Shown here in pieces: positions 1-64,000 of a stretch of DNA of 64,000 nt (positions are counted from its first letter, which is position 1; each line of letters begins with the position of its first letter). The stretch spans positions 62,001 to 126,000 of the forward strand of contig NZ_RKLQ01000002.1 in the NCBI RefSeq assembly GCF_019599405.1, given 5' to 3'. The stretch is from Haloarcula salinisoli. GTDB taxonomy: Archaea; Halobacteriota; Halobacteria; Halobacteriales; Haloarculaceae. Below the pieces are notes generated by a model. The model was not told the origin of the DNA, made no database searches, and saw only the letters and a list, made by a program, of their open reading frames with translations. Made by a program: the position numbers and the translations under genes.

Positions 1-340
1 CCGAGCCCGTGCCACCGCCCAGCCCGGCGACGAGCAGGAACGCGTCTATCTCGTGACTGGGCATCCCCGCGACGGCGTCCATGACGACTTCGCTGTCGGC
101 CGCAGCGATGTCGGCCCCGAGTTCGTTGTCGGCGCCGACGCCGTGGCCCTTGACGCGGTCGGTCCCGATGAGCAGCCGCTTCGAGACCGGAATCCGGTCG
201 AGTCCGAGCAGGTCGGCCTTGGCGGTGTTGACAGCGAGCGCGTCGACGACGATGTCGCTGTCCGTCCGGTCGGCGTACTCCAGGAACGCTTCGGTCACCT
301 TGCCGCCCGCCTGTCCAACCCCGATAAGTGCGAGACGCAT
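1..340 (-). CDS. cetZ: CetZ tubulin-like GTPase, N-terminal part (cut by window edge)
   Basis: The reverse strand encodes MRLALIGVGQAGGKV at the N-terminus, then VKGHGVGADNELG and, just before the window edge, VAGLGGGTGSG, the tubulin/FtsZ GTP-binding signature. CetZ proteins are archaeal cytoskeletal GTPases that control cell shape and motility in haloarchaea. About 113 codons are visible; the family is about 360-400 aa, so the GTPase core and C-terminal domain lie outside the window. The start is the only ATG that gives the conserved MxLAxIGxGQAGGK opening. A second, complete CetZ lies at 29357-30529. The pairing RLLIGTDRVKGHGVGADNE is closer to the well-known CetZ1 type than the second copy is. 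Confidence 0.93.
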   Translation of the reverse strand, partial: MRLALIGVGQAGGKVTEAFLEYADRTDSDIVVDALAVNTAKADLLGLDRIPVSKRLLIGTDRVKGHGVGADNELGADIAAADSEVVMDAVAGMPSHEIDAFLLVAGLGGGTGS

Positions 341-462
341 ATGGAGACTGTGTGGGAGTGTCGGCTTAACAGTATGGAGGGCATCTGGAACCGACGAACA
401 GGGGTCGACGACACGTGTCGGCCTGTCGTAACGCCTAATTGGGAGTCGGCAAAAGGAGCGGT

Positions 463-549
463 ATGGACAGACAGCAGATTATCGCTATCATCCTCGTCTT
501 CCTGATGGTCGGCTCTTCGTTCGTCTACGGCGCGGCCTTCCTCATCTAG
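463..549 (+). CDS. 28-aa single-helix membrane microprotein
   Basis: A 28-codon frame encodes MDRQQIIAIILVFLMVGSS followed by FVYGAAFLI: a charged N-terminus and then one hydrophobic helix covering nearly the whole protein. A strong Shine-Dalgarno-like AAAAGGAG lies 4 nt before the ATG, which makes it a credible gene despite its size. Its stop codon shares a CTAG tetranucleotide with the stop of the convergent helicase gene. I recall similar tiny hydrophobic proteins from other haloarchaea but no function. It could be a subunit or modulator of a membrane complex; that is inference. Confidence 0.6.
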   Translation: MDRQQIIAIILVFLMVGSSFVYGAAFLI

Positions 550-2270
550 TCCCACACGTCGGAGAGGGGGTGGCTGTCGCCGGACCGGGACCCCGAGCGG
601 CTGTGCCGGCGTTTCGCACTCGCCGAGATGCCCGCGAGCGCCCGGTCCGGTGCGAACGCTGGCAGGTCGGGCTCGGAGAGGCGGTCGACCTGCTCGGCGA
701 ACCAGTCGGGCATATCGGTGCGGGCGCGCTCGAAGAGGTCGACCAGCGACGCGTCGGCCAGATAGGTCGCGCCGTGGTCGTCGGGTGCACGCACCACGCG
801 CCCGCAGGCCTGGATGACGGTCCGCAACGCCGTCCGGTAGTACCAGCCCCACTGGCCGTCCTCCAGACGCTGGGCCACCCGTGAGTCGCGGGTGTTGGGG
901 TAGGGAGCCTTGCAGAGCACCTGCCACCGGCACAGATCACCCTCCAAATCGAGGGCCTCCTCCATCTTCACCGAGAGAAAGCAGTCGGGATTGTCGCTGC
1001 GCTTCCAGGCCGACAGCGCCCCGTCGCGGTCCTCGGAGTCGTGGCTCCGCACGCGGGGCCCGACACCGAACTCCGTGAGCAGTTCGTCCAGTTGCTCCTG
1101 AATCGCATACGAGTGACAGTGGACCAGCCCCTTCTCGTCGGGGTGGCGGGCCATCGCCCGGACGATAGCGCGCGCAACTTTTGGAAGCGTCTCGTCGCGG
1201 TGCTCGTAGGTCATCTTCCCCTGGGTGATGTCGTACAGCGGGCGGTTCTGGACGGGGAAGGTGTGGCCCACCTCGACGAGGGCCACGTCGGCGGGGTCGA
1301 GGCCGACGTTCCGACAGAAGGCGTCCTTGTTCAGGATGGTGGCCGAGAGGAGGGCAAAGCGGTTCCCGCGGTCCCAGACGGTGTGTTTGAGGTACTTCTC
1401 GGGGTTCATCGGCTTGACCGTCACGGGCGCGCCCTCGCCGCCGTTCTGGTCGACGACCCACGTGGTCGCGCTCTCGGGGTCCCGGTAGTCCTCCTGGAAC
1501 CACGAGAGGTCGCTGCGGAGCTTGTTCAGCGAGTCCCGCTCGGCCACCTCGTCGGGCGAGAGCTCGGCGTTGCCCCGCAGCTCCTTGACGCGGCGTTCAG
1601 TGACGTGCTCGATACGTTCGGCGAAGTTGACGGCCTGGTCGAGCCCGTCGAGGTCGGGCACGTCCAGTTCGCCCCAGAACGGAATCGTCGACGGCGACAG
1701 CTCGATGGTGGCGTACATCTCGGCCCACTCACCCAGCCCGTGGGCCTCGTCGACGACGACCACGTCCCGCTTGCCGAAGACGTCGCTGCCGGCGGTCTGC
1801 ATGAAATAGGCCAGCGTCATCGCGGCGATTCGCCGATTGGAGGCGATAGCGCGGTCGGAGAAGTACGGACACCGATGCTTGACCTGGCAGTCGAACTCGC
1901 GTTCACGGACACAGGGGGCCTGGTCGACCGGCGTGTCCGTCTCGCCCGGCAGGATACAGTCGTAGTTGTTCTTCCCGCGGATGACACAGAGGTCTTCTAG
2001 CAAAGCGTCTTCGGCCACGTCGTCGAGCTGTGAGACCTGCGGGGTCGTGTAGTAGGCGTCGACGACCTGTTCCGGTGCGGCCTCGCCGGCGGTGCGGGCC
2101 GTGCCCGCGATGGCTCTGGCAAGCAGGGACTTGCCGCTCCCCGTGGGGGCGCGGACGAGAACGACGTCCTTGCCGCTCTCGAATGCCGTGCGGATATCGG
2201 AGAGAGCCTGCTTCTGGTTGCCCCGATAGCTCGGGGCCGGGAACTCGTCGTGAATCCGCGCCGGGTACAC
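546..2270 (-). CDS. XPD/DinG-like ATP-dependent DNA helicase (SF2, iron-sulphur)
   Basis: A 574-aa superfamily 2 helicase. Walker A APTGSGKS is at residues 41-48 and the DEAH box (VVVDEAHGL) at about 171-179. Between them Cys105, Cys120, Cys128 and Cys134 have the spacing expected of the 4Fe-4S cluster of XPD/Rad3/DinG enzymes, which unwind DNA 5'-3' in repair. The C-terminal third carries the helicase motifs VHCHSY, ..DGALSAWK.. and QACGRVVRAPDDHG (motif VI, arginine fingers). The start gives MYPARIHDEFPAPSYRGNQ, a plausible helicase Q-motif-like opening. The last codons overlap the convergent microprotein by 4 nt (CTAG). The sequence cannot tell repair from replication-restart roles. Confidence 0.9.
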   Translation of the reverse strand: MYPARIHDEFPAPSYRGNQKQALSDIRTAFESGKDVVLVRAPTGSGKSLLARAIAGTARTAGEAAPEQVVDAYYTTPQVSQLDDVAEDALLEDLCVIRGKNNYDCILPGETDTPVDQAPCVREREFDCQVKHRCPYFSDRAIASNRRIAAMTLAYFMQTAGSDVFGKRDVVVVDEAHGLGEWAEMYATIELSPSTIPFWGELDVPDLDGLDQAVNFAERIEHVTERRVKELRGNAELSPDEVAERDSLNKLRSDLSWFQEDYRDPESATTWVVDQNGGEGAPVTVKPMNPEKYLKHTVWDRGNRFALLSATILNKDAFCRNVGLDPADVALVEVGHTFPVQNRPLYDITQGKMTYEHRDETLPKVARAIVRAMARHPDEKGLVHCHSYAIQEQLDELLTEFGVGPRVRSHDSEDRDGALSAWKRSDNPDCFLSVKMEEALDLEGDLCRWQVLCKAPYPNTRDSRVAQRLEDGQWGWYYRTALRTVIQACGRVVRAPDDHGATYLADASLVDLFERARTDMPDWFAEQVDRLSEPDLPAFAPDRALAGISASAKRRHSRSGSRSGDSHPLSDVWD

Positions 2271-2415
2271 GAGCGAACCGAACGGTCGGGTCGGGGTAAA
2301 CCTTTCCTGTCGGTCGATGGAGGTGGAGCGAACGCCCGCAGTCGGCGCAGAGACCAGCCGACGCGTGGGGCGTGTTCACACCCACTCGGTCGTGGTAGTG
2401 GTACCCTCGGAACTC

Positions 2416-2426
2416 TTATACATATA
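2416..2426 (+). promoter_or_regulatory. TATA box of the cold-shock gene
   Basis: TTATACATATA is centred about 27 nt before the ATG at 2448, the normal archaeal TATA-to-start distance for a leaderless transcript. No Shine-Dalgarno is present, which agrees with leaderless translation. Confidence 0.7.
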
Positions 2427-2447
2427 CCCCCTGTACGTTTGTTTGTA

Positions 2448-2642
2448 ATGGCAAACGGTAAGGTTGATTTCTTCAACGACACAGGCGGCTACGGTTTCAT
2501 TTCGACTGAGGACGCGGACGAGGACGTTTTCTTCCACATGGAGGACGTTGGCGGTCCGGACCTCGAAGAAGGCGAGGAGATCGAATTCGACATCGAGCAG
2601 GCCGACAAGGGCCCCCGCGCGACGAACGTCGTCCGCAACTAA
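2448..2642 (+). CDS. cspA: Cold-shock domain protein (CspA family)
   Basis: A 64-aa single cold-shock domain. RNP1 is GYGFIS (residues 14-19) and RNP2 is DVFFHM (26-31); the opening MANGKVDFFNDTGGYG is diagnostic. The protein binds single-stranded RNA/DNA and acts as an RNA chaperone. It has few of the basic residues seen in bacterial homologues and many Asp/Glu, the usual halophilic adaptation. The start is fixed by the TATA box about 27 nt upstream. A GC-rich hairpin and T-rich stretch follow the stop, so it is probably monocistronic. Confidence 0.96.
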   Translation: MANGKVDFFNDTGGYGFISTEDADEDVFFHMEDVGGPDLEEGEEIEFDIEQADKGPRATNVVRN

Positions 2643-2652
2643 TTGGATTTCC

Positions 2653-2668
2653 GGTCGCCTCGGCGACC
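2653..2668 (+). terminator. Hairpin terminator after cspA
   Basis: GGTCGCC-TC-GGCGACC is a perfect 7-bp stem with a 2-nt loop, 10 nt after the cspA stop. It is followed by the T-rich stretch TACTTTGTTTTATC. The shape is that of an intrinsic terminator; archaeal termination mostly needs the T-rich part. Confidence 0.55.
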
Positions 2669-2917
2669 ACATCTGATACTTTGTTTTATCGACGCTCACC
2701 GCCGAGCGGTGGCGCTGACCTGATACGACCAGTTAAAACACTGGGTTAGACTGCCGGGCCAGCAACTGCCCAGCCCGTTATACGGACATCGACCGCGAAC
2801 CCGGAACTGCCGGCACAGTCCCCGCGACCGGCCCTCCGCCCCCTGGCGGCGGTCCCCGACCGCCGCACTCTGTTCGAACACAGTTTAATTAGTTGACAGC
2901 TCTTAGCCACTTGTACG

Positions 2918-3217
2918 ATGGCAGACACGACCAACCACGAGACGCAGTTGACCAGAGCGGAGACCGCACAGTTCCTGCGTTCCATCGCAGACGAGCTAGA
3001 CGCCGACAAGGACCGCATCCGTGTCGCTATCGGGAACAAGCGCGTCCAGCTCTCGCCGCCCGAGCGCATCGCCACGGAGGCGACGGTGACCGAGCGCTCC
3101 CGCCGCCTCCGGAAGGACGTCGAGGAGCTGGAACTGCGGTTCAAGTGGACCCCGACGAAGGCGACGGCGGAGGCGGCGGCGGATGGGGGGACGCCGGACG
3201 ACGCCCGGTCAGAGTGA
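2918..3217 (+). CDS. amphi-Trp domain protein
   Basis: A 99-aa acidic protein with RAETAQFLRSIADELDADKDRI at the N-terminus and the strand-like ending ELELRFKW. This is the pattern of the amphi-Trp domain, a small haloarchaeal domain of unknown function named for its amphipathic C-terminus ending in Trp. Residues after 80 are a low-complexity Ala/Asp tail. A TATA-like TTTAATTA lies about 30 nt before the ATG, so the transcript is probably leaderless. The stop overlaps the start of the next gene (TGATG), implying translational coupling. Confidence 0.8.
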   Translation: MADTTNHETQLTRAETAQFLRSIADELDADKDRIRVAIGNKRVQLSPPERIATEATVTERSRRLRKDVEELELRFKWTPTKATAEAAADGGTPDDARSE

Positions 3218-3624
3218 TGGCCGAAACAGCGCCAGCGCCGGTTCTGCAGGGAGCGGTCGCGACAGAGTCTATCGTCAGCGGCGTCCTCGTCTTTCTGGTG
3301 AGCTTTCTGGTCGGAACGGTGGCGATAACCGTCGGTGCCCAGGTACTCGTCGACCGGGACACGGGGTACCGCCGGGCGGCCGTCACCGCCCTGTTCGGCG
3401 CGTTCGTCTACGCGCTGGTGGGCGTCTTCTTCGGCTGGATTCCGCTGCTTGGCCCGATTCTAATGTTGCTGGCCTGGGTCGGTGTCATCAACTGGCAGTA
3501 CCCCGGCGGCTGGGGGACGGCGCTGGGCATCGCCTTCGTCGCCTGGCTCGTCGCCGTTCTCATCCTCTACGGGCTCTCCCTGCTGGGTATCGCGACCGAT
3601 GCCTTCGGGATTCCTGGGGTGTAA
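3217..3624 (+). CDS. Small multi-pass membrane protein
   Basis: A 135-aa protein with about four hydrophobic segments (near residues 17-42, 56-76, 80-96 and 104-127) separated by short polar loops such as VDRDTGYRRAA and NWQYPGGWG. The start ATG overlaps the stop of the amphi-Trp gene by 1 nt (TGATG), so the two are almost certainly translated together. I do not recognise a family with an assigned function. The coupling suggests that the amphi-Trp protein is a soluble partner of this membrane protein; that is inference. Confidence 0.8.
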   Translation: MAETAPAPVLQGAVATESIVSGVLVFLVSFLVGTVAITVGAQVLVDRDTGYRRAAVTALFGAFVYALVGVFFGWIPLLGPILMLLAWVGVINWQYPGGWGTALGIAFVAWLVAVLILYGLSLLGIATDAFGIPGV

Positions 3625-3625
3625 T

Positions 3626-3835
3626 TCAATCGTCCAGCGCCGCGACGTCCGCTTCCGTCACCTCGCGGTCGTCGGGTAATCGGTCGATGCAGTCGTAACA
3701 GAGCAGGTGTTCGGTGTCGTCACCGAGTTCCAGAATAATCCCCTCAGTCGGACGGCTCTCCTGTGTCCAGATGTTGGCGATGCCCCCGCCGATGGACACC
3801 GAGTCGCCACAGCCGTCACAGGAGTCCGAGGCCAT
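3626..3835 (-). CDS. 69-aa zinc-finger-like protein
   Basis: The sequence opens MASDSCDGCGDSVSIGGGIAN and has a second pair of cysteines in LLCYDCIDRLP, giving Cys6/Cys9 and Cys46/Cys49, a treble-clef or zinc-ribbon arrangement. The C-terminus is acidic. Such tiny zinc proteins are very common in haloarchaea; most have no known function. It converges on the membrane-protein gene with a 1-nt gap. Longer readings of this frame run into the next gene on the other strand, so the ATG at 3835 is preferred. Confidence 0.75.
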   Translation of the reverse strand: MASDSCDGCGDSVSIGGGIANIWTQESRPTEGIILELGDDTEHLLCYDCIDRLPDDREVTEADVAALDD

Positions 3836-3899
3836 ACCCCGAGTAGCGGCCTCGCGCCTAAGGCCCTTCCTTTCGATGTCGGCCCACTTACACGAACCT

Positions 3900-4837
3900 A
3901 TGGACGTCGACTGCGAGGGGTGTGCGGGCTGCTGTATCGACTGGCGGCCCCTCACCGACCGCGATATCGACCACGAGCGGACCGGCCCGTTCGACCCGCT
4001 GGACGACGCGTACAACCTCGTCCCGCTCACACGAAGTGAGATTCGAGAGTTCATCGAGACAGGGTACGGCGACGCCTTGCGCCCGCGGCTCTGGCGAGCC
4101 GCCGACGACCGGAGCGTCACGCTCGACGGCGTCGACGTGGCGGCCATCGACGGGCGGCCGGTCTTCTTCGTCGGCCTGCGGAAACCGCCCAAACCCGTCG
4201 CCCCGTTCGCCCGGCCGACGACGTGGCTCCGTAGCTGTGTCTTCCTGGACCCGGACACGCTGCAGTTACTGGTGGCTGTACGTTCGTAACGATATTCGCC
4301 ACCCCGGGTGGCGAATTACGTCAGTTTGTTACAGCCACCAGTAAGTGTCGCATCCACGGCGACGACCTGTATCCAGACGCCTGCAGCACCTACCCCGGCG
4401 AGAACCTGCTGCTTTCGACCGAGACCGAGTGCGAACGCGTCGAGACGGTCCACGGCGGCCGGCGGCTGCTCGACGACGAGCCGCCCGACGTTGCCCCCAT
4501 GTTCGGCCCCGGCGCGGTCGGCGAGCGCGTCTTCGCCCACCCCGACCCCGACCGGGTGGCCGGGCGCATCGAGCGCTTTCGCGACGGGGAACTGACCCGC
4601 GAGGACCGCGCGGAGTTCGTCGCTGTCGCCGCCGCTTCGAGTCCCGGAACGCTCGCGGTCAACGACGACCGCTACGAGCAGGTGCTCGAACAAGTGCTGC
4701 GGGCCGACTCGTGGGCCGGTCGCGCTATCGACCGGTGGGCCAGGGCGGCCGACGCGGTGGGGGAGCGGGCCGCCGACGCTCCCGAGCCCGGTGACGTGGA
4801 GGACGGCGACGGCGCGCCTCCGACGCCGGGGTGGTGA
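3900..4837 (+). pseudogene. YkgJ-type cysteine-cluster protein, split by an 80-bp insertion
   Basis: The N-terminal half (from MDVDCEGCAGCC) contains the CxxCxxCC cluster and ends in SCVFLDPDTLQ. The C-terminal half resumes with CRIHGDDLYPDACSTYPG. Together these are the two cysteine clusters of the YkgJ/UPF0153 family, putative Zn/Fe-S proteins. Between Gln122 and this Cys sits a 79-bp palindrome plus one extra G (4266-4345). Removing these 80 bp restores an uninterrupted 286-codon frame. As it stands, translation stops inside the palindrome at 4289. The gene is therefore very probably inactive, and recently so, because both halves are otherwise intact. Confidence 0.9.
4266..4344. mobile_element. 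MITE-like palindromic element M1
   Basis: A 79-bp element with perfect 15-bp terminal inverted repeats (TTACTGGTGGCTGTA ... TACAGCCACCAGTAA) and a central hairpin ATTCGCCACCC-GGGTGGCGAAT. It carries no coding capacity. It is flanked by a G on both sides, consistent with a 1-bp target duplication. The core GATATTCGCC-ACCC-GGG resembles the core of the element at 46024-46105, so the two look like one family with diverged ends. It interrupts the cysteine-cluster gene. Confidence 0.85.
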
Positions 4838-4913
4838 ACCGGTCGACAGGGCATTTTAACAGCCTGCGGCCCTCCCTGTGGGGTATGCACGCACAGCCGG
4901 GCGGGGGCAAGTG

Positions 4914-5645
4914 GTGAGCAACGAGGCCCCCCGCCCCGACTACGGCGAAACGTGGGTGTACGAGAGCATCGTCGGAGCCTTACCTGGTATCCGGCTGCCG
5001 ACGTGGGCCGCCCTGGCCATCCAGCTCGTCGTCTTCGAGGTCGCCGTCGTCGGCCTCTCGTGGTACTACGACACCTGGAACGTCGCCATCGCGGCGACGG
5101 CGGTCATCTTCGTCGCCACCGTCGGCAGCATCGAGATGCTCCGCATCAGCACGCTCGTCCGCCGTATCGACGTCCCACCGACCTACCGGGCGCTCCTCTT
5201 CTCCTCGAACATGGAGGTCGTCCTCTCGGTGCTCGCCTACATCGCCCTGCTGACCCATATCTTCGTCTTCGACCCGCAGACGGCGAGTTCGCCGCTGCTG
5301 AACACGCTCTTTGGTCCGGAGCCGCCGGTGCTGGTCGTCTATCTCATGTTGCTCATCCTCTGGGACATCTGCTACCGCATCGGCACCGGCTGGTGGGCCT
5401 CGGTCACCGGCCTCTGGCGGTCGCTGCGCTTCCAGTTCGAGCCCGACACCGCCCGGGTGTTCCAGCGTGCCGACATCGAGACGTGGGGCTTTGGCGTCCT
5501 CCAGCTCGTGCTCGTCCCGTTCGTCCTGAACCAGCGGGTGCTGCTCGCGGCGCTGCTCGCTCACGTGACCGCCGTCACAGTCGTCACTGGCGTCTCCGTG
5601 GCGCTGTTGCAGGTCAGGTCCAGAAACGGCTTTACTCGGAGTTGA
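4914..5645 (+). CDS. Haloarchaeal multi-pass membrane protein (possibly DUF7530)
   Basis: A 243-aa protein with six or so transmembrane segments, the soluble start SNEAPRPDYGETWVYESIVGALPGI and a conserved-looking cytoplasmic stretch SVTGLWRSLRFQFEPDTARVFQRADIETWGFG. I recall this as an uncharacterised haloarchaeal family. GTG at 4914 is preferred over GTG 4878 or 4911 because it gives a natural MSNEAP start; a TATA-like TTTTAA lies at 4854-4859. Its last 14 nt overlap the convergent DUF5786 gene. Function unknown. Confidence 0.75.
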   Translation: MSNEAPRPDYGETWVYESIVGALPGIRLPTWAALAIQLVVFEVAVVGLSWYYDTWNVAIAATAVIFVATVGSIEMLRISTLVRRIDVPPTYRALLFSSNMEVVLSVLAYIALLTHIFVFDPQTASSPLLNTLFGPEPPVLVVYLMLLILWDICYRIGTGWWASVTGLWRSLRFQFEPDTARVFQRADIETWGFGVLQLVLVPFVLNQRVLLAALLAHVTAVTVVTGVSVALLQVRSRNGFTRS

Positions 5646-5805
5646 TCTGTTTGAACTGGTCCAGCAGCTCCTCGGTGGACTCGCCGCCGTCGTAGCTCAC
5701 CTTGCCGTGGTAGGCTGTCCTGTCGTCGTCCTCCGAGAGGTCAACCTCGTTGTTCTTGCGCTCACGGCGTTCGTGTTCGTCGTCGTCGTATGCTCCCATC
5801 GACAT
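5632..5805 (-). CDS. DUF5786 family small acidic protein
   Basis: A 57-aa protein starting MSMGAYDDDEHERRERKNN and ending STEELLDQFKQINSE, with about a third acidic residues and no hydrophobic core. This is the DUF5786 family, conserved in haloarchaea. A second ATG three codons in (MGAYDDD) is possible, but the longer start matches what I remember of the family. It overlaps the convergent membrane protein by 14 nt. The conserved C-terminal helix suggests a protein-binding adaptor; that is a guess. Confidence 0.8.
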   Translation of the reverse strand: MSMGAYDDDEHERRERKNNEVDLSEDDDRTAYHGKVSYDGGESTEELLDQFKQINSE

Positions 5806-5856
5806 AAGTTACCACACCTAACGTAGTGTGGTAGCAATTATCAATCTAACGCCGAA

Positions 5857-5986
5857 CCTTTTTCACCCGGGGCCTCGCGCTCGCCAGCGGCGAGCCCTCG
5901 ACCCCGGGCCAAAAACGTTCGTCAAAAAGGCCGGAATCTCACTGCGTTCGATTCCGGTGTCCTGCGGGAGCACCGCGACCGCAGGG
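5857..5986 (+). repeat. Compound hairpin/T-run element, copy 1
   Basis: The order is CCTTTTT, a first hairpin, AAAAACGTTCGTCAAAAAGG, then GGAATC...GATTCC as the second hairpin, then a third hairpin CCTGCGG...CCGCAGG. It has the same layout as the copies at 20072, 32371, 36475, 37123 and 42370. The 338-bp interval 5806-6143 holds this element, then a GC-rich stretch and a TTTATAA at 6131-6137; I see no gene in it. Confidence 0.75.
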
Positions 5987-6143
5987 CTCGAAAGACGAGT
6001 GAAACGAGTCTTTCGGTGAACCGCGCTCGCTCCGCTCGCGCGGATATCGCCAGCCACGGACTGTTCGGTCGTCATCACGGGGTCTGCCGTATGCTACCGC
6101 CCCCAACGGAACGCACAAGACCACTGACTGTTTATAACGCACC

Positions 6144-7118
6144 GTGGCTGGCCCGATTCGATTTCGACATTCGACGGAACGCTGGAACGAGGACCGTGTC
6201 CGGCGTGATTTACTCTCACCGCTTGACGATACGTTCGGCGCGGAACTGAACGGCCCGTGGTTCGCCCCACCGGAGGGGTGGGCGGCCCGCCGGCTGGAGA
6301 TGGACAACGGCGACCTGGCGCTCTTTATCTGGAACGGACAGGAGGCCTACTGGCTCGGCAACACGAAGACGCCCGAGACCCTCTGGCGGACGGACAAGCA
6401 GCGCTTCGAGCGCAGTCCAGAGCCCATCGCCGAGTGGGCTCAGCGGGAACTGCTCGCCCAGCTGGAAGTCGAGGACCCGTGGCTCACCGAGTACGAGACG
6501 CTCGCGTACTTTTTCCTCCCCGTCTTTCTCTCGAAGGACGGCCGCGACTCCACGCGAACCTTCTTCCGTGACCACGCCGGCGGCTTCCCCGACGCCGACC
6601 GAGAGGCGGGGTTGCAGTTCTACGACGACTTCCTGGCGACGGGCGTCCTCGACGACTACCGCTACACGATGGCAAGCAAACTCGGCACGAGCCAGGGCTT
6701 CGACCTCGCGCGGATGCAGGCGACGATGGGGGAGTTCAATACCGCGAAGCTGCTCGTCGACGCGGGCAACGACATCGTCCCCGAAGTGGAGCTGGCGTCG
6801 GGCCACTCCGTGGACTTCCGGGTCGAAGACACCCTCGTCGAGGTGACCCGCCCCCGGCCGCCCAACCGGCGGAAAGTCGACACCGCCATCGGGGCGCTGA
6901 AAGCCTCCGGTGACGCCAAGACACGCGACCAGCTGGCGGCCCACCCCGGGGCCGTGCTAGTCGTGGACTGCAGCTCCTTCCACGACGACGAGTGGGCACG
7001 AGTCCTCGCCGAGAAACCGAGCGTCGGCTACGAGCCCCTCGTCGCCTTCCGCTACCGTCCCGACGGCCGCCTCGAAGGGTACGCACGGGGCTCTGTCCCC
7101 TTCCCGCTCCCGTTCTGA
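6144..7118 (+). CDS. DUF5784 family protein, possible PD-(D/E)XK-type fold
   Basis: A 324-aa protein opening MAGPIRFRHSTERWNEDRVRRDLL, with LEMDNGDLALFIWNG, NTKTPETLWRTDK and FFLPVFLSKDGRDSTRTFFRDH; these match the haloarchaeal DUF5784 family as I know it. Near residues 222-245 the run EVELASGHSVDFRV then DTLVEVTRP has the E...D...ExT spacing of a PD-(D/E)XK nuclease core, and VLVVDCSSFHDDEW follows as a further strand. Nuclease activity is inference only. GTG at 6144 is the start because it gives the family's MAxPIRFR opening. No operon partner is evident. Confidence 0.8.
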   Translation: MAGPIRFRHSTERWNEDRVRRDLLSPLDDTFGAELNGPWFAPPEGWAARRLEMDNGDLALFIWNGQEAYWLGNTKTPETLWRTDKQRFERSPEPIAEWAQRELLAQLEVEDPWLTEYETLAYFFLPVFLSKDGRDSTRTFFRDHAGGFPDADREAGLQFYDDFLATGVLDDYRYTMASKLGTSQGFDLARMQATMGEFNTAKLLVDAGNDIVPEVELASGHSVDFRVEDTLVEVTRPRPPNRRKVDTAIGALKASGDAKTRDQLAAHPGAVLVVDCSSFHDDEWARVLAEKPSVGYEPLVAFRYRPDGRLEGYARGSVPFPLPF

Positions 7119-7239
7119 CGGCGCCGGCCCACCGTTTGTTCCGGCATTTCGGCGGTAAATATACTCGGTAACAAGGCAAACGTTTCATACTCCCCTGACG
7201 AACGCGGCGATAGCGGCCGACCACTCGGCCGGGATACAT

Positions 7240-7908
7240 ATGGACGTAGACCAATTCATCAGCGATAACAGGCCCGACGAGGGTGGCGACACCTTCCAGC
7301 TAGAGAACAGCAAGCTCCTCGATATCGCCGTCGACGGCTCGGTCACGGCGAAGGCCGGCTCGATGGTCGCCTACGAGGGCGACCTCACCTTCACCGGGAG
7401 CTCGAACGCCGAGGGCGGCCTCACGGGGTTCATCAAGTCGAAGGCGACCAGCGAGGGGACACCCGTCATGGAAGTGGAGGGGACCGGCCACCTCTACGTC
7501 GCCGACCAGGCCAAGGATATCCAGGTGCTGGACCTCGACGCCGGTGAGTCCATCTCGATAAACGGCAACGACGTCCTGGCCTTCGAGTCGAGTGTCGACT
7601 ACAGCATCTCGACCATCGGCAGCCTCTCGGGGAGCTCCGCGGGCGGCCTGACGAACGTCTTCCTCGAAGGGCCGGGGAGCATCGCCATCACCACCCACGG
7701 CAGCCCGCTCGTGCTCACGCCGCCGGTCAAGACCGACCCGCAGGCGACGGTGGCCTGGAGCGCCAACAACTCCCCCTCCAGCAGCGTCAACCGCAGTCTC
7801 ACGGACATGATCGGCCAGTCCTCCGGCGAGCAGTACCAGCTGGAGTTTACGAATCCCGACGGGTTCGTCGTCGTCCAGCCCTTCGAGGAAGCCAACCCCC
7901 AGCAGTAG
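7240..7908 (+). CDS. AIM24 family protein
   Basis: A 222-aa beta-rich protein with FQLENSKLLDIAVDGSVTAKAGSMVAYEGDLTF and VEGTGHLYVADQAKDIQVLDLDAGESISINGNDVLAFE, the two halves of the AIM24/TerD-like beta-sandwich. LTFTGSSNAEGGLTGFIKS is the usual internal loop. In yeast mitochondria AIM24 affects inner-membrane organisation; in prokaryotes the role is unknown. The ATG is followed by MDVDQFISDN, typical of haloarchaeal members. It stands alone with about 120 bp upstream. Length and domain are complete. Confidence 0.9.
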   Translation: MDVDQFISDNRPDEGGDTFQLENSKLLDIAVDGSVTAKAGSMVAYEGDLTFTGSSNAEGGLTGFIKSKATSEGTPVMEVEGTGHLYVADQAKDIQVLDLDAGESISINGNDVLAFESSVDYSISTIGSLSGSSAGGLTNVFLEGPGSIAITTHGSPLVLTPPVKTDPQATVAWSANNSPSSSVNRSLTDMIGQSSGEQYQLEFTNPDGFVVVQPFEEANPQQ

Positions 7909-7950
7909 CGACACAGCCCGCTTTTATTTCCGGCCCGTCTACGCCGTCCC

Positions 7951-8394
7951 ATGCCTCACGTCGCCGAAACGCACATCGTCAACCGCGAGCGCGTCCAGCC
8001 GACCCACGCCAACAACTACGACAGCGCCCACGGTGGTATCGTGATGAAGTGGATGGACGAAATCGGCGCGATGTCGGCCATGCGAGCCGCCCAGCAGTCC
8101 TGTGTCACCGCCCAGATGTCACGGGTCGACTTCGAGCGGCCCATCCCCATCGGTGACAACGCCCTCGTCGAGTCCTACGCCTACGCAACCGGACGAACGA
8201 GCGTACGGGTGCGGATAGACGTCAGCGCCGAGAACCCCCACACCGGCGAGACCGAGTCGACCACCTCCGCCTACGCCACCTTCGTCGCCGTCGAGGACGG
8301 CAAGCCGACGCCGGTCCCCGACCTCGAAGTCAAAGGCGAGCGCTGCAAGGAACTCCAGGAGAAGGCGCTGGCCGAGGAACCAAATAGGGAGTGA
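7951..8394 (+). CDS. Acyl-CoA thioesterase (hotdog fold, YciA/BACH type)
   Basis: A 147-aa single hotdog domain. The signature HANNYDSAHGGIVMKWMDEIGAMSAMRA contains the catalytic Asn-Asp region of the YciA/BACH group, and QMSRVDFERPIPIGDNALVESYAYATGRTSV is the second conserved strand pair. These enzymes hydrolyse acyl-CoA to free acid and CoA. In haloarchaea, which use ether lipids, the substrate may be a beta-oxidation or branched acyl-CoA. The stop is followed at once by a short GC hairpin (GCGACCACGCTACGGTCGC). Confidence 0.9.
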   Translation: MPHVAETHIVNRERVQPTHANNYDSAHGGIVMKWMDEIGAMSAMRAAQQSCVTAQMSRVDFERPIPIGDNALVESYAYATGRTSVRVRIDVSAENPHTGETESTTSAYATFVAVEDGKPTPVPDLEVKGERCKELQEKALAEEPNRE

Positions 8395-8479
8395 GCGACC
8401 ACGCTACGGTCGCGAACGCCGAAAGACGCTGCGCGTCTCTCGTAATCGAGGGGCGGGTAGCGAGGTTCCAGCGAGACGG

Positions 8480-8733
8480 CTACACGCCCAGTTGTGTCGC
8501 CACGTCGGTCGCCGCGTGGACCCGTGAGACCTCCTCGAACGTGACAAACGAGACTCGGTCGCGGATGGGTTCAAATCCGGACTGTTCCAGTCGCTTCTCG
8601 AACTGGGCTTCTCGACGTCCGGTGCCCGCTGGTACAGTGTCTTCAGCGTCGCGTACCCCCCGTTGTCCCGCATCACTGTCGCGACCGCCTCGTACTGGTA
8701 CGTCCTGTCACACAGTGGCGAAGCCGCGATCAT
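8480..8733 (-). pseudogene. Frameshifted small haloarchaeal protein
   Basis: From the ATG at 8733 the frame reads MIAASPLCDRTYQYEAVATV then MRDNGGYATLKTLYQRAPDVEK, which looks like a real globular protein. A shift near 8600 is needed to continue with EAQFEKRLEQSGFEPIRDRV and SFVTFEEVSRVHAATDVATQ up to the stop at 8480. Both pieces have coding-like composition in different frames, so a 1-base indel is the simplest explanation. The NGGYATLKTLY segment recalls small HTH-like domains of haloarchaea; no function is assigned. It lies just downstream of tRNA-Thr and its palindrome. Confidence 0.55.
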
Positions 8734-8753
8734 AAATCCGTTCCCCAGAAGAT

Positions 8754-8841
8754 GGCCGGAATTTGAACTACGCGAAGACGGTCCTGCTCGTCTCGCTACG
8801 CTCGACTGCGCGGGCTGCGTCTTCTCTCGATTCAAATTCCG
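8754..8841. repeat. tRNA-Thr-associated palindrome (element A)
   Basis: GGCCGGAATTTGAA at 8754-8767 is an exact 14-bp copy of the tRNA-Thr 3' end (8886-8899), 132 bp away. An inverted copy, TTCAAATTCCG, is at 8831-8841, so the whole element is a large palindrome with inner arms GAAGAC/GTCTTC and a CTCGCTACGCTCG core. The sequence CAGCTTTCGCTCCTCACG then leads to the tRNA. The layout and several blocks match element B at tRNA-Ser. Confidence 0.85.
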
Positions 8842-8879
8842 CATACAGCTTTCGCTCCTCACGTCCGTTCGTCGCAGAA

Positions 8880-8951
8880 AGCCTAGGCCGGAATTTGAAT
8901 CCGGGGTCTCGTCCTTACCAAGGACGCGCTTTACCGCTAAGCTACCCAGGC
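8880..8951 (-). tRNA. tRNA-Thr(GGT)
   Basis: The acceptor stem is GCCTGGG paired with CCTAGGC (one G-U), the discriminator is T, the D-arm is AGCTTAGCGGTAAAGC, the anticodon stem CGTCC/GGACG encloses TTGGTAA (anticodon GGT, codon ACC), and the T-arm is CCGGA-TTCAAAT-TCCGG. Length is 72 nt, with no intron and no encoded CCA. The gene is complete. Its 3' end is copied in the palindrome at 8754-8841. Confidence 0.96.
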
Positions 8952-9004
8952 GCACTTCTCTCTATCCGGCAATTGTCTTTAGGCGTTTCGATTCGTGCCC
9001 GCAA

Positions 9005-9643
9005 TCAGTGGTCGGCGGCGGCTTCGGTCCCCTGATTTGCCCCGGTGTGGCTGGCCAGTTCCTCGGCCACCCCTCCGCTCAGCACGGTCTCGGCGTCGGG
9101 CAGCCCGTCGGCAGCCAGGTCGGCGCCGACCGCGCGCAGTTCCGTCGTCGGCTCGTGGCCGCTGGCAGTGACGCCGGCGACGACGGCGAGGTCGCAGATG
9201 TCGACCTCCAGATTGCCGTCGAGGCTGTCGTCGCCCGTCGTCCGCAGTTCGGTCTGGTCCTTCCCGAACTCCCGGACCACGTCGACGGCGGCCGCGGCGG
9301 CGTCGGTCCGGGCCAGCAGGTAGAACCCGCGGGAGACGAGGATGTCGGCGATGAGAATGTCCAGGTCGGCGTCGTCGCGGTCGCCGGTGGTCCAGGGGTC
9401 GTCGTGGGCGAGCCGTCGGGTCAACACGAGGCCCTCGTAGATGAGCTGGACACCGGCGGCGCGGTCCGCGTCGCTGTCGGCGACCGGGATACCGCGAGCG
9501 GCCGCCTCGGCGACGAGTGTCAGCACGCCCGGGGCGAGCGAGGCGTCGTCGAGCCGGGCGGTGATACGGTCACGGAGTCGCTCGGGTTCGACGTCGTCGA
9601 CACCCGCCAGCGCGGCACGGCGGACCGCCGCCACTTCCTCCAT
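9005..9643 (-). CDS. Uncharacterised helical haloarchaeal protein (possibly DUF7114)
   Basis: A 212-aa acidic, almost wholly helical protein. GVQLIYEGLVLTRRLAHDDPW and DADLDILIADILVSRGFYLLA recall the helix pair of trans-prenyltransferases or the small subunit of heptaprenyl diphosphate synthase, where an Asp-rich helix is followed by a paired 'ILAADILLSRAFxLLA' helix. That resemblance is only by eye; the classical DDxxD motif is not clear. It is divergent from the enoyl-CoA hydratase gene, with 60 bp between starts. The ATG at 9643 gives MEEVAAVRRAALAGVDDVEP. Confidence 0.7.
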   Translation of the reverse strand: MEEVAAVRRAALAGVDDVEPERLRDRITARLDDASLAPGVLTLVAEAAARGIPVADSDADRAAGVQLIYEGLVLTRRLAHDDPWTTGDRDDADLDILIADILVSRGFYLLARTDAAAAAVDVVREFGKDQTELRTTGDDSLDGNLEVDICDLAVVAGVTASGHEPTTELRAVGADLAADGLPDAETVLSGGVAEELASHTGANQGTEAAADH

Positions 9644-9703
9644 TGCCGAAGCGTAGCGGTGGCAAGGGCAAAGACCTTTGGAAACACCACCGCCAGCAGT
9701 GAC

Positions 9704-10381
9704 ATGATACGGACGACCGTCGAGGGCGACGTCTGCGTACTGACGCTCGCACGACCGGCACAGCGCAACGCGCTCGACAGTGGGGCCCTTCGCGACATGG
9801 AACGGGCCGTCGCGGACGCGACCGAGCCAGTCATCTATCTCCACGGTGAGGGGACGGCGTTCTGTGCCGGCGCGGACTTAGCGGAGGTGCGGACGCTCGA
9901 TGGGGACGCGGCGGCCGACTTCGCCGCGCTGGGCCAGCGGGTCGGGAACGCACTGGAAGGGTACGACGGCGCAGTCGTGGCCGGTATCGACGGCGCGGCC
10001 AGAGGCGGCGGCGTCGAGCTGGCGCTTGCCTGCGATATCAGAGTCGCCACGCCCGCGGCGACGTTCGCCGAGACGGGCGTGACACTCGGGCTCTTTGGCG
10101 CGTGGGGCGGGACGACGCGCCTGCCCCGCGTCGTCGGCGAGGGCGAGGCGCTCGACCTCGCGCTGTCGGGCCGAACCGTCGACGCCGAGGCGGCCCTGCG
10201 GATGGGGCTGGTCTCGCGTCTCACCGACGACCCCCGCGCCGTGGCCGACGAACTGGCCGCGGTCGATGGCAGGGCGCTCCGGACGCTGAAGGAGCGACTG
10301 CGGGACGACGCCGACCAGGCGACCGGGGACGAGCGTGAGCGCGCGGCGTTCGCCGAGCTCGTCGACGCCGGGGCGTTCTAG
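9704..10381 (+). CDS. Enoyl-CoA hydratase/isomerase family protein
   Basis: A 225-aa crotonase-fold protein. The first oxyanion-hole segment is TAFCAGADLAEV and the second is IDGAARGGGVELALACDIRVA. After it comes FAETGVTLGLFGAWGGTTRLPRVVG, where catalytic Glu residues normally sit. The family hydrates or isomerises enoyl-CoA in fatty-acid or amino-acid degradation. It is shorter than the usual ~255 aa because the C-terminal trimerisation helices are trimmed. No acyl-CoA dehydrogenase neighbours are present, so the exact substrate is open. Confidence 0.9.
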   Translation: MIRTTVEGDVCVLTLARPAQRNALDSGALRDMERAVADATEPVIYLHGEGTAFCAGADLAEVRTLDGDAAADFAALGQRVGNALEGYDGAVVAGIDGAARGGGVELALACDIRVATPAATFAETGVTLGLFGAWGGTTRLPRVVGEGEALDLALSGRTVDAEAALRMGLVSRLTDDPRAVADELAAVDGRALRTLKERLRDDADQATGDERERAAFAELVDAGAF

Positions 10382-10424
10382 GTAGCAGTACGTTCAAAAC
10401 CCCCCGCTGCATACGGTAGTGCCA

Positions 10425-11150
10425 ATGGTGGACTGCGATTACTGTGAGGCGTCGTTCGACGGCGAGGATGCGTACCTGGACCATCTCGCCGACGACCACG
10501 ACGGTGAACTCGGCGCCATCGACCAGCGGCGCGTCGACAGCCGAAAGAGCGACGACGAGTCGGGTATCTCGCTGATGGCGCTGGCGGTCGGCATCGGCGT
10601 CGCCATCGCCATCGGCGCGACGCTCTACCTGTCGTTCTTCTCGGGCGGCGGCGGCAGCGATGGCGTCTCGCCCGACGGCATCGAAAGCGAGTCACTGAAA
10701 GACTCGGGTGACAGCGAGACACTCTCCGCGGTCGAGCAGTTCCCCAACGAGGGGACCCAACACGTCAGCGAGAGCCAGAACATCGACTACGAGCAGTCAC
10801 CGCCGCTGTCGGGCCCCCACTACGACAGACCCACCGAGGGCGGGTTCTACGAGGAGTCCCAGCCGGCGGGTAACATCGTTCACTCGCTGGAACACGGTGC
10901 AGTCGTCATCTACTACGACGACGGCGCGCTGAACGAGTCCAGCCGGACCAGCCTCCAGGAGTTCGCACAGACCCACACCGGCACCTGGCGCAGCGTCATC
11001 GTCCTCCCGAACCCCAACGAGAGCGCCGAATCCGACTTCGTCCTGACGGCGTGGCGCAACCGGATGTACATGGACAGCTACGACGCACAGACCGTCTACG
11101 AGTTCCTCTCGGAGTTCCTCGGCCGCGGCCCCGAGAACCCGGTTCGCTAG
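10425..11150 (+). CDS. Membrane-anchored DUF3105 protein with N-terminal zinc finger
   Basis: The first 30 residues, MVDCDYCEASFDGEDAYLDHLADDH, form a C2H2 finger (Cys4, Cys7, His21, His26). A transmembrane helix follows (SLMALAVGIGVAIAIGATLYLSFF), then a linker and a DUF3105 domain: HVSESQNIDYEQSPPLSGPHY and NIVHSLEHGAVVIYYD. The Pro-Pro-xSGPHY and HSLEHG motifs are typical, and the paired His suggest metal or haem binding, which is inference. The finger faces the cytoplasm and DUF3105 the outside if the helix is N-in. ATG 10425 is chosen over GTG 10419. Confidence 0.85.
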   Translation: MVDCDYCEASFDGEDAYLDHLADDHDGELGAIDQRRVDSRKSDDESGISLMALAVGIGVAIAIGATLYLSFFSGGGGSDGVSPDGIESESLKDSGDSETLSAVEQFPNEGTQHVSESQNIDYEQSPPLSGPHYDRPTEGGFYEESQPAGNIVHSLEHGAVVIYYDDGALNESSRTSLQEFAQTHTGTWRSVIVLPNPNESAESDFVLTAWRNRMYMDSYDAQTVYEFLSEFLGRGPENPVR

Positions 11151-11213
11151 GCTGGTTTCGTTTTACAGTTGAGGTTTGAATCGAGGTTATTACTGGACCA
11201 GATACTGTTGTGA

Positions 11214-11347
11214 ACAGCCAGAAAGCCCCGGCCAGCCGGGTGGGTGGGACTGAAAGGGGCCGACCGTTCGGCGAAGGCGGCTGACGCAAGCACCTGCTGG
11301 AGCGCAGCGAAGCCCCCGAGCCGAACGGTCGGGGGCTTTCTGGCTGT
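11214..11347 (+). ncRNA. Structured repeat R1 (candidate RNA)
   Basis: The ends are ACAGCCAGAAAG and CTTTCTGGCTGT. Inside, AAGGGGC is followed by a stem arm CGACCGTTCGG, then GAAGGCGGCTGACGCAAGCACC, then GAAGCCCCCGAG and the partner arm CCGAACGGTCG. The second copy at 24796-24913 has a different stem sequence that still pairs. No coding frame is convincing. Similarity continues about 45 bp beyond the right end. The interval 11151-11472 (322 bp) holds this element and the promoter of the next gene. Confidence 0.65.
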
Positions 11348-11442
11348 CCGCGGTGCTGTCGATGGCCAATCGTACCGTGGTCTTCTCGCTCTCAGCACCG
11401 GCTACCGCTACACCAACCACAACCCCTAGCTGCGGAACGACA

Positions 11443-11449
11443 TTTATTA
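11443..11449 (+). promoter_or_regulatory. TATA box of the DUF460 gene
   Basis: TTTATTA is centred 27 nt before the GTG at 11473. This fixes that GTG as the start of a leaderless message rather than the upstream in-frame ATG at about 11362, which would lie before the promoter. Confidence 0.65.
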
Positions 11450-11472
11450 TCACGCACCCCCTAGGCGCCCCC

Positions 11473-13449
11473 GTGAACCGTACGGCAGCGCTCGACGCCG
11501 TCATCTTCGGGGTAGATATCCAGAGCGGTGACGTCCGCGGCGACGCACCCTCCTACGCGCTCGTGGTGTTCGACGGCGACGAGCTCCAGCGGGACGTCGT
11601 CTCACGGCGGAAACTCAGGCGGCAAATCGAGAGCGAGGAGCCCGCCATCGTGGCGACGGACAACATGTACGAACTGGCCGCCGACAAGGACCAGCTGGTC
11701 CACTTCCTCGGGTCGCTGCCCGACGAGACGAAACTGGTGCAGGTGACCGGCGACGAGCGACCGGAGCCGCTCTCGCGGGTGGCAAAGCGCCACGGCGTCC
11801 CCTACGGCAAGAAGCCGATGAAGGAAGCGGAAGCGGCGGCCAGGCTCGCCGCCGCCAACGTCGGCCAGGAGGTCTCTGCCTTCACCGACACGACGGAAGT
11901 GAAGGTCGCCCGCGGCCGCTCGACCGGAAAAGGGGGGTGGTCGGAGGACCGCTACACGCGGCGTATCCACGGCGCGGTCAAGAGCCAGGCCCGCGAGGTC
12001 GAGTCCGAACTCGACGCGGCCGGCCTGGCGTACGAGCGGGACGTGACCGAGAAGTACGGCGGCTTCTCGAACGCCGTCTTCCGGGTCGAGGGGCGGCCCC
12101 AGGACATCCCCGTCTCCACGCATCGGTCGGGTGACACCCGCGTCGAAATCGAGCGGGTCCGCCGGGACGGCATCGAGTTCCGCCCGCTGGCGAAACGGCG
12201 GGACCACGTCGTCGTCGGCGTCGACCCAGGCACCACGACGGCGGTCGCCATCGTCGGCCTCGACGGCGAGGTGCTCGACGTCTACTCCTCGCGGACGAGC
12301 GACCAGGCCGACGTCATCGAGTGGATAATCGAGCGCGGTCGCCCGGTCGTCGTCGCCGCCGACGTCCAGCCGATGCCCGAGACCGTCGAGAAGTGCCGCC
12401 GGTCGTTCGACGCGGCGGGCTGGGCGCCCGAACGCGATTTACCAGTCGACGAGAAGAAACACCGGACCCGAGCGGAGAGCTACGACAACGACCACGAGCG
12501 GGACGCGATGGCCGCCGCCCTCTATGCCTTCGACGGCCACGAGAGCCAGTTCGAGCGGGTCGCCCAGAAGGTGCCCGCGCGCCACGAGGTCGGCCCCGTC
12601 GTGGCCCGCGTCGTCGCCGGTGAGGAGTCAGTCGAGTCAGTGCTGCGGGACATCGAGGGCGAGGACGAGCCGGAGGAAGAAGGGGCCAGCCACCAGCCAC
12701 GGGAACTCACCGCCGACGAGAAGGAGATAAAACGGCTCCAGGCCCGCATCGACCGCCTGGAAGACCACGTCGAGGAGCTCAAGGGGACCATCCAGCAGAA
12801 AGACGAGCAACTCGACGAGAAGGACAAACAGCTGGAGAAAGCGAGACAGGAGGGTCGCCGGGAGGTCCGCAAGGACCGCGAGGTCACCAGACTGGAGCGG
12901 CGCAACGAGGCGCTGGAACGGAAAGTCGAGGATGAGAAAGCAAAGCGCGAGGCCCTGAACGAGAAACTGGAGCGGCTCAAAGAGCTCTGGAAGCTCGACC
13001 ACTCGAACTTCGCCGACGTCTCCGAACACGAGGAGGGGCTCGTCCCGGTGAAAGTCGTCGAGCAGTTCACCCGCGATGCCATCGACGAGGCCGACGAGCA
13101 GTTCGGGCTCGCGGCGGGCGACATCGTCATGTTCCGGGACGCCTCCGGCGCGGGCCGGTCGACGGCCGAGCGGCTGGCCGACGTCGACCCGCGGCTGGTG
13201 CTTCGCAACGAGAATCTCTCGGAGGCCGCCGACGAGGTGCTGTTCGACCACGAGATTCCCGTCGCCCCCGTCGAGATGGTCCCCGTCCAGGAGGTCGACG
13301 AACTCGCCATCGCCCGCGAGGAGGCCGTCGAAGAGGCCATCGACGACTGGCACGAGCGGGCAGAGGAGCGGCGGCAGGAACAGAACGCCGAGATGGTCGA
13401 CCAGATTATCAGCGAGCATCGGGCCGATAGGCCGGTCAGTGGGGAGTAG
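11473..13449 (+). CDS. DUF460 protein: RNase H-fold domain plus long coiled coil
   Basis: A 658-aa protein. The N-terminal ~220 residues are a DUF460 module (FGVDIQSGDVRGDAPSYALVV; HGVPYGKKPMKEAEAAARLA). A YqgF/RNase H-like segment follows (HVVVGVDPGTTTAVAIVGL), with YDNDHERDAMAAALYA as the distal acidic motif. Residues ~415-520 are a highly charged coiled coil (IKRLQARIDRLEDHVEELKG...), then a C-terminal globular part. The fold suggests a Holliday-junction-resolvase-like or tRNA-modifying nuclease, but no activity is known for DUF460. The stop TAG is immediately followed by a 9-bp hairpin. Confidence 0.88.
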   Translation: MNRTAALDAVIFGVDIQSGDVRGDAPSYALVVFDGDELQRDVVSRRKLRRQIESEEPAIVATDNMYELAADKDQLVHFLGSLPDETKLVQVTGDERPEPLSRVAKRHGVPYGKKPMKEAEAAARLAAANVGQEVSAFTDTTEVKVARGRSTGKGGWSEDRYTRRIHGAVKSQAREVESELDAAGLAYERDVTEKYGGFSNAVFRVEGRPQDIPVSTHRSGDTRVEIERVRRDGIEFRPLAKRRDHVVVGVDPGTTTAVAIVGLDGEVLDVYSSRTSDQADVIEWIIERGRPVVVAADVQPMPETVEKCRRSFDAAGWAPERDLPVDEKKHRTRAESYDNDHERDAMAAALYAFDGHESQFERVAQKVPARHEVGPVVARVVAGEESVESVLRDIEGEDEPEEEGASHQPRELTADEKEIKRLQARIDRLEDHVEELKGTIQQKDEQLDEKDKQLEKARQEGRREVRKDREVTRLERRNEALERKVEDEKAKREALNEKLERLKELWKLDHSNFADVSEHEEGLVPVKVVEQFTRDAIDEADEQFGLAAGDIVMFRDASGAGRSTAERLADVDPRLVLRNENLSEAADEVLFDHEIPVAPVEMVPVQEVDELAIAREEAVEEAIDDWHERAEERRQEQNAEMVDQIISEHRADRPVSGE

Positions 13450-13478
13450 CGGGGTTCCGAGCAAAGCGAGGAACCCCG
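13447..13478 (+). terminator. UAG-hairpin after the DUF460 gene
   Basis: The stop TAG is followed directly by CGGGGTTCC, an 11-nt loop GAGCAAAGCGA and GGAACCCCG. A second TAG-CGAGATACC-GAACGGAGTGA-GGTATCTCC sits at 13509-13540 with no gene before it. Both match the stop-linked hairpins at 30602, 45414 and 63017. Confidence 0.6.
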
Positions 13479-13589
13479 ACGGAACCGGGAGCGTAGCGAC
13501 CCGTGGAGTAGCGAGATACCGAACGGAGTGAGGTATCTCCGAACAAGCGAGCAACCGAGGCGAGACAACGTTACCACCGCGATAGCGAG

Positions 13590-13689
13590 CGCCGTAGCCG
13601 TGACCGCTGTTGGCCGCGTCGGACTGGAACATCGACCAGCCGCTCCCGTCGATTGTTCGTTGCCCGTTATCAGGCGATGGGCTTGTCAT
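13590..13689 (-). pseudogene. Remnant of a PQQ-propeller paralogue
   Basis: The reverse strand reads GWSMFQSDAANSGHGYGAR, clearly related to GWPMFQFDAANSGYSVATD of the intact PQQ protein at 13923-15182. At the DNA level about 42 bp around the motif match with few changes (13603-13645 versus 14955-14998). Nothing else of the gene survives. The interval 13450-13922 (473 bp) contains two UAG-hairpins, this remnant, and the palindromic element at 13758-13827. Confidence 0.65.
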
Positions 13690-13757
13690 CGTGCCCGCCC
13701 CACAGTCGCCATCCGGCGTGTCGGTGCTAGCGACGTTGATACAGCCCGCGTGGCCTC

Positions 13758-13827
13758 ATGCGGATTGGTGTCGCTGTGTCCCAACCCTGGGCCCGATATA
13801 CTGAGAAGAAACGACACCAATCCGTAT
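13758..13827. mobile_element. MITE-like palindromic element M3
   Basis: A 70-bp element with ~16-bp terminal inverted repeats ATGCGGATTGGTGTCG and CGACACCAATCCGTAT (one mismatch). Both flanks are C. The core CCCTGGGCCCGATATA, read in reverse, resembles the ATATCG-CCC-GGG core of M2 at 46024. There is no coding capacity. It lies between the PQQ remnant and the intact PQQ gene. Confidence 0.8.
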
Positions 13828-13922
13828 CAGTGACTCCAGCGAGTATATATCCTCCCACCGAGCGCAAGCCCCCTCGATGACACGTCTACAGCGGACAGGG
13901 AGTCACAGTCCGGTAGCCGCGG

Positions 13923-15182
13923 CTACGACAGCGCGGTCAGCACGTAGACGCTGTTTTCTCCGCTTCTGTCGTGGCCACCAACGTAAACGGTGCCGTCGGC
14001 TACCGTCACCGGCGCGGACACGTTGACCTCAGTCTCGTGGGCCCACAGTTCGGTGCCGTCGGCCGCGTCCAGTGCGTAGAGGTGGTCGTCGATGCTCCCG
14101 GCGTAGACAGTGCCATCGGCCACCGCCGGTGAAGCATACACGTTCCGATCATTTTCGAAGCGCCACTGTTCGGTGCCATCAGTGGCGTCCACTGCGTAGA
14201 GGTAGTCGTCGTAGCCCCCAGCGTAGACAGTGCCATCGGCCACCACGACCGACGTTTCCCTATACCAGTCTGTCTCGAAAGTCCACTGCTCGCTGCCGTC
14301 CGTAGCGTTCAACGCGTAGACAGTGGCGGCTTGGGTCCCAACGTAGACAGTGCCATCGGCTACTGCCGGTGACGGTACCCACCCGTCTGTCTCGGTGCTC
14401 CACTGTTCACTGCCATCCGTAGCGTCCACTGCGTAGACGTGGTTATCGAGACTTCCGAAATACACCGTTCCATCGACTATCGCTGGCGACGAGTTCACCC
14501 CAGCATCCGTCTCGAGGGTCCACTCTTCGGTGCCATCAGTGGCGTCCAGCGCGTAGAGGGTGTCGTTACTCCCGACGTAGACGACCTCATCACGCACTAC
14601 GGGTGACGAACCGGTCTGACTGTCCAGCTCGAAGGCCCACTGTTCGGTGCCGTCGACTGCATCCAGCGCAACGACGCTGCTGGTGGGCTCGCTAGTGACG
14701 TAGCTGTTCAGGCCAGTGGCGTAAACGGTGTCATCGACAACCGCTGGCGACGACGTCGCGCCCGAAGCCACTTCGGATGACCACTGTTCGGTGCCGTCGG
14801 CCGCGTCCAGCGCGTAGAGTTTTTCACTCGCGATATAGACGGTGCCATCGGCAACCGCGGGTACCGGCCCCACCGTCGCGTCAGTCCGGAACGTCCACTG
14901 TTCGGTAACGGGGGTAGTCGGACCAGTCGGCGGTGTGACGCTATCGGTAGCGACACTGTAACCGCTGTTAGCCGCGTCGAACTGGAACATCGGCCAGCCT
15001 ATATCGTCGCTCGCACGTGTCTCAGTGTCGTCATCAGACGACGGCTCCTGGCCGGGAGTCGTCTCCTCCGTGGCCTCGTCAGACGACGCGTCTGAGCTAC
15101 TATCGCCGGGACACCCCGCCAGCCCGGCAACGCCCACTGCACCAACGGTGGCGAGATACGTCCGACGGGTCTCCTGGCTCAT
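13923..15182 (-). CDS. PQQ-like beta-propeller lipoprotein (Tat-exported)
   Basis: A 419-aa exported protein. The N-terminus ETRRTYLATVGAVGVAGLAGC has a twin-arginine pair and an LAGC lipobox, so it is probably Tat-exported and lipid-anchored. An acidic linker leads to IGWPMFQFDAANSGY and then about seven blade repeats of the type VVADGTVYVGS..LYALDATDGTEQWTFET. Such PQQ/WD-like propellers act as assembly platforms (BamB type) or bind sugars or PQQ; no dehydrogenase active site is visible. The blades are unusually alike at DNA level, suggesting recent repeat homogenisation. Composition is slightly lower in GC than its neighbours. Confidence 0.9.
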   Translation of the reverse strand: MSQETRRTYLATVGAVGVAGLAGCPGDSSSDASSDEATEETTPGQEPSSDDDTETRASDDIGWPMFQFDAANSGYSVATDSVTPPTGPTTPVTEQWTFRTDATVGPVPAVADGTVYIASEKLYALDAADGTEQWSSEVASGATSSPAVVDDTVYATGLNSYVTSEPTSSVVALDAVDGTEQWAFELDSQTGSSPVVRDEVVYVGSNDTLYALDATDGTEEWTLETDAGVNSSPAIVDGTVYFGSLDNHVYAVDATDGSEQWSTETDGWVPSPAVADGTVYVGTQAATVYALNATDGSEQWTFETDWYRETSVVVADGTVYAGGYDDYLYAVDATDGTEQWRFENDRNVYASPAVADGTVYAGSIDDHLYALDAADGTELWAHETEVNVSAPVTVADGTVYVGGHDRSGENSVYVLTALS

Positions 15183-15427
15183 ATCCAGTTTTCATAACAG
15201 TACAGCGGGTAAGTATTTTCATTTGAGTAAGGGATGAAAAATATCACCTCGGTTGCCCGCCACAGGGTCGACAGTTGTCGGTCGATACCGGCGTCTGGAT
15301 GAGCGACCGCGTTCCCAGTTCCGTTCCTCTCCGGCGAGCGGACACCGCCCACCGGTTCGCTTCGAGACACTGTGGCCTCGCCAACCGCGGAATACTTCAT
15401 GCCCCCTCACCTACGCTCGCTCGACAG

Positions 15428-16444
15428 ATGGACGCGCCGCTGTGGACCGAGACGCACGCGCCGGCACTCGAAGACATCCCACAGCCGGAGGCTCGCGAGC
15501 ACCTCCAGGGAGCACTCCAGGAGCCGATGAACCTGCTGGTCCACGGGCCGAAAGGGTCGGGCAAAACCGCCGCGGTGCGGGCCTACGCCCGCGAGGCCCA
15601 CGAGAACCCCGACGCCGACTTCACCGAGCTCAACGTCGCCGACGTGTTCGACATGACCAAAAAGGAGGTTGCGAACGACCCCCGTTTTTCCTCGTTCATC
15701 GACAGCAAGCGCCGGCGGGACTCCTCGAAGGCCGACCTCATCAACCACGTGCTGAAAGAGTCGGCCAGCTACACGCCGATGTCGGGGACGTACAAGACCA
15801 TCCTGCTGGACAACGCCGAGGGGATGCGCGAGGACTTCCAGCAGGCCCTGCGCCGGGTGATGGAGCAGTACTACGAGGCGACGCAGTTCGTCATCGCCAC
15901 GCGCCAGCCCTCCGCACTGATTCCCCCGATTCGCTCGCGCTGTTTCCCGGTCGTGATGCGCGCGCCGACCCACGCCGAGACCGTCGGCGTGCTGGGGGAT
16001 ATCGTCACCGCGGAGGGCGTCGACCACGACGACGACGGGCTGGAGTACGTCGCCGGCTACGCCGAAGGGGACCTCCGGACGGCGGTGCTTGCCGCCCAGA
16101 CCACCTACGAGGAGACCGGCGAGGTGACGATGGAGACGGCCTACGAGACGCTTACCGGACTGGAAGCGGACGACGCCGTCGAGTCGATGGTCGAGGCCGC
16201 CGAGGAGGGACGGTTCACCGACGCCCGCTCGACGCTTTCCGACCTGCTCGTCGACGAGGGGTACGGTGCCGAGGACGTCATCGAAGAACTGCTCGACGTG
16301 GCCCGTTCGCGCTACTCCGGAGAGCGGCTGGCGACGGTCCACGAACTGGCCGGTGAAACCGACATGGCACTGACCGAAGCGGCCAACGAGCGGATTCACC
16401 TGTCGCGACTGCTTGCGGATATCGGGCAGCTCTCGGCGCAGTAA
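15428..16444 (+). CDS. rfcC: Replication factor C small subunit 2 (clamp loader AAA+ ATPase)
   Basis: A 338-aa AAA+ protein. Walker A is GPKGSGKT (40-47), Walker B is KTILLDNAE (Asn in place of the second acidic residue), and the RFC box with arginine finger is IPPIRSRCFPVVMRAP. QQALRRVMEQYYEATQFVIAT is the sensor-1 region. It loads the PCNA sliding clamp with other RFC subunits. The Asp-Asn Walker B suggests weak or no hydrolysis in this subunit, as in some heteromeric clamp loaders (inference). The ATG at 15428 gives MDAPLWTETHAP, the family start. Confidence 0.92.
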   Translation: MDAPLWTETHAPALEDIPQPEAREHLQGALQEPMNLLVHGPKGSGKTAAVRAYAREAHENPDADFTELNVADVFDMTKKEVANDPRFSSFIDSKRRRDSSKADLINHVLKESASYTPMSGTYKTILLDNAEGMREDFQQALRRVMEQYYEATQFVIATRQPSALIPPIRSRCFPVVMRAPTHAETVGVLGDIVTAEGVDHDDDGLEYVAGYAEGDLRTAVLAAQTTYEETGEVTMETAYETLTGLEADDAVESMVEAAEEGRFTDARSTLSDLLVDEGYGAEDVIEELLDVARSRYSGERLATVHELAGETDMALTEAANERIHLSRLLADIGQLSAQ

Positions 16445-16448
16445 CCGG

Positions 16449-16634
16449 TCAGTCGAAGACCGTCAGCCGGTCTCGTGCGGCTTCGATGAGGACGAAGCCG
16501 ACAAAATAGACGGAGCCCACGGTGAACGCGAGCCGCCAGTCGACACTCCGGGCCGGGAACTCCACGCCCAGGAGCAGGCCGGAGGCGGCCGAAAAGAGGA
16601 GCCATATCCCGATGGTTCTGGCGGTGAGGGCCAT
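16449..16634 (-). CDS. 61-aa two-helix membrane protein
   Basis: MALTARTIGIWLLFSAASGL then LLGVEFPARSVDWRLAFTVGSV and YFVGFVLIEAARDRLTVFD: two hydrophobic helices with a short loop containing ARSVDWR. No family recognised. It converges on rfcC with only a few bases between stops. Codon pattern and a clean ATG support a real gene. Confidence 0.65.
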   Translation of the reverse strand: MALTARTIGIWLLFSAASGLLLGVEFPARSVDWRLAFTVGSVYFVGFVLIEAARDRLTVFD

Positions 16635-16724
16635 CGTGGTCGGTCGTTGTGCCCGACCGGAAAAATTCGTTTCGTCCAGCAGCTCGGCGGTGGGTCAGTA
16701 GCTGAGTGAGTGGAGCGAGCGCCC

Positions 16725-17156
16725 CTACCCCAGCGAGGCGTTCGCCGCCCGTACGTCGCGGATATCCTGATACAGGTCGGCGACGACGTGGACCCACAGC
16801 GTCACGGCCGCCAGGAGCGAAAGCGTCGGTGCGACCACCCAGAGCACGGCGACCAGCGGGCCGCCGATGAGCATATGGCTGAGCAGGCGGTCGAGCTTGC
16901 CGAGTTCGTACTCGTGGAAGATAGACGCCTGGTCGGTAACGACCGCACGCGGGTTCCGCAGGCAGTAGCGAATCGCCCGCGGGTCGCCGGTGTTGTACCA
17001 GGCGACCAGAAAGTGGTCGAAGTCGATGCCGACCCCGACGACTGCGGCGAAGACGACCCAGCCAAGCCCGGTCAGCAGGTCCAGCCCGGCGTAGAGGCCG
17101 GCGGCCAGGCCGACGGCGACCGAGAGCAGGAAGTGGTCTCGCGAGTAGATAGGAAT
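16725..17156 (-). CDS. Membrane-bound metal-dependent hydrolase-like protein (YdjM type), ATT start
   Basis: About 143 aa: PIYSRDHFLLSVAVGLAAGL, then VGVGIDFDHFLVAWYN, FHEYELGKLDRLLSHMLIGG and TLWVHVVADLYQDI. The DFDH and HVVAD pairs and three or four hydrophobic helices are typical of the DUF457/YdjM membrane hydrolases; the substrate is unknown. The frame has no ATG, GTG or TTG between an upstream stop and the conserved start; ATT at 17156 would give MPIYSRDHF. Either a non-standard start is used or the start codon was lost. A GTG 19 nt upstream is in another frame. Confidence 0.7.
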   Translation of the reverse strand: MPIYSRDHFLLSVAVGLAAGLYAGLDLLTGLGWVVFAAVVGVGIDFDHFLVAWYNTGDPRAIRYCLRNPRAVVTDQASIFHEYELGKLDRLLSHMLIGGPLVAVLWVVAPTLSLLAAVTLWVHVVADLYQDIRDVRAANASLG

Positions 17157-17322
17157 CCCTCGACAGTGGGTTCACAGAGGCGACACTTATCGGGTCCGTT
17201 CGGCTACCGGCAGTGACCCGTGTCGGCGCTGGCCGAGCGTGGTAGCACGGAGCGTGTGAGAGCTGAGTAGTGGCTTCGAAATCCTTTTAGGCGCTACGAC
17301 GGGAATCTATGGACAACGAACC

Positions 17323-17631
17323 ATGGAAATCGACATCATCGAGGAAGACGAGAATCCCATGTTGCACCGAACGGACGTCCGCTTCGAGGTCGTCCACGAG
17401 GAGGCCACGCCCTCCCGACTCTCCGTGCGTGACTCCCTCGCAGCCACGCTGAACAAGGACGCCGAAGAGGTCGTCATCCACAAGCTCGACACGAAGTTCG
17501 GGATGCGAAAGACCATCGGCTACGCGAAGGTCTACGAGAGCCCCGAGTACGCACGCGACGTCGAGCAGGACCACATGCTCGAGCGCAACAAGATCGTCGC
17601 CGACGGCGAAGAAGAGGCGGAGGAAGCATAG
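17323..17631 (+). CDS. rps24e: 30S ribosomal protein S24e
   Basis: A 102-aa protein: MEIDIIEEDENPMLHRTDVRFEV, ATPSRLSVRDSLAATLNK, VVIHKLDTKFGMRKTIGYAKVYE. This is archaeal S24e of normal length with an acidic halophilic tail. A TATA-like CTTTTAG near 17283-17289 lies about 36 nt before the ATG, so a short leader is likely. It heads an S24e-S27ae-Kae1/Bud32 run with tight spacing, an arrangement widely conserved in Euryarchaeota. Confidence 0.97.
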   Translation: MEIDIIEEDENPMLHRTDVRFEVVHEEATPSRLSVRDSLAATLNKDAEEVVIHKLDTKFGMRKTIGYAKVYESPEYARDVEQDHMLERNKIVADGEEEAEEA

Positions 17632-17763
17632 ATGCCTCGCTCCGACTACTACGAGGACGGCGAGCTGACGAAGGAGATGTGCCCGCGCTGCGGTGACACG
17701 GTGCTTGCCGACCACGACGACCGAAAGCACTGCGGGAAGTGCGGCTACACCGAGTGGAAGTAA
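17632..17763 (+). CDS. rps27ae: 30S ribosomal protein S27ae
   Basis: A 43-aa zinc-ribbon protein: [20 protein letters not shown] then [10 protein letters not shown]. Cys17, Cys20, Cys34 and Cys37 bind zinc. It starts directly after the S24e stop (TAGATG), which fixes the start, and is co-transcribed with S24e. Length is normal for archaea, where S27ae lacks the ubiquitin fusion of eukaryotes. Confidence 0.96.
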
Positions 17764-17769
17764 GGCGCG

Positions 17770-19497
17770 ATGCGGATTCTCGGTATCGAGGGGACTGCCT
17801 GGGCAGCCAGTGCTGCGATCTTCGAGAGCGACAGTATAGAGCTCTCGAAGGCTCGTCAGAACGCAGCTTCTGACGGTGTGTACGAGTGTGCGGAGCTGGA
17901 CGACCCCAGCGACGACCACGTCTTCATCGAGACCGACGCGTACCAGCCCGATAGCGGCGGCATCCACCCGCGCGAGGCCGCCGAACACATGAGCGAGGCG
18001 ATTCCCGAGGTGGTCGAGACGGCTATCGACCACGCCCAGGAGCGGGCGGTTGCTGATTCTGCCCCGCCGATTGATGCGGTCGCCTTCTCGCGTGGCCCCG
18101 GTCTGGGCCCCTGTCTGCGCATCGTCGCCACCGCGGCACGCGCCGTCGCCCAGCGCTTCGACGTGCCGCTGGTGGGCGTGAACCACATGGTCGCCCACCT
18201 GGAGGTGGGCCGGCACCGATCGGGCTTTGACTCGCCGGTCTGCCTGAACGCCTCCGGCGCGAACGCTCACGTCCTGGGGTATCGCAACGGCCGCTACCGG
18301 GTGCTGGGCGAGACGATGGACACCGGCGCGGGCAACGCCATCGACAAGTTCACCCGCCACGTCGGCTGGCAACACCCCGGCGGGCCGAAGGTCGAACAGC
18401 ACGCGCTCGACGGCGAGTACCACCCGCTGCCCTACGTCGTCAAGGGGATGGACTTCTCCTTCTCGGGCGTGATGAGCGCCGCGAAGCAGGCGGTAGACGA
18501 CGATATTCCAGTGAACGACGTCTGCCGGGGCCTCGAAGAGACTATCTTCGGGATGCTCACCGAGGTCTCCGAGCGCGCGCTCTCCCTTACCGGCGCAGAC
18601 GAGCTGGTGCTGGGTGGGGGCGTCGGCCAGAACCAGCGCCTCCAGGGGATGCTCAAGGAGATGTGCGAGCAACGCGGCGCAGAGTTTTACGCCCCGGAGA
18701 ACCGCTTCCTGCGGGACAACGCCGGGATGATAGCGATGCTGGGCGCGAAGATGTACGCCGCCGGCGACACGCTCGAAATTGCCGAGTCCGCTATCGACTC
18801 GAACTTCCGGCCGGACGAGGTCCCGGTCACGTGGCGCGGGCGGGACCCAGTGGGTCCCGCCGGCGGAGCGAGCGGGCGACGCCCGCGAGCAGACGACGCG
18901 GAGACCGAACTCCAGGGCGCGGAGGCGACGGTCACCATCGAGGCCGACCGCGTCGTCAAGGAGCGCAACCCCCGGAGCTACCGGCACCCCGCGCTCGACG
19001 AGCGGCTGCGGACCGAACGCACCCGCCAGGAAGTGCGGCTGACGAGCGAGGCCCGCCACAACGGCGTTCCGACGCCGCTGGTGCTTGACGTCGACCCCGA
19101 CGAGGCCCGCATCGTCTTCCAGCGCGTCGGGGCGGCCGACCTTCGGGAGTCGCTGTCGGCCGACACCGTCGGGGCCGTCGGCGAGCATCTCGCCCGCATC
19201 CACGACGCCGGCTTCGTCCACGGGGACCCGACGACGAGAAACGTCAGAGTCGGGGGCAACGAGACGGCTGACGGTCGTTCGGTGTTCCTCATCGACTTCG
19301 GCCTGGGCTACGCCACTGGCGAGCCCGAAGACCACGCGATGGATCTCCACGTGCTGGCCCAGTCACTGGCCGGGACCGCCGACGACCCCGAGGCGCTGTT
19401 TGAGGCGGCCCGCGACGCCTACCGCGACGAGAGTGACCACGCGGACGCCGTCTTCGCCAGCCTGACCGACATCGAAGGCCGTGGCCGGTACCAGTAG
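17770..19497 (+). CDS. kae1-bud32: Kae1-Bud32 fusion, tRNA t6A37 synthesis
   Basis: A 575-aa two-domain protein. Residues ~1-350 are Kae1/TsaD: FSRGPGLGPCLRI, the metal site VNHMVAHLEVGR, and VLGGGVGQNQRLQ. Residues ~375-575 are the Bud32 kinase/ATPase: VVKERNPRSYRHPALDERLR, catalytic loop HGDPTTRNV, and LIDFGLGYATGEPEDHAMDL. The fusion is known in archaea. Kae1 transfers threonylcarbamoyl to A37 of ANN-decoding tRNAs; Bud32 regulates it within KEOPS. The linker after TWRGRDPVG is Gly/Arg-rich and looks like a GC-rich expansion. It follows S27ae by 6 nt. Confidence 0.97.
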   Translation: MRILGIEGTAWAASAAIFESDSIELSKARQNAASDGVYECAELDDPSDDHVFIETDAYQPDSGGIHPREAAEHMSEAIPEVVETAIDHAQERAVADSAPPIDAVAFSRGPGLGPCLRIVATAARAVAQRFDVPLVGVNHMVAHLEVGRHRSGFDSPVCLNASGANAHVLGYRNGRYRVLGETMDTGAGNAIDKFTRHVGWQHPGGPKVEQHALDGEYHPLPYVVKGMDFSFSGVMSAAKQAVDDDIPVNDVCRGLEETIFGMLTEVSERALSLTGADELVLGGGVGQNQRLQGMLKEMCEQRGAEFYAPENRFLRDNAGMIAMLGAKMYAAGDTLEIAESAIDSNFRPDEVPVTWRGRDPVGPAGGASGRRPRADDAETELQGAEATVTIEADRVVKERNPRSYRHPALDERLRTERTRQEVRLTSEARHNGVPTPLVLDVDPDEARIVFQRVGAADLRESLSADTVGAVGEHLARIHDAGFVHGDPTTRNVRVGGNETADGRSVFLIDFGLGYATGEPEDHAMDLHVLAQSLAGTADDPEALFEAARDAYRDESDHADAVFASLTDIEGRGRYQ

Positions 19498-19550
19498 GGC
19501 GGCGGGACGAGCCAGAACCCACTCCTTGCTGGCCGTCGTAGCGACGGCAG

Positions 19551-19967
19551 ATGCGCTATCTCGTCTGGGCTATCATCGCACTGCTTGGCTACACGGCGGT
19601 TCCGCCGCTGGTGAAACTCGCGACCGCGGACATCCCGAGCGACGTGGTCGTGCTCATCTCCAACGGCATCCTCGTCGTCGCCGCCGTCGGCATCATCCTC
19701 ACCGCGGACGTCTCGGTGACACCGTATCTGACCCACGAACGGTCAATCTACGCCTACGGTGCGGGCGTCGCACTGACGGTGGGCATCATCTCGTACTACC
19801 GGGCGCTCGCGGCCGGCCCGGTCAGCGTCGTCGTCCCCATCTTCGGGATGTTCATCGCCACCAGCTCCATCCTCGGTATCGCCTTTCTGGACGAACCGCT
19901 CACGGCCCGGAAAGTCGCCGGTATCGGGCTGGCCGTCGCCGCTATCTACCTGACCTCGGTGGAGTAA
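19551..19967 (+). CDS. EamA/DMT-family transporter, half-size
   Basis: A 138-aa protein with four or five hydrophobic helices: YLVWAIIALLGYTAVPPLVKL, VVVLISNGILVVAAVGIIL, YAYGAGVALTVGIISYYRAL, SVVVPIFGMFIATSSILGIAFL, and the last helix ending in AIYLTSVE. The PLxxPIF..TSS..G..FLDEPL..K..G pattern is the EamA signature. It is one EamA repeat, so it may dimerise like SMR transporters. Substrate unknown. ATG at 19551 gives MRYLVWAI. Confidence 0.88.
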   Translation: MRYLVWAIIALLGYTAVPPLVKLATADIPSDVVVLISNGILVVAAVGIILTADVSVTPYLTHERSIYAYGAGVALTVGIISYYRALAAGPVSVVVPIFGMFIATSSILGIAFLDEPLTARKVAGIGLAVAAIYLTSVE

Positions 19968-20071
19968 GCGGTCGGGGTGGCCGGGCGCGAGTGGCGTGGC
20001 CTCGCCACGCCCGAGCGCCGACGGGGAAGGGCAGGGCGGCAGACAGAGCGAGAAAAGCTAAACCGGCCGGT

Positions 20072-20210
20072 GGCATCCGGCGAGCGAAGCGAGCCGGTTC
20101 CCCGGAATCGCGGCCTGCCGCGATTCCGGCCTTTTTCATCGACGTTTTTCGAGGAGCCCTCCCACAGCGCGCTCGGAGAGCGCGCGAGGAAGGGCGACGA
20201 TGAAAAAGGT
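20072..20210 (-). repeat. Compound hairpin/T-run element, copy 2
   Basis: In plus orientation: CCGGCGAGCGAAGCGAGCCGG hairpin, GGAATCGCGG...CCGCGATTCC hairpin, then CCTTTTTCATCGACGTTTTT, a third hairpin GCGCGCTCGGAGAGCGCGC, and GATGAAAAAGG. Read this way the T-runs follow a strong stem, so it could terminate the EamA transcript. The 284 bp between genes (19968-20251) hold little else. Confidence 0.75.
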
Positions 20211-20251
20211 CGGGGGGAAGGAATTTAGTCCACCCGGGTGTACGGCCCCAT

Positions 20252-20527
20252 ATGGTAGACAAACCCCAGTCAGGGGAACTGTTCGGCGTCCCGTACAACT
20301 TCGAGCGGCCCAGCCTGAAGCGGCTCGTCTCCTCGTACTGGCAGCCCGGCGACGGGATGCTGGTCGAGAAGCCCTTCGGTATCGGCTACACGCTGAACCT
20401 GGCGAACTGGCGCGCGTGGATCGTGCTGGCGGTCGCCGGCGCGATGCTGTATCAGGAACGCCGGGGCGACGGCGAGGAGTTCGAGGGCGAGGAAGCCGAC
20501 GAGCCAGTCGAAGTCGTCGTCGACTGA
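20252..20527 (+). CDS. DUF5808 family small membrane-associated protein
   Basis: A 91-aa protein: MVDKPQSGELFGVPYNFERP, SLKRLVSSYWQPGDGMLVEK, PFGIGYTLNLANWRAWIVLA and a short hydrophobic stretch VLAVAGAMLY before a Glu-rich tail. This matches the haloarchaeal DUF5808 family as I remember it. The single helix suggests membrane attachment with the N-terminal domain in the cytoplasm. ATG at 20252 is preceded by a purine-rich stretch. Function unknown. Confidence 0.8.
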   Translation: MVDKPQSGELFGVPYNFERPSLKRLVSSYWQPGDGMLVEKPFGIGYTLNLANWRAWIVLAVAGAMLYQERRGDGEEFEGEEADEPVEVVVD

Positions 20528-20593
20528 TACTGCCGGCACAGCCGGGAGCCCGTTTTCGACGCCTCTTTTGCGGGCGACCGCCCTGGTAGCGGT

Positions 20594-21244
20594 ATGCTCA
20601 ATTTCGTGACGACCAACCCCGGGAAGGTCCGGGAGGCGACGGCGTACCTGGACGACGAGGTGGTCCAGTTCGACTTCGACTACCCCGAGGTCCAGGCCGA
20701 CGAGCTCGGGGCGGTGGCGGCCCACGGTGCTCGCGAGGCCTACCGGGCGGCCGACGGGCCAGTCATCGTCGACGACGCCGGCCTCTTTATCGACGCCTTC
20801 GACGGATTCCCGGGACCGTACTCCTCCTATGTCGAGGACAGGGTCGGCATCGAGCGGGTCTGGCGCATGACCGAGCCCGAGGACGACCACAGTGCGGCCT
20901 TTAAGACTGTCATCGCCTACTGCGACGGGGACGATTTCGCCGCGACCCCGGACCCAGTGGACCGCGACGAGCGCCGGGGCCAGGACCTCGCCGCTGACGA
21001 CCGCGGCGGGGCGACGACGGACGAACAGGTCGAGGGCGGGGAGGACGCGCTGCCGGTCAAGCTGTTCGAGGGGCGGGTCCCGGGCGAGATCGTCGCCCCG
21101 CGCGGCGAGGGCGGCTTCGGCTTCGACCCTATCTTCGAGCACGACGGGACCACGTTCGCGGAGATGAGCACCGACGAGAAAAACGCCGTCTCCCACCGCG
21201 GGCGGGCGCTGGCCAAGTTCGCGGAGTGGTACGCCGAGCGATGA
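20594..21244 (+). CDS. ITPase, non-canonical purine NTP pyrophosphatase (Ham1/RdgB)
   Basis: A 216-aa Ham1 protein. FVTTNPGKVREA binds the triphosphate, VIVDDAGLFIDAFDGFPGPYS holds the catalytic acidic residues, and GEGGFGFDPIFEHDG and SHRGRALAKF complete the site. It hydrolyses ITP, dITP and XTP and so cleans the nucleotide pool. Between CDGDDFAATPDPVD and LPVKLFEGRVPGEIV lies an unusual acidic insertion of about 35 residues (DERRGQDLAADDRGG...); compact family members go straight from strand to strand here. Its stop overlaps the next ATG (ATGA). Confidence 0.93.
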   Translation: MLNFVTTNPGKVREATAYLDDEVVQFDFDYPEVQADELGAVAAHGAREAYRAADGPVIVDDAGLFIDAFDGFPGPYSSYVEDRVGIERVWRMTEPEDDHSAAFKTVIAYCDGDDFAATPDPVDRDERRGQDLAADDRGGATTDEQVEGGEDALPVKLFEGRVPGEIVAPRGEGGFGFDPIFEHDGTTFAEMSTDEKNAVSHRGRALAKFAEWYAER

Positions 21245-21297
21245 GCGAGACGTACCCCGAACCGCGACCACGCGGTGAGTGGGAGGCCGGACGATGA
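21241..21297 (+). CDS. 18-aa mini-ORF coupled to ITPase
   Basis: MSETYPEPRPRGEWEAGR starts on the ITPase stop (ATGA overlap) and ends on the ATG of the next mini-ORF, again ATGA. It has no recognisable domain. It may be a coupling relay or a by-product of a duplicated start region; expression is unproven. Confidence 0.3.
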   Translation: MSETYPEPRPRGEWEAGR

Positions 21298-21410
21298 GCG
21301 AGGCATACGTCGACAGACACACCGGCGTCTGTCGGACGTTGCGACGCCGGAGCGACGTGGCGCTGTTGCAACCCAGTCGGCGCGTCCGGCGTGACGGGAG
21401 AGAGCGATGA
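21294..21410 (+). CDS. 38-aa mini-ORF coupled to SDR
   Basis: It begins MSEAYVDRHTGVCRTLRRRS and ends on the SDR start with an ATGA overlap. It is basic (Arg-rich), unlike ordinary haloarchaeal proteins, which argues against a folded product. The start context GATGAGCGAG is the same as that of the ORFs before and after. Confidence 0.3.
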   Translation: MSEAYVDRHTGVCRTLRRRSDVALLQPSRRVRRDGRER

Positions 21411-22168
21411 GCGAGCGCGGCACCGCGCTCGTCACGGGCGCTTCGGCGGGTATCGGTGCGGCACTGGCCCGGGAGTTCGCTGCCCACGGGCACGACGTGG
21501 TGTTGGTGGCCCGCCGGGCGGAGCGCCTGGAGCGGCTCGCTGGAGAGCTCGAAGCCGAGGGCGTCACAGCCACACCCATCGTGATGGACTTAGACGACGC
21601 CGCGGCGGCGATGGACCTCCACGAAGATGTCACCGAGCGCGGGCTCGACATCGACATCCTCGTCAACAACGTCGGCGTCGGCACGTACGGGCCCTTCGCC
21701 GACAGTGACCTCGACGCCGAGCGGACCCAGCTCCGGCTCAACGTCGTGTTGCCGGTCGAGCTCACCAGACTCTTTCTCGACGACTGCCGAAAAGTGCTGA
21801 ACGTGGGGTCGATGGCGGGGATGGCACCCGGCCCCGGCCTCTCGACGTACTACGCGAGCAAGGCCTACGTCAACAGCTTCACCGAAGCCATCGCCGAGGA
21901 GCTCCGGGGCGAGGTCGACGTGACGCTGGTCTGTCCCGGGCCGGTCGATACGGAGTTCGCCGACCGGGCGGGGATGGGCGAGTCGTCGGTGGGGTCGGTC
22001 AGCTCGAACACGCCAGAGAACGTCGCCAAAGCGGCCTACAGCGGCCTGATGGACGGCGAGACCGTCGTCATCCCGAGCCGGGCGATGCGCGTGGTGGACC
22101 TGCTGGCCCGGGTCGCGCCCCGGTCGGTCGTCCGCCGGGTGACCCGGTGGGTCAACAGCGGGCGATAG
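21407..22168 (+). CDS. Short-chain dehydrogenase/reductase (SDR)
   Basis: A 253-aa classical SDR. TGASAGIGAALAREFA binds the NAD(P) diphosphate, NNVGVGTYGPF is the NNAG-like motif, and the catalytic Ser-Tyr-Lys are in NVGSMAGMAPGPGLSTYYASKAY. ARRAERLERL after strand 2 (Arg-Arg) favours NADPH. Compared with typical members a segment before KVLNVGSMAGM is shortened (DDCRKVLNV), removing much of one helix, which could impair folding. It follows ITPase through two ATGA-overlapping mini-ORFs. Confidence 0.92.
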   Translation: MSERGTALVTGASAGIGAALAREFAAHGHDVVLVARRAERLERLAGELEAEGVTATPIVMDLDDAAAAMDLHEDVTERGLDIDILVNNVGVGTYGPFADSDLDAERTQLRLNVVLPVELTRLFLDDCRKVLNVGSMAGMAPGPGLSTYYASKAYVNSFTEAIAEELRGEVDVTLVCPGPVDTEFADRAGMGESSVGSVSSNTPENVAKAAYSGLMDGETVVIPSRAMRVVDLLARVAPRSVVRRVTRWVNSGR

Positions 22169-22266
22169 CTCGGGGACGAGGGCGGGCCGGACCCCGGTTT
22201 CCCTGTATTTTCAGGTTCTGGGAACAGCAAGGCCGGTTGAAGGGGGAGTAGTGGGGACATTCTCGT

Positions 22267-23970
22267 ATGGCACGACCAGTCGTCGAACAGTACAAAGGGC
22301 TGATACGGCAGTCGCTGGACCTGGTTGGGGTGTCCGGCTCCATCGAGCGGAAGGTACTCGCAGCCGTCGGCATCCAGTTCGGGGTCTCCGTGGCGCTGGC
22401 CGCCGTGGCGATTCTGTTCAGTGGCGTCGTCCAGCTCGCGTTGACGGCGCTGTTGCTGGCTGGCGCGACGGTCGCCTTTGCCAACACCGTCTTCATCACC
22501 CGCGAGGACATGGTCGACCCGATAGTCACCCTCTCGGAGCGGGCCGACCGCATCGCGGCTGGCGAAATCGATGTCGACGTCCCCGACAGCGAGCGGGCCG
22601 ACGAGGTGGCGAGCCTGCTTGCCTCCTTCGGGGCGATGCAGGCGAGCCTGGCGACGGTGGCCCGACAGGCCGACGCCCTGGCCGCCCAGGAGTTCGACGA
22701 CCCGGTGCTAGAGGAGGACGTGCCCGGGACGTTCGGCGAGTCACTCGACCGGATGGCGACCAACATGGACGAGTACACCACGGAGCTCCAGGAGATGACC
22801 GCCGACCTGGAGGAGCGGTCGGCGGCGCTCTCGGAGCTTGTGACCGCCTTCGGCGACGCCGCCGAGCGAGCGAAAGCCGGCGACCTCACGGCGACCATCG
22901 ACGCGGAGTTCGAGGACGTCGACGACCAGTTCCAGCAGGTCGTCACCGACTACAACAACCTGCTTCGGACGCTCGCGGACACCGTCGGCGAGGTGACCGA
23001 GTTCGCGGACGAGGTGGCCGACTCCAGCGACCGTGTCACCGAGAGCGTCGCCGAAATAGACCGTGCGAGCGACGAGATCGCCCGCTCGGTCCAGGACATC
23101 TCCGCGGACGCCAGTCGGCAGGCCGACCGCCACGACGCCGTGGCGGGCGATATGAACACGCTGTCGGCCACCGTCGAGGAGATAGCGGCGACGGCGACCG
23201 ACGCCGCCGAGACCGCCGAGCGAGCCGCCGAGCGGGGCCGCGACGGGCGAGCCGAGGCCGCCACAGCCATCGACGAACTGGAGCTGATGACCGAGCGCAT
23301 CGACGAGATCGCGGTGTCGGTCGAGGGGCTGGTCGAGGAGATAGCCGAGATAGACGAGGTGGTCGACCTCATCACCGAGGTGGCCGAACAGACGAACATG
23401 CTGGCGCTGAACGCCTCCATCGAGGCCGCCCGCGCCGACGCCGACGGCGACGGCTTCGCTGTCGTCGCCGAGGAGGTCAAGTCCCTGGCCGAGGAGACCC
23501 GGGACGCCGCCGGCGAGATATCCGAGCGCATCGAGGCGGTCCAGGAGAGCGCCAACGCGACGGTCGCGGACGTGGAGGCGACCAACGAGCGCGTGGCCGG
23601 CAGCACCGACAGCATCGAGGCGACGCTGCGGGACTTCGAGGACATCGTCGACGTGCTCGGTGAGGTCAACGACGCCATCCAGGAGATATCCGACGCGACG
23701 GACGAACAGGCCCAGACCACCCAGGAGGTCGTCACAGCCGTCGACGAGGTCGCAGAGGTCAGCGAGCAGACCAAGCAGGAGGCCGAGTCCGTCGCCGCCG
23801 CGACGGAGGAACAGACCGCGACCATCTCCGAGGTGACCGGCGAGGTCCAGTCGGTCGCCGACCGGACCGACGACCTCCACGACCTGCTCCAGCAGTTCGA
23901 CGTGACCGAGCCCCAGGGACCGACCGCCGGCGAAACCACCGAGGTGTTCGCGCCCAGCGCCGACGACTAG
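22267..23970 (+). CDS. Methyl-accepting chemotaxis transducer (Htr-like)
   Basis: A 567-aa transducer. Two hydrophobic helices near residues 30-78 ([20 protein letters not shown] and [15 protein letters not shown]) are followed by two HAMP-like regions ([20 protein letters not shown] and [18 protein letters not shown]). The long coiled coil has the CheA/CheW-binding hairpin [25 protein letters not shown] in full. There is no extracellular ligand domain: the loop between the helices is very short, so the input is probably membrane- or cytoplasm-derived, or from a partner receptor as with sensory rhodopsins. No rhodopsin gene is next to it. It ends on a CTAG shared with the convergent gene. Confidence 0.93.
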
Positions 23971-24437
23971 GCCCGCGGGTCCAGGTCCGGGCCGGGATAC
24001 GCGCCGCCCTCGACCAGTTCGTACAGCGACTGGGCGTCGAACAGGGTCGCGAAGGCATCAGGTGTCCGGACGCTGACCTGCATATGTTCTTGCAGCGCCA
24101 TCCCCGTCTTCGCGCTTCGCAGCGTCTCGTCGTAGCTGAGCACGTGGGCGGCCCCGCCCCGGTAGGCCGAGGCAAGCGCCGGATGGTCGCCCTCGGGGTG
24201 GTCGACCGGCTCGCGCTCGCGCTCGATTCGCTCGCGCCAGTCGGCCGCGAGGTCGGGGTCGGCCAGGTCGGCGATGATGGCCTCTGTGTCGGCAAGCAAG
24301 GCGTCGCTGGCCACGAGCCGGACCCAGGAGTGTCGCCGGACGTGGTCCAGCGCTTCCCGGGCGTCGCCGCCGACGAGTAGGTCCGCCGCAAGCACGTCGG
24401 CGTCGGCGACGACGCGGGCGGGCGAGACCTCGGTCAT
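23967..24437 (-). CDS. PIN-like domain protein
   Basis: A 156-aa protein with [20 protein letters not shown] at the start, [18 protein letters not shown], and [20 protein letters not shown]. The Asp spacing (ADADVL ... DHPALA ... LSYDE) fits a PIN-like RNase fold with three or four acidic residues. It overlaps the stop of the 32-aa gene upstream by ATGA and ends on a CTAG with the transducer gene. Whether it is a toxin, an RNase or inactive cannot be told. Confidence 0.75.
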
Positions 24438-24532
24438 CCTCGCTCCCCGCGCTGCGCCGCGAGCGCCTCCCGGATTGTTTCGACGCTGGTCTCGTGGTCG
24501 CTGGCGCGCTCGAACAGGTCGGCCCAGTCCAT
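24434..24532 (-). CDS. 32-aa protein coupled to the PIN-like gene
   Basis: MDWADLFERASDHETSVETI followed by [12 protein letters not shown]: one amphipathic helical hairpin, acidic then basic. The stop overlaps the PIN-like start (ATGA), so translation is coupled. Similar tiny MDWADLFERA proteins occur in other haloarchaea to my memory. A TATA-like GAATATAAA (reverse of 24592-24600) lies about 60 nt before the ATG. An antitoxin or accessory role is inference from the gene order. Confidence 0.65.
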   Translation of the reverse strand: MDWADLFERASDHETSVETIREALAAQRGERG

Positions 24533-24795
24533 ACGTCGCGTAGGAAGCGGTAACAAAAAAGCCGTGCCGTCTGCCATCTGTCTGACGGGAGTTTATATTC
24601 AATCCCTCCCTCGCCCGAGATACGGGCGCGAACTGGCAGCTTACGTTCGCTACGTCTGTAGCACGTCCCATCCTCCTGTCACGCGCCCGGATACTTGCAC
24701 CCCTTTTGCGAGAAGCTGTCCTGATAGCTGTGGGGTTCTGAGCAGCACCGCTGCTAGTAGAAAGCTACCAACAACGGTCGCGAATAGTGTTCTGT

Positions 24796-24913
24796 ACAGC
24801 CAGAAAGGGGCGCTTGGCTAAACGAAGGCGGGCGACGTAAGGACCGCAGCGAACGAAGTGAGCGAGGACCGCAACGAGCCCCCGAGTTTAGCCAAGCGGG
24901 GCTTTCTGGCTGT
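24796..24913 (+). ncRNA. Structured repeat R2 (candidate RNA)
   Basis: Same ends as R1 (ACAGCCAGAAAG ... CTTTCTGGCTGT) and the same core GAAGGCGGGCGACGTAAGGACC and GAGCCCCCGAG. The stem arms are GCTTGGCTAAAC and GTTTAGCCAAGC, different from R1 but perfectly paired. A further partial end GGGGCTTTCTGGCT is at 24943-24956. The interval 24533-25023 (491 bp) holds a TATA-like TTTATATT at 24592-24599, this element, and no credible gene. Confidence 0.65.
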
Positions 24914-25023
24914 CCGCAGTGCTGTCGTTGTCCACTCCTACAGGGGCTTTCTGGCTCTGCGAATCGGCGCTGCAGCAGGAAGCAACGACCGTCCAGTTCC
25001 CGAAACGCGAGATAGACGTAAGT

Positions 25024-25683
25024 TCAGGCCTCGGCACGGAGCACCGACCGCACCTCGTCGATGCCGTCGTGGCTCGTCATCACGGCGAGGCTGTCACCGG
25101 CCTCGATAGTGGTCTGTGGCAGCGGAATCGTCATCGACTCGTGAGCGCGGCCGTGGGCGTAGATGTGCGCGTCGCCCGGAAGCTCGACCTCGACGACGCG
25201 CTTGCCGATGACCGACGACCCCTCGGGCACGTCGATGCTGGCGATAGAGAGCTGTTCGGTCAGGTCGGCGAGGACGTTGAAGTCCCCGCCCAACAGCGCG
25301 GTCTTGGCGCCGGCAGCGCCCAGCCGTTCGGGGTAGATGATGTCGTCGACGTCGGCGGCGTACTTCTCGTATATCTCCTCGCGGTAGTCGGCGTCGATGC
25401 GGAGGACGGTGCGACAGCCGTGCTCCTTGGCGATCATGCAGGCGGTAAAGTTGGTGTTCAGGTCGCCGGTGAGCGCGCCGATGGCGTCGGCCTCGTCGAT
25501 GCCCGCTGCCTCGAGCGTCGACTCCTCGCTCCCGTCACCGGTGACGACCTCGAAGCCGGCTTCGGTCGCCCGGTCGACCTTCGCCTGCTCCCGCTCGACG
25601 ATGACGACCTCGTGACCCTCGCTCTGGAGAATGTGTGCGGTCCGGGTCCCGACACGACCGTAGCCGACGATGACGAACTTCAT
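25024..25683 (-). CDS. trkA: TrkA-type potassium uptake regulatory protein
   Basis: A 219-aa protein: MKFVIVGYGRVGTRTAHILQ is the Rossmann GxGxxG NAD-binding motif, VVTGDGSEESTLEAAGIDEADA is the second conserved loop, and NTNFTACMIAKEHGCRTVLRI completes the RCK/TrkA-N domain. Residues ~140-219 are a TrkA-C domain (VPEGSSVIGKRVVEVELPGD). It would gate a K+ transporter or channel in response to NAD(H) or ATP. No transporter pore subunit is adjacent. Halophiles hold molar K+, so such regulators are numerous. Confidence 0.93.
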   Translation of the reverse strand: MKFVIVGYGRVGTRTAHILQSEGHEVVIVEREQAKVDRATEAGFEVVTGDGSEESTLEAAGIDEADAIGALTGDLNTNFTACMIAKEHGCRTVLRIDADYREEIYEKYAADVDDIIYPERLGAAGAKTALLGGDFNVLADLTEQLSIASIDVPEGSSVIGKRVVEVELPGDAHIYAHGRAHESMTIPLPQTTIEAGDSLAVMTSHDGIDEVRSVLRAEA

Positions 25684-25886
25684 GGGATTCGGTACGACAG
25701 CCAGCACTAAAAATGTGAACGTGTGACAGGGCTTCGACGCAGTTGTGTTCCAGCGAGGGTCCGGTGCTGCCGGTCGCGCTCGGGCGGTCCGAAAAGAGAA
25801 AAGAGCGATTGGTCGGGCGACGTCGGCGGTCGAGCCGAGTGATTCGTGCAACGAGCGAGCGGCGCCAAGTCACCGTATCGGCAGTG

Positions 25887-26900
25887 TCACGGCGTCCCCG
25901 TAGCCGTCTCCGTCCCCTCGGTCGGCGTCGCGGTCTCGTTCTCGGTTGGCGTCGCAGTGCCGTCCTCTGTCGGCGTCGCGGTCTCGTTCTCGGTTGGCGT
26001 CGCAGTGCCGTCCTCTGTCGGCGTCGCGGTCTCGTTCTCGTCGGTGTCCTCGACCACGGTCACGGTCGCATTGTCAGTGATGGGCGTGTCGTTGACGAGG
26101 ACGGGTGGGTCGAGCAGGCTGCCCGATTCGACGAATTCGAACATCGGGTCCTCGACGTCCATCGTCTGATTGTCGGACTCCGGCGTCGGCGTCTCCGGCG
26201 TCGGCGTCTCCGGCGTCTCCTCGGCCGGCGTCGGCGTCTCGTTGGCCCCCATCATCCGCTCAGCGTCGGTCTCGACGTGGAGCATCGCGGTGAGTTCCGC
26301 CGCGCCCTGCAGGCTCGGTTCGGTGTCGTTGGCCGTCTCGTTGGCCGTGTCGTTGGCCGTCTCATTGCCTGTCTCGTTGACAGCTGGGGCGGTCGTCTGG
26401 GCACCCTCCGCGGTGTAGTTGGCCCCCGGGACGTCGAACAGCGTGATGGTCACGTTGTTGTACTCACCGGCGGGGAGGTAGTCAGAGACGCCGATGACGC
26501 TGTCGGTGGCGCTGAACTCAAGGGTCTCGTCGTGGATAGCGACGTAGCCGGGCTGGGTCAGCGTCACGTTCGAGACAGTGACGGTCGTTCCGTTGGTCTC
26601 CTGGTCCTCGAAGGTCAGCGACTGAGCGGGCTCAGTAGTCTCGTTGTCCGTCGGCACGACGCCGTCTTCAGTCGGCGTCTCGTCCTCGGGCGTCTCGTTC
26701 TCGGGCGTCAGTGGTCCGTCTTCGGTCGGCGTCTCGTTGGTCGGCGTCTCGTTGGTCGGCGTCTCCTCTGGCGACGGTGTCGGGCTCTCCGTCGGTGTCT
26801 CCTGCTGTGCTATCGGGCCGGGTACGGCGCCGGCCTGTGCTGTGAGTGCCGCTGTCACGACCGCGACAGCGACGGCGACGAGTAGCGTGGTCCGTTTCAT
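25887..26900 (-). CDS. Secreted Thr/Pro/Glu-rich surface protein with DUF7282-like domain
   Basis: A 337-aa exported protein. The signal peptide is KRTTLLVAVAVAVVTAALTA, with cleavage near AGAVPG. Then come repeats such as ETPTNETPTNETPT, a folded domain SLTFEDQETNGTTVTVSNVT to ITLFDVPG that looks like DUF7282, a second Asn/Thr/Glu linker, LDPPVLVNDTPITDNATVTVV, and a tail of ENETATPTEDGTATPT repeats ending in GTETATGTP. Many N-x-T sites could be N-glycosylated. The usual C-terminal PGF anchor and membrane helix are missing, so it is either released or truncated by repeat slippage. Confidence 0.82.
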   Translation of the reverse strand: MKRTTLLVAVAVAVVTAALTAQAGAVPGPIAQQETPTESPTPSPEETPTNETPTNETPTEDGPLTPENETPEDETPTEDGVVPTDNETTEPAQSLTFEDQETNGTTVTVSNVTLTQPGYVAIHDETLEFSATDSVIGVSDYLPAGEYNNVTITLFDVPGANYTAEGAQTTAPAVNETGNETANDTANETANDTEPSLQGAAELTAMLHVETDAERMMGANETPTPAEETPETPTPETPTPESDNQTMDVEDPMFEFVESGSLLDPPVLVNDTPITDNATVTVVEDTDENETATPTEDGTATPTENETATPTEDGTATPTENETATPTEGTETATGTP

Positions 26901-27068
26901 GTTGTAACGCAAGCGAGGGCACAGAAGGCGGATTGATAAACTAAGCTGACAGTTTATAACCGAAGGAACAGCCAACGGGTGAGTAACCGCATCACAACGT
27001 GCGAAGCCGGCGCTTACACGGCCGCCTTTCGACACGGGTTTAGGCGGGGGCGGCCGACAACTGACAGT

Positions 27069-27986
27069 ATGCGAGTGACGTTCCTCGGGACGAGCGGGGC
27101 CATCCCGACGACCCAGCGCAACACGAGCAGCCTCTTCTGTAACCGGGACGGCGACTATCTCCTCTTCGACTGCGGCGAGGGCACCCAGCGCCAGATGATG
27201 CAGTACGGCACCGGCTTCGCCGTCGACCACCTGTTCGTGACACATCTGCACGGCGACCACGTCCTCGGCATTCCGGGGCTGCTCCAGACGTTCGACTTCA
27301 ACGACCGCGAACGCCCGGTGGCTATCCACACCCCGACGGGCACGCGGGGCAACGTCAAACAGCTCATCGAAGCCAACGGCACCACCCCCTCGTACCCGGT
27401 TCGTATCAACGAGATTTCGGCCGGCGACACGGTGCTCTCTCGCCCGGAGTACGAAGTGCGGGCCATCGCGACCGACCACCGCTGTGCCTCCGTCGGGTAC
27501 GTCCTCGCCGAAGACGACCGCAAGGGGGAGTTCGACCGCCAGAAAGCCGAGGAGGAACTCGGTATCCCCCCGGGACCGAAGTACTCGAAGCTCCACCGCG
27601 GCGAGGCCATCGAACACGACGGTCGGACAATCGAACCCGAGGAAGTCGTCGGGCCGCCCCGCCCCGGCCGCACGTTCGTCTACACCGGCGACACCCTGCC
27701 GACCAGTAGCGTCGTCGCGGCCAGCGACGGCGCGGACCTGCTCGTCCACGACGCGACCTTCGCCGAGGACCGCCGAGACCGCGCCGAAGCGACGGCCCAC
27801 TCCACGGCGAAGGAGGCCGCCGAGGTGGCCCGCGACGCCGGCGTCCGGACGCTGGCCCTGACACACATCTCGACGCGCTACGCCGGCCAGGCCGACAAGC
27901 TGGGTGCCGAGGCCCGCGAGGTGTTCGACGGCGAGGTCGTCGTCGCCGAAGACGGGATGGAGCGCCACGTCCAGTTCCCCGAATAG
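27069..27986 (+). CDS. rnz: Ribonuclease Z, tRNA 3' processing
   Basis: A 305-aa metallo-beta-lactamase protein. LGTSGAIPTTQRNTSSL is the N-terminal signature, THLHGDHVLGIPGLLQTF (58-75) is the zinc motif, VYTGDTLPTSSV holds the metal-bridging Asp, and LALTHISTRYAG the distal His. It cuts the 3' trailer of pre-tRNAs; this matters here because tRNA genes in the window lack encoded CCA. The exosite loop PPGPKYSKLHRGE is present. ATG at 27069 follows a 160-bp gap from the divergent surface-protein gene. Confidence 0.96.
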   Translation: MRVTFLGTSGAIPTTQRNTSSLFCNRDGDYLLFDCGEGTQRQMMQYGTGFAVDHLFVTHLHGDHVLGIPGLLQTFDFNDRERPVAIHTPTGTRGNVKQLIEANGTTPSYPVRINEISAGDTVLSRPEYEVRAIATDHRCASVGYVLAEDDRKGEFDRQKAEEELGIPPGPKYSKLHRGEAIEHDGRTIEPEEVVGPPRPGRTFVYTGDTLPTSSVVAASDGADLLVHDATFAEDRRDRAEATAHSTAKEAAEVARDAGVRTLALTHISTRYAGQADKLGAEAREVFDGEVVVAEDGMERHVQFPE

Positions 27987-28139
27987 CTCGGGCCGGGGAA
28001 CGGAGCCGGCCCGAGAGGTCAACACAGACCGCAGCGCCGTCGTGACGACGTGCGAGTCGGTCGTCCCGTGAGTGTCGCTGGAGAGGCACGATTTCGAGCC
28101 GATAGTGCGAGCTTTATGCCTCCAGACGCATCCATATGC

Positions 28140-29216
28140 ATGACTTACCGGATGGTGCACGTCGGGCTCGGTGGCCAGGGGGAGACCTGGCTCACCGAGG
28201 CGATTCCACCGAACGTCGAGGCGAGCCGAATCGAAGTCGTCGCTGCGGTCGATACCGACCCCGAGCGACACGACCTGGCCCAGGACGAACTCGGGCTGCC
28301 CGCCGAGCGCTGTTACACCGACCTCGACACCGCTCTCACGGAGCGCGACGCCGACTTCTGTTCGGTCGTCACACCACCGGCGGCCCACGAACCGGTCGTC
28401 GACATCGCCCTCGACCACGGCCTGGACATCCTCTCTGAGAAACCTATCGCCGACACCCTCGAGGGGTCGGTCCGCATCGCGCGAGCGGTCGAGGCCGCCG
28501 GCGCGAAGATGGGGCTGACGATGACCCACCGCTTCGACCAGGACAAGACGACGTTCCGGCGGGCCGTCGACGAGGCCAGTCCCGTGGACTATCTGACGGC
28601 TCGTTTCACCGGCAACGTCCGCGAACGGGGCCACTACTCCCCGTACGTCCACGAGATGGAGAACATGCTCCTGCTGGACGGGGCCATCCACCACCTGGAT
28701 ATGCTCGCGGCGATGGTCGACGCCCCCTGTGAGCGGGTGTACGCCGAGACCTGGGTGCCGGATGGGGCGGACTACCAGGGCGACTGTACCGGACTGGTGA
28801 CGCTTACCTTCGCCGACGGCACTCGCGCCCAGTACGAGGGGAGTTACGCCAACGCGACCACGCTCAACGGCTGGGGTCACGAGCAGTTCCGCGCCGAGTG
28901 TGCCGACGAGACCGTCATCCTGGACAACCGGAACGTCGAGCGGTTCGGCCGCAACCCCGACCGGGCGGGCGAGAGCGCGGGCCGGGACGACGGCGACCAC
29001 GTCCCGCCGGTCGAGCGGGAGACGTGGACCAACGCCTGGCTCATCGAGCAGTTCTGTGACTGGCTCGACGGCGGCGACCCAATGCCGACCGACGTCCAGT
29101 CGACGCTGCAGTCGATGGCCATCGTCTTCGCCGCCATCCAGAGCAGCGAGACCGGTGAGGCAGTCAACGTGCCGGCGCTGCTAGAAGATGCCCACGGCGT
29201 CGCGCAAGTCCAGTAG
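28140..29216 (+). CDS. Gfo/Idh/MocA family NAD(P)-dependent oxidoreductase
   Basis: A 358-aa protein. VHVGLGGQGETWLTEAIPP is the Rossmann start, DFCSVVTPPAAHEPVVDIAL then DILSEKPIADTLEGSVRI carries the EKP active-site lysine, and the C-terminal alpha/beta domain includes LLDGAIHHLDMLAAMV, with the catalytic His. It oxidises a sugar or inositol-like compound; the substrate is not deducible. TTTATG at 28113-28118 is about 25 nt before the ATG, so it is leaderless. No sugar operon partner is adjacent. Confidence 0.9.
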   Translation: MTYRMVHVGLGGQGETWLTEAIPPNVEASRIEVVAAVDTDPERHDLAQDELGLPAERCYTDLDTALTERDADFCSVVTPPAAHEPVVDIALDHGLDILSEKPIADTLEGSVRIARAVEAAGAKMGLTMTHRFDQDKTTFRRAVDEASPVDYLTARFTGNVRERGHYSPYVHEMENMLLLDGAIHHLDMLAAMVDAPCERVYAETWVPDGADYQGDCTGLVTLTFADGTRAQYEGSYANATTLNGWGHEQFRAECADETVILDNRNVERFGRNPDRAGESAGRDDGDHVPPVERETWTNAWLIEQFCDWLDGGDPMPTDVQSTLQSMAIVFAAIQSSETGEAVNVPALLEDAHGVAQVQ

Positions 29217-29321
29217 CGGGCGACGTGCTGTCGTCCGAAACGACAAACGAACGGGTCAGCGTCGGGACATCGACGTGGCCCGTAGGCGGACCTTACAGCT
29301 CACAAGCGCCGGTAACCGAAT

Positions 29322-29330
29322 CATAATTAA
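29322..29330 (+). promoter_or_regulatory. TATA box of cetZ
   Basis: CATAATTAA lies about 31 nt before the ATG at 29357, the expected place for a leaderless or nearly leaderless transcript. It is the only AT-rich tract in the 140-bp gap. Confidence 0.6.
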
Positions 29331-29356
29331 CAGACGGAGCGACGGAGCCACGGCGT

Positions 29357-30529
29357 ATGCACGTCGCCGTCATCGGCTTCGGGAACGCCGGCGGAAAGAT
29401 AGCAGACGCCATCCTGGAGTTCGAGGCCGACACCGGTCGCTCGTTGTGCAAGGACGTTCTCGCGGTCAACTCCGCCGAGATCGACCTCTCGAAACCCGAC
29501 CGTATCCCCGAGGACCGACGGCTGCTCATCGGACAGACCCACGAGCGGGTGAAAGGTCGCGGCGTCGGCGCGGACCCCGAACTGGGCGCCGAGGTGGCCC
29601 GCAGAGACCTGGGCGAAATCGACCGTGCGCTGGACACCGTCCCGGTGTACGACGTCGACGCCTTCCTCGTCGTCGCCGGCCTCGGCGGGGGCACCGGCAG
29701 TGGTGGCGCACCCGTCGTCAGCCGGCACCTCCGGGAGATGTACGCCGAGCCGGTGTACGGGCTCGGCGTCCTGCCGAGCACGGACGAGGGTGGGCGGGCC
29801 TCGCTGAACGCCGCCCGCTCGCTGCAGGCCTTTACCGACGCCACCGACAGCCTCGTGCTCTTCGACAACGACGCCTGGCGACAGGCCGGCGAGACGCTAC
29901 AGGGCGGCTACGACCACACCAACACCGAGCTGGCCCGCCGAATCACCACGTTGCTCGGGGCGGGCGCGATGGACGATTCGAAAGTCTCCGAGACAGCGAT
30001 GGACGCCAGCGACATCAACCGGACGCTGTCGACAGACGGCGTGAGTACCATCGCCTACGCGAGCGCCGAGCTGGACCGGGAGACGAAATCGGGACTGCTC
30101 GACCAGTTTCGCGCCAACGGCCACGCCGAGAGCGACACCGACTACGCCCAGAAGGTCCACGGCCTCGTGCGCCGGGCCGTCAACGCCCGGCTGACCTGTC
30201 CCGCCGACGTGGCGTCGGCCGAGCGGTCGCTCGTCGTCGTCTCGGGGCCCCCCGAAGAACTCTCACGCAAGGGGCTCCAGCACGCCCGCCAGTGGCTCGA
30301 AACACAGACCGACAGCGTGGAAGTGCTGGCCGGTGACGACCCCCGGGAGAACGCCGACCAGCTCTCGGTGGCGGTGCTCCTCTCGAACGTGACCGACGTC
30401 CCCCGCGTCGACGCCCTCCAGGAACGAGCCGTCGACGCCCAGGAGCGAATCGAGGCCGAGGAGACCGCCCGCGACGACGAGGTCGCGGAGTTGATTACCG
30501 ACGAGAACGACCAGCTCGACCCGCTCTGA
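29357..30529 (+). CDS. cetZ: CetZ tubulin-like GTPase (complete)
   Basis: A 390-aa protein. MHVAVIGFGNAGGKIADAIL, VKGRGVGADPELGAEVARRD and the nucleotide loop VVAGLGGGTGSGGAPVVSR identify CetZ; GLGVLPSTDEGGRASLNAAR and FDNDAWRQ also match. CetZs polymerise near the membrane and control rod shape and swimming in haloarchaea. The Asn in GNAGGK, where the first copy has Gln, and the looser middle part mark it as a paralogue, not a duplicate, of the gene at 1-340. The acidic C-terminal tail EVAELITDENDQLDPL is family-typical. Confidence 0.95.
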   Translation: MHVAVIGFGNAGGKIADAILEFEADTGRSLCKDVLAVNSAEIDLSKPDRIPEDRRLLIGQTHERVKGRGVGADPELGAEVARRDLGEIDRALDTVPVYDVDAFLVVAGLGGGTGSGGAPVVSRHLREMYAEPVYGLGVLPSTDEGGRASLNAARSLQAFTDATDSLVLFDNDAWRQAGETLQGGYDHTNTELARRITTLLGAGAMDDSKVSETAMDASDINRTLSTDGVSTIAYASAELDRETKSGLLDQFRANGHAESDTDYAQKVHGLVRRAVNARLTCPADVASAERSLVVVSGPPEELSRKGLQHARQWLETQTDSVEVLAGDDPRENADQLSVAVLLSNVTDVPRVDALQERAVDAQERIEAEETARDDEVAELITDENDQLDPL

Positions 30530-30601
30530 GCGGAGTGGGCACGGCCTCGCGTCGAGGGGTCTCGCTACTGCTCACGGGTCGCTGCGCTCCCCGCTCCGCT
30601 T

Positions 30602-30633
30602 CGAGGCGACTCACTTCGCTCGTCGCCTCGCTA
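30602..30633 (-). terminator. UAG-hairpin at the aldo/keto reductase 3' end
   Basis: In gene direction: stop TAG, CGAGGCGAC, loop GAGCGAAGTGA (11 nt), GTCGCCTCG. It is a perfect 9-bp stem directly after the stop codon, like those at 45414 and 13447. Confidence 0.6.
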
Positions 30634-31605
30634 CTCGTGACCGTACACTGGAACCGGCTCGTAGGGCTCTTCCAGATACGCCACGTCTGACGCCGAGAGG
30701 TCGACCTCTAGCGCCTCGACGGCGGCCTCCAGGTGCTCGATGCTCGACGTACCGACGATTGGTGCGGTGACGTTGTCGTTCTGGAACTGCCACGCGAGCG
30801 CTATCTGGGCCATCGTCACGCCGTAGTCGGCGGCCAGTTCCTGGACGCGCTCGTTTATCTCCTGGCTGCCCGGCCCCTCGGCGTAGGGGACCTCGGCGTT
30901 CTCGGTCTCGTGGACGCCCCGCGTCGTCGACGTGAACTCCTCGTGTGGTCGGGTTAGATAGCCCGCACCGAGGGGGCTCCACGGAATCGTGCCGACGTTC
31001 TCGCGGTCACAGAGCGGGTACATCTCGCGTTCCTCCTCCCGATACGCGAGGTGGTAGAGGTTCTGCATCGTCTCGAAACGGGCCAGCCCCTCGCGGTCGC
31101 TCACGTGCAGGGCACGCTGGAACTGGTTGGCCCACATCGAGGAGGCGCCGATGTGGCGGACCTGCCCGCGGGCGACGGCGTCGTCCAGTGCCCGCAGCGT
31201 CGTCTCGATGGGCGTGTCGTCGTCCCAGCGGTGAATCTGGTAGAGGTCGACGGTGTCCATCCCCAGCCGGGAGAGCGAGTTCGACAGCTCCTGCTCGATC
31301 GTCTTCCGGGAGAGCCCGCGGGCGTTGCGGTGGTCGCTCGCGCCTGGAAAGCGGACCTTCGTGGCGACGACCTGCTCGTCGCGGTCGTAGTCGGCGAGCA
31401 CATCGCCCAGTATCTCCTCGCTCTCGCCCGCCGAGTAGACGTTCGCGGTGTCGAAGAAATTGACACCGAGGTCCATGGCCCGTTCGATGAGCTCGCGGCT
31501 CTCGGACTCGTCTAACATCCACTCGCGACCGCTTCCGAAGCTCATACAGCCCAGACAGATCTTGCTGACTTCGATACCGGTCGACCCGAGCGTGGTGTAC
31601 TCCAT
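30631..31605 (-). CDS. Aldo/keto reductase
   Basis: A 324-aa (beta/alpha)8 protein. NFFDTANVYSAGESEEILG contains catalytic Asp and Tyr, VVATKVRFPG the Lys, and DLYQIHRWDDDTPIE the His; IPWSPLGAGYLTRP and APIVGTSSIEHLEAAVEAL bind NADPH. It reduces carbonyl compounds; members of this subgroup often act on methylglyoxal or sugar aldehydes, but the substrate is not shown. It is divergent from a VOC protein (76 bp apart), which may also deal with reactive aldehydes. The stop lies in a UAG-hairpin. Confidence 0.92.
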   Translation of the reverse strand: MEYTTLGSTGIEVSKICLGCMSFGSGREWMLDESESRELIERAMDLGVNFFDTANVYSAGESEEILGDVLADYDRDEQVVATKVRFPGASDHRNARGLSRKTIEQELSNSLSRLGMDTVDLYQIHRWDDDTPIETTLRALDDAVARGQVRHIGASSMWANQFQRALHVSDREGLARFETMQNLYHLAYREEEREMYPLCDRENVGTIPWSPLGAGYLTRPHEEFTSTTRGVHETENAEVPYAEGPGSQEINERVQELAADYGVTMAQIALAWQFQNDNVTAPIVGTSSIEHLEAAVEALEVDLSASDVAYLEEPYEPVPVYGHE

Positions 31606-31681
31606 GAAATACAACGCACGTTGTAAACACAAATGCGTTCGGACCGGTACAGTCATTCCCTGGCCGGCCACAACGGGCGGT

Positions 31682-32056
31682 ATGGAGCTTGCACACGTCG
31701 CCATCTGCGTCTCGGACCTGGAGCGGGCGCTCGAGTTCTACGGCGAACTCGGCTTCGAGGAGAGTCATCGGTTCAGTCTGAACGGCGTCGAGAACGTGTA
31801 TATCGAATCGGACGGCGAGGAGGGCGACCTCCAGCTTCGCTACGATCCGGACCGCACGACGCCCATCGCCCCCTCACGAGCCGACACCGACCACGTCGCC
31901 TTCACCGTCGACGACGTCGAGGCGACGTTCGAGACTGCGCTCGACGCCGGCGGGTCGGCGGTGCTGGAACCCACAGAAATCGAGCCGGCGGACGCCTACG
32001 CCGCCTTCGTCGAGGACCCCGAGGGGTACACCCTGGAGTTCTACCGCGAGCTGTAG
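31682..32056 (+). CDS. VOC/glyoxalase-like protein
   Basis: A 124-aa double beta-alpha-beta-beta-beta fold: ELAHVAICVSDLERALEFYG and DHVAFTVDDVEATFETALDAGG each start a module, ending in VEDPEGYTLEFYREL. His4, His in DHVAF and the two Glu residues fit the metal-binding set of glyoxalase I (lactoylglutathione lyase-like). Haloarchaea use gamma-glutamylcysteine rather than glutathione, so the thiol may differ. Divergent from the aldo/keto reductase. Confidence 0.88.
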   Translation: MELAHVAICVSDLERALEFYGELGFEESHRFSLNGVENVYIESDGEEGDLQLRYDPDRTTPIAPSRADTDHVAFTVDDVEATFETALDAGGSAVLEPTEIEPADAYAAFVEDPEGYTLEFYREL

Positions 32057-32095
32057 CGCCCGAGGAGCTACCTCTCTGGGGACCGTACGAGTACC

Positions 32096-32338
32096 ATGGT
32101 CACGGTCGGTGAACTGTATCTTCTCACAGTGACCGTGATGGCGCTGGTCGCGCTCGCGGCGGCGGTTCCCGTCCTCCGCGACATCGCCCGCGAGGGCCGC
32201 AAGCGACTGCAGCAGGGCGGGCCGGAGCCGCCGGTGGAGGAGGCGCCGGACGATATCGACGGCGTGCGCTGTCGGCACTGTGGGGCGATGAATGACAACG
32301 GCTACACCTACTGCGAGGAGTGCTCACAGCAACTGTAG
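32096..32338 (+). CDS. Membrane-anchored zinc-ribbon protein
   Basis: An 80-aa protein with an N-terminal helix (LYLLTVTVMALVALAAAVPV), an Arg/Glu linker and a C-terminal zinc ribbon CRHCGAMNDNGYTYCEEC (Cys59, 62, 73, 76). The ribbon would face the cytoplasm if the helix is N-out. Similar one-helix/one-ribbon proteins are common in haloarchaea and unstudied. An element of the hairpin/T-run family follows its stop. Confidence 0.75.
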   Translation: MVTVGELYLLTVTVMALVALAAAVPVLRDIAREGRKRLQQGGPEPPVEEAPDDIDGVRCRHCGAMNDNGYTYCEECSQQL

Positions 32339-32370
32339 ACCTGACTAAATCCCAATCGTTGCGGGACAGC

Positions 32371-32509
32371 AGCATACGGCGAGCGAAGCGAGCCGTTTCG
32401 CAGGCCGCGACCGGAGGGAGCGGCCTGTGTTTTTCCCCAAGTTTTTGCGAGGAGTGGTGCCCGCAGGGCCGCGTGGCGGCCCGAGGACACCCGACGAAGT
32501 AAAAAGTGG
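32371..32509 (-). repeat. Compound hairpin/T-run element, copy 3
   Basis: In plus orientation: ACGGCGAGCGAAGCGAGCCGT hairpin, CAGGCCGCGACC...GGAGCGGCCTG hairpin, TTTTTCCCCAAGTTTTT, a third hairpin around GGGCCGCGTGGCGGCCC, then GTAAAAAGTGG. It abuts the tRNA-Ser 3' end copy at 32511. AAATCCCAATCG at 32347-32358, on its other side, is a degraded T-arm-like match. Confidence 0.75.
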
Positions 32510-32510
32510 T

Positions 32511-32602
32511 ACGCCAGGACTGGGATTTGAACAGATGGGAGACGTTCCGGGATGCTCGCTACGCTGCGCTTCCGGGGCTGCGACTCCCGTGCTCAAATCC
32601 CA
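32511..32602. repeat. tRNA-Ser-associated palindrome (element B)
   Basis: Bases 32511-32532 are an exact 22-bp copy of the tRNA-Ser 3' end at 32644-32665, 133 bp away. The inverted copy TCAAATCCCAGTC is at 32593-32605. Between them are GGGAG/CTCCC-type arms and GCTCGCTACGCTGCG. CAGCTTCGCTCCTCGCG then leads to the tRNA. Layout and spacing match element A at tRNA-Thr. Confidence 0.87.
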
Positions 32603-32644
32603 GTCGAGCAGCTTCGCTCCTCGCGTATTGCTCGGAGCAGAAGA

Positions 32645-32726
32645 CGCCAGGACTGGGATTTGAACCCAGAATCCCGAAAGGGAACACGCTTTCCAGGCGT
32701 GCGCCTTACCGTTCGGCCATCCTGGC
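32645..32726 (-). tRNA. tRNA-Ser(GGA)
   Basis: The acceptor stem GCCAGGA pairs with TCCTGGC, and the discriminator is G, as needed by seryl-tRNA synthetase. The anticodon loop CTGGAAA gives GGA (codon UCC). There is a long variable arm (TTCCCTTTCGGGAT) and a T-arm CTGGG-TTCAAAT-CCCAG. Length is 82 nt; no intron and no encoded CCA. Confidence 0.96.
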
Positions 32727-32752
32727 TCACCAGAGAGTCCGACGGCGTTCGG

Positions 32753-32956
32753 TTAAGGGCTTTCGTTTCCGGGCAGGCGGTTCCGGGCCGCGTAGGTGAG
32801 CGCTGTGGCACCGACCAGCACAGCGACGGCGACGCCGGCCTTCGCGGCGACGGTCACCCGCTGGCCGGTCACCAGTTCGAACCCCTGCAGGAGGACGAGG
32901 AAGGCCAGCCCGCCGACCACGCCCCACAGCAGGCTGGATTTCGTTCGGGGCTCCAT
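32753..32956 (-). CDS. 67-aa two-helix membrane protein coupled to RidA
   Basis: MEPRTKSSLLWGVVGGLAFL then LLQGFELVTGQ, RVTVAAKAGVAVAVLVGAT and a short basic end. Two helices with a polar turn. Its ATG overlaps the RidA stop (TGATG), so it is co-translated. No family function recognised. Confidence 0.75.
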   Translation of the reverse strand: MEPRTKSSLLWGVVGGLAFLVLLQGFELVTGQRVTVAAKAGVAVAVLVGATALTYAARNRLPGNESP

Positions 32957-33333
32957 CACTTGGCCGCGACGGCCTCGATTTCGACGGCGACGCCTTTCGG
33001 GAGCGCGTCGACGCCGACAGCCGAGCGGGCCGGCGGTTCGGCGTCGAAGAACTCGGCGTAGGTGTCGTTCATTGCGTCGAAGTCCTCGATGTCGTCGAGG
33101 AAGACGGTGATCTTGAGCACGTCGTCCATCCCGGCGCCCGCTTCGTCGAGGACCGCCTCGATGTTGGCCAGGGCCTGCTCGGTCTGTTCGGCGACGGGCG
33201 CGTCGGCGAGCAGGTCGCCGTCGGGCGTCAGCGGAATCTGGCCAGCGGTGAAGACGAGGTCGTCGGTCGTCGTCGCCTGGCTGTACGCGCCGACGGCGGC
33301 GGGCGCGTCGTCGGTGTGGACGATCTCTTTCAT
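32956..33333 (-). CDS. ridA: RidA family enamine/imine deaminase
   Basis: A 125-aa protein: VGAYSQATTTDDLVFTAGQIPL, TEQALANIEAVLDEAGAGMDDV, LKITVFLDDIEDFDAMNDTYAEFF, and PPARSAVGVDALPKGVAVEIEAVA. The conserved Arg (PARSAV) binds the carboxylate and Glu near the end is catalytic. RidA clears 2-aminoacrylate and related enamines made by threonine/serine dehydratases. That fits its position 37 bp downstream of threonine ammonia-lyase on the same strand. Confidence 0.95.
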   Translation of the reverse strand: MKEIVHTDDAPAAVGAYSQATTTDDLVFTAGQIPLTPDGDLLADAPVAEQTEQALANIEAVLDEAGAGMDDVLKITVFLDDIEDFDAMNDTYAEFFDAEPPARSAVGVDALPKGVAVEIEAVAAK

Positions 33334-33370
33334 GCCTCAAGCGGCGCGTCCGAGCGGTAAAAAAGCGCCG

Positions 33371-34582
33371 TCAGACGAGCACCTCGACGGGATACCCGTG
33401 CTCGCGCAGCGCGGCGAGCAGCTCGTCGACGTGGTCGGGCCCGCGGGTTTCCAGGTCCAGTTCCACCTCGGCGTCGTTCATCGCCACGTCCCGATTGGTG
33501 CGGTCGTGCTCGATGGCGTAGATGTTGACCTGCTGGTCCGAGAGGACGCCGACGAGTTCCTCCAGGGCGCCGGGGCGGTCCTTGAGAACGGTCTTGATGC
33601 GGAGATAGCGACCGGTCTCCACCAGGCCGCGAACGATGACGTTCGTCAACGTGTTGAGGTCGATGTTCCCGCCACAGAGCGCCGGGACGATGACCTCGTC
33701 GTCCTCGTAGTCGAACTTCTCCTCGATGACGGCGGCCAGCGCCACCGCGCCGGCGCCCTCCGCGAGCGTCTTCGATCGTTCGAGCAGCGTGGTCAGGGCC
33801 ACCGCTATCTCCGAGTCCGAGACGGTGACGACGCTGTCGACGCACTCGCGGATGACCTCGAAGGTACGCTCGCCAACAGTCCGCGTCGCGATGCCGTCGG
33901 CGATGGTCTCGACGCTGTCGCGTTCGATTCGCTCGCCTTTTCGCAGTGACTCGGCCACGCTGGAAGCCCCCTCTGCCTGGACACCGACGACGCGAATCGA
34001 GGGGTCCAGCCCCTTCAACGCGGTGGCGATACCGCTGATGAGGCCGCCGCCGCCGATGGGGACCACGACGGTGTCGACCTCGGGCAGTTCGTCGTAGATT
34101 TCGAGGCCGATGGTCCCCTGGCCGGCCATCACGTAGTCGTCGTCGAACGCGTGGACGTAGGTCCGGCCTTCCTCGCGCTCTATCTCGTGGGCGCGCTCGG
34201 CGGCCTCGTCGTAGTCCTCGCCGTACAGCACCACGTCGCCCCCGTAGCTCCGGGTCGCCTTCACCTTCGAGATGGGGGCGTGTTCGGGCATCACGATGGT
34301 CGAGTCGACGCCGATGCGGGTGGCCGCCAGCGCGACCCCCTGGGCGTGGTTGCCGGCGCTGGCCGTGACGACGCCGTTTGCGCGCTCCTCGTCGGAAAGC
34401 GTCGCGATTCGGTTGGTCGCGCCACGGAGCTTGAACGAGCCGGTGCGCTGGAACAGTTCGAGCTTCAGGTGGACCACGGCGCCGGTCATCGCGGAGAAGG
34501 TGTGGGAATACTCGAGCGGTGTCTGGCGAGTCGTCTCGGCGACCCGGTCACGCGCCGCCTGCACGTCCTCGACGGTTACCAT
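33371..34582 (-). CDS. ilvA: Threonine ammonia-lyase (threonine dehydratase)
   Basis: A 403-aa fold-type II PLP enzyme. Lys51 in TGSFKLRGATNRI forms the Schiff base; ASAGNHAQGVALAA and VVVPIGGGGLISGIATAL bind substrate and PLP phosphate. Residues ~325-403 are an ACT domain (IKTVLKDRPGALEELVGVLS) for feedback control. It makes 2-oxobutanoate, either for isoleucine synthesis or for threonine breakdown. The downstream RidA on the same strand deals with the enamine by-product. The start follows family alignments (MVTVEDVQAARDRV). Confidence 0.94.
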   Translation of the reverse strand: MVTVEDVQAARDRVAETTRQTPLEYSHTFSAMTGAVVHLKLELFQRTGSFKLRGATNRIATLSDEERANGVVTASAGNHAQGVALAATRIGVDSTIVMPEHAPISKVKATRSYGGDVVLYGEDYDEAAERAHEIEREEGRTYVHAFDDDYVMAGQGTIGLEIYDELPEVDTVVVPIGGGGLISGIATALKGLDPSIRVVGVQAEGASSVAESLRKGERIERDSVETIADGIATRTVGERTFEVIRECVDSVVTVSDSEIAVALTTLLERSKTLAEGAGAVALAAVIEEKFDYEDDEVIVPALCGGNIDLNTLTNVIVRGLVETGRYLRIKTVLKDRPGALEELVGVLSDQQVNIYAIEHDRTNRDVAMNDAEVELDLETRGPDHVDELLAALREHGYPVEVLV

Positions 34583-34745
34583 GGCATCGGCTACTGGCCG
34601 TGGCGTGTTATACTGTCGGGCCGAGAAAACGGATAGGGAGGAGCGTGTGACTGCAATCCATCTGAGTCGTCGATGGTACTTAAACCCAGCCGAAGCGTGG
34701 TGAAAGTGTAATCGCAAGACGAAGACGCCATAGGTCCAGCTGTCA

Positions 34746-34779
34746 CCACACTGTCAGTGTGGAAGAGACATATAAATAT
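34746..34779 (+). promoter_or_regulatory. Inverted repeat and TATA box upstream of the ion channel gene
   Basis: CCACACT-GTC-AGTGTGG (34746-34762) is a perfect 7-bp inverted repeat, and ATATAAATAT follows at 34770-34779. The repeat sits where a regulator would affect TFB/TBP binding. A second TATA-like GTTTTAGG lies at 34805-34812, about 30 nt before the ATG at 34839. Confidence 0.5.
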
Positions 34780-34838
34780 CTGGTGGCCGGAACCGACGGC
34801 AGAACTGTTTTAGGCAGTCTCGGCAACGTATGGAGTAG

Positions 34839-36470
34839 ATGGATACGTGGCAGCGGCGGACGCTGATATATCTCGTCGGCCTGGCCGGTGTGATTCTGGG
34901 CTTTGCAGTGGCCTACGACTACGGGATGTCGGCCTTCGAGGGCGAGCCCCGCGAGTTCCTCCACTCGCTGCAGGTCGTCGTCGAGACGTTCACCACGACG
35001 GGCTTCGGCTCGGACGCCCCGTGGGAGAGCACCGGGATGCGACTGCTGGTCATCGCGATGGACATCACCGGCGTGGTTCTCATCTTTCTCGCGCTGCCGG
35101 TCCTCCTCTTTCCGCTGTTCGAGGAGGCTATAGAGACGAACGCCCCGACCACCGTCGAGCGCGACCTCGAGGACCACGTCGTCATCTGCCAGTTCACACC
35201 GCGGGGAGAGACACTCGTCACCGAACTGGAGTCCTGGGACGTCGACTACGTCATAATCGAACCCGACAGCGATCGCGCTGACGACATCTACGAGGAGGGG
35301 TACCACGTCATCCACGCCGACCCCCAGTCCGTCGAGGGGTTAGAGGAGGCCCGCCTCACAGACGCGCGGGCGCTCGTCGCCGACGCCTCCGACCAGGTCA
35401 ACACGAGTATCGTCCTCACTGCCCGCGAGGTCGACGAACACGTTCGGACGGTGAGCGTCGTCGAGGAGCCCGACCGCGCGAAGTACCACGACCTCGCGGG
35501 CGCCGACCACGTCCTCTCGCCGCGCCAGCTGCTGGGCGAGAGCCTCGCCAGCAAGGTGACGACGGGCGTCTCGACGACGCTTGGCGACTCTATCGAGGTC
35601 GGCGAAGACTTCGACATCGCCGAACTACCCATCCACCGCGGCAGCGAGCTGGTCGGCACGACGCTGGCCGAGAGCGGTATCCGCGAGGAGACCGGCGTCA
35701 ACATCATCGGCGCGTGGTTCCGCGGGCAGTTCGTCAGCCCGCCCTCGCCCGACGCCGAACTCGACGGCTCGACGGTCCTGCTGGCTTCGGGGACCGCCCG
35801 GCAACTCGAATCACTCAAGTCGATGACCCTCTCCAGCGTCCGTGGCTTTCGCCGCGGTGAGACGGTCATCGTCGGCTACGGTGAAGTCGGCCAGACCATC
35901 GCCGAGGACCTCCAGACGGCGCGGGTCCCACACACGATACTGGACCGACAGGAGAAAGACGGCGTCGACGTCGTCGGCGACGCCACCGAGCCAGCGGACC
36001 TGCGAGCGGCCGGCGTCGAGGACGCGCGTACAGTCATCCTCGCGCTCTCGGAGGACACCGACACGGAGTTCGCCACGCTCGTGATTCGGGACCTCAATCC
36101 CGAGGTCGAGGTCATCGCCCGCGCCGAGGAGACCGAGAACGTCACGAAGATGTACCGCGCGGGGGCCGACTACGTCCTCTCACTGGCCACCGTCAGCGGC
36201 CGGATGCTCGCCTCGACCATCCTGGAAGACGAGAACGTCATCTCGATGGACCAGCAGGTCGAGATTATCCGGGTCGACGCCGGCGACCTCGCGGGGACGA
36301 CGCTGGGCGAGGCCGACGTCCGCTCGCGGACCGGCTGTACCGTCCTCGCCTTAGAGCGCAACGGCACCGTGCTGACCGACCTCGGGCCGGACGTGCGTAT
36401 CCAGTACGGCGACAGCATCGTCATCGCCGGGACGGATGCGGGTGTGACGCGGTTCAAACAACTGTACTAA
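34839..36470 (+). CDS. Two-TM potassium channel with two NAD-binding (RCK) domains
   Basis: A 543-aa protein. Helices at ~8-28 and 68-95 enclose a pore loop FTTTGFGS (52-58), a K+-channel-like filter. Then RCK1 (HVVICQFTPRGETLVTELES), TrkA-C (IHRGSELVGTTLAESGIREE), RCK2 (TVIVGYGEVGQTIAEDLQ, a full GxGxxG) and a second TrkA-C (VDAGDLAGTTLGEADVRSRTG). It resembles MthK or KtrA-fused channels. RCK1 lacks an intact glycine motif (CQFTPRG), so only RCK2 likely binds nucleotide. Confidence 0.9.
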   Translation: MDTWQRRTLIYLVGLAGVILGFAVAYDYGMSAFEGEPREFLHSLQVVVETFTTTGFGSDAPWESTGMRLLVIAMDITGVVLIFLALPVLLFPLFEEAIETNAPTTVERDLEDHVVICQFTPRGETLVTELESWDVDYVIIEPDSDRADDIYEEGYHVIHADPQSVEGLEEARLTDARALVADASDQVNTSIVLTAREVDEHVRTVSVVEEPDRAKYHDLAGADHVLSPRQLLGESLASKVTTGVSTTLGDSIEVGEDFDIAELPIHRGSELVGTTLAESGIREETGVNIIGAWFRGQFVSPPSPDAELDGSTVLLASGTARQLESLKSMTLSSVRGFRRGETVIVGYGEVGQTIAEDLQTARVPHTILDRQEKDGVDVVGDATEPADLRAAGVEDARTVILALSEDTDTEFATLVIRDLNPEVEVIARAEETENVTKMYRAGADYVLSLATVSGRMLASTILEDENVISMDQQVEIIRVDAGDLAGTTLGEADVRSRTGCTVLALERNGTVLTDLGPDVRIQYGDSIVIAGTDAGVTRFKQLY

Positions 36471-36474
36471 AGTA

Positions 36475-36610
36475 CCTTTTTACAGGCGGGGTGTCCTCGC
36501 TCTCTTCGCTCGCTGCGGGCACCCCGCCTGTAAAAATCTACGCTAAAAAGGCCGGAATCTCGCCTCGCTCGATTCCGGTGAAACCGCTCGCCGCCGGCGA
36601 GCGGTATGCT
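36475..36610 (+). repeat. Compound hairpin/T-run element, copy 4
   Basis: CCTTTTTACAGGCGGGGTG pairs with CACCCCGCCTGTAAAAA (first hairpin), followed by CTACGCTAAAAAGGCCGGAA, hairpin GGAATC...GATTCC, GTGAAACC and hairpin GCTCGCCGCCGGCGAGC, then GGTATGCTC. The 326-bp interval 36471-36796 otherwise holds no gene; AT-rich GACTATAACTT is at 36719-36729. Confidence 0.78.
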
Positions 36611-36796
36611 CGACCGGAGGCCTGCCCTTCCCCGTCTTCGCGGCACGGAGGCCGCTCACGGCCACGAATACTGTTTAGGCTTGTCACAGTCCCATCGCAA
36701 AACGGCTCGTTCGACAGACCGACTATAACTTGCGACAGCAGGCAGACCCTTTCACCGATTGGGAGTGGTATCTCCCGGGAAGCCGTCTCCAGAGAG

Positions 36797-37084
36797 ATGT
36801 CTTCAGACGACGAGACAACCACGACCGAAATCGAAGACCGACTACAACACCTGGGCCGCTACTCCCGGTTCGTGAAGGTTGGCTTCGGTGTCATCCTCGG
36901 TGCGTTCCTCCTCGCAGCGGCGGTGCTGGTGCCAGCGAATCTCGAATCCGTGGAGAGCGTCGTCGATGTGATGCTCATGCCCCTGATATTCGTCGGGATG
37001 GGGCTTCTGCTGTTTGGCATCGGAATGCACCTCCATCTGATGCATCTGAACCTGGTGCGTCAGCTGCGGAAGGGCGGGGACTAG
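36797..37084 (+). CDS. 95-aa two-helix membrane protein
   Basis: MSSDDETTTTEIEDRLQHLG leads into a helix VKVGFGVILGAFLLAAAVLV and a second, VVDVMLMPLIFVGMGLLLFG, then GMHLHLMHLNLVRQLRKGGD, a His-rich amphipathic end. The N-terminus is acidic and cytoplasmic. No family function recognised. ATG at 36797 is preceded by AGAGAG. Confidence 0.7.
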   Translation: MSSDDETTTTEIEDRLQHLGRYSRFVKVGFGVILGAFLLAAAVLVPANLESVESVVDVMLMPLIFVGMGLLLFGIGMHLHLMHLNLVRQLRKGGD

Positions 37085-37093
37085 AACGTCTTA

Positions 37094-37118
37094 GCTCGGA
37101 GAGCGGCACGAACGTCGT
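37094..37118. repeat. Direct copy of the citrate synthase 3' end
   Basis: These 25 bp repeat 37251-37275 exactly; they encode the antisense of the last residues TTFVPLSER. The copy is 157 bp from the original, with element copy 5 between. The stop codon region is slightly altered (CTTAG versus CTTACC). Confidence 0.85.
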
Positions 37119-37122
37119 ACTC

Positions 37123-37245
37123 CCACCTTTTTCCGCCTCGGGTGGCCGTGGGCCACCACTCGTTGAAAAACGTGGGCGAAAAAGACCGGGCCGCTCACTC
37201 CGTTCGCGCCCGTGAAACCGCGCCTTCGGCGCGGTACAGATGTTC
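37123..37245 (+). repeat. Compound hairpin/T-run element, copy 5
   Basis: CCACCTTTTTCC, first hairpin GGTGGCC-GTG-GGCCACC, AAAAACGTGGGCGAAAAAG, second hairpin CCGGGCCGCTCACTCCGTT with its partner CGCGCCCG, GTGAAAC, third hairpin CGCGCC-TTC-GGCGCG, GGTACAG. It matches copy 6 most closely. It is flanked by the 25-bp duplication of the citrate synthase end. Confidence 0.85.
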
Positions 37246-38391
37246 TTACCGCTCGGAGAGCGGCACGAACGTCGTCTCTTCGGGGTCCGGACCGGTGTAG
37301 CGGGCACGCGGACGAATCAGCCGGTTGTCCTCGATGTACTCGACGACGTGGGCGACCCAGCCGCCGACGCGGGACATCGCGAAGATGGGGGTGTAGATGT
37401 CGATGGGGATGCCCATCTGGTAGTACGTCGAGGCGGAGTAGAAGTCGACGTTGGGAGCGAGTCCCTTCTCGTCCATGAGGTACTCTTCGATCGTCGTGGA
37501 CATCTCGTACCACTTCAGCGAGCCGGCGGCCTCGCCCAGCTCCTTCGAGCGCTCGCCCAGAATCTTCGCACGGGGGTCTTTGACGTTGTAGACGCGGTGG
37601 CCGAAGCCGGAGACACGACGCCCCTCGTCGAGGGCGGTCTTGACCCAGTCCAGCGGGTCTTGCTCGGCGTCGTCGACCTCTTTGAGCATCTCCATCACGT
37701 CCTGATTGGCGCCGCCGTGAAGCGGGCCCTTGAGGGTGCCGATGGCGGCGGTGACGGCGCTGTGGAGGTCCGACAGGGTGGAGGCGGTGACCATCGCCGA
37801 GAACGTCGAGGCGTTGATGCCGTGGTCGGCGTGGAGCACGAGCGCCTGGTCGAAGACGTCGGCCAGCACGTCGTCGGGCACCTCGTCGTTGAGCATGTAC
37901 AGGAAGTTCTCGGCGTGACCGAGGTCCTCGCGGGGGGCGACGGGGTCGTCGCCGTTGCGGATGCGGGTGAAGGCGGCGATGATAGTCGGTATCTTCGCGG
38001 TGATGCGCCGGCCGCGGGCGAGGTTCACGTCCTCGTCGGTCGGGTCGGCGTCCTCGGGCGCGGGGTCGAACCCGGAGAGCATCGAGACGGCGGTTCGCAG
38101 CGCTGCCATCGGGTTCTCGTCGGCCTCGGCCATCGCGCGGACCGTCGCCAGGACGGCCTCGTCGACCTCGCGCTCTGTCGCCATCTCCGAGGCGAACGCG
38201 TCGAGTTCGTCGCCGTCGGGCAGATGGCCGTACCAGAGCAGGTACAGCACCTCCTCGTAGCTGGCGCCGTTCGCGAGGTCCTCGATGGTGTACCCCCTGT
38301 AAACGAGTTCGCCCGCGTCACCGTCGATCACGCTGAGACCGGATTCGGTGACGAGGACTCCCTCCAGCCCTTTCTTGAGGTCGTCGGACAT
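37246..38391 (-). CDS. gltA: Citrate synthase
   Basis: A 381-aa protein of the short (archaeal/Gram-positive) type. The catalytic His residues are in LHADHGINASTFSA and GPLHGGANQDVME, and GFGHRVYNVKDPRAKIL with NVDFYSASTYYQMGIP completes the site (Arg, Asp). It condenses acetyl-CoA and oxaloacetate. The ATG at 38391 gives MSDDLKKGLEGVLV; an in-frame TTG two codons earlier is less likely. Its 3' end is duplicated across the repeat at 37123. Confidence 0.96.
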   Translation of the reverse strand: MSDDLKKGLEGVLVTESGLSVIDGDAGELVYRGYTIEDLANGASYEEVLYLLWYGHLPDGDELDAFASEMATEREVDEAVLATVRAMAEADENPMAALRTAVSMLSGFDPAPEDADPTDEDVNLARGRRITAKIPTIIAAFTRIRNGDDPVAPREDLGHAENFLYMLNDEVPDDVLADVFDQALVLHADHGINASTFSAMVTASTLSDLHSAVTAAIGTLKGPLHGGANQDVMEMLKEVDDAEQDPLDWVKTALDEGRRVSGFGHRVYNVKDPRAKILGERSKELGEAAGSLKWYEMSTTIEEYLMDEKGLAPNVDFYSASTYYQMGIPIDIYTPIFAMSRVGGWVAHVVEYIEDNRLIRPRARYTGPDPEETTFVPLSER

Positions 38392-38622
38392 ACCCAAACC
38401 GTATCCGACCTGCCGGGAAAAGCATTTTCTTTCCGGGCGTTCCTGTCACACGCTCGGCGGCACGAAATTGGACGTTCAGTCACCGCTGGCTCGCTGTGGT
38501 ATTCGTCTTCTAACGTATCTCGGCAGGAATGTCGGTTCTGTCGGCGCTCCGCGGGAGAGGCTATCGTGGGAGAAGATACCACAGAGCGAACGCTTTTCAA
38601 CGGCGGTGTCAAATCGGGAGCT

Positions 38623-39855
38623 ATGGAGCCCACGGGGACGGTCGAGTACGAGCCGGTGAGTGTCAAGGCAGTGCTCTCGGAGATGAAAGACACCGCCGAG
38701 TTGCTCATCGACCTCTCGTATTCGGCCGTCCTGCTGGGCAGCGACGACGTGGCGGGCGAGGTACTCGAACTGGAGGCGAAGATGGACGTCCTCCAGCTTC
38801 GTGCGCGAATGAGCCTGCTGATGGCCTGCCGGTCGCCCGACGACGCCGAATCGCTGGCCCCCGTCCTGGGGATGGTCGGTGCCGCCGAGAAGATAAGCGA
38901 CGCCGCCGGCGACATCGCCAAAGTCGTCCTGGAGGATATCGGCCTGCCGGACACGATGCGCGCCGCGCTTCCCGAAGCCGTCGAGACGCTCGTGCGAGCG
39001 ACCGTCAGGTCCGACTCGCCGCTGGCCGGGCAGACGCTGGGCACGCTGAACCTCGAAACCGAGACCGGCGTGCGGGCGCTGGCCATCCGCCGCCAGGGGA
39101 GCTGGCTGCTCAACCCCACCCGGGAGACACAGCTACAGGCCGAGGACGTGGTCCTGCTGCGCGGGCCCGAAGACGGCGTCAGCGACGTGTATCAGGACGC
39201 CACCGGCGAGCCCTACGAACCCCCGGAGCCGCCGGAGGGCGACACGCAGGACCTCGAACGCGCGGTCGACTCCATCGTCCTGATGAAGGACATGGGTGAA
39301 CTCGCGGTCGACCTGGCCTACGGCGCGGTGCTGTTCGACAGCGAGGCCGTCGCCGAGGAGGTCGTCGAGCTGGAAGCCGAAGTCGACGCCCTCCAGTCGC
39401 GGTTCGAAGCGTGGACGCTACGCGCGGCCGCGGACATGGACGACCCCGTCTCCTTGCGCGGACTGGTCCACCTGGCCCGCTCGACGGAGGTCATCTCCGA
39501 CGCCGCCCTCGAAATCAGCGAGGGCGTCTTGCGGGGCCTGTCGACGCATCCGGTCGTCGCCGAAGCCGTCCGCGAGTCCGACGAGATAATCGTGCGCGCG
39601 ACCGTCGCCGAGGAGAGCGAGCTGGCGGGCCGGACCATCGGCGACACCGCGGTCAAGACCGAGACCGGGATGCGCATAATCGCCATCCGGCGGGGAGCCG
39701 GAGAGAGCGACCGGACGGGGAGAGAAGGCGGCGAGTGGGTCGTCTCGCCCGGCCCCGAGACGCCGCTGATGGCCGGTGACGTGTTGCTCGCGAAGGGGAC
39801 CCGAACCGGCGCCGACCGCCTCGACGCGCTCACGGGGCCGAGCGAGCGAGCCTGA
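38623..39855 (+). CDS. PhoU/TrkA-C tandem protein, putative potassium regulatory subunit
   Basis: A 410-aa soluble protein with an internal duplication. Each half has a PhoU-like helical bundle (VLSEMKDTAELLIDLSYSAV; VLMKDMGELAVDLAYGAVLF) and then a TrkA-C domain (VRSDSPLAGQTLGTLNLETE; VAEESELAGRTIGDTAVKTE). TrkA-C domains gate K+ transporters, and PhoU-TrkA-C proteins exist in archaea next to channels. CTTTTCA at 38593-38599 is about 27 nt before the ATG (leaderless). It is divergent from citrate synthase. Confidence 0.9.
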   Translation: MEPTGTVEYEPVSVKAVLSEMKDTAELLIDLSYSAVLLGSDDVAGEVLELEAKMDVLQLRARMSLLMACRSPDDAESLAPVLGMVGAAEKISDAAGDIAKVVLEDIGLPDTMRAALPEAVETLVRATVRSDSPLAGQTLGTLNLETETGVRALAIRRQGSWLLNPTRETQLQAEDVVLLRGPEDGVSDVYQDATGEPYEPPEPPEGDTQDLERAVDSIVLMKDMGELAVDLAYGAVLFDSEAVAEEVVELEAEVDALQSRFEAWTLRAAADMDDPVSLRGLVHLARSTEVISDAALEISEGVLRGLSTHPVVAEAVRESDEIIVRATVAEESELAGRTIGDTAVKTETGMRIIAIRRGAGESDRTGREGGEWVVSPGPETPLMAGDVLLAKGTRTGADRLDALTGPSERA

Positions 39856-40093
39856 CCGCCGAGACGACCGTAAAGAGCGCCGTCAGTAGACCACCCAGCG
39901 AGACGAGCAAGACAAAGGCCAGCGCGCCGTAGAGGTAGGTCGGACGGGTCGTGCCGGGGAGGACGAACAGCGCGACCAGCCCCGCCGTCACGAGGGCGGC
40001 GAGGCTGAAGCCGTACTTCGCGTTGCGCGGGACGTTCAGCGCGGCGACCATCGCCGCGGCGCCACTCTCCGGTTCGGACTCGGTCACGTCCAC
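39830..40093 (-). CDS. 87-aa two-helix membrane protein
   Basis: A GTG-started protein MDVTESEPESGAAAMVAALN then VPRNAKYGFSLAALVTAGLV and a second helix YGALAFVLLVSLGGLLTALF. Two TM helices, acidic start, basic end. It overlaps the convergent PhoU/TrkA-C gene by 26 nt. An internal ATG (MVAALNVPRN) is an alternative start. No function recognised. Confidence 0.75.
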   Translation of the reverse strand: MDVTESEPESGAAAMVAALNVPRNAKYGFSLAALVTAGLVALFVLPGTTRPTYLYGALAFVLLVSLGGLLTALFTVVSAVRLARSAP

Positions 40094-40203
40094 CGGTAGG
40101 CGGGGGTGGAAAAAGACCCCATCGGTGTCGTGACGGGGCCACGGGGCGGTTTCGCCACCGCGAATCCGAACCAGTAAAGTCGGACAACCCGAATGAACGC
40201 GTA

Positions 40204-41160
40204 ATGGTAACTCTCGGTACGGCGAGTGCCGCTCCCGGTGAGATAGACACCGGGCGTCTAGAGGTCGGCGAGAGCCGCGACGGCAGCCCCGTCGGCCTGC
40301 CCGTCGCGGTCGTCAACGGGTCACAGGACGGCAAGACTCTCTACATGCAGGCCGCGAGCGACGGCGACGAGCTGAACGGCGTCGGCGTCATCCAGCGCGT
40401 CGTCCCGCAGCTGGACCCCAGCGAGCTTTCGGGCGTTATTCTCATCTGTGGCATCGTCAACTACCACGCCTTCCAGATTGCCGAACACCGCAACCCCATC
40501 GACGACACGAAGATGAACCGGGCCTACCCCGGCGACGCCTCGGGCACCTCCAGCGAGCGCATCGCGGCGGCGACACACGACGCCGCCGTCAGCGCCGACC
40601 TCGTCGTCGACCTCCATCAGGGGTCGACCTCGCAGATGATCGAAGAAGTGCGTGTCCGGTGTGGCTCCCGGCACCGGCTCCACGAGGAGTGTCTCGAACT
40701 CGCGAAGGTGTTCGACTGTGGCTATATCCTAGACCAGAAGGGGCCTGACGGCCAGCTGGCCCGGGCAGCGCCCGACGAGGGCGTCCCGACCATCGACCCG
40801 GAACTGGGCGGCTGTGTCGGCTGGGACGAGGAGTCGATTCGGGCGGGCGTCGACGGCGTCTTCAACGTCCTTCGCTACTACGACTTCCTGCCCGGCGGGT
40901 ACACGCCCTCGCCACAGGCCCGCGCGACCGGGTTCGAGCAGTACGGCTCACCGGTCGGCGGGCTCGTGAACTTCCACCCGAACCTGGGGGACCGCGTGAG
41001 CCGCGGGGACACGCTGTTCGAGGTGACAGACGTCTTCGGCGAACGGAAAGCCGAGATAGCCGCCGACTCGGCCGGTGTCTTCTGGCGCTCGCGCCGGCTC
41101 CCGCAGGTCGCCACCGGTGAGTACGTCTGTTCGATCGGGACGAACATCGACACGTACTAG
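40204..41160 (+). CDS. Succinylglutamate desuccinylase/aspartoacylase family protein
   Basis: A 318-aa zinc-dependent deacylase. TLYMQAASDGDELNGVGVIQ is the position of the HxxE zinc site, VDLHQGS the downstream zinc His, and KMNRAYPGD the substrate Arg motif. In most members the first zinc ligand is His (HGDE); here it reads SDGDE, so Asp replaces His, as in some related deacylases. GYTPSPQARATG then a lipoyl-like C-terminal beta domain (HPNLGDRVSRGDTLFEV) follow. Substrate unknown. It ends on a CTAG shared with the convergent lipoprotein gene. Confidence 0.88.
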   Translation: MVTLGTASAAPGEIDTGRLEVGESRDGSPVGLPVAVVNGSQDGKTLYMQAASDGDELNGVGVIQRVVPQLDPSELSGVILICGIVNYHAFQIAEHRNPIDDTKMNRAYPGDASGTSSERIAAATHDAAVSADLVVDLHQGSTSQMIEEVRVRCGSRHRLHEECLELAKVFDCGYILDQKGPDGQLARAAPDEGVPTIDPELGGCVGWDEESIRAGVDGVFNVLRYYDFLPGGYTPSPQARATGFEQYGSPVGGLVNFHPNLGDRVSRGDTLFEVTDVFGERKAEIAADSAGVFWRSRRLPQVATGEYVCSIGTNIDTY

Positions 41161-41627
41161 CGGTTCGTCGGGGCCGCTGTCGGCGGCCCAGTCCGTGTTT
41201 CGGTCGACAGTCCACCGGGCGGGGGTTCGGCCGGGGTCAGGTCGATGGGGCGGTCGGTTTCGTCTGCGAGCACCGCGTCGTCTCGAAGGACCACCTCTGT
41301 CGTCGGCTCCCAGACGTGTCGCGTCGTCGTCCGGTACTCGCCGTCGACCGAGATGTGCAGGTAGAACGGATACGGCCAGTCGGAGCGGGTGATGACTCCC
41401 TGTCGCTCGACTGTCGAACCCCCCTCGACAGTGGCGGACCACGATTTCGTGTCGTAGCTGTCCCCGCGGTCCATCGTCACCGCGACCGAGTGGTCGGTTC
41501 GGTCCCAGTTCTCGATACGGAGGTCGCCGTCAGACCCCGCCAGCCCGCCGCTACAGCCGGCAAGCGCCGCACACAGGGCGGCACCGACCGTGCCGAGAAG
41601 CCGCCTGCGTGACTGGTGGCGGGCCAT
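41157..41627 (-). CDS. Tat-type lipoprotein, small beta-domain
   Basis: A 156-aa protein. MARHQSRRRLLGTVGAALCA then ALAGCSG: a twin-arginine/lipobox export signal. The mature part (LRIENWDRTDHSVAVTMDRG, WSATVEGGSTVERQGV, PFYLHISVDGEYRTTTRH) is all beta, like a small extracellular Ig-type domain. Function unknown. Confidence 0.8.
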   Translation of the reverse strand: MARHQSRRRLLGTVGAALCAALAGCSGGLAGSDGDLRIENWDRTDHSVAVTMDRGDSYDTKSWSATVEGGSTVERQGVITRSDWPYPFYLHISVDGEYRTTTRHVWEPTTEVVLRDDAVLADETDRPIDLTPAEPPPGGLSTETRTGPPTAAPTNR

Positions 41628-41684
41628 TTGTGTCGACGACGAAACAGGTCGAGATAAGCTTTGTGTGTGGTGGTGTCGGCCAGG

Positions 41685-41888
41685 CTAGCGCCACAACACC
41701 AGCGAGACGGGTGTGTCGGCATCGACCGAGACCCACTGTGAGTCGACCTCTGCCGGGTCGACGTCGGTGGCATAGCAGATGTACCGCTCCGTCCCGTCCG
41801 AGCGACTCCTGACGACCGCCGGCAAAACGCCTTCGTCGGGGTCCGGCGACGGCGTCCCGCCGGACGCTGACTGGTGTTCAGTGCTCAT
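41685..41888 (-). CDS. 67-aa haloarchaeal protein, tandem paralogue 1
   Basis: MSTEHQSASGGTPSPDPDEG with the core AVVRSRSDGTERYICYATDV and ending SQWVSVDADTPVSLVLWR. It shares the pattern W..V....V.L...R with the next protein upstream (41946-42161), so the two are tandem paralogues, possibly of the DUF7511 type. No cysteine clusters, no membrane segment. Function unknown. Confidence 0.65.
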   Translation of the reverse strand: MSTEHQSASGGTPSPDPDEGVLPAVVRSRSDGTERYICYATDVDPAEVDSQWVSVDADTPVSLVLWR

Positions 41889-41945
41889 AGACGGGCTGTG
41901 GCGGAGAAAGAGTATTGTTACCGGTCGGTTATCCGACCGAAGGCG

Positions 41946-42161
41946 TCACCGAATGTCACCGAGGTCGACGAGAAGCCCCTCGGGAACCGCCAGCCAGTGG
42001 GTCGCCTTTTCCACATCGAGTCTGTCGTCGGGGTACAGCAGGGCACGCTGGCCACCGTCGGCGGTGGGTTCCAGTTCGCTGGTGAGCAGTGCCTCGCTGA
42101 ACTCGTCCTGTGGTAGTGGTGGCCGCGTCTCGATCTCCGATGGCGGCGACTCGCTGCTCAT
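41946..42161 (-). CDS. 71-aa haloarchaeal protein, tandem paralogue 2
   Basis: MSSESPPSEIETRPPLPQDE, then LLTSELEPTADGGQRALLYP and EKATHWLAVPEGLLVDLGDI. It is a distant sister of the protein at 41685-41888 with the same HWL..PEG..VDL ending. The ATG at 42161 is preferred over an upstream in-frame start that adds a disordered stretch. Function unknown. Confidence 0.65.
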   Translation of the reverse strand: MSSESPPSEIETRPPLPQDEFSEALLTSELEPTADGGQRALLYPDDRLDVEKATHWLAVPEGLLVDLGDIR

Positions 42162-42313
42162 GGACTCTCTACCAGCACTATACGTATTGTTATACAATCC
42201 ATAATCGGGGTCCGGCGGGGAGTTCGGCCGGCCTACCATATCGTTCGTCGAGGCTACCGTCGTGGACGGTTCGCTCAGTCGAACGTCTGTTCAGGACGTG
42301 ACAGCCGGTGAAG

Positions 42314-42361
42314 CTACCGCTCCGGATGTGTCGCCCCGTCGAACCCGCCCCGGACCAGCGG
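42314..42361. repeat. Direct copy of the tiaS 3' end
   Basis: These 48 bp match 42499-42546 with a single difference (GATGTGT versus GATGCGT). They include the stop codon and the last ~15 codons of TiaS. The copy lies 185 bp from the original, and element copy 6 fills the space. Confidence 0.9.
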
Positions 42362-42369
42362 CTCCACGA

Positions 42370-42498
42370 CCACCTTTTTCTACGGGGGGTTCGGGCGCTT
42401 CGCGCCCTCAACCCCCGCACAAAAACGTGGGCGAAAAAGGCCGAGCGCTCACTCCGTTCGCGCTCGGTGAAACGGCGGCCATGGGCCGCCGTATACTC
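42370..42498 (+). repeat. Compound hairpin/T-run element, copy 6
   Basis: CCACCTTTTTC, a first hairpin (GGGGGTTCGGGCGC, then GCGCCC and CAACCCCC), AAAAACGTGGGCGAAAAAGG, second hairpin (CCGAGCGCTCACTCCGTT, then CGCGCTCGG), TGAAAC, third hairpin GGCGGCC-AT-GGGCCGCC, GTATACTC. Of its bases the block from AAAAACGTGGGCG to GTGAAAC is almost the same as in copy 5. It ends directly at the tiaS stop codon. Confidence 0.87.
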
Positions 42499-43764
42499 CT
42501 ACCGCTCCGGATGCGTCGCCCCGTCGAACCCGCCCCGGACCAGCGGTTTCGCGATGTGGCGGCGCGCGACCGGCGGGACCTCGTACCAGCCCGGTTCGAG
42601 GTCGCGCTCGATGGGTCGGTCGACCTTCCCGTCGGCGCTGGTCGAACAGTCCCGACAGCGATACCCCTGGTTCCGGCCGGCCGAGGACATCGTCGCGCCG
42701 CAGTCGGGACAGGTCGGCGTCGCCGGTTCAGTCCGTACAAGCTCCCGGACCGCGAACTTCTCCAGTTTCAGGGTCCCGTCGGTCACCTCGCCACAGACAG
42801 TAATCTCGTCGCCCTCGCGCAACGCCCGCACGCGGTCACGGAACCGTTTGGTAGGTTCGAACGCGGCACACTGGAGCCGGGCCTCGCGGTCTGCAATGGA
42901 CAGGAAGACGTGGCCGCCCTCACGGGTCTCGGGCGCTGTGGCGACGGTTCCGGTGACGCGGTAGGCGCTGTCGTCGGCCACCGCCCCCACAGTGCCGTCC
43001 TGCAGGTGGACGTCGGTCCCCTGGTTGGTCACAAACGTCACACGCCGGTCGATTGGCTCGCTCTCGATGGCGTCGGCGACGGCCCGGCAGGCCTCGGGGT
43101 CGTCCCCCCGAATCCCGTAGAGGATTGGACAGGGCGTCCGGGGGACCGAGACCGGGTAGCCCGAGGCGCGGTCGACGGTGTCCCACACCGCCGGGTAGTG
43201 TCTGTCTGCCGCCGCACGGACGCTCTCCGCGTCGACAGCGCGCTCCGTCCCCCAGCGGTCGGCCTCGCGGTAGGCGATGTGTTCGTACGTCCAGTCCTCG
43301 AGTGCGGCCCACGCGCCGACGGCCGCCAGCGCGCCGACCAGCCCCCGACCGTTGCCGTGCTGGCAGCGCGCGAAGCCGACAGTGTCCGCAAGCAGCGTCG
43401 CCGTCGTGATGTCCTGAATCGCCCGAATCGCGTCGCGCGTGAACTCGGCTACCTGCGGCGGGACGGCGTCGGGCGCGCAGTCGGCGACGACGGCGCCGGG
43501 ATTCGTCCTCGGGTCGTCGGTCTGTGCCAGGTCGAGTACGTCACGGACCAGCGCCATCGCCCGGTCGGCGTCGAGGTCCGTATGCACGGCGAGTGCGGCG
43601 TTCCCGCGGGTCTTGTGCTCGACGGCCGGGTTGAGCCGGACGAGGAGCAGCCGCTCGACACGGCCGCCGCTGTCGCGTATCCGGTCGGCCAGCTCGGCGG
43701 CCGCGTACGTCGTACACATCCCCCTCTCCCGGGAATCGGTATCGTCCAGTCCGACGACGGTCAC
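42499..43764 (-). CDS. tiaS: tRNA(Ile2) 2-agmatinylcytidine synthetase (TiaS)
   Basis: A 421-aa protein. [20 protein letters not shown] is the ATP/substrate-binding start; [40 protein letters not shown] and [18 protein letters not shown] are TiaS motifs; an OB-fold then leads to a zinc ribbon ([10 protein letters not shown]...YRCRDC). It modifies C34 of tRNA-Ile2 with agmatine so that AUA is read. GTG at 43764 gives the family start; an ATG 20 codons upstream adds residues not typical of TiaS. Its 3' end is duplicated across the element at 42370. Confidence 0.93.
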
Positions 43765-43989
43765 ACCCTCGGATACTGGATTCGATGGGATAGCGGTTTC
43801 GTCGCTAGCTTGGGAGTGTCTCACTGCGAGACCAGCCCGGCAACTGCCAGAACGCCTCGAGCGGTCCCGTTCAGACGACAGCAGAGCGGCTCCGGTACTG
43901 ATACCGCTGTCAGGGCGCGACTAACCCCGATTTCGGGGACGGCACAACGCATATATGGAGTGAATGGCTTAAGGCCCAGTAGAGAGCAG

Positions 43990-44961
43990 ATGTCACGGTC
44001 CGCACTGGTAGGCAACGTAACCGCCATGCTCGAGGACGCCGGGTTCCTCGTGAGCGACCGGTGTGCGATTCGGCCGAAGAGCTTCGACATCGCGGCTCGT
44101 CGCGGCGAGGACGTGTTGCTCGTGAAGATTCTGGGCAACATCGACGCCTTCGACGCGCGGACCGGCGCGGAGATGCGCCGGCTGGGCACCTACCTCAACG
44201 CGACACCCATCGTCGTCGGGCTGCGAACGCGCGACGAGGAGCTGAAACCGGGGGTCGTCTACTTCCGCAACGGCGTCCCGGTCCTCTCGCCCGATACGGC
44301 GCTTGACCTGTTCGTCGAGGAGGTCCCACCGCTCATCTACGCCGCGCCGGGCGGGCTGTACGTCAACATCGATTCGGAAGTCCTCGCAGACATCCGCGAG
44401 GAGAAAGAGTGGTCGCTGGGCAAGCTCGCCAAGGAACTGGGCGTCTCACGGCGCACGGTCTCGAAGTACGAGGACGGGATGGACGCCTCCGTCGAGGTCG
44501 CGGCCGAACTGGAGGAGCTGTTCGACGCGCCGCTGACGTCGCCGGTCAGCGTGCTGGACGGCGCCGAGGAGATCCGCGACGAGGAGCCGACACCCGAAGA
44601 CCCCGATGTGGCGCCGGAAGACGAACCCATCGCCACCGTCTTCACCCGCATCGGCTTCGAGGTCCACCCGACCAACCGGGCGCCGTTCAAGACGGTCAAC
44701 GAGAACGCCAAGCGCCGCGAGCAGGTGCTGACTGGCCACTCCGCGTTCACCGAGGCCGCCGAGAAGCGCGCCCGCATCATGTCCTCCGTCGGCCAGGTGA
44801 CGAAGACCCGGTCGGTGTACGTCGTCGACGAGCTCACCCGCGAGTCCGTCGACGGGACGGCACTCATCGAGAAAAGCGAGATGGAGGAGATTCGTGACGC
44901 CGACGACCTCCGGGACCTCATCATGGAACGCGGTGAAGAGCCCCAGGAAGACGCGGCCTGA
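43990..44961 (+). CDS. HTH-type (XRE-like) transcriptional regulator, archaeal UPF family
   Basis: A 323-aa protein. Residues 1-~120 are a nuclease-like fold ([40 protein letters not shown]). The HTH is [20 protein letters not shown] (~147-166). The C-terminal ~150 residues contain [20 protein letters not shown], a sensor-like domain. This is the archaeal 'putative HTH-type transcriptional regulatory protein' family, conserved in Euryarchaeota; targets unknown. CATATATG near 43949-43956 is the likely TATA region. Confidence 0.9.
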
Positions 44962-45033
44962 CGCGGTCACGGGGCAAGGCGGTGTCTGGACTACCGATAG
45001 AGGGAAACGAGTCGCGAGAAGTTACAGACCAGT

Positions 45034-45282
45034 CTACGCGCTGTAGGTCTCTTCGAGATACTCGACGATATCGTCTGACTCTGGCATCCCCTCGATGCCG
45101 TTGTCATTGTCGACGAGCACCGGAACACCGGTCTGGCCCGACACTTCCTCGACCTCGGTGCGCTCGCTGTGGGAGCGGGGCACCATGTGCGAGTCGTACT
45201 CGAGGCCAAGCTCGTCGAGTTTCTTCGTCACCTTCGCACAGTACGGACACCCCTCCAGTTCGTAGAGTTCGAGATTTGCCAT
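45034..45282 (-). CDS. Glutaredoxin-like protein
   Basis: An 82-aa thioredoxin-fold protein. MANLELYELEGCPYCAKVTK has the CPYC redox pair (Cys12, Cys15), TGVPVLVDNDNGIEGMPESD has the cis-Pro loop, and IVEYLEETYSA ends the domain. It reduces disulfides or mixed thiols; in haloarchaea the thiol is probably gamma-glutamylcysteine. Length is complete. About 150 bp separate its start from the pyrE stop. Confidence 0.92.
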   Translation of the reverse strand: MANLELYELEGCPYCAKVTKKLDELGLEYDSHMVPRSHSERTEVEEVSGQTGVPVLVDNDNGIEGMPESDDIVEYLEETYSA

Positions 45283-45413
45283 TGCGGAAGTATCTACACG
45301 GCCGACCGGAAAAAGCGCGTCGGTGGTGTGTCCGGGCGGTGCCAGACTGCGTCGGCCACAGACCGTGATTCGCACTGGTGCGCTGCGGTTCGCTGCCGCT
45401 CACCGCATCGCTT

Positions 45414-45445
45414 CGAGGCGGCTCACTCCGTTCGCCGCCTCGCTA
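45414..45445 (-). terminator. UAG-hairpin at the pyrE 3' end
   Basis: In gene direction: TAG stop, CGAGGCGGC, loop GAACGGAGTGA (11 nt), GCCGCCTCG. The stem is a perfect 9 bp and starts directly after the stop codon. Confidence 0.6.
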
Positions 45446-45982
45446 GGCGTCTATATCGTCCGGTGCGTCCGCAAGCAGGTCCGAGGCGGTCACGAGCGAC
45501 TGTAGTTCGAGGTCGGCGTCGGCGAGGTTCTCGCTGGCGCCGTCCTCGCGGTCGACGACGACGAGCACGCGATTGACGACCGCGCCGGCGTCTCGCAGGG
45601 CCTCTGCGGCGTCGATGGCGCTCTGGCCGGTCGTGGCGATATCCTCGATGACGACGACCTCCTCGCCCTCGGTGAGCTCGCCCTCGACGAGATTCGCGGT
45701 GCCGTACTCCTTCTGACTCTTGCGGGCGATGACGTAGGGCAACCCCGTCTCGACGCTGGTGACCGCGACCAGCGGGACCCCACCCAGCGCCACGCCGGCG
45801 AGTTTGTCGTCGCCGAGGCGCTCGGCGAAGGCCGCGGCGATGAGCTCCAGACACCGGGGGTTCGTCTCGAAGACGTACTTGTCGACGTAGTAGTTCGAGG
45901 TGCCGCCATGGGAGAGCTCGAACTCCCCGTACTTGACGGCATCAGCGTCCCGCAACGCCGCGATGAGTTCCTGGTTGGCCAT
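45443..45982 (-). CDS. pyrE: Orotate phosphoribosyltransferase
   Basis: A 179-aa type I phosphoribosyltransferase. The PRPP loop is [38 protein letters not shown] and [31 protein letters not shown] complete the active site. It makes orotidine 5'-phosphate in pyrimidine synthesis. The gene is the standard counter-selectable marker of haloarchaeal genetics. ATG at 45982 gives [19 protein letters not shown]. The stop is in a UAG-hairpin. Confidence 0.96.
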
Positions 45983-46023
45983 ACCTGCTGTGAACGCCGA
46001 GATGGCTAATGGCTGTTGGAATC

Positions 46024-46105
46024 ATACGGGTTATTGTAGATTATTTCCGGATATCGCCGACCCTGGGGTCGGCGAATACCGGTAAATCACTACAACAATC
46101 CGTAT
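46024..46105. mobile_element. MITE-like palindromic element M2
   Basis: An 82-bp element with inverted ends ATACGGGTTATTGTAG and CTACAACAATCCGTAT (two mismatches) and central palindrome CGCCGACCC-TG-GGGTCGGCG. Both flanks are C; CAGTG follows the right end, as it does in M3. The core is like that of M1. It lies between divergent pyrE and the phosphohexomutase gene and may affect their promoters. Confidence 0.8.
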
Positions 46106-46181
46106 CAGTGCGTGTCGGCCCTCCGTCACCGACTGAGTCTGTCGACATTCATAAGCCGGTCCGCAACCCAGGTCTGCATGA

Positions 46182-47540
46182 ATGCACGTGTTCGGGTCGA
46201 GCGGTGTCCGGGGCGTCGCCGGCGAGGAACTGACGCCACAGGACGCTATGCAGGTCGCACAGGCGGCGGGGAGCGTGTGGACCACTGACACAGACCGGGT
46301 CGCCATCGCCCGGGACACCCGGACCACCGGCCGGACCTACGAGAACGCCGCGACGAGCGGCTTCACCGGGCTGGGTTTCGACGTCGACAGGCTGGGCGTC
46401 GTCCCGACGCCGGGGCTACAGGCCTACTGCGAGGCCGAGGCCGTCCCGGGGCTGATGGTGACGGCGAGTCACAACCCCCCGGCGTACAACGGCATCAAGC
46501 TCATCGGCGCCGACGGGGTCGAGCTGAGCCGGGCGACGTTAGACGAGGTCGAGCACGCCCTGGCCGCGGAGCCGAGCCACGCCTCCTGGGACCGGATGGG
46601 AACCGACCGGCGGGTCGAGCGCGCCCGACGCGACTACAGGGCCGGCGTCATCGAGTCGGTCGACCGCGAGCGCATCGCCGACGCCGACCTCACGGTCGTC
46701 GTCGACCCCGGCCACGGCGCGGGGGCCTTGGTCAGCCCGGACCTCTTTCGGGAGCTTGGCTGTACGGTCCACACAGTCAACGCCCAGCCCGACGGCCACT
46801 TCCCCGGCCGGAACCCCGAGCCCGTGGCGGCCACCCTCGGGGACCTGCGGAGCTACGTCAGGGCGACCGACGCCGACCTCGGCATCGCCCACGACGGCGA
46901 CGGGGACAGAGCGATGTTCGTCGACGAACGCGGCGAGCACGTCGACGGCAGCGCGATGTTCGCGGCGCTCGCGGCGGCCGAACTACACGAGGGCGACGGC
47001 GTCGTCAGCGCGGTCAACGCCTCCCAGCGAATCGTCGACGTCGTCGAGGACGCCGGTGCGACCCTCTCCTTGACCCCCATCGGGTCGACGTACATCGTCA
47101 GCCGCATCGCGGAGCGCCAGGCCGAGGGCACCCACGTGGCCATCGCCGGCGAGGGCAACGGCGGTATCCTCTTCCCGGACTACCGCATCGCCCGCGACGG
47201 CGCCTACACCGCCGCCCGCTTCTGTGAGCTGCTTTCCGACCGACCGGCCAGCGAGCTGGTCGCGCCCTACGACGACTACTACAACGTCCGGCGGAACCTC
47301 CACGTCGACGACGAGGCCGCCCGGGAGTCGATGCTCGCCGGCATCGAGGCCCACGCCACCGAGGCCGCGGCCGACCTCGACACGACCGACGGCTGGCGGC
47401 TGGACTACGGCGACGGCTGGGTGCTGGCCCGGCCGTCGGGTACCGAACCGGTCGTCCGTGTCTACGCCGAGGCCCGCACCCCCGAACGGGCGGAGGAACT
47501 GGCCGGCCAGATGGTCGGCGCCGCCGAACGCGGGGAGTAA
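46182..47540 (+). CDS. Phosphohexomutase (phosphoglucosamine/phosphomannomutase type)
   Basis: A 452-aa alpha-D-phosphohexomutase. The phosphoserine loop is LMVTASHNPPAYNGIKLIG, the metal loop DLGIAHDGDGDRAMFV, the sugar loop GEGNGGILFPDY, and the phosphate-binding loop RPSGTEPVVRVYAEA. It interconverts hexose 1- and 6-phosphates; the haloarchaeal GlmM group is likely, but the sugar loop EGNGG differs from the usual EQSGH or EESGH, so phosphomannomutase remains possible. The start ATG at 46182 gives MHVFGSSGVRGVAGEELTPQ. Confidence 0.92.
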   Translation: MHVFGSSGVRGVAGEELTPQDAMQVAQAAGSVWTTDTDRVAIARDTRTTGRTYENAATSGFTGLGFDVDRLGVVPTPGLQAYCEAEAVPGLMVTASHNPPAYNGIKLIGADGVELSRATLDEVEHALAAEPSHASWDRMGTDRRVERARRDYRAGVIESVDRERIADADLTVVVDPGHGAGALVSPDLFRELGCTVHTVNAQPDGHFPGRNPEPVAATLGDLRSYVRATDADLGIAHDGDGDRAMFVDERGEHVDGSAMFAALAAAELHEGDGVVSAVNASQRIVDVVEDAGATLSLTPIGSTYIVSRIAERQAEGTHVAIAGEGNGGILFPDYRIARDGAYTAARFCELLSDRPASELVAPYDDYYNVRRNLHVDDEAARESMLAGIEAHATEAAADLDTTDGWRLDYGDGWVLARPSGTEPVVRVYAEARTPERAEELAGQMVGAAERGE

Positions 47541-47670
47541 GCCCGTTCGATACGGTGTCCGCAAGCAGCGGCGTCGTATCGCTTGACGGAGGTGCGCTCT
47601 GCGGGACGTTAGCCTGACTCCGTCCCATCCGGCATTAGAACTAAGGCGAGACTCCCCCACAACCTCGCCA

Positions 47671-48720
47671 ATGGCAGGGGATTTCGAAGCGAGGGACGAG
47701 AGAAATCTCGTCGAATACATGGCGGCTCTGTTCGGCTTTGCCCGCCTCTCGACGGCGCTGCCCGGACGAGACATCTATCCGCCGTATCTGTTCGTGGGGT
47801 TTTTCAGTTTTCTAGATCTGGCCGTCCTGCAGGTCTACGTTCATCTCAGCGGCGGAACCCACATACTGCTCGACGTTCCCAGCGTCGCCGCCGGATACGT
47901 CGCGGTGCTACTGGGGGTTTACGGGATTCAGTATATGTCGAGTGGCTACGAGAGCGCACTCGCCGCAATCAGAGCACAGGAGCGTGCCGATTCGTCGGAG
48001 ATAGACCAGTTTCAGCGAATCTTCAGCTGGAGAGCGAAGGTCATCGTTTACGCTATCGCCGCCCTCGCGCTGTACGCGAACACCCTGCTCAACGTCGGGG
48101 TTCCGTACCAGGTGACGGCGATCAACTTTCTGTTCACGTGGGAGTTCGTCTTCCTCCCGGTCATCGTCGAGTTCGCGCTCACCTACTACGGCATCCACTT
48201 CCTGTTGCCGCGACGGTTCGAGAACGCCGGGTTCAATCTGTTCTTCTACGACCCGCGGAACATGGGCGGGTTTGCCGCGGTCGGGCAACTACTGAAACGG
48301 TCGTACTACCTCTACACCGCTGGTCTTGTTCTGTTCTTTTTCCTCGTCTATGGGCCGGTACTCCTCGCAGTGGACGGCTACGTCCCCGGACTGTTCGAGT
48401 TACTGTTCTTTTCGGCGGCCTGGTTTGTCGGGCTGCTCTCGATTGGCTACTCCATGCACACCATGCATCAGTTCATGTCCGCTGAGAAAGAGCAACGAAT
48501 CCGTGAACTCGAGGAGGAACTGCATGGGGCAATAGAGAACCCGTACGACATCAACAACTCGAGGGTCGCCGATCAGGAGCAGTTAGACGATGCTCGCCGA
48601 CGACTCGAACAGGTACGGAGTACACGGGTGTACCCGGCGACGTTCACGATGTGGAGCCAGATTGCGATTAGTGTCCTGCTCCCACAACTGTTGCAGATTA
48701 CGGTACAGACGGCGCTGTAG
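47671..48720 (+). CDS. Unrecognised multi-pass membrane protein, atypical composition
   Basis: A 349-aa protein with about seven to eight hydrophobic segments (e.g. YPPYLFVGFFSFLDLAVLQV, FLFTWEFVFLPVIVEFALTY, GLVLFFFLVYGPVLLAV) and a C-terminal coiled coil EKEQRIRELEEELHGAIENP followed by one more helix near the end. Many Phe and Tyr and few acidic residues; the codon choice is less GC-biased than in neighbours. This suggests recent acquisition. I recognise no family. The soluble coiled coil between the last helices could be a sensor or oligomerisation arm (inference). Confidence 0.75.
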   Translation: MAGDFEARDERNLVEYMAALFGFARLSTALPGRDIYPPYLFVGFFSFLDLAVLQVYVHLSGGTHILLDVPSVAAGYVAVLLGVYGIQYMSSGYESALAAIRAQERADSSEIDQFQRIFSWRAKVIVYAIAALALYANTLLNVGVPYQVTAINFLFTWEFVFLPVIVEFALTYYGIHFLLPRRFENAGFNLFFYDPRNMGGFAAVGQLLKRSYYLYTAGLVLFFFLVYGPVLLAVDGYVPGLFELLFFSAAWFVGLLSIGYSMHTMHQFMSAEKEQRIRELEEELHGAIENPYDINNSRVADQEQLDDARRRLEQVRSTRVYPATFTMWSQIAISVLLPQLLQITVQTAL

Positions 48721-48851
48721 TACGGGACGCTGGTCGGGTAAATCCGCGACAACGCACTGGTTCACAGAACCGAGTGACACACGTACTGAGCGAGGAGAGC
48801 ACCCTCCCGGGGGAGCGATACGACGCTCTCGCCCGTTGTGCCGGACCGCCC

Positions 48852-49964
48852 TCACAGCGAGCCGTGTTCCGCCAGCGCGTCCTCGATGTCAGCTTTCTCC
48901 TCGCGAGCATCCTGCAACTCGTCTTCGACGGCCCCGCTCGCCAGCCGTTCGCGTTCGTCCTCGGCCAGTTCCGCCCGTGCGAGCGCGCTCTCTCGGAGCC
49001 GCTCGTAGTCCTCGCGGCGGGCCAGGGCCCGGACCGCACGCAGTTTCTCGACCACGTCCTCGCCGGCGAACGTCGAGAGTACCGAGCGGAACTCCTGGAC
49101 GAGCCACGGAAGGTGGTCGGCCGGCGGCGGGGGCCAGCCAATCGTGAGGGGGTCGGCGTCGAGGGTGCGGAGGTAGGTCCGCCTGGTCCCCACGGCCCGC
49201 TTCAGCGCCGCGGTGTCGTCGACGTAGTGGTCGAGTTTCGAGGCGGAGTAGTCGGCGTATTCGAGGAGCTTCGGAATCGGCTCGGTACCCGCCTCGTAGC
49301 GCTGGACGTAGCCCAGCAGGTCCTCGGGCGGGGACTGAAAGTCGACGAGCGGGTACGCGTCGGCACGGGCCACCGCCGACAGCACCTCGCGGGCCGACGC
49401 CGACGACCGGAACTCGCTGAACGCCTCCTGGACGCGCTCGTCGTACGTCACAATGGGCTCTCTGAGATGCTCGACTGGCGCGTCGAGGTCCGCATCACCC
49501 ATGCGCTGCAGCCGCTCTAGCTCGTCGATGCGGTCCTCGAGTTCCCCCAGCCGCTTGCGGGCGTCACGTCGGGCCTCGCGGTACTGCTCGCGGGAATCTT
49601 CCCACTCGTCCAGTCGGCCGACGACGTCGCCGACGGGGTCGAGCTTGCGCCGAGCGGTCTCGAAGTCGGACTCGCTGAGCCGGCGCTGCTGGAGGTAGTC
49701 GTCGACGGCCTCGAACGTCTCCTTCTCGGGGAGGTCGTCGTCTAGGTCCTCGGCCAGATTCGCGACTCGCCCCTCGAACTCGGTGTAGGCCTGGAAGTTG
49801 CCGCTGCCGGTGGCGGTGTCCTCGTAGCGGTCGAGCAGGTCGTGGAACTCGCGGTAGAGCTCCCGGCAGCGACGGAGTTGTGCCTCGCCGATTGCCTCGA
49901 CACGCTCGCGGGCCTGGCGGCGCTGCGTTGCGGCCTCGTGGAGCTGCTGGGCAGCGTCGGTCAT
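48852..49964 (-). CDS. Coiled-coil haloarchaeal protein (possibly DUF7118)
   Basis: A 370-aa, Arg/Glu-rich, almost wholly helical protein, with long heptads at the N-terminus (EAATQRRQARERVEAIGEAQ), in the middle (ARKRLGELEDRIDELERLQR) and at the C-terminus (ELAEDERERLASGAVEDELQ). A compact part around DADPLTIGWPPPPADHLPWL lies between. No catalytic motif seen. Its start overlaps the HisI stop (TGATG), so it is translated with HisI; that is probably an expression link only. Confidence 0.75.
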   Translation of the reverse strand: MTDAAQQLHEAATQRRQARERVEAIGEAQLRRCRELYREFHDLLDRYEDTATGSGNFQAYTEFEGRVANLAEDLDDDLPEKETFEAVDDYLQQRRLSESDFETARRKLDPVGDVVGRLDEWEDSREQYREARRDARKRLGELEDRIDELERLQRMGDADLDAPVEHLREPIVTYDERVQEAFSEFRSSASAREVLSAVARADAYPLVDFQSPPEDLLGYVQRYEAGTEPIPKLLEYADYSASKLDHYVDDTAALKRAVGTRRTYLRTLDADPLTIGWPPPPADHLPWLVQEFRSVLSTFAGEDVVEKLRAVRALARREDYERLRESALARAELAEDERERLASGAVEDELQDAREEKADIEDALAEHGSL

Positions 49965-50326
49965 CAGTAGACGTCGTCGGGGTCGAACACCTGCTTGCCG
50001 ACCTCTTCGCCGTCGACGGTCCGGTAGAAACAGGACTCGTAGCCGGTGTGGCAGGCGCCGCCGGACTGGTCGACCAGATACAGCAGGGCGTCGCCGTCGC
50101 AGTCGACCCGCACCTCCTCGATTTCCTGGGTGTGGCCGCTCGTTCCCCCTTTCTTCCAGAGCTCGTCGCGGCTGCGCGAGTAGTAGTGGGCGTAGCCCGT
50201 CTCGCGTGTCTTCTCGAGGGCTTCCTCGGTGACGTAGGCGAGCATCAGCACCTCGCCCGACGCGGCGTCCTGGGCGACCGCCGGGAGGTACTCGTTGTCG
50301 TCGAAGGCAAGAGTGAGGTCAGTCAT
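49964..50326 (-). CDS. hisI: Phosphoribosyl-AMP cyclohydrolase
   Basis: A 120-aa HisI protein without the HisE domain. [60 protein letters not shown] and [11 protein letters not shown] supply the zinc cysteines and the Mg Asp residues. It catalyses the third step of histidine synthesis. Another his gene, hisA, lies 6 kb away; the pathway is scattered as usual in haloarchaea. Confidence 0.95.
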
Positions 50327-50388
50327 GGTCGGAGGGTCGCCTGTCGCTAGTATAGGTCTTTTGCACGGTCTGTGTAGCTGTCCGGGTG

Positions 50389-50865
50389 CTATGCCGGACG
50401 AACCGTCAGCGACGGAAAGTACGTCTCGTAGAACCCCTCGTCGAAGCTGAGCAGGGCATCACAGTCGACAGTCGCGTGAGCGCCGATGAGAAAGTCAGCG
50501 GCGATGTGCTGGCGGGGGGCGAGGCCGTTCCCGCAGGTATCACAGTCGACAGACTGTTCCGCCCCACAGGACGGACACTGTAATCCATCCGGTCGTCGAT
50601 CAGCGTATCGCCCGAACTGTTCGCCGGCCCGAACCAGCGCCCCGCGTGACGGCTCGGCGAGCTGGATGCTCATGTCCGCGAGGAACGTATCGAGTGCGTC
50701 CGCTGTCCCGAACTGTCCGTCTGCAGCGAGTTCGGCGTAGACGACCGGCGTGACGACGACGTTGCCGTCCCGGTACGCCTGCCGGAGCGCTGCCTCACTG
50801 GCGTCGGCGTGTGCGTCGTCGTACAGGAGCGCCAGCACTACGTTCGTGTCGACCGCCGTCGTCAC
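50389..50865 (-). CDS. vapC: VapC-type PIN-domain toxin with inserted zinc knuckle
   Basis: A 158-aa PIN RNase. The acidic residues are Asp6 (VDTNVV), Glu45 (VYAEL), Asp124 ([12 protein letters not shown]) and Asp142 (LSFDEGFY). Between helix 4 and Asp124 there is an insertion with [16 protein letters not shown] (Cys97, 100, 108, 111), a zinc knuckle not usual in PIN toxins. It overlaps the upstream antitoxin by 4 nt. VapC toxins typically cut tRNA or rRNA; targets are unknown here. Confidence 0.92.
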
Positions 50866-51137
50866 GACGAGCCACCCGTGGTGTCGCCGTCAGTGACGTC
50901 TCGAGGATACTCGTCGCGGAGGCGACGCATCCGCTCCGGCATCGTCGCGTCGGTCTCGGCGCTCCCGCGGTACTTCTCGAAGGGGTCGGCGCCCGAAGCC
51001 GTCGTCGGGGCCTCCTTCCGGATGGTGTACCCGTCCTCGCCCTCCTCGAAGGTGACCTCGTCACCGGGTTCGATGCCGAGCGCCTCACGGACCTCTTTCG
51101 GGATGGTAACTTGCCCCTTGGTAGTGACCCGTGGCAT
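50862..51137 (-). CDS. vapB: VapB-type AbrB antitoxin
   Basis: A 91-aa protein. The N-terminal ~45 residues, PRVTTKGQVTIPKEVREALG and DEVTFEEGEDGYTIRKE, are a swapped-hairpin AbrB/SpoVT DNA-binding domain. The rest (DPFEKYRGSAETDATMPERM) is the toxin-binding tail that would dock into the PIN groove. It would repress its own operon. ATG 51137 is followed 4 nt-overlapped by vapC. Confidence 0.93.
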   Translation of the reverse strand: MPRVTTKGQVTIPKEVREALGIEPGDEVTFEEGEDGYTIRKEAPTTASGADPFEKYRGSAETDATMPERMRRLRDEYPRDVTDGDTTGGSS

Positions 51138-51188
51138 AGGTGGTTTGAGCTAGGAGGTAATACGTCAAAAGTATTACTCAGCGCCGGC

Positions 51189-52244
51189 TCACGCGAACCC
51201 AAGGGCCGAAAGCAGCGCGTACAGCACGTCGCCGTAGGAAAGCGCCGCGACCAGCCCGACGAACATCGGGACGAGGAAGGGGATGCCCGGCGACACCCAC
51301 ACCTCGTCGGCGTCGGCGAGCAACTCCAGGGCCTCCCGCAGCATCTCGGGGTCGGTGCCGTAGGCCGACCCCTCGATATCGTCGAGGAACCGTTCGGCGC
51401 CCCAGGGGTCGGCCGTGCCGGCGGTGCCGAACTGGTCAGCCGAGCCCTCGGCTGGTACCCCACCGTCGGACCGTGGGTCCGACGAGGGTCGCCTCGCGTC
51501 GCTCGGCTCACCTCCATCAGTGGCGAACGAACCGTCCCCCGGCGGGTTCGGCTCCTCGGGCAGCGAGTCGGGGTTTCTGTACGTATCCGGGTCGGCCCGG
51601 AGTTCCGCCAGCGAGCCGCCGCGCCACTGGAGGTACATCCGGAGCGCGTCGAGGTCCAGTCCCGCACGGGTAAAGCCGTCGGGCGTCTCCAGCAGGCGGC
51701 CGTACTCCTCGGGGACGTCCTCGACGGCCACCGGTTTGCCCAGGAACATCGCCCAGGAGAACCGCCGCCGAACGAGGTTGCCGGCCGCGACGCCGAGCGG
51801 GTAGACCACCCCTGCCAGTACGGTGTTCGAGAGGATAGTCAGCGAGAAGACGCCGATGCGCGACGGCTCCAGCGGGAGCGCCATCGAGGTGAGGTAGTAG
51901 GTCGGGTACACCGGGAAGAGGACGGCGAGGAGCATGAACGCCTTGGCGTCGGCGCCGCCGAAGCCGCCGATGAGCCAGAACCCGTAGGCCAGCGGCGCGA
52001 CGAAGCCCAGGCTGATGGCGACGCGGATGAAGAACAGGCGGTCGGGTGTCACCCCGGCCGGCCGGCCGAATGCGCCGCCGTTCAGGACGGCGTAGGTGTC
52101 CCAGCACAACAGCACGACTGCCAGTGCGGCCAGCGGGACCCACGTCCTGTTGGGGACGCGGCGAGTCTCGATATCACGGTAGGCCGCCCAGCCAAAGACG
52201 GGGACGGCGAGCAGTCGCAACAGGTCCGGTATCGACGCCTGCAC
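51189..52244 (-). CDS. pibD: Prepilin/preflagellin peptidase (A24 family)
   Basis: A 351-aa integral-membrane aspartyl protease. The catalytic Asp residues are in [17 protein letters not shown] and [16 protein letters not shown]. Six or so helices surround a large hydrophilic insert rich in Pro/Asp/Gly ([20 protein letters not shown]) typical of haloarchaeal PibD. It cleaves class III signal peptides of pilins and archaellins. GTG at 52244 gives [19 protein letters not shown]; longer starts add an unlikely soluble head. Confidence 0.9.
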
Positions 52245-52545
52245 GACTCCCCATCCCACGTCGACTGCCCTAATGGTTCCGGTCGGTCCAGTGATGAAAG
52301 CGAGCGTGAGAGAACAGCGAGCGTCGCGAGACGGACCAGCGGAGCCAGGGAGGGGGAGGGATGGGAGCCGTGAGAGGGCGGGTCGTAGATTGTCATATAT
52401 TAAATTTCCCGGTAGATTGAATACCATAGCTTGATGTTGAAGGCTGTATGAGCGGGAGATTGGCACGAATTAAACGGGGAATCGGTGGGGCCGGCGAGCG
52501 GACCAGCAACCACACGAGCGACACACCGTCCGGGTGGGTGTGAGT

Positions 52546-53304
52546 ATGGGCATCGACGACCCGACACCGACCCAGCAGTACGTACTCGACCTGCTCGACT
52601 CCGAACCGGGGATGTCGAACGCCGACATCGCCGAGGAGACGGGGACACACACCGCCCTGGTCCGGGACCTCCGGAAGGCAAAGCGGGCGGCTGCGGAAAG
52701 CGACGACGATGAGCGGTCGGGGAAACGCTCGTCGCGGACGCGAGTGCTCGACGATCTCTCCGGGACGCAGGCGGCCGTGCTCCAGCGGTTGGCGAACGAC
52801 CCCGACCGCTCGAACGCGGCACTGGCCGAGGCAGTGGGGACCCACACCGCCCTGGTCCGTGACCTGCGAAGCGACGTGCAGGCGGAGGTGCTCGCCCACA
52901 CCCTCCGCAATCCGGCGGCGACGAACGCCGACATCGCCGAGGAGCTGGGGACCCTCACCGCCGTCGTCAGGGACGCCCGAAGCGGGCTCGAAGCGGAGAT
53001 TCTCGAACGGTCGGTACGAAACCCCGAACTGTCGAACGCCGAGCTGGCCGAGGAGCTCGGGGTCCACATCGCCACCGTCAGGGACGCGAGAGCGACCTAC
53101 GAGGACGGCATCGAGGACATCGAGCCCACGTCGAGCGACGACGGGGCGACGGAGGCGACGACGGAAGCGTCGGCCGAACCCACGCCGACGGCCGAGGCGC
53201 CCTCGGCGACGGCCGACAGCTCCTCGGGGATGGGGGCCGAGACGATCGTCGCGCTCGTCGTCGGCGTCCTGGTGCTCGTCGCGGTCGTCCTGTTGCTGAT
53301 GTAG
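52546..53304 (+). CDS. Membrane-anchored protein with four tandem HTH repeats
   Basis: A 252-aa protein. Four ~35-residue repeats (9-43, 74-108, 111-146, 149-184) share the pattern xxVLxxLxxxPxxSNADIAEExGTHTALVRDLR, a winged-helix or AsnC-like HTH. A Thr/Glu/Pro linker leads to a C-terminal TM helix (ETIVALVVGVLVLVAVVLLL). So the HTH units face the cytoplasm and the protein is tail-anchored. ATG 52546 is chosen over GTG 52534/52540. It is divergent from pibD (300 bp); any link to pili is inference. Confidence 0.85.
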   Translation: MGIDDPTPTQQYVLDLLDSEPGMSNADIAEETGTHTALVRDLRKAKRAAAESDDDERSGKRSSRTRVLDDLSGTQAAVLQRLANDPDRSNAALAEAVGTHTALVRDLRSDVQAEVLAHTLRNPAATNADIAEELGTLTAVVRDARSGLEAEILERSVRNPELSNAELAEELGVHIATVRDARATYEDGIEDIEPTSSDDGATEATTEASAEPTPTAEAPSATADSSSGMGAETIVALVVGVLVLVAVVLLLM

Positions 53305-53389
53305 GCGTCGCCGCGGCTCCTCGGTGTGAGAAGTCAGGGACGGAAAGTCCCCGAAAAACCGTACGTTCTGCGACCGCACGTTTCGCTGT

Positions 53390-53779
53390 TTAGATGACGC
53401 GGTTCTGCAGGTAGTCGAGGTGCTTGGCGTTGTAGACGATTTTGACCTCGTCGGCGTCGGGACTGCCGATACAGGTCAGTCGGACGTTCTTCTCTTCGAC
53501 TTCCTCGTCGCTGAGAATCTGCTGCATGTCCATGTCGATTTCGCCTTCGAGGACGATGGCGGCACAGTTCGCACAGGCGCCGGCACGGCACGAGAAGGGC
53601 CAGTCGTAGCCCTGTGCCTCCGCCGCTTCGAGGATGTACTCGCCTTCGTTGACGTCCAGCTCGCCGTGGTCCTCATCGTCGAGTCCGAGGTCCGCAGCCT
53701 CACTGAAGACGTCGTCGTCGTACATGTCCCAGCCGTTGTCGTCCACTACTTCGTAGTTTAGGTACTCTACCGTGGGCAT
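53390..53779 (-). CDS. fdx: Halophilic [2Fe-2S] ferredoxin
   Basis: A 129-aa plant-type ferredoxin with the haloarchaeal N-terminal extension ([20 protein letters not shown]). Cluster cysteines are Cys64, Cys69, Cys72 and Cys103 in [16 protein letters not shown] and RLTCIG. It is the electron acceptor of pyruvate and 2-oxoglutarate oxidoreductases. The second of two adjacent Met codons is used because known haloarchaeal ferredoxins start [20 protein letters not shown] at 53787-53798 is a palindrome just upstream. Confidence 0.97.
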
Positions 53780-53860
53780 CATAGCCGGGTTCGAACCCCG
53801 TCCTGTTAGACTTTGCCCTTCGAACAGCCCGGATGTACGATTATGATAGACGCAGCGCCC

Positions 53861-55066
53861 TCAAAACACTGGAAGAAACCGAAAGACCAGATACGCGGCG
53901 ACAGTCGCGATGGAGGGGACGACGTTCTGGAGGAAGATGACCCGAGCCGTCGTCGCCGGTTCGAACAGGTCCGAGGCCTTCGGGAGGTCCTCGCGGCTCT
54001 CCTCGCCGATGGGCTCGGGTGTGGTCGGTTCCGGCGTCCCTTTCTTCCCACCGACGGTCGGGGCGTCCTCGGCGTCGGCAGTCAGGGCACCGACAGAGAC
54101 GTCGGGCGTGTCCTTGCCGGTGACAGTCTCGGAGAGTCGGGTCATCCGCGTCGCCCGGCCCCAGCCCAGCCCGACGATGCTCATCGTGGCGATGATGACG
54201 AAGCTGGCGGGGATGCCAAGCGCAGAGAGGAAGGTGACGATAGTCGAGGCGACCGTGGCGACGACGATTGCGGCCACCAGCGGGAGGTCGGTGAGGTCGT
54301 TGCCGACGGTGTCCATCGTCCGCCGGGCGATAGTAAAGGCCCCCAGCCCGATGGCGGCCCCGCCCAGGACGATAGCCGGGTAGAGGTCCAGCGAGCCGTT
54401 GCCCACCAGCGGCGCGACGGCGTTGGCGACGTTCGACGCCCCCGCCGAGAAGCCCATGTAACAGCCGATACCGATGACGACGGTCGTCCCGATGAACTCG
54501 CGGCGAGTCGTGTTCTCACCCAGCGAGGGGCGGGGAATCGTCCCCGAGCGGTCGTACGTCAGCAGGGCGCCCTCGCTCTGGGAGACGGCGAACCACGCGA
54601 CCAGTTTGGGGTAGAAGTACCGCCCGATGACGCCGCTGACCCAGAACGCGAGGATGGGTGAGACGAGCCACCAGACGACGATTTCGAGCATCAGACCGGC
54701 GTTGAGCGTCCCGCGTGCGAGTCCCAGCCCGGCGATGGCACCCACAGCCGTCATCGACGTCGAGGCGGGGACGCCGACGACGTTCGAGAGGAACAGCGCG
54801 ACCCCGATAAAGAAGAGCACGACGATGCTGATGAGCGGTGAGAACTGCGTGGCCACGAGATTGCTCCCGAGATTCTTGACGACTGCGGGACCGACCAGCA
54901 GTCCGCCGGCCATCGCGAACACTGTCATCAGCGCCGCCGCCGAGAATTTCGTGAGGGTGTTCGACCCGACGGCCGGGCCGAAGGCTACCCCTGTCGAGGA
55001 CCCCCCGATGTTGAAACCGACGAAGATAGCGACGATAACGCCGAGCGCGAAGAGAACCTCGACCAT
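53861..55066 (-). CDS. Inorganic phosphate permease (PiT family)
   Basis: A 401-aa protein with about ten helices and the two PiT repeats: VGFNIGGSSTGVAFGPAVGS and MGFSAGASNVANAVAPLVGN. The usual GxNDxxNA signature is changed to GFNIGGSS in the first repeat and ASNVANAV in the second. Between repeat halves is a long hydrophilic loop (TADAEDAPTVGGKKGTPEPT). It imports phosphate with H+ or Na+. The changed Asn-Asp motif is the only oddity. Confidence 0.93.
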   Translation of the reverse strand: MVEVLFALGVIVAIFVGFNIGGSSTGVAFGPAVGSNTLTKFSAAALMTVFAMAGGLLVGPAVVKNLGSNLVATQFSPLISIVVLFFIGVALFLSNVVGVPASTSMTAVGAIAGLGLARGTLNAGLMLEIVVWWLVSPILAFWVSGVIGRYFYPKLVAWFAVSQSEGALLTYDRSGTIPRPSLGENTTRREFIGTTVVIGIGCYMGFSAGASNVANAVAPLVGNGSLDLYPAIVLGGAAIGLGAFTIARRTMDTVGNDLTDLPLVAAIVVATVASTIVTFLSALGIPASFVIIATMSIVGLGWGRATRMTRLSETVTGKDTPDVSVGALTADAEDAPTVGGKKGTPEPTTPEPIGEESREDLPKASDLFEPATTARVIFLQNVVPSIATVAAYLVFRFLPVF

Positions 55067-55144
55067 ACTGAGCGGTGGCCGTGACGCCGTTAAAGATTAC
55101 CGACCGCGCGGCCCCCGTGTGGCGAGTGAGCAGTCCACAGACAG

Positions 55145-55972
55145 TTACGACGCGTCGTCGCTATCCGTCTCTGCCAGCCGCTCGCGCTTCTCGGCAGCGG
55201 TCTCCTCGACCTCGCTTGCGGTCTCCTTTGCCACCTCGACATCTTCGGTGACGGATTCGGCCGTCTGCTTTGCGTCGCTGGTCTTGTCTTTGACCTCGCT
55301 GGTCTTGTCCTTCACTTCGGCCGTCTTGTCTTTCACTTCGGTCGTTTTGTCCTTGGCCTCGGTCGTCTTGTCCTTCACTTCGGCCGTCTTGTCCTTGGCC
55401 TCGGCCACCGTCTCGACGGCGTCGTCGTCGCCGGTCTCGGCCGCGGTCTGTTCGACCTCCTCGGCGGACTTCTCGACGTCTTCGGCCGACCGTTCGACGT
55501 CCTCGGCGGACTGCTCGACCTCTTCGGCGGTCTGTTCGACCTCCTCGACGGTCTGCTCGACGTCCTCGGCGGCCTCGTCGACGGTCTCGACGGCCGTCTC
55601 GACTTCGTCGGCGGTCGACTCCAGCTCCTCGGCGGTCTGTTCGAGCTGTTCGGCGGCTTCCTCGAGTTCGGCGGCCTTGGTCGCGACGTCCTCGTTCGAC
55701 CGTTCGAGCACGTCCGCCAGCACGAGGAACTGCAGGATGCCGACGACGACGTACGCCGAGATAGCGACGCTCGCGGCGGTCGTGATTACCGACGCGGTGG
55801 CCCCGGTGACCGGAACGATGCCGAGGGCGACGGCCCCCCAGGCGAGTGCCAGCCCGATGGCGACGACGGTGACGGCCTGTTCGAACAGGCGATACTTCTT
55901 CTCGTGTGGGCCGAACATCACGGCCTCCAGGCGGCGAGCGAGCGGGGTGAGAAACAGGATTCCAGCGGACAT
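55145..55972 (-). CDS. Membrane protein with long coiled coil and EVKDKT heptads
   Basis: A 275-aa protein. Two helices (FEQAVTVVAIGLALAWGAVA and SVITTAASVAISAYVVVGIL) are followed by ~190 residues of coiled coil: EELEQTAEEL-type heptads, SAEDVERSAEDVEKSAEEVE, then about eight tandem EVKDKT/EAKDKT heptads. The last part looks like LEA-like or apolipoprotein-like amphipathic repeats. It may tether or organise the membrane; no function known. ATG 55972 precedes the two-helix start MSAGILFLTPLARRLEAVMF. Confidence 0.8.
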   Translation of the reverse strand: MSAGILFLTPLARRLEAVMFGPHEKKYRLFEQAVTVVAIGLALAWGAVALGIVPVTGATASVITTAASVAISAYVVVGILQFLVLADVLERSNEDVATKAAELEEAAEQLEQTAEELESTADEVETAVETVDEAAEDVEQTVEEVEQTAEEVEQSAEDVERSAEDVEKSAEEVEQTAAETGDDDAVETVAEAKDKTAEVKDKTTEAKDKTTEVKDKTAEVKDKTSEVKDKTSDAKQTAESVTEDVEVAKETASEVEETAAEKRERLAETDSDDAS

Positions 55973-56047
55973 GGTTGCCAATGCTTTCCTGAGGGGATAA
56001 GCCTGCGGACCGACACGCTTTCGACGGGGCCCGCCCCACTCCCGGCC

Positions 56048-56782
56048 ATGTTCCCGACGTTCGAGGTCGTGCCGGCGGTCGATATGCAGGACGGACAGGT
56101 GGTCCAGCTCGTGGGTGGCGAGCGCGGCACCGAGAAGACCTACGGCGACCCCGTCGCGGCGGCCGAGCGGTGGGTCGAGGCCGGCGCCCGGACGCTGCAC
56201 CTGGTCGACCTCGACGGCGCCTTCGAGGGCGAACGGGTAAACGGCGACGCCATCGACGCGGTCCTCGAGGCGGTCGACGATGACATAGACGTGCAACTCG
56301 GCGGAGGCATCCGCACCGCCGAGGACGCCATCTCGCTGCTGGAGCGGGGCGTCGACCGCGTGATTCTGGGGACAGCGGCCGTCGAGAACCCCGATATCGT
56401 CGCCGAGATAAGCGACGAACACGCCGACAGTGTGCTCGTCAGCCTCGACGCGAAAGACGGCGAGGTCGTCGTCTCCGGCTGGACCGAGGGCACAGGGCTG
56501 GACCCGGCCGAAGCCGCACAGCGGTACGCCGACCTTGGCGCCGCCGGAATTCTCTTTACCGACGTCGACGTCGAGGGCCAGCTGGAGGGGGTCCGCACCG
56601 ACCCCGTCGCGCGGCTGGTCGACGCCGTCGACATCCCCGTCGTCGCCAGCGGCGGCGTCGCGACCATCGAGGACGTGCTGGCCCTGGAAGACGCCGGCGC
56701 GGCGGCCGTCGTCGTCGGCAGCGCGCTGTACGAGGGGGAGTTCACGCTCGAAGCGGCACAGAACGCCGTCGACGAGCGGTAG
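56048..56782 (+). CDS. hisA: ProFAR isomerase (HisA)
   Basis: A 244-aa (beta/alpha)8 isomerase. FEVVPAVDMQDGQVVQLVGG holds the first catalytic Asp, TDVDVEGQLEGVRTDPVARL the second, and QLGGGIRTAEDAISLLERGV and VVASGGVATIEDVLALEDAG bind the phosphates. It catalyses the Amadori rearrangement of ProFAR to PRFAR in histidine synthesis. Start ATG is the first in frame with the conserved strand. Divergent from the coiled-coil membrane protein. Confidence 0.96.
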   Translation: MFPTFEVVPAVDMQDGQVVQLVGGERGTEKTYGDPVAAAERWVEAGARTLHLVDLDGAFEGERVNGDAIDAVLEAVDDDIDVQLGGGIRTAEDAISLLERGVDRVILGTAAVENPDIVAEISDEHADSVLVSLDAKDGEVVVSGWTEGTGLDPAEAAQRYADLGAAGILFTDVDVEGQLEGVRTDPVARLVDAVDIPVVASGGVATIEDVLALEDAGAAAVVVGSALYEGEFTLEAAQNAVDER

Positions 56783-56847
56783 CCGACGGACTCAACGGCG
56801 CCCCATGGTCGCCGTGTCGCTGCGAGGCCCTCCTCCGGTCGGCCTCG

Positions 56848-57911
56848 CTACCCCTCGTACAGCGTCACCGACTGCGCGCCGTACCCTTCGTAGAACGGGC
56901 CGATGCCGCCGCCGGCGTTCCCCGCGGCGACGCGGCCGTCGGGCGTCTCGAAGACGAGGCTGTTCTCCATCGGGAAGTCGTTCGTGGGGTCACCGACGAG
57001 GTTCTGTCGCACCGCGACGACGGGGACCCGCTCGTAGCGACGCTCGCCGTCGCTTTGCAGGTCAGCCAGTGTCACGTCGGCGAGCAGCTCCCGACCGGCG
57101 GCCCGGTGGAGCGCGGCGTTGGTCGCGGCGGTCCGGAGGTGGTCGTACGTCGCCGGGAGCGCGTCCGGGTCGGTGACGTAGCGGTCCTCGCCCATCGGCC
57201 AGAAGTTGGCGACGGTGTTGCCGAAGAAGCCGCTGGCGACCTCCCGCTGGGCGAAAGAGAGGGCGTACTCGCGGCCGTGCCGACCGGCGAGGATGCCGTG
57301 GGCGCCCAGCACGCCGGTCGTCTCGTCGACGACGACGTGACCGGCGGCGTGGCGTCCCAGGTGCGAGCCACGTCCGCACAGGCCGCCCAGTCGGGCTCCG
57401 TCTCCGAGGACAGCGGCGAGACGGCGAGCAGGTAGACGAAGACGCCGCGGTCCCGGGCAGCGACGAGCTCCGCTTCGACCTGGGCGAGTTCCGGTTCTGG
57501 GAGGACGAGAAACGCCTCGCGCTTGGCGTCGGCCAGATACCGTCTGATGCGCTTGCGGACCGTCGCCCGGGAGTGGACGACCTCGACCGCGGCGCCGTCG
57601 TCGTCGGGCGCGGTGTACAGCGATTCGATGCCGGCCTGCAGCTCGTCCAGCCGCTCGGAGAACGACCCCAGCGCCTCCTCGGGCGGGCGCGCCCGGATGA
57701 CGGTCGGGCTGGCTGTCTCGTCGATGGTGACCAGCCCCCGGTCAGCGAGCCCCGCGGCGAGTTCGTAGACGTACCCCTGTGAGACGTCGGCCGCCCGCGA
57801 GACCTCGCCGGTGGTCGCCGCGCCGGACCGAAGGACGGCCAGATAGGCGTCGACTTCCTTCGGCGAGAGGCCGAAGGCACCGAGATGGTCTCGCACTGTG
57901 TCCGCAGACAT
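56848..57911 (-). pseudogene. TrmB-family transcriptional regulator, one frameshift
   Basis: The N-terminal part (MSADTVRDHLGAFGLSPKEV, VSRAADVSQGYVYELAAGLA, ATPTVIRARPPEEAL-like) is a TrmB winged helix plus coiled coil. It runs to ADVARTWDATP. The rest, AGHVVVDETTGVLGAHGILA to GGGIGPFYEGYGAQSVTLYE, continues in another frame. The break is within ACGCCGCCGG at about 57341-57350, where one base is missing or extra. Both halves are well conserved, so this is a recent mutation or a sequencing error. The intact gene would repress or activate the divergent MFS transporter. Confidence 0.8.
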
Positions 57912-57971
57912 GGCCGAGTATTGTGATAGTATATACAAAATATTTTTCCCGCACTGCGCAGAGAGTCACGT
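57912..57971. promoter_or_regulatory. Divergent promoter of trmB-like gene and MFS transporter
   Basis: The 60-bp gap contains an AT-rich block GATAGTATATACAAAATATT that can serve TATA boxes on both strands. GAGTATTGTGATAGTA has two half-sites (TACTC/GAGTA-like and TAGTA) reminiscent of TrmB operators. One regulator bound here would affect both genes. Confidence 0.5.
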
Positions 57972-59174
57972 ATGAGCGAGGCGGCCGCCACGCAGGCACC
58001 CGACACGGAGGCCGACGGCGAGACCGACCGGTCGGGCCGGCGCTGGTGGACGGTCGCCGTCTTCGCGTACATCACGCTGGAGGGCGCCGGGCTGCAGATG
58101 CGCGGCGCGGTCATCCCGGCGCTCCGGCGGACCTTCGACGTGCCCGAGTGGCAGCTGGGGCTGGTCGCGCCCGCGGGAACCGTCGGCTACGTGCTGGCCG
58201 TGGTCGTCGTCGGCGCCGTGGCGGGCCGACTGGACACGAGATGGCTCCTGCTGGTCGGCATCGTCGGCACCGGCGCCGGCATCCTTGTGATGGGCGTCGC
58301 CCCCTCCTTCGGGCTCTTTCTGGCGGCGCTGCTGGGCCGCGGGCTGTTTACCGGCATCGGCCGGGGGACCGACCGGCCGCTGCTCTCGCATCTCTACCCC
58401 CGCCAGCGCGGTCGTATCTTCGGCTTCTACGATATGATGTGGGCCGTCGGCGCGACGGCGGGCCCGCTCCTCGTCGCGGCCGCCGTCGCCGCCGGGAACT
58501 GGCGACTGGCCTACTACGCGCTCGCGCTCGCCTTTGTCCCGGTCGTCGCGCTCGCCCTCTGGCTGCCGACGCCACGCATCGACGGCGGCGACGACCCGCT
58601 GGACCGGGCCGAGCTGCGCCGCATCACCCGCCAGCCGGCGGTCCTGACGATGGCGGTCGCACTGTTCCTCTCGACGGGGTTCGAGGGCGGGCTGTTCACG
58701 TGGGTGACGACCTACGCGCAGGGCCGCCTGCCGGAAACGCTTGCGACGGCGTCGCTGTCGGTCATGCTGGCGGCCTACATCCCCGGCCGCTTTGCCTCGG
58801 GCTGGCTCTCCGAACGGCTCGGCTACGTCCGCCTGGCCGTCGGCCTGGTCGGGCTGACGATTCCGGCCTTCGTCTATACGTTCTTCCTCGCGGAGGGGTA
58901 CGGCCTGCTGGTCGGCCTCTTCACCATCGGACTGGCCCTGTCGGGGATGTACCCCACGTTGCTGGCCTACGCCACCGAGGCCGTCCCCGAACACAGCGCG
59001 CCGGTCAACGCGACCGCCGCCGTCACGAGCGCCGCCGGCATCGCCGTCGTCCCCGCCGCGATGGGTTTCGTCATCGGCGGGTCGGGCGTCGCGGCGGCGA
59101 TGCGACTGCTCGCGCTCCCGCTCGCCCTGCTGGCCGTGGTCCTGTCGTACGCACTGTACCGGGCCATCCAGTGA
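57972..59174 (+). CDS. MFS transporter
   Basis: A 400-aa 12-helix MFS protein. LEGAGLQMRGAVIPALRRTF and GAVAGRLDTRWLLLVG (the loop 2-3 DxxxR motif) and GIGRGTDRPLLSHLYPRQRG are recognisable; ASGWLSERLGYVRL is the second loop motif. It may move a sugar or sugar acid, because its divergent neighbour is a TrmB-type regulator. The N-terminus has an acidic soluble tail (EADGETDRSGRR). Start ATG at 57972. Confidence 0.9.
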   Translation: MSEAAATQAPDTEADGETDRSGRRWWTVAVFAYITLEGAGLQMRGAVIPALRRTFDVPEWQLGLVAPAGTVGYVLAVVVVGAVAGRLDTRWLLLVGIVGTGAGILVMGVAPSFGLFLAALLGRGLFTGIGRGTDRPLLSHLYPRQRGRIFGFYDMMWAVGATAGPLLVAAAVAAGNWRLAYYALALAFVPVVALALWLPTPRIDGGDDPLDRAELRRITRQPAVLTMAVALFLSTGFEGGLFTWVTTYAQGRLPETLATASLSVMLAAYIPGRFASGWLSERLGYVRLAVGLVGLTIPAFVYTFFLAEGYGLLVGLFTIGLALSGMYPTLLAYATEAVPEHSAPVNATAAVTSAAGIAVVPAAMGFVIGGSGVAAAMRLLALPLALLAVVLSYALYRAIQ

Positions 59175-59250
59175 GATGCTGTGTGTCCGTCAGCCGACGT
59201 TCAGCTGGTGGCAAGCCATTTAGACGTGTTTGTCATAGTCACACATACAG

Positions 59251-60129
59251 ATGTACGAGGACGTTCTGCTTCCGTTCGATGGAAGTGATGGCGCAGCGGC
59301 GGCACTGCACCACGCCGCCGAGATCGCTCACTGGGCCGACGCGACAATTCATCTGCTATTCGTCGCGGATACGACACGGGAGAGCGTCACGGTCGTCGAG
59401 ACGGAGGTCGTCGACGCGCTCGTCCAGGAGGGCGAGGACGTGCTCGAGGACGCGGCGGAGACGCTGCGCACGCTCGGTGCGGACTACGATACCGACGTCG
59501 TTCAGGGGAACCCAGCGCCGACGATAGTGGAGTACGCCGAGCGATACGACCACGACGTTATCGTGATGCCGACGCACGGTCGGACGGGGATATCACGATA
59601 CCTCCTCGGGAGCGTCACCGAGAAGGTCGTCCGCCTGGCGTCTGTCCCAGTGCTCTCGGCCCGGATGCAGCCCGACGAGCAGCTGGTGTTCCCCTACGAC
59701 AATATCCTGATACCAACAGACGGGAGTCCCAGTGCCGCGCATGCCGCCGAGTACGGGGTCTCCCTCGCAGCGGCACTCGATGCGACCGTTCACGTGGTAT
59801 CCGTCGTGGAGACGCGGTCACTCGGTGTGGACGTTCGTTCGACGGTCTCCGACCGGGAACGTGAGCAGGCGGCGACCGAGGCGGTCGAAGCCGTCGCGTC
59901 CGCGGCAGCGACACAGGGAGTGACAGACACTGTCAGCCACATCGAACACGGCACACCGCTTGCAAAGATACTCGAGACCATCGATTCGGCAGACATCGAC
60001 GCCGTCGTAATGGGAACGACAGGAAAGCGCGGGACCGAGCGAATCCTGCTTGGCAGCGTCACCGAAAAGACCGTCCGCGCTGCACCGATTCCCGTCATCA
60101 CAGTTAGAGACGGCGAAAACGCGAACTAG
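59251..60129 (+). CDS. Tandem universal stress protein (UspA x2)
   Basis: A 292-aa protein with two Usp domains. Each has the ATP-binding ending: MPTHGRTGISRYLLGSVTEK and MGTTGKRGTERILLGSVTEK (Gly-x2-Gly-x9-Gly-Ser/Thr), and each starts with a YEDVLLPFDGSDG or YDNILIPTDGSPS strand. It binds ATP and acts in stress responses. Its stop is on a CTAG shared with the convergent GIY-YIG gene. Usp proteins are numerous in haloarchaea, so no specific role can be assigned. Confidence 0.94.
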   Translation: MYEDVLLPFDGSDGAAAALHHAAEIAHWADATIHLLFVADTTRESVTVVETEVVDALVQEGEDVLEDAAETLRTLGADYDTDVVQGNPAPTIVEYAERYDHDVIVMPTHGRTGISRYLLGSVTEKVVRLASVPVLSARMQPDEQLVFPYDNILIPTDGSPSAAHAAEYGVSLAAALDATVHVVSVVETRSLGVDVRSTVSDREREQAATEAVEAVASAAATQGVTDTVSHIEHGTPLAKILETIDSADIDAVVMGTTGKRGTERILLGSVTEKTVRAAPIPVITVRDGENAN

Positions 60130-60557
60130 TCACGCTCGCTGGCGACCACATCGTGGGCCCGCTCGACGGCCGCCACCAGCTCCTCGCGGCCGTCACAGCC
60201 GACGAGATGCGAGCGACAGCCACAGTCAGAACAGCCGAAGTCGGGAACGGCTCCGCCTACAGTGTCGGCCAACCGCCGGGCGACGGCACACTCGATGTCC
60301 ACAGCAGTCGTCACGACGGTCTCGACGCTGGTCGCGTCCTCACCCAGCAGATAATCGATATGCCAGTGGCGGGCGTCATTGCCCCCGCTCGCGACGGCGC
60401 GGTGGCGCTCGACGCGGGAAAAGCCGCCCGAGCCCAGCGCGCTGCCGGTGTAGGCGTACCAGCCCGCGGGGAAGTCGATATCGCCCAGCGCACCCACCTC
60501 GATGGGGCCGTCGCTTTCGCGTTCGAGGACGAGCGTGTACGTCCCGCCGGCCGCCAT
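60126..60557 (-). CDS. DUF123 (GIY-YIG-like) nuclease-fold protein
   Basis: A 143-aa protein: GTYTLVLERESDGPIEVGAL, WYAYTGSALGSGGFSRVERH and RHWHIDYLLGEDATSVETVV. This is the DUF123 family, with a GIY-YIG-like fold (Y-x-Y-x-G-S-A) and a Cys set CSDCGCRSHLVGC. Nuclease function has been proposed for the fold, but no substrate is known. It begins directly after the stop of the next gene upstream. Confidence 0.87.
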   Translation of the reverse strand: MAAGGTYTLVLERESDGPIEVGALGDIDFPAGWYAYTGSALGSGGFSRVERHRAVASGGNDARHWHIDYLLGEDATSVETVVTTAVDIECAVARRLADTVGGAVPDFGCSDCGCRSHLVGCDGREELVAAVERAHDVVASERD

Positions 60558-60848
60558 CTAGCCCGTAATCGTCGGGTCGGCAGCGAACTGGTCGTACCCG
60601 TCGATACGGAACTCACGGGAGTCCGTGCAGTCCTCGTTGTCGGCGGCGAGGTCGCCCACGAGCCAATTGAAGGCCTGCTGGAAGTCGGCGTAGGGGGCGT
60701 CCTCGAAGCGGTCGAGGACGGCCTCGCTCGTGAGCTCCTCGTCGTACGCCTCGGCGAAGGCGGCGACGTTCTCCGCGGCGGTCTGTGCGAGGTCGGCGTC
60801 GGTCGCCTCGCCGAAGCCGGCGGCGAGGTCGTCGGTGAGGTCTGACAT
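60558..60848 (-). CDS. 96-aa acidic helical haloarchaeal protein
   Basis: MSDLTDDLAAGFGEATDADL, FAEAYDEELTSEAVLDRFED, APYADFQQAFNWLVGDLAAD and ending FRIDGYDQFAADPTITG. It is rich in Asp/Glu and Ala, with no transmembrane part. It is directly followed by the DUF123 gene with no gap, so they form an operon. No function recognised. Confidence 0.75.
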   Translation of the reverse strand: MSDLTDDLAAGFGEATDADLAQTAAENVAAFAEAYDEELTSEAVLDRFEDAPYADFQQAFNWLVGDLAADNEDCTDSREFRIDGYDQFAADPTITG

Positions 60849-60979
60849 ACGCGACGATACCGACTGGAGCCACCTATTCGTTCTGGAACCGGGAAACGGC
60901 CCGGACGCCTGCATCCCACGGCCGTTTCCAAATCCTTTTGCGCCGATTCGGCCTACCCGCTCGTAGGGATGGGAGAGTC

Positions 60980-62236
60980 ATGGTGACCGAGCCCGCAAGC
61001 GGTCTGGCCCGAGCCATCGACCGCATCCGCGGCCAGCGAGCCGTCGTCTGGGCGGTCATCACGAGCACCTTCTTCATCGGCTTCGGCGGTGGCGTCGTCT
61101 ACCCCATCCTGCCGAACCTGGGTGCTGTGCTGGGGATTTCCCCGTTTCTCGTCGGCCTGATTCTCTCCGCCAACCGGTTCTCGCGGCTGGTCGCGAACGC
61201 GCCGGCAGGCGGGCTGGTCGACCGCTTTGGCACGCGAACACCGTTCGTCGTCGGGATGGGAATCCAGGCGGTCGCGACCGCAGGCTACGTCGTCGCGATG
61301 GTCGCGCCCGCCCCCGAGGCGTGGTTCATGGTCGCCCGAATCGGCTGGGGCGTCGGGAGCGCGCTCGTCTTCGCGACGGCCTACACCATCGCCTCGGACG
61401 TCAGCGACGGCGGCTCGCGGGGCGCGAACATGGGCCTCATCCGCGGCGGCGTCCTCTTTGGCTTCCCGACGGGCGTGGTCATCGGGGGCGTCGTGAGCGA
61501 GGTCGCCGGCACGGTCACGGCCTTTAGCGTCGCCGCTGCCTTCGCCGTCCTCGCCAGCGCCGTGGCGTACTGGACCGTCCCGGAGACCCACGTCGAGAGC
61601 GACGCGAACCAGTCGGTCACGCCCTGGGACGTAAACACCAGCCTGCCGGCGCTGACGGTCGGCACGGTGAACTTCGCCGTCTTCTTCGTCTACATCGGGG
61701 CCTTCTTTGCCACACTCGTGCTCTTTCTCGGCCGGGCCCAGCTGCGGGTGTTCGGCTTCGACGCGCAGGGCTCGTCGGGCATCTTCATGGGCGTCACCGT
61801 CGTCGCCGCCGGCCTCTCGATGTACGCCGGCGGTGCCATCACCGACCGCCGGGGGTCGCGGGTCCCGACGCTGCTGGTCTTCCTGGTCGCCACGTCGGTC
61901 GGCTTCGCACTCCTGGCCGTCACCGAGAGCGTCCCCGTCCTTGTCGTCGCCTGCCTGCTGATCGGCGGCGGACAGGGCGGGTCGAGCGGGCCGCTGATGG
62001 CGCTGCTGGGCGACCTCGTCCCCGACGCCCAGATGGGCAGGGCCGTCGGGACGAACAACGTGCTGGGCGACCTCGGCGGGGGCTTTGGCCCCATCGTCAC
62101 GCTCCCACTGGTCGACGCCGTCGGCTTCGACCCCATCTACGTCGCCTGTGCGGCCCTCCCGCTACTGGCCGGGCTGGTCCTGCTGGCCGGCGTGCGCCGG
62201 GAGACGGGGCAGTTCGTGCCGCGAGTCGACTCCTGA
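60980..62236 (+). CDS. MFS transporter (second)
   Basis: A 418-aa 12-helix MFS protein. FGGGVVYPILPNLGAVLGIS and NAPAGGLVDRFGTRTPFVVG (loop 2-3 motif GxxxDRxGxR) mark the fold; RIGWGVGSALVFATAYTIAS and GGQGGSSGPLMALLGDLVPD are later motifs. It resembles the drug:H+ antiporter type. The ATG at 60980 (MVTEPASGLARA) is preferred over an upstream in-frame start. It lies opposite the 96-aa gene, so a shared divergent promoter region of about 130 bp is likely. Confidence 0.88.
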   Translation: MVTEPASGLARAIDRIRGQRAVVWAVITSTFFIGFGGGVVYPILPNLGAVLGISPFLVGLILSANRFSRLVANAPAGGLVDRFGTRTPFVVGMGIQAVATAGYVVAMVAPAPEAWFMVARIGWGVGSALVFATAYTIASDVSDGGSRGANMGLIRGGVLFGFPTGVVIGGVVSEVAGTVTAFSVAAAFAVLASAVAYWTVPETHVESDANQSVTPWDVNTSLPALTVGTVNFAVFFVYIGAFFATLVLFLGRAQLRVFGFDAQGSSGIFMGVTVVAAGLSMYAGGAITDRRGSRVPTLLVFLVATSVGFALLAVTESVPVLVVACLLIGGGQGGSSGPLMALLGDLVPDAQMGRAVGTNNVLGDLGGGFGPIVTLPLVDAVGFDPIYVACAALPLLAGLVLLAGVRRETGQFVPRVDS

Positions 62237-62290
62237 TATGGCTCGAACCTCGGCCCGACATTCATTTACGCTGACGGCTAACAGTGGAGT

Positions 62291-62920
62291 ATGCGCGCCC
62301 TCCGACACAGCCCGACGCTCGTGACCCTGGCGCTCATCCTGGCGGTGTTTGCCTGCCAGGAACTCGCCGGGCTCCTCGGCTGGCGGGGGCTGTTCGCGCT
62401 GTCGAACCCCCTGCTCGCGCGGCCCTGGACGGTGGTGACGAGCGTCTACGCCCACGCGAGCGTCTCGCATCTGGTCGCCAACGCCCTCGCGCTGGCGCTT
62501 GGCGGCCTGCTCGTCGAGCGGCTGACGACGAGCGCGCGCTTTCACGCCTTCTTCGTCGCCGTGGGCTCGCTCGCGGGCGTGACACAGGTGGCCCTCGTCG
62601 GCGTCGTGGGTCCGCTCGTCTCCGGTATGCCCGCGCAGGTCGCCGTCCTCGGCGCGAGCGGGGCCATCCTCGGGCTGTACGGCTATCTGCTCGGGGCGAA
62701 CCGGGTCACCGAGCTGCTCGTGGCCGGCATCGAGCTCGAACCGCGGTTCCAGCTCGCGCTCGGCGTCCTGCTTGCGGGGCTGATAACCGTGTTGACGGCC
62801 AATCCCGGCGCGGCGCTCATCGCACATTTCACCGGGCTGTTGCTCGGATTCCTCGCCGGGCGAGCACACCTGCTGGCGCCGGGAGAGAACACGCAGGGAC
62901 GCCAGCCGACCGTCGAGTAA
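62291..62920 (+). CDS. Rhomboid intramembrane serine protease
   Basis: A 209-aa protein with six helices. HASVSHLVANALALALGGLL (helix 2 with His and Asn), VAVLGASGAILGLYGYLLGA (catalytic Ser123) and AALIAHFTGLLLGFLAGRAH (catalytic His179) are the three rhomboid motifs. It cleaves membrane proteins within the bilayer. In haloarchaea, a rhomboid affects surface-glycoprotein processing. ATG at 62291 gives the basic start MRALRHSPTLVTLAL, consistent with N-in topology. Confidence 0.93.
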   Translation: MRALRHSPTLVTLALILAVFACQELAGLLGWRGLFALSNPLLARPWTVVTSVYAHASVSHLVANALALALGGLLVERLTTSARFHAFFVAVGSLAGVTQVALVGVVGPLVSGMPAQVAVLGASGAILGLYGYLLGANRVTELLVAGIELEPRFQLALGVLLAGLITVLTANPGAALIAHFTGLLLGFLAGRAHLLAPGENTQGRQPTVE

Positions 62921-63016
62921 AGCACCGCGGCTCCGCGGGTCACTTCGCGCTCGCGGTTACACCGCTCGCTTTGGAGGCGTTCGTTACACTCACGCCTCGC
63001 TCTCCCCGCGTCGCTT

Positions 63017-63048
63017 CGAGGAAACTCCCTGCGGTCGGTTCCTCGCTA
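63017..63048 (-). terminator. UAG-hairpin at the exonuclease gene 3' end
   Basis: In gene direction: TAG stop then CGAGGAA and, after a ~15-nt loop with one mismatch, TTCCTCG. It is the weaker member of the stop-linked hairpin set. Confidence 0.5.
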
Positions 63049-63783
63049 GCCGACAAAGATCCGCTCGTCGAGCCGCGTCGTCACCTCGTCGGCCAGCGTC
63101 TGGAGGTTGACGGTGTCCTCGCGGTTGTAGGAGACGAGCGTCTCGAGGGAGCCGTCCTGACCGCGCTCGTGTTCCCGCCAGAGTCGCACCGCGTCTTGCC
63201 CGGAGATGTCGGGTCGGTCGCGCTCGATGCCGATGTCCTGTTCGACCTGCTTGAGGCCGCCCGAGAGGCCGATTTTCTTGCAGGTGTACATGAGGTCCAG
63301 ATGCGGGCGCTGGAGGTCGACGTCGAAGTTCGCTTCGAGGAAGGGGACGTCGAAGCGCTTGCCGTTGAACGTCACGAGCAGGTCGGCGTCGGCGAAGGCC
63401 GCCCGGAGGTTGCCGGCGGTGAGGTCGTCACCCGCGACCAGCGTCTCGGTCTCGCCGGCCTGGTGCAGGGAGACCGTCGTCACCTGGTTGCGATGTTCGT
63501 CCAGTCCCGTCGTCTCGATGTCGAAGAAACACGCCTGCTCGTCGAAGGTCTCGTAGAGGCGCCACTGCTCGCTGCTGGGGAACTGCCGGTCGAAGTAGGC
63601 CACGTCAGCGGCGTCGAGATACTCACGGCCCTCGCGAATGAACTGGTCGATGCGGTCGCCCCGCTTGCCGCCGACGACGCTCGGTTCGAACTCGTCCCAG
63701 TGGGTAACACCCTGCTCCCAGATGGACTGCTCTGTCTGCTCGCCGACGCCGTCGACCCCGATGAAACTGTTCTCGACGCGCAC
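63046..63783 (-). CDS. DnaQ-like 3'-5' exonuclease domain protein (RNase H fold)
   Basis: A 245-aa protein. The acidic motifs are CFFDIETTGLDEHRNQ (DxE), LLVTFNGKRFDVPFLEANFD (Exo II) and LVSYNREDTVNLQTLAD (Exo III), and the YprB/RNase H-like family fits. The ~80-residue head (NSFIGVDGVGEQTEQSIWEQ) is unassigned. It is probably a single-stranded DNA or RNA exonuclease. GTG at 63783 is chosen because TTTACATA (63807-63814, reverse strand) lies about 27 nt upstream. Confidence 0.88.
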   Translation of the reverse strand: MRVENSFIGVDGVGEQTEQSIWEQGVTHWDEFEPSVVGGKRGDRIDQFIREGREYLDAADVAYFDRQFPSSEQWRLYETFDEQACFFDIETTGLDEHRNQVTTVSLHQAGETETLVAGDDLTAGNLRAAFADADLLVTFNGKRFDVPFLEANFDVDLQRPHLDLMYTCKKIGLSGGLKQVEQDIGIERDRPDISGQDAVRLWREHERGQDGSLETLVSYNREDTVNLQTLADEVTTRLDERIFVG

Positions 63784-63816
63784 GCTACCCGGTAGCGCGT
63801 GAGGGCTATGTAAAGC

Positions 63817-63907
63817 TAGCGAGGGCGACCGGAGGGAGCCCTCGAATTGCGAGCGCGCAGGGAGCCGGAGAGCAGTAGCGAGGAATCGAGCGAAGCGAGA
63901 TTCCTCG
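63817..63907 (+). repeat. Two gene-free UAG-hairpins near the window end
   Basis: TAG-CGAGGGC-(GACCGGAGGGA)-GCCCTCG at 63817-63844 and TAG-CGAGGAATC-(GAGCGAAGCGA)-GATTCCTCG at 63876-63907. Both have an 11-nt loop and a TAG directly before the stem, but no gene ends here on the plus strand. The last ~90 bp are GC-rich repeats; ATG at 63995 cannot be judged as a start. Confidence 0.6.
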
Positions 63908-64000
63908 AAGCGAACCGGCGACAGCGAGGCGCTCTGCGCCTCGATAGCGAGCGCAGGCGAAACCCCGAAGCCGACCCGGGACGCACTGGCGGCCATGACG

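Follow-up and report, generated by a model that had tools for sequence, protein, structure and literature searches.

A 64,000-nucleotide stretch of Haloarcula salinisoli DNA (the window) carries the genes for citrate synthase (gltA) and TiaS, and in both cases the last codons of the gene occur a second time beyond a short, hairpin-rich sequence. This raises the question of what the intervening sequence is and how a second copy of each gene end came to lie on its far side.

The gltA and tiaS loci and the element between the repeats

The repeats were as described in the initial annotation. A 25-bp end of gltA at 37251-37275 recurs exactly at 37094-37118, and 48 bp of the tiaS end (42499-42546) recur with one mismatch at 42314-42361, a match that extends to 56 bp (93%). 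Related hairpin and T-run sequences of 123 and 129 bp lie between the two pairs, also as claimed. The citrate synthase gene was matched by NCBIfam NF041301 at 710 bits (cut-off 550), while tiaS reached 354 bits with NF040849, under the cut-off of 600, so the name TiaS rests on a strong but sub-threshold match. A common gene ending, GAGCGGTA(A/G), had also been noted; it is true of gltA and tiaS, but most other affected genes end differently, and GAGCGGTA(A/G) was therefore rejected as a shared target or recognition motif. The GAGCGGTAA/TAG ending common to both window genes is coincidental.

Judged by their letters and predicted folds, both window copies (37123-37245 and 42370-42498) are one element, which we named E (Table 1). 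It measures 123 bp in the gltA copy and 129 bp in the tiaS copy, with CCACC as one boundary and the base next to the stop codon as the other, and is typically about 120-140 bp long and non-coding, with no room for a gene. E is composed of two modules of T5C signals (TTTTTC) and hairpins, with one TTTTTC on the plus strand and two on the minus strand. Module M runs CCACCTTTTTC, hairpin 1, GAAAAACGTGG, and its outer sequences form an imperfect 11-bp terminal inverted repeat predicted to close as a single stem with a CCCAC/GTGGG base; the left end of E (CCACC) is thus the base of a terminal hairpin. Module T lies outside this inverted repeat, runs GCGAAAAAGGCCG, hairpin 2, GTGAAACC, hairpin 3, and adjoins the minus-strand gene at its stop codon. 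Hairpin letters vary from copy to copy and the hairpin form is kept. The whole tiaS copy gave a fold z of -6.8 on the minus strand, and 0.00 matches to AAAAACGTGGGCGAAAAAGG were expected in shuffled windows. No known RNA family matched E above threshold, and no match was found among viral contigs. A variant third copy in the window (20130-20149, minus strand) has the core AAAAACGTCGATGAAAAAGG (ACCTTTTTCATCG...CGATGAAAAAGG) and no adjoining gene-end repeat.

Table 1. Features of the gltA and tiaS loci in window coordinates; D is the displaced gene end and D' the live end.
Feature	Position	Strand	Basis or remark
gltA displaced end D	37091..37118	-	Direct repeat; stop side damaged by 2-bp deletion (alignment TCTTA--GCTCGG...)
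gltA junction actc	37119..37122		One extra purine and three gene bases (CTC) before CCACC
gltA copy of E, module M	37123..37175	+	CCACCTTTTTC, hairpin 1, GAAAAACGTGG; sequence and fold
gltA copy of E, module T	37176..37245	+	GCGAAAAAG, hairpins 2 and 3; adjoins gltA stop; sequence and fold
gltA live end D' matching D	37246..37275	-	Direct repeat
gltA, live gene, end rebuilt	37246..38397	-	NCBIfam NF041301; ORF
tiaS displaced end D, coding for C-terminal residues	42314..42369	-	Direct repeat and translation
tiaS copy of E, module M	42370..42430	+	Sequence and fold
tiaS copy of E, module T	42431..42498	+	Adjoins tiaS stop; sequence and fold
tiaS live end D' matching D	42499..42554	-	Direct repeat
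tiaS, live gene, end rebuilt	42499..43824	-	NCBIfam NF040849, sub-threshold

Distribution of gene-end repeats and their junctions

A pattern search of the H. salinisoli genome found about 20-30 copies of E. When these were checked for flanking repeats of the adjacent gene end, 10 of about 20 were positive, with alignment scores of about 13-54, most of them above 24; for 380 swapped-flank controls the 99th percentile was 13 and the maximum 15.5. Core matches in this genome showed an unexpected bias, 25 of 30 lying on the plus strand of their contigs. A wider sample, collected by exact pattern, listed at least 123 copies, mostly from Haloarculaceae and the rest from related haloarchaea. With a repeat called at a flank alignment score of at least 18, 53 of the 123 copies among the matches listed had a neighbouring gene-end repeat of up to 125 bp, compared with 15 of 1463 swapped-flank controls (about 1%). 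Gene-end repeats thus accompany these 53 copies, and in more than half of the sample, the other 70 among the matches listed, no duplication was detectable. Repeats were 19-221 bp long (median 62), and widening the flanks to 1.2-1.6 kb lengthened them only at L223 and in one array. The layout places D on the CCACC side of E and D' on the module-T side.

Among the 70 repeat-less copies listed, 33 lie close behind the end of a plus-strand ORF, with T5C behind its stop codon and the gene on the other strand, and a few lie behind tRNA ends; none of the 53 repeat-bearing copies among the matches listed stands just behind a plus-strand gene or tRNA end. At five loci (L118, L143, L178, L187 and L216), the CCACC end directly follows an apparent tRNA 3' end.

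The sites of repeat-bearing E are housekeeping genes with intact live copies, more than 20 different genes in all. NCBIfam models matched tiaS, gltA, nuoI, pheT, argF, gyrA, etfA and gatA, the ileS piece matched IleRS-type models only, and the remaining genes were named by eye from their C-termini. The location, the rebuilt live end and the recurrence in many genes and genera support the suggestion that E inserts into last codons and rebuilds the end, although one gene is affected at its start: in a Gfo/Idh-like gene, E lies at the start codon instead (L002 in H. salinisoli, G008, G001, L116 and L222). At L002 and at L106 of G008, the ATG of the displaced copy is preserved, and E is traversed by an open frame whose TGA overlaps the real start (ATGA), in a manner resembling translational coupling.

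The join between CCACC and the native gene falls 25-95 nt ahead of the native stop (239 nt in one case). In about 15 of the 20 clean cases, the displaced copy contains one base more than the gene, a plus-strand purine at a distance of exactly 3 nt from CCACC. We found no constant att core or strong consensus at 32 junctions and no site-specific recombinase encoded in the roughly 130 bp of E, and the likeness to tRNA-targeting elements drawn in the initial annotation is therefore one of logic rather than of membership. At 20 of the 32 junctions there is a T at plus-strand position -7 (A at +7 in the sense direction), possibly a weak target preference. GGTGG opposite the CCACC end was considered as a target motif and rejected because its best offset barely exceeded the neighbouring codon-phase offsets; a small ORF starting from the GTG of GGTGG was also rejected, since its frames disagreed between loci on inspection.

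Comparison across relatives, using one genome per species, followed the check proposed for empty sites. Within the genus, 26 of 30 tiaS loci were without E, and all of these 26 had a single gene end; single ends were likewise found at gltA and nuoI where E was absent. Relatives lacking E do not carry both copies of the gene end, which indicates that the repeat came with E. At tiaS, D and E occur together with one common junction in G000, G028 and a decayed copy in G025, and E occurs without D in G021. D is present at gltA in H. salinisoli, G004, G009, G012 (two extra copies), G021, G028, G033 and G037, most of which have a common junction some 86 nt ahead of the stop, and at nuoI only in H. 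salinisoli, G008 and G030. Sister pairs such as G009 and G037 share D by descent, and D-D' similarity at pheT and a DHH gene persists across genera. In 17 of 23 comparisons (deep distances), D was closer to its own D' than to other D copies. Two elements in succession with three gene-end copies occur in H. salinisoli (C1:61048-61400; L001, L039, L040) and at gltA of G012 (L078).

Origin of the displaced ends

In most cases D retains its own stop and an intact C-terminus, and in more than 10 pairs the stop codons of D and D' differ yet remain stops. The 134 differences between D and D' fall largely at codon position 3 (86, or 64%), and 87 are silent. Before their stops, D and D' read VVPAESE and VVPVDAE in gyrA L190, VVPATTEE and VVPAETE in gyrA L207, and RLPEEE and RLPEEAEEGVDTER in the DHH gene of L176, whose D' resembles the Haloarcula copies L147 and L157. 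At ileS L223, the 239-nt D codes for an IleS end that is diverged yet intact (...AEMRKDLELDIEERIVVDLAIDDERV...AAAEVVD), and D' encodes a diverged ...AAAEASD in which many third positions are A/T against G/C in D; the two copies agree fully over the first 23 nt from the junction, and the divergence is mostly silent. From junction to stop, the mismatch between D and D' by thirds was 0.038, 0.046 and 0.119, rising in 23 pairs and falling in 8. These patterns suggest that the stranded D is usually an intact former gene end and not a decaying duplicate. For nuoI and gatA of H. salinisoli and gltA of G009 and G037, D has the stop of E-less relatives and D' a different one, a pattern that fresh target duplication does not produce.

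On balance, we lean towards a reading in which E spreads as a package with a gene 3' end, rebuilds the gene it enters, displaces the native end and is later reshuffled. The package would consist of a guest end D', its stop and E, and would recombine with the host's orthologous gene by way of conserved coding sequence, giving a seamless transition from host gene to guest end. At its opposite end, E would be attached by the CCACC base of the terminal hairpin to the native gene at a point ahead of the native stop, leaving the native end D on the far side of E. Later, D and D' could serve as homology arms by which a D-E-D' cassette moves between lineages, and recombination between them would partly homogenise them and could delete E cleanly. 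We infer these recombination steps, and the direction of transfer (D native, D' imported) from a handful of informative sites. With D native and D' arriving with E, these informative cases are closer to att-like gene-end replacement than to simple target duplication, of which the initial annotation had named a long form as an alternative; we retain that form as a rival below.

The D-E-D' anatomy, its recurrence, the intact D ends, the silent bias, the gradient toward the stop and the single-ended orthologues without E all speak for gene-end replacement. Counting against it are the extra purine near CCACC, the failure of our comparisons to identify a donor for D', and near-identical pairs such as gltA of G033, where D equals D' over 86/86 bp from stop codon to junction, as is also expected from fresh target duplication. 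Since D resembles its own D' at deep distances, the reading needs gene conversion or repeated acquisition in addition, and together with the junctions common to several species this resemblance points to a cassette later reshuffled or homogenised by homologous recombination.

Alternatively, E may transpose with an unusually long and variable target duplication (25-140 bp). Insertions would survive only if the gene end falls within the duplication, since the gene then stays intact, and D would afterwards drift, subject to gene conversion with D'. This would accommodate the perfect repeat in G033, the repeats that continue past the stop (by about 47 bp in L108, and also in L175), a short possible non-coding repeat at L015 in H. 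salinisoli, the existence of orthologues without E and the tracking of D with its own D'. We nevertheless consider it unlikely, as repeats in the simple cases end at the stop codon even where no coding difference separates the two copies, the stops or C-termini of D and D' often differ and yet are intact, the 70 repeat-less copies among the matches listed yielded no long repeat in purely intergenic DNA, and the long D of L223, diverged mostly at silent sites, is no recent duplicate.

A tandem origin, in which E already lay 3' of the gene, the gene end and E were doubled by template switching or hairpin-base breakage, and the outer E was lost, appears quite improbable. Arrays of nearly identical units (L171, L157, L174, L120 and gltA of G012) indicate that tandem duplication also occurs, a remnant of module T or of E lies beyond D in L147, L148, L168 and G006, and every joint falls at the base of the hairpin. 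At tiaS and at gltA and nuoI of H. salinisoli, however, there is no E or remnant beyond D and the native flank matches that of E-less relatives, and the different intact C-termini of D and D' would be left unexplained. Retention of D for a function, such as producing an RNA antisense to the gene end and terminated at the T5C of E, would suit the position of D directly before CCACCTTTTTC on the plus strand and the cross-genus similarity seen at pheT and the DHH gene, but is very improbable given that the length and position of D vary between species at the same gene, that D at gltA of H. salinisoli is damaged, and that the silent-site bias points to coding constraint rather than pairing.

Relation to known elements and terminators

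Integrative elements at gene 3' ends, which use att sites in tRNA or protein genes and tyrosine integrases, resemble E in bringing a gene-end copy that rebuilds the gene and in leaving the native end on the far side, where recombination between the repeats would restore the gene. Unlike them, E has no integrase or coding capacity in its roughly 130 bp, has a different arm for each of more than 20 genes with no constant core, and has one junction that is always the base of its own hairpin. Casposons are kilobase elements that encode Cas1 and a polymerase and insert at gene 3' ends with short target duplications. E shares with them the gene 3' end sites and the duplications, but it is non-coding and has longer, variable repeats.

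Like the MITEs, PATEs and SMRs of haloarchaea, E is short, transposase-free, repeated and built on hairpins or inverted repeats. It has the terminal inverted repeats of a MITE, by way of module M, but in place of a short target duplication of fixed length it has repeats of 19-221 bp; common duplications of Halobacterium transposons are 5, 8 and 10 bp (PMC3119063). The SMRs of Haloquadratum walsbyi are close to E in size (about 80-110 bp), show no target duplications and target PATEs and IS605-type elements (PMC3119063), whereas E has gene-end repeats and sites in housekeeping genes.

The TTTTTC signal on both strands of E is that of the T5C intrinsic terminators, which gave 95% termination in Haloferax volcanii (PMC7237163), and E is therefore probably a bidirectional terminator. 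E itself is a dispersed, repeated and composite element rather than a single site. Our limited open-access literature search turned up only the Haloquadratum repeat classes and work on terminators, and no earlier description of E, which may be described elsewhere.

More broadly, E may represent a class of mobile terminators that lack an enzyme and pass between archaeal species with gene-specific 3' ends as their arms of homology, exchanging the C-termini of essential genes time and again and stranding the old ends, a generalisation we put forward tentatively and at somewhat less than even confidence. If true, a coding-free element of about 130 bp does in more than 20 housekeeping genes what tRNA-targeting islands need an integrase for. 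It would also account for the dispersal of a terminator family among species whose intergenic DNA is unrelated, make the old and new C-termini that lie side by side a record of past gene-end recombination, and offer a tractable system for hairpin-base recombination in polyploid archaea. For annotation, it would mean that short gene-end copies beside E hairpins are displaced ends.

Variation within the element was also observed. Extra hairpin modules occur in the core of E at L022, L024, L073 (G006), L077 (G011), L202 and L220, inserted after GTGG and ending in GGTGG before (C)GAAAAAG, and they resemble nested modules of the E family. In the gltA copies of the close relatives G003, G005 and G011 (L070, L072 and L077), the hairpin letters differ and the folds persist, which suggests rapid hairpin swapping at the same locus.
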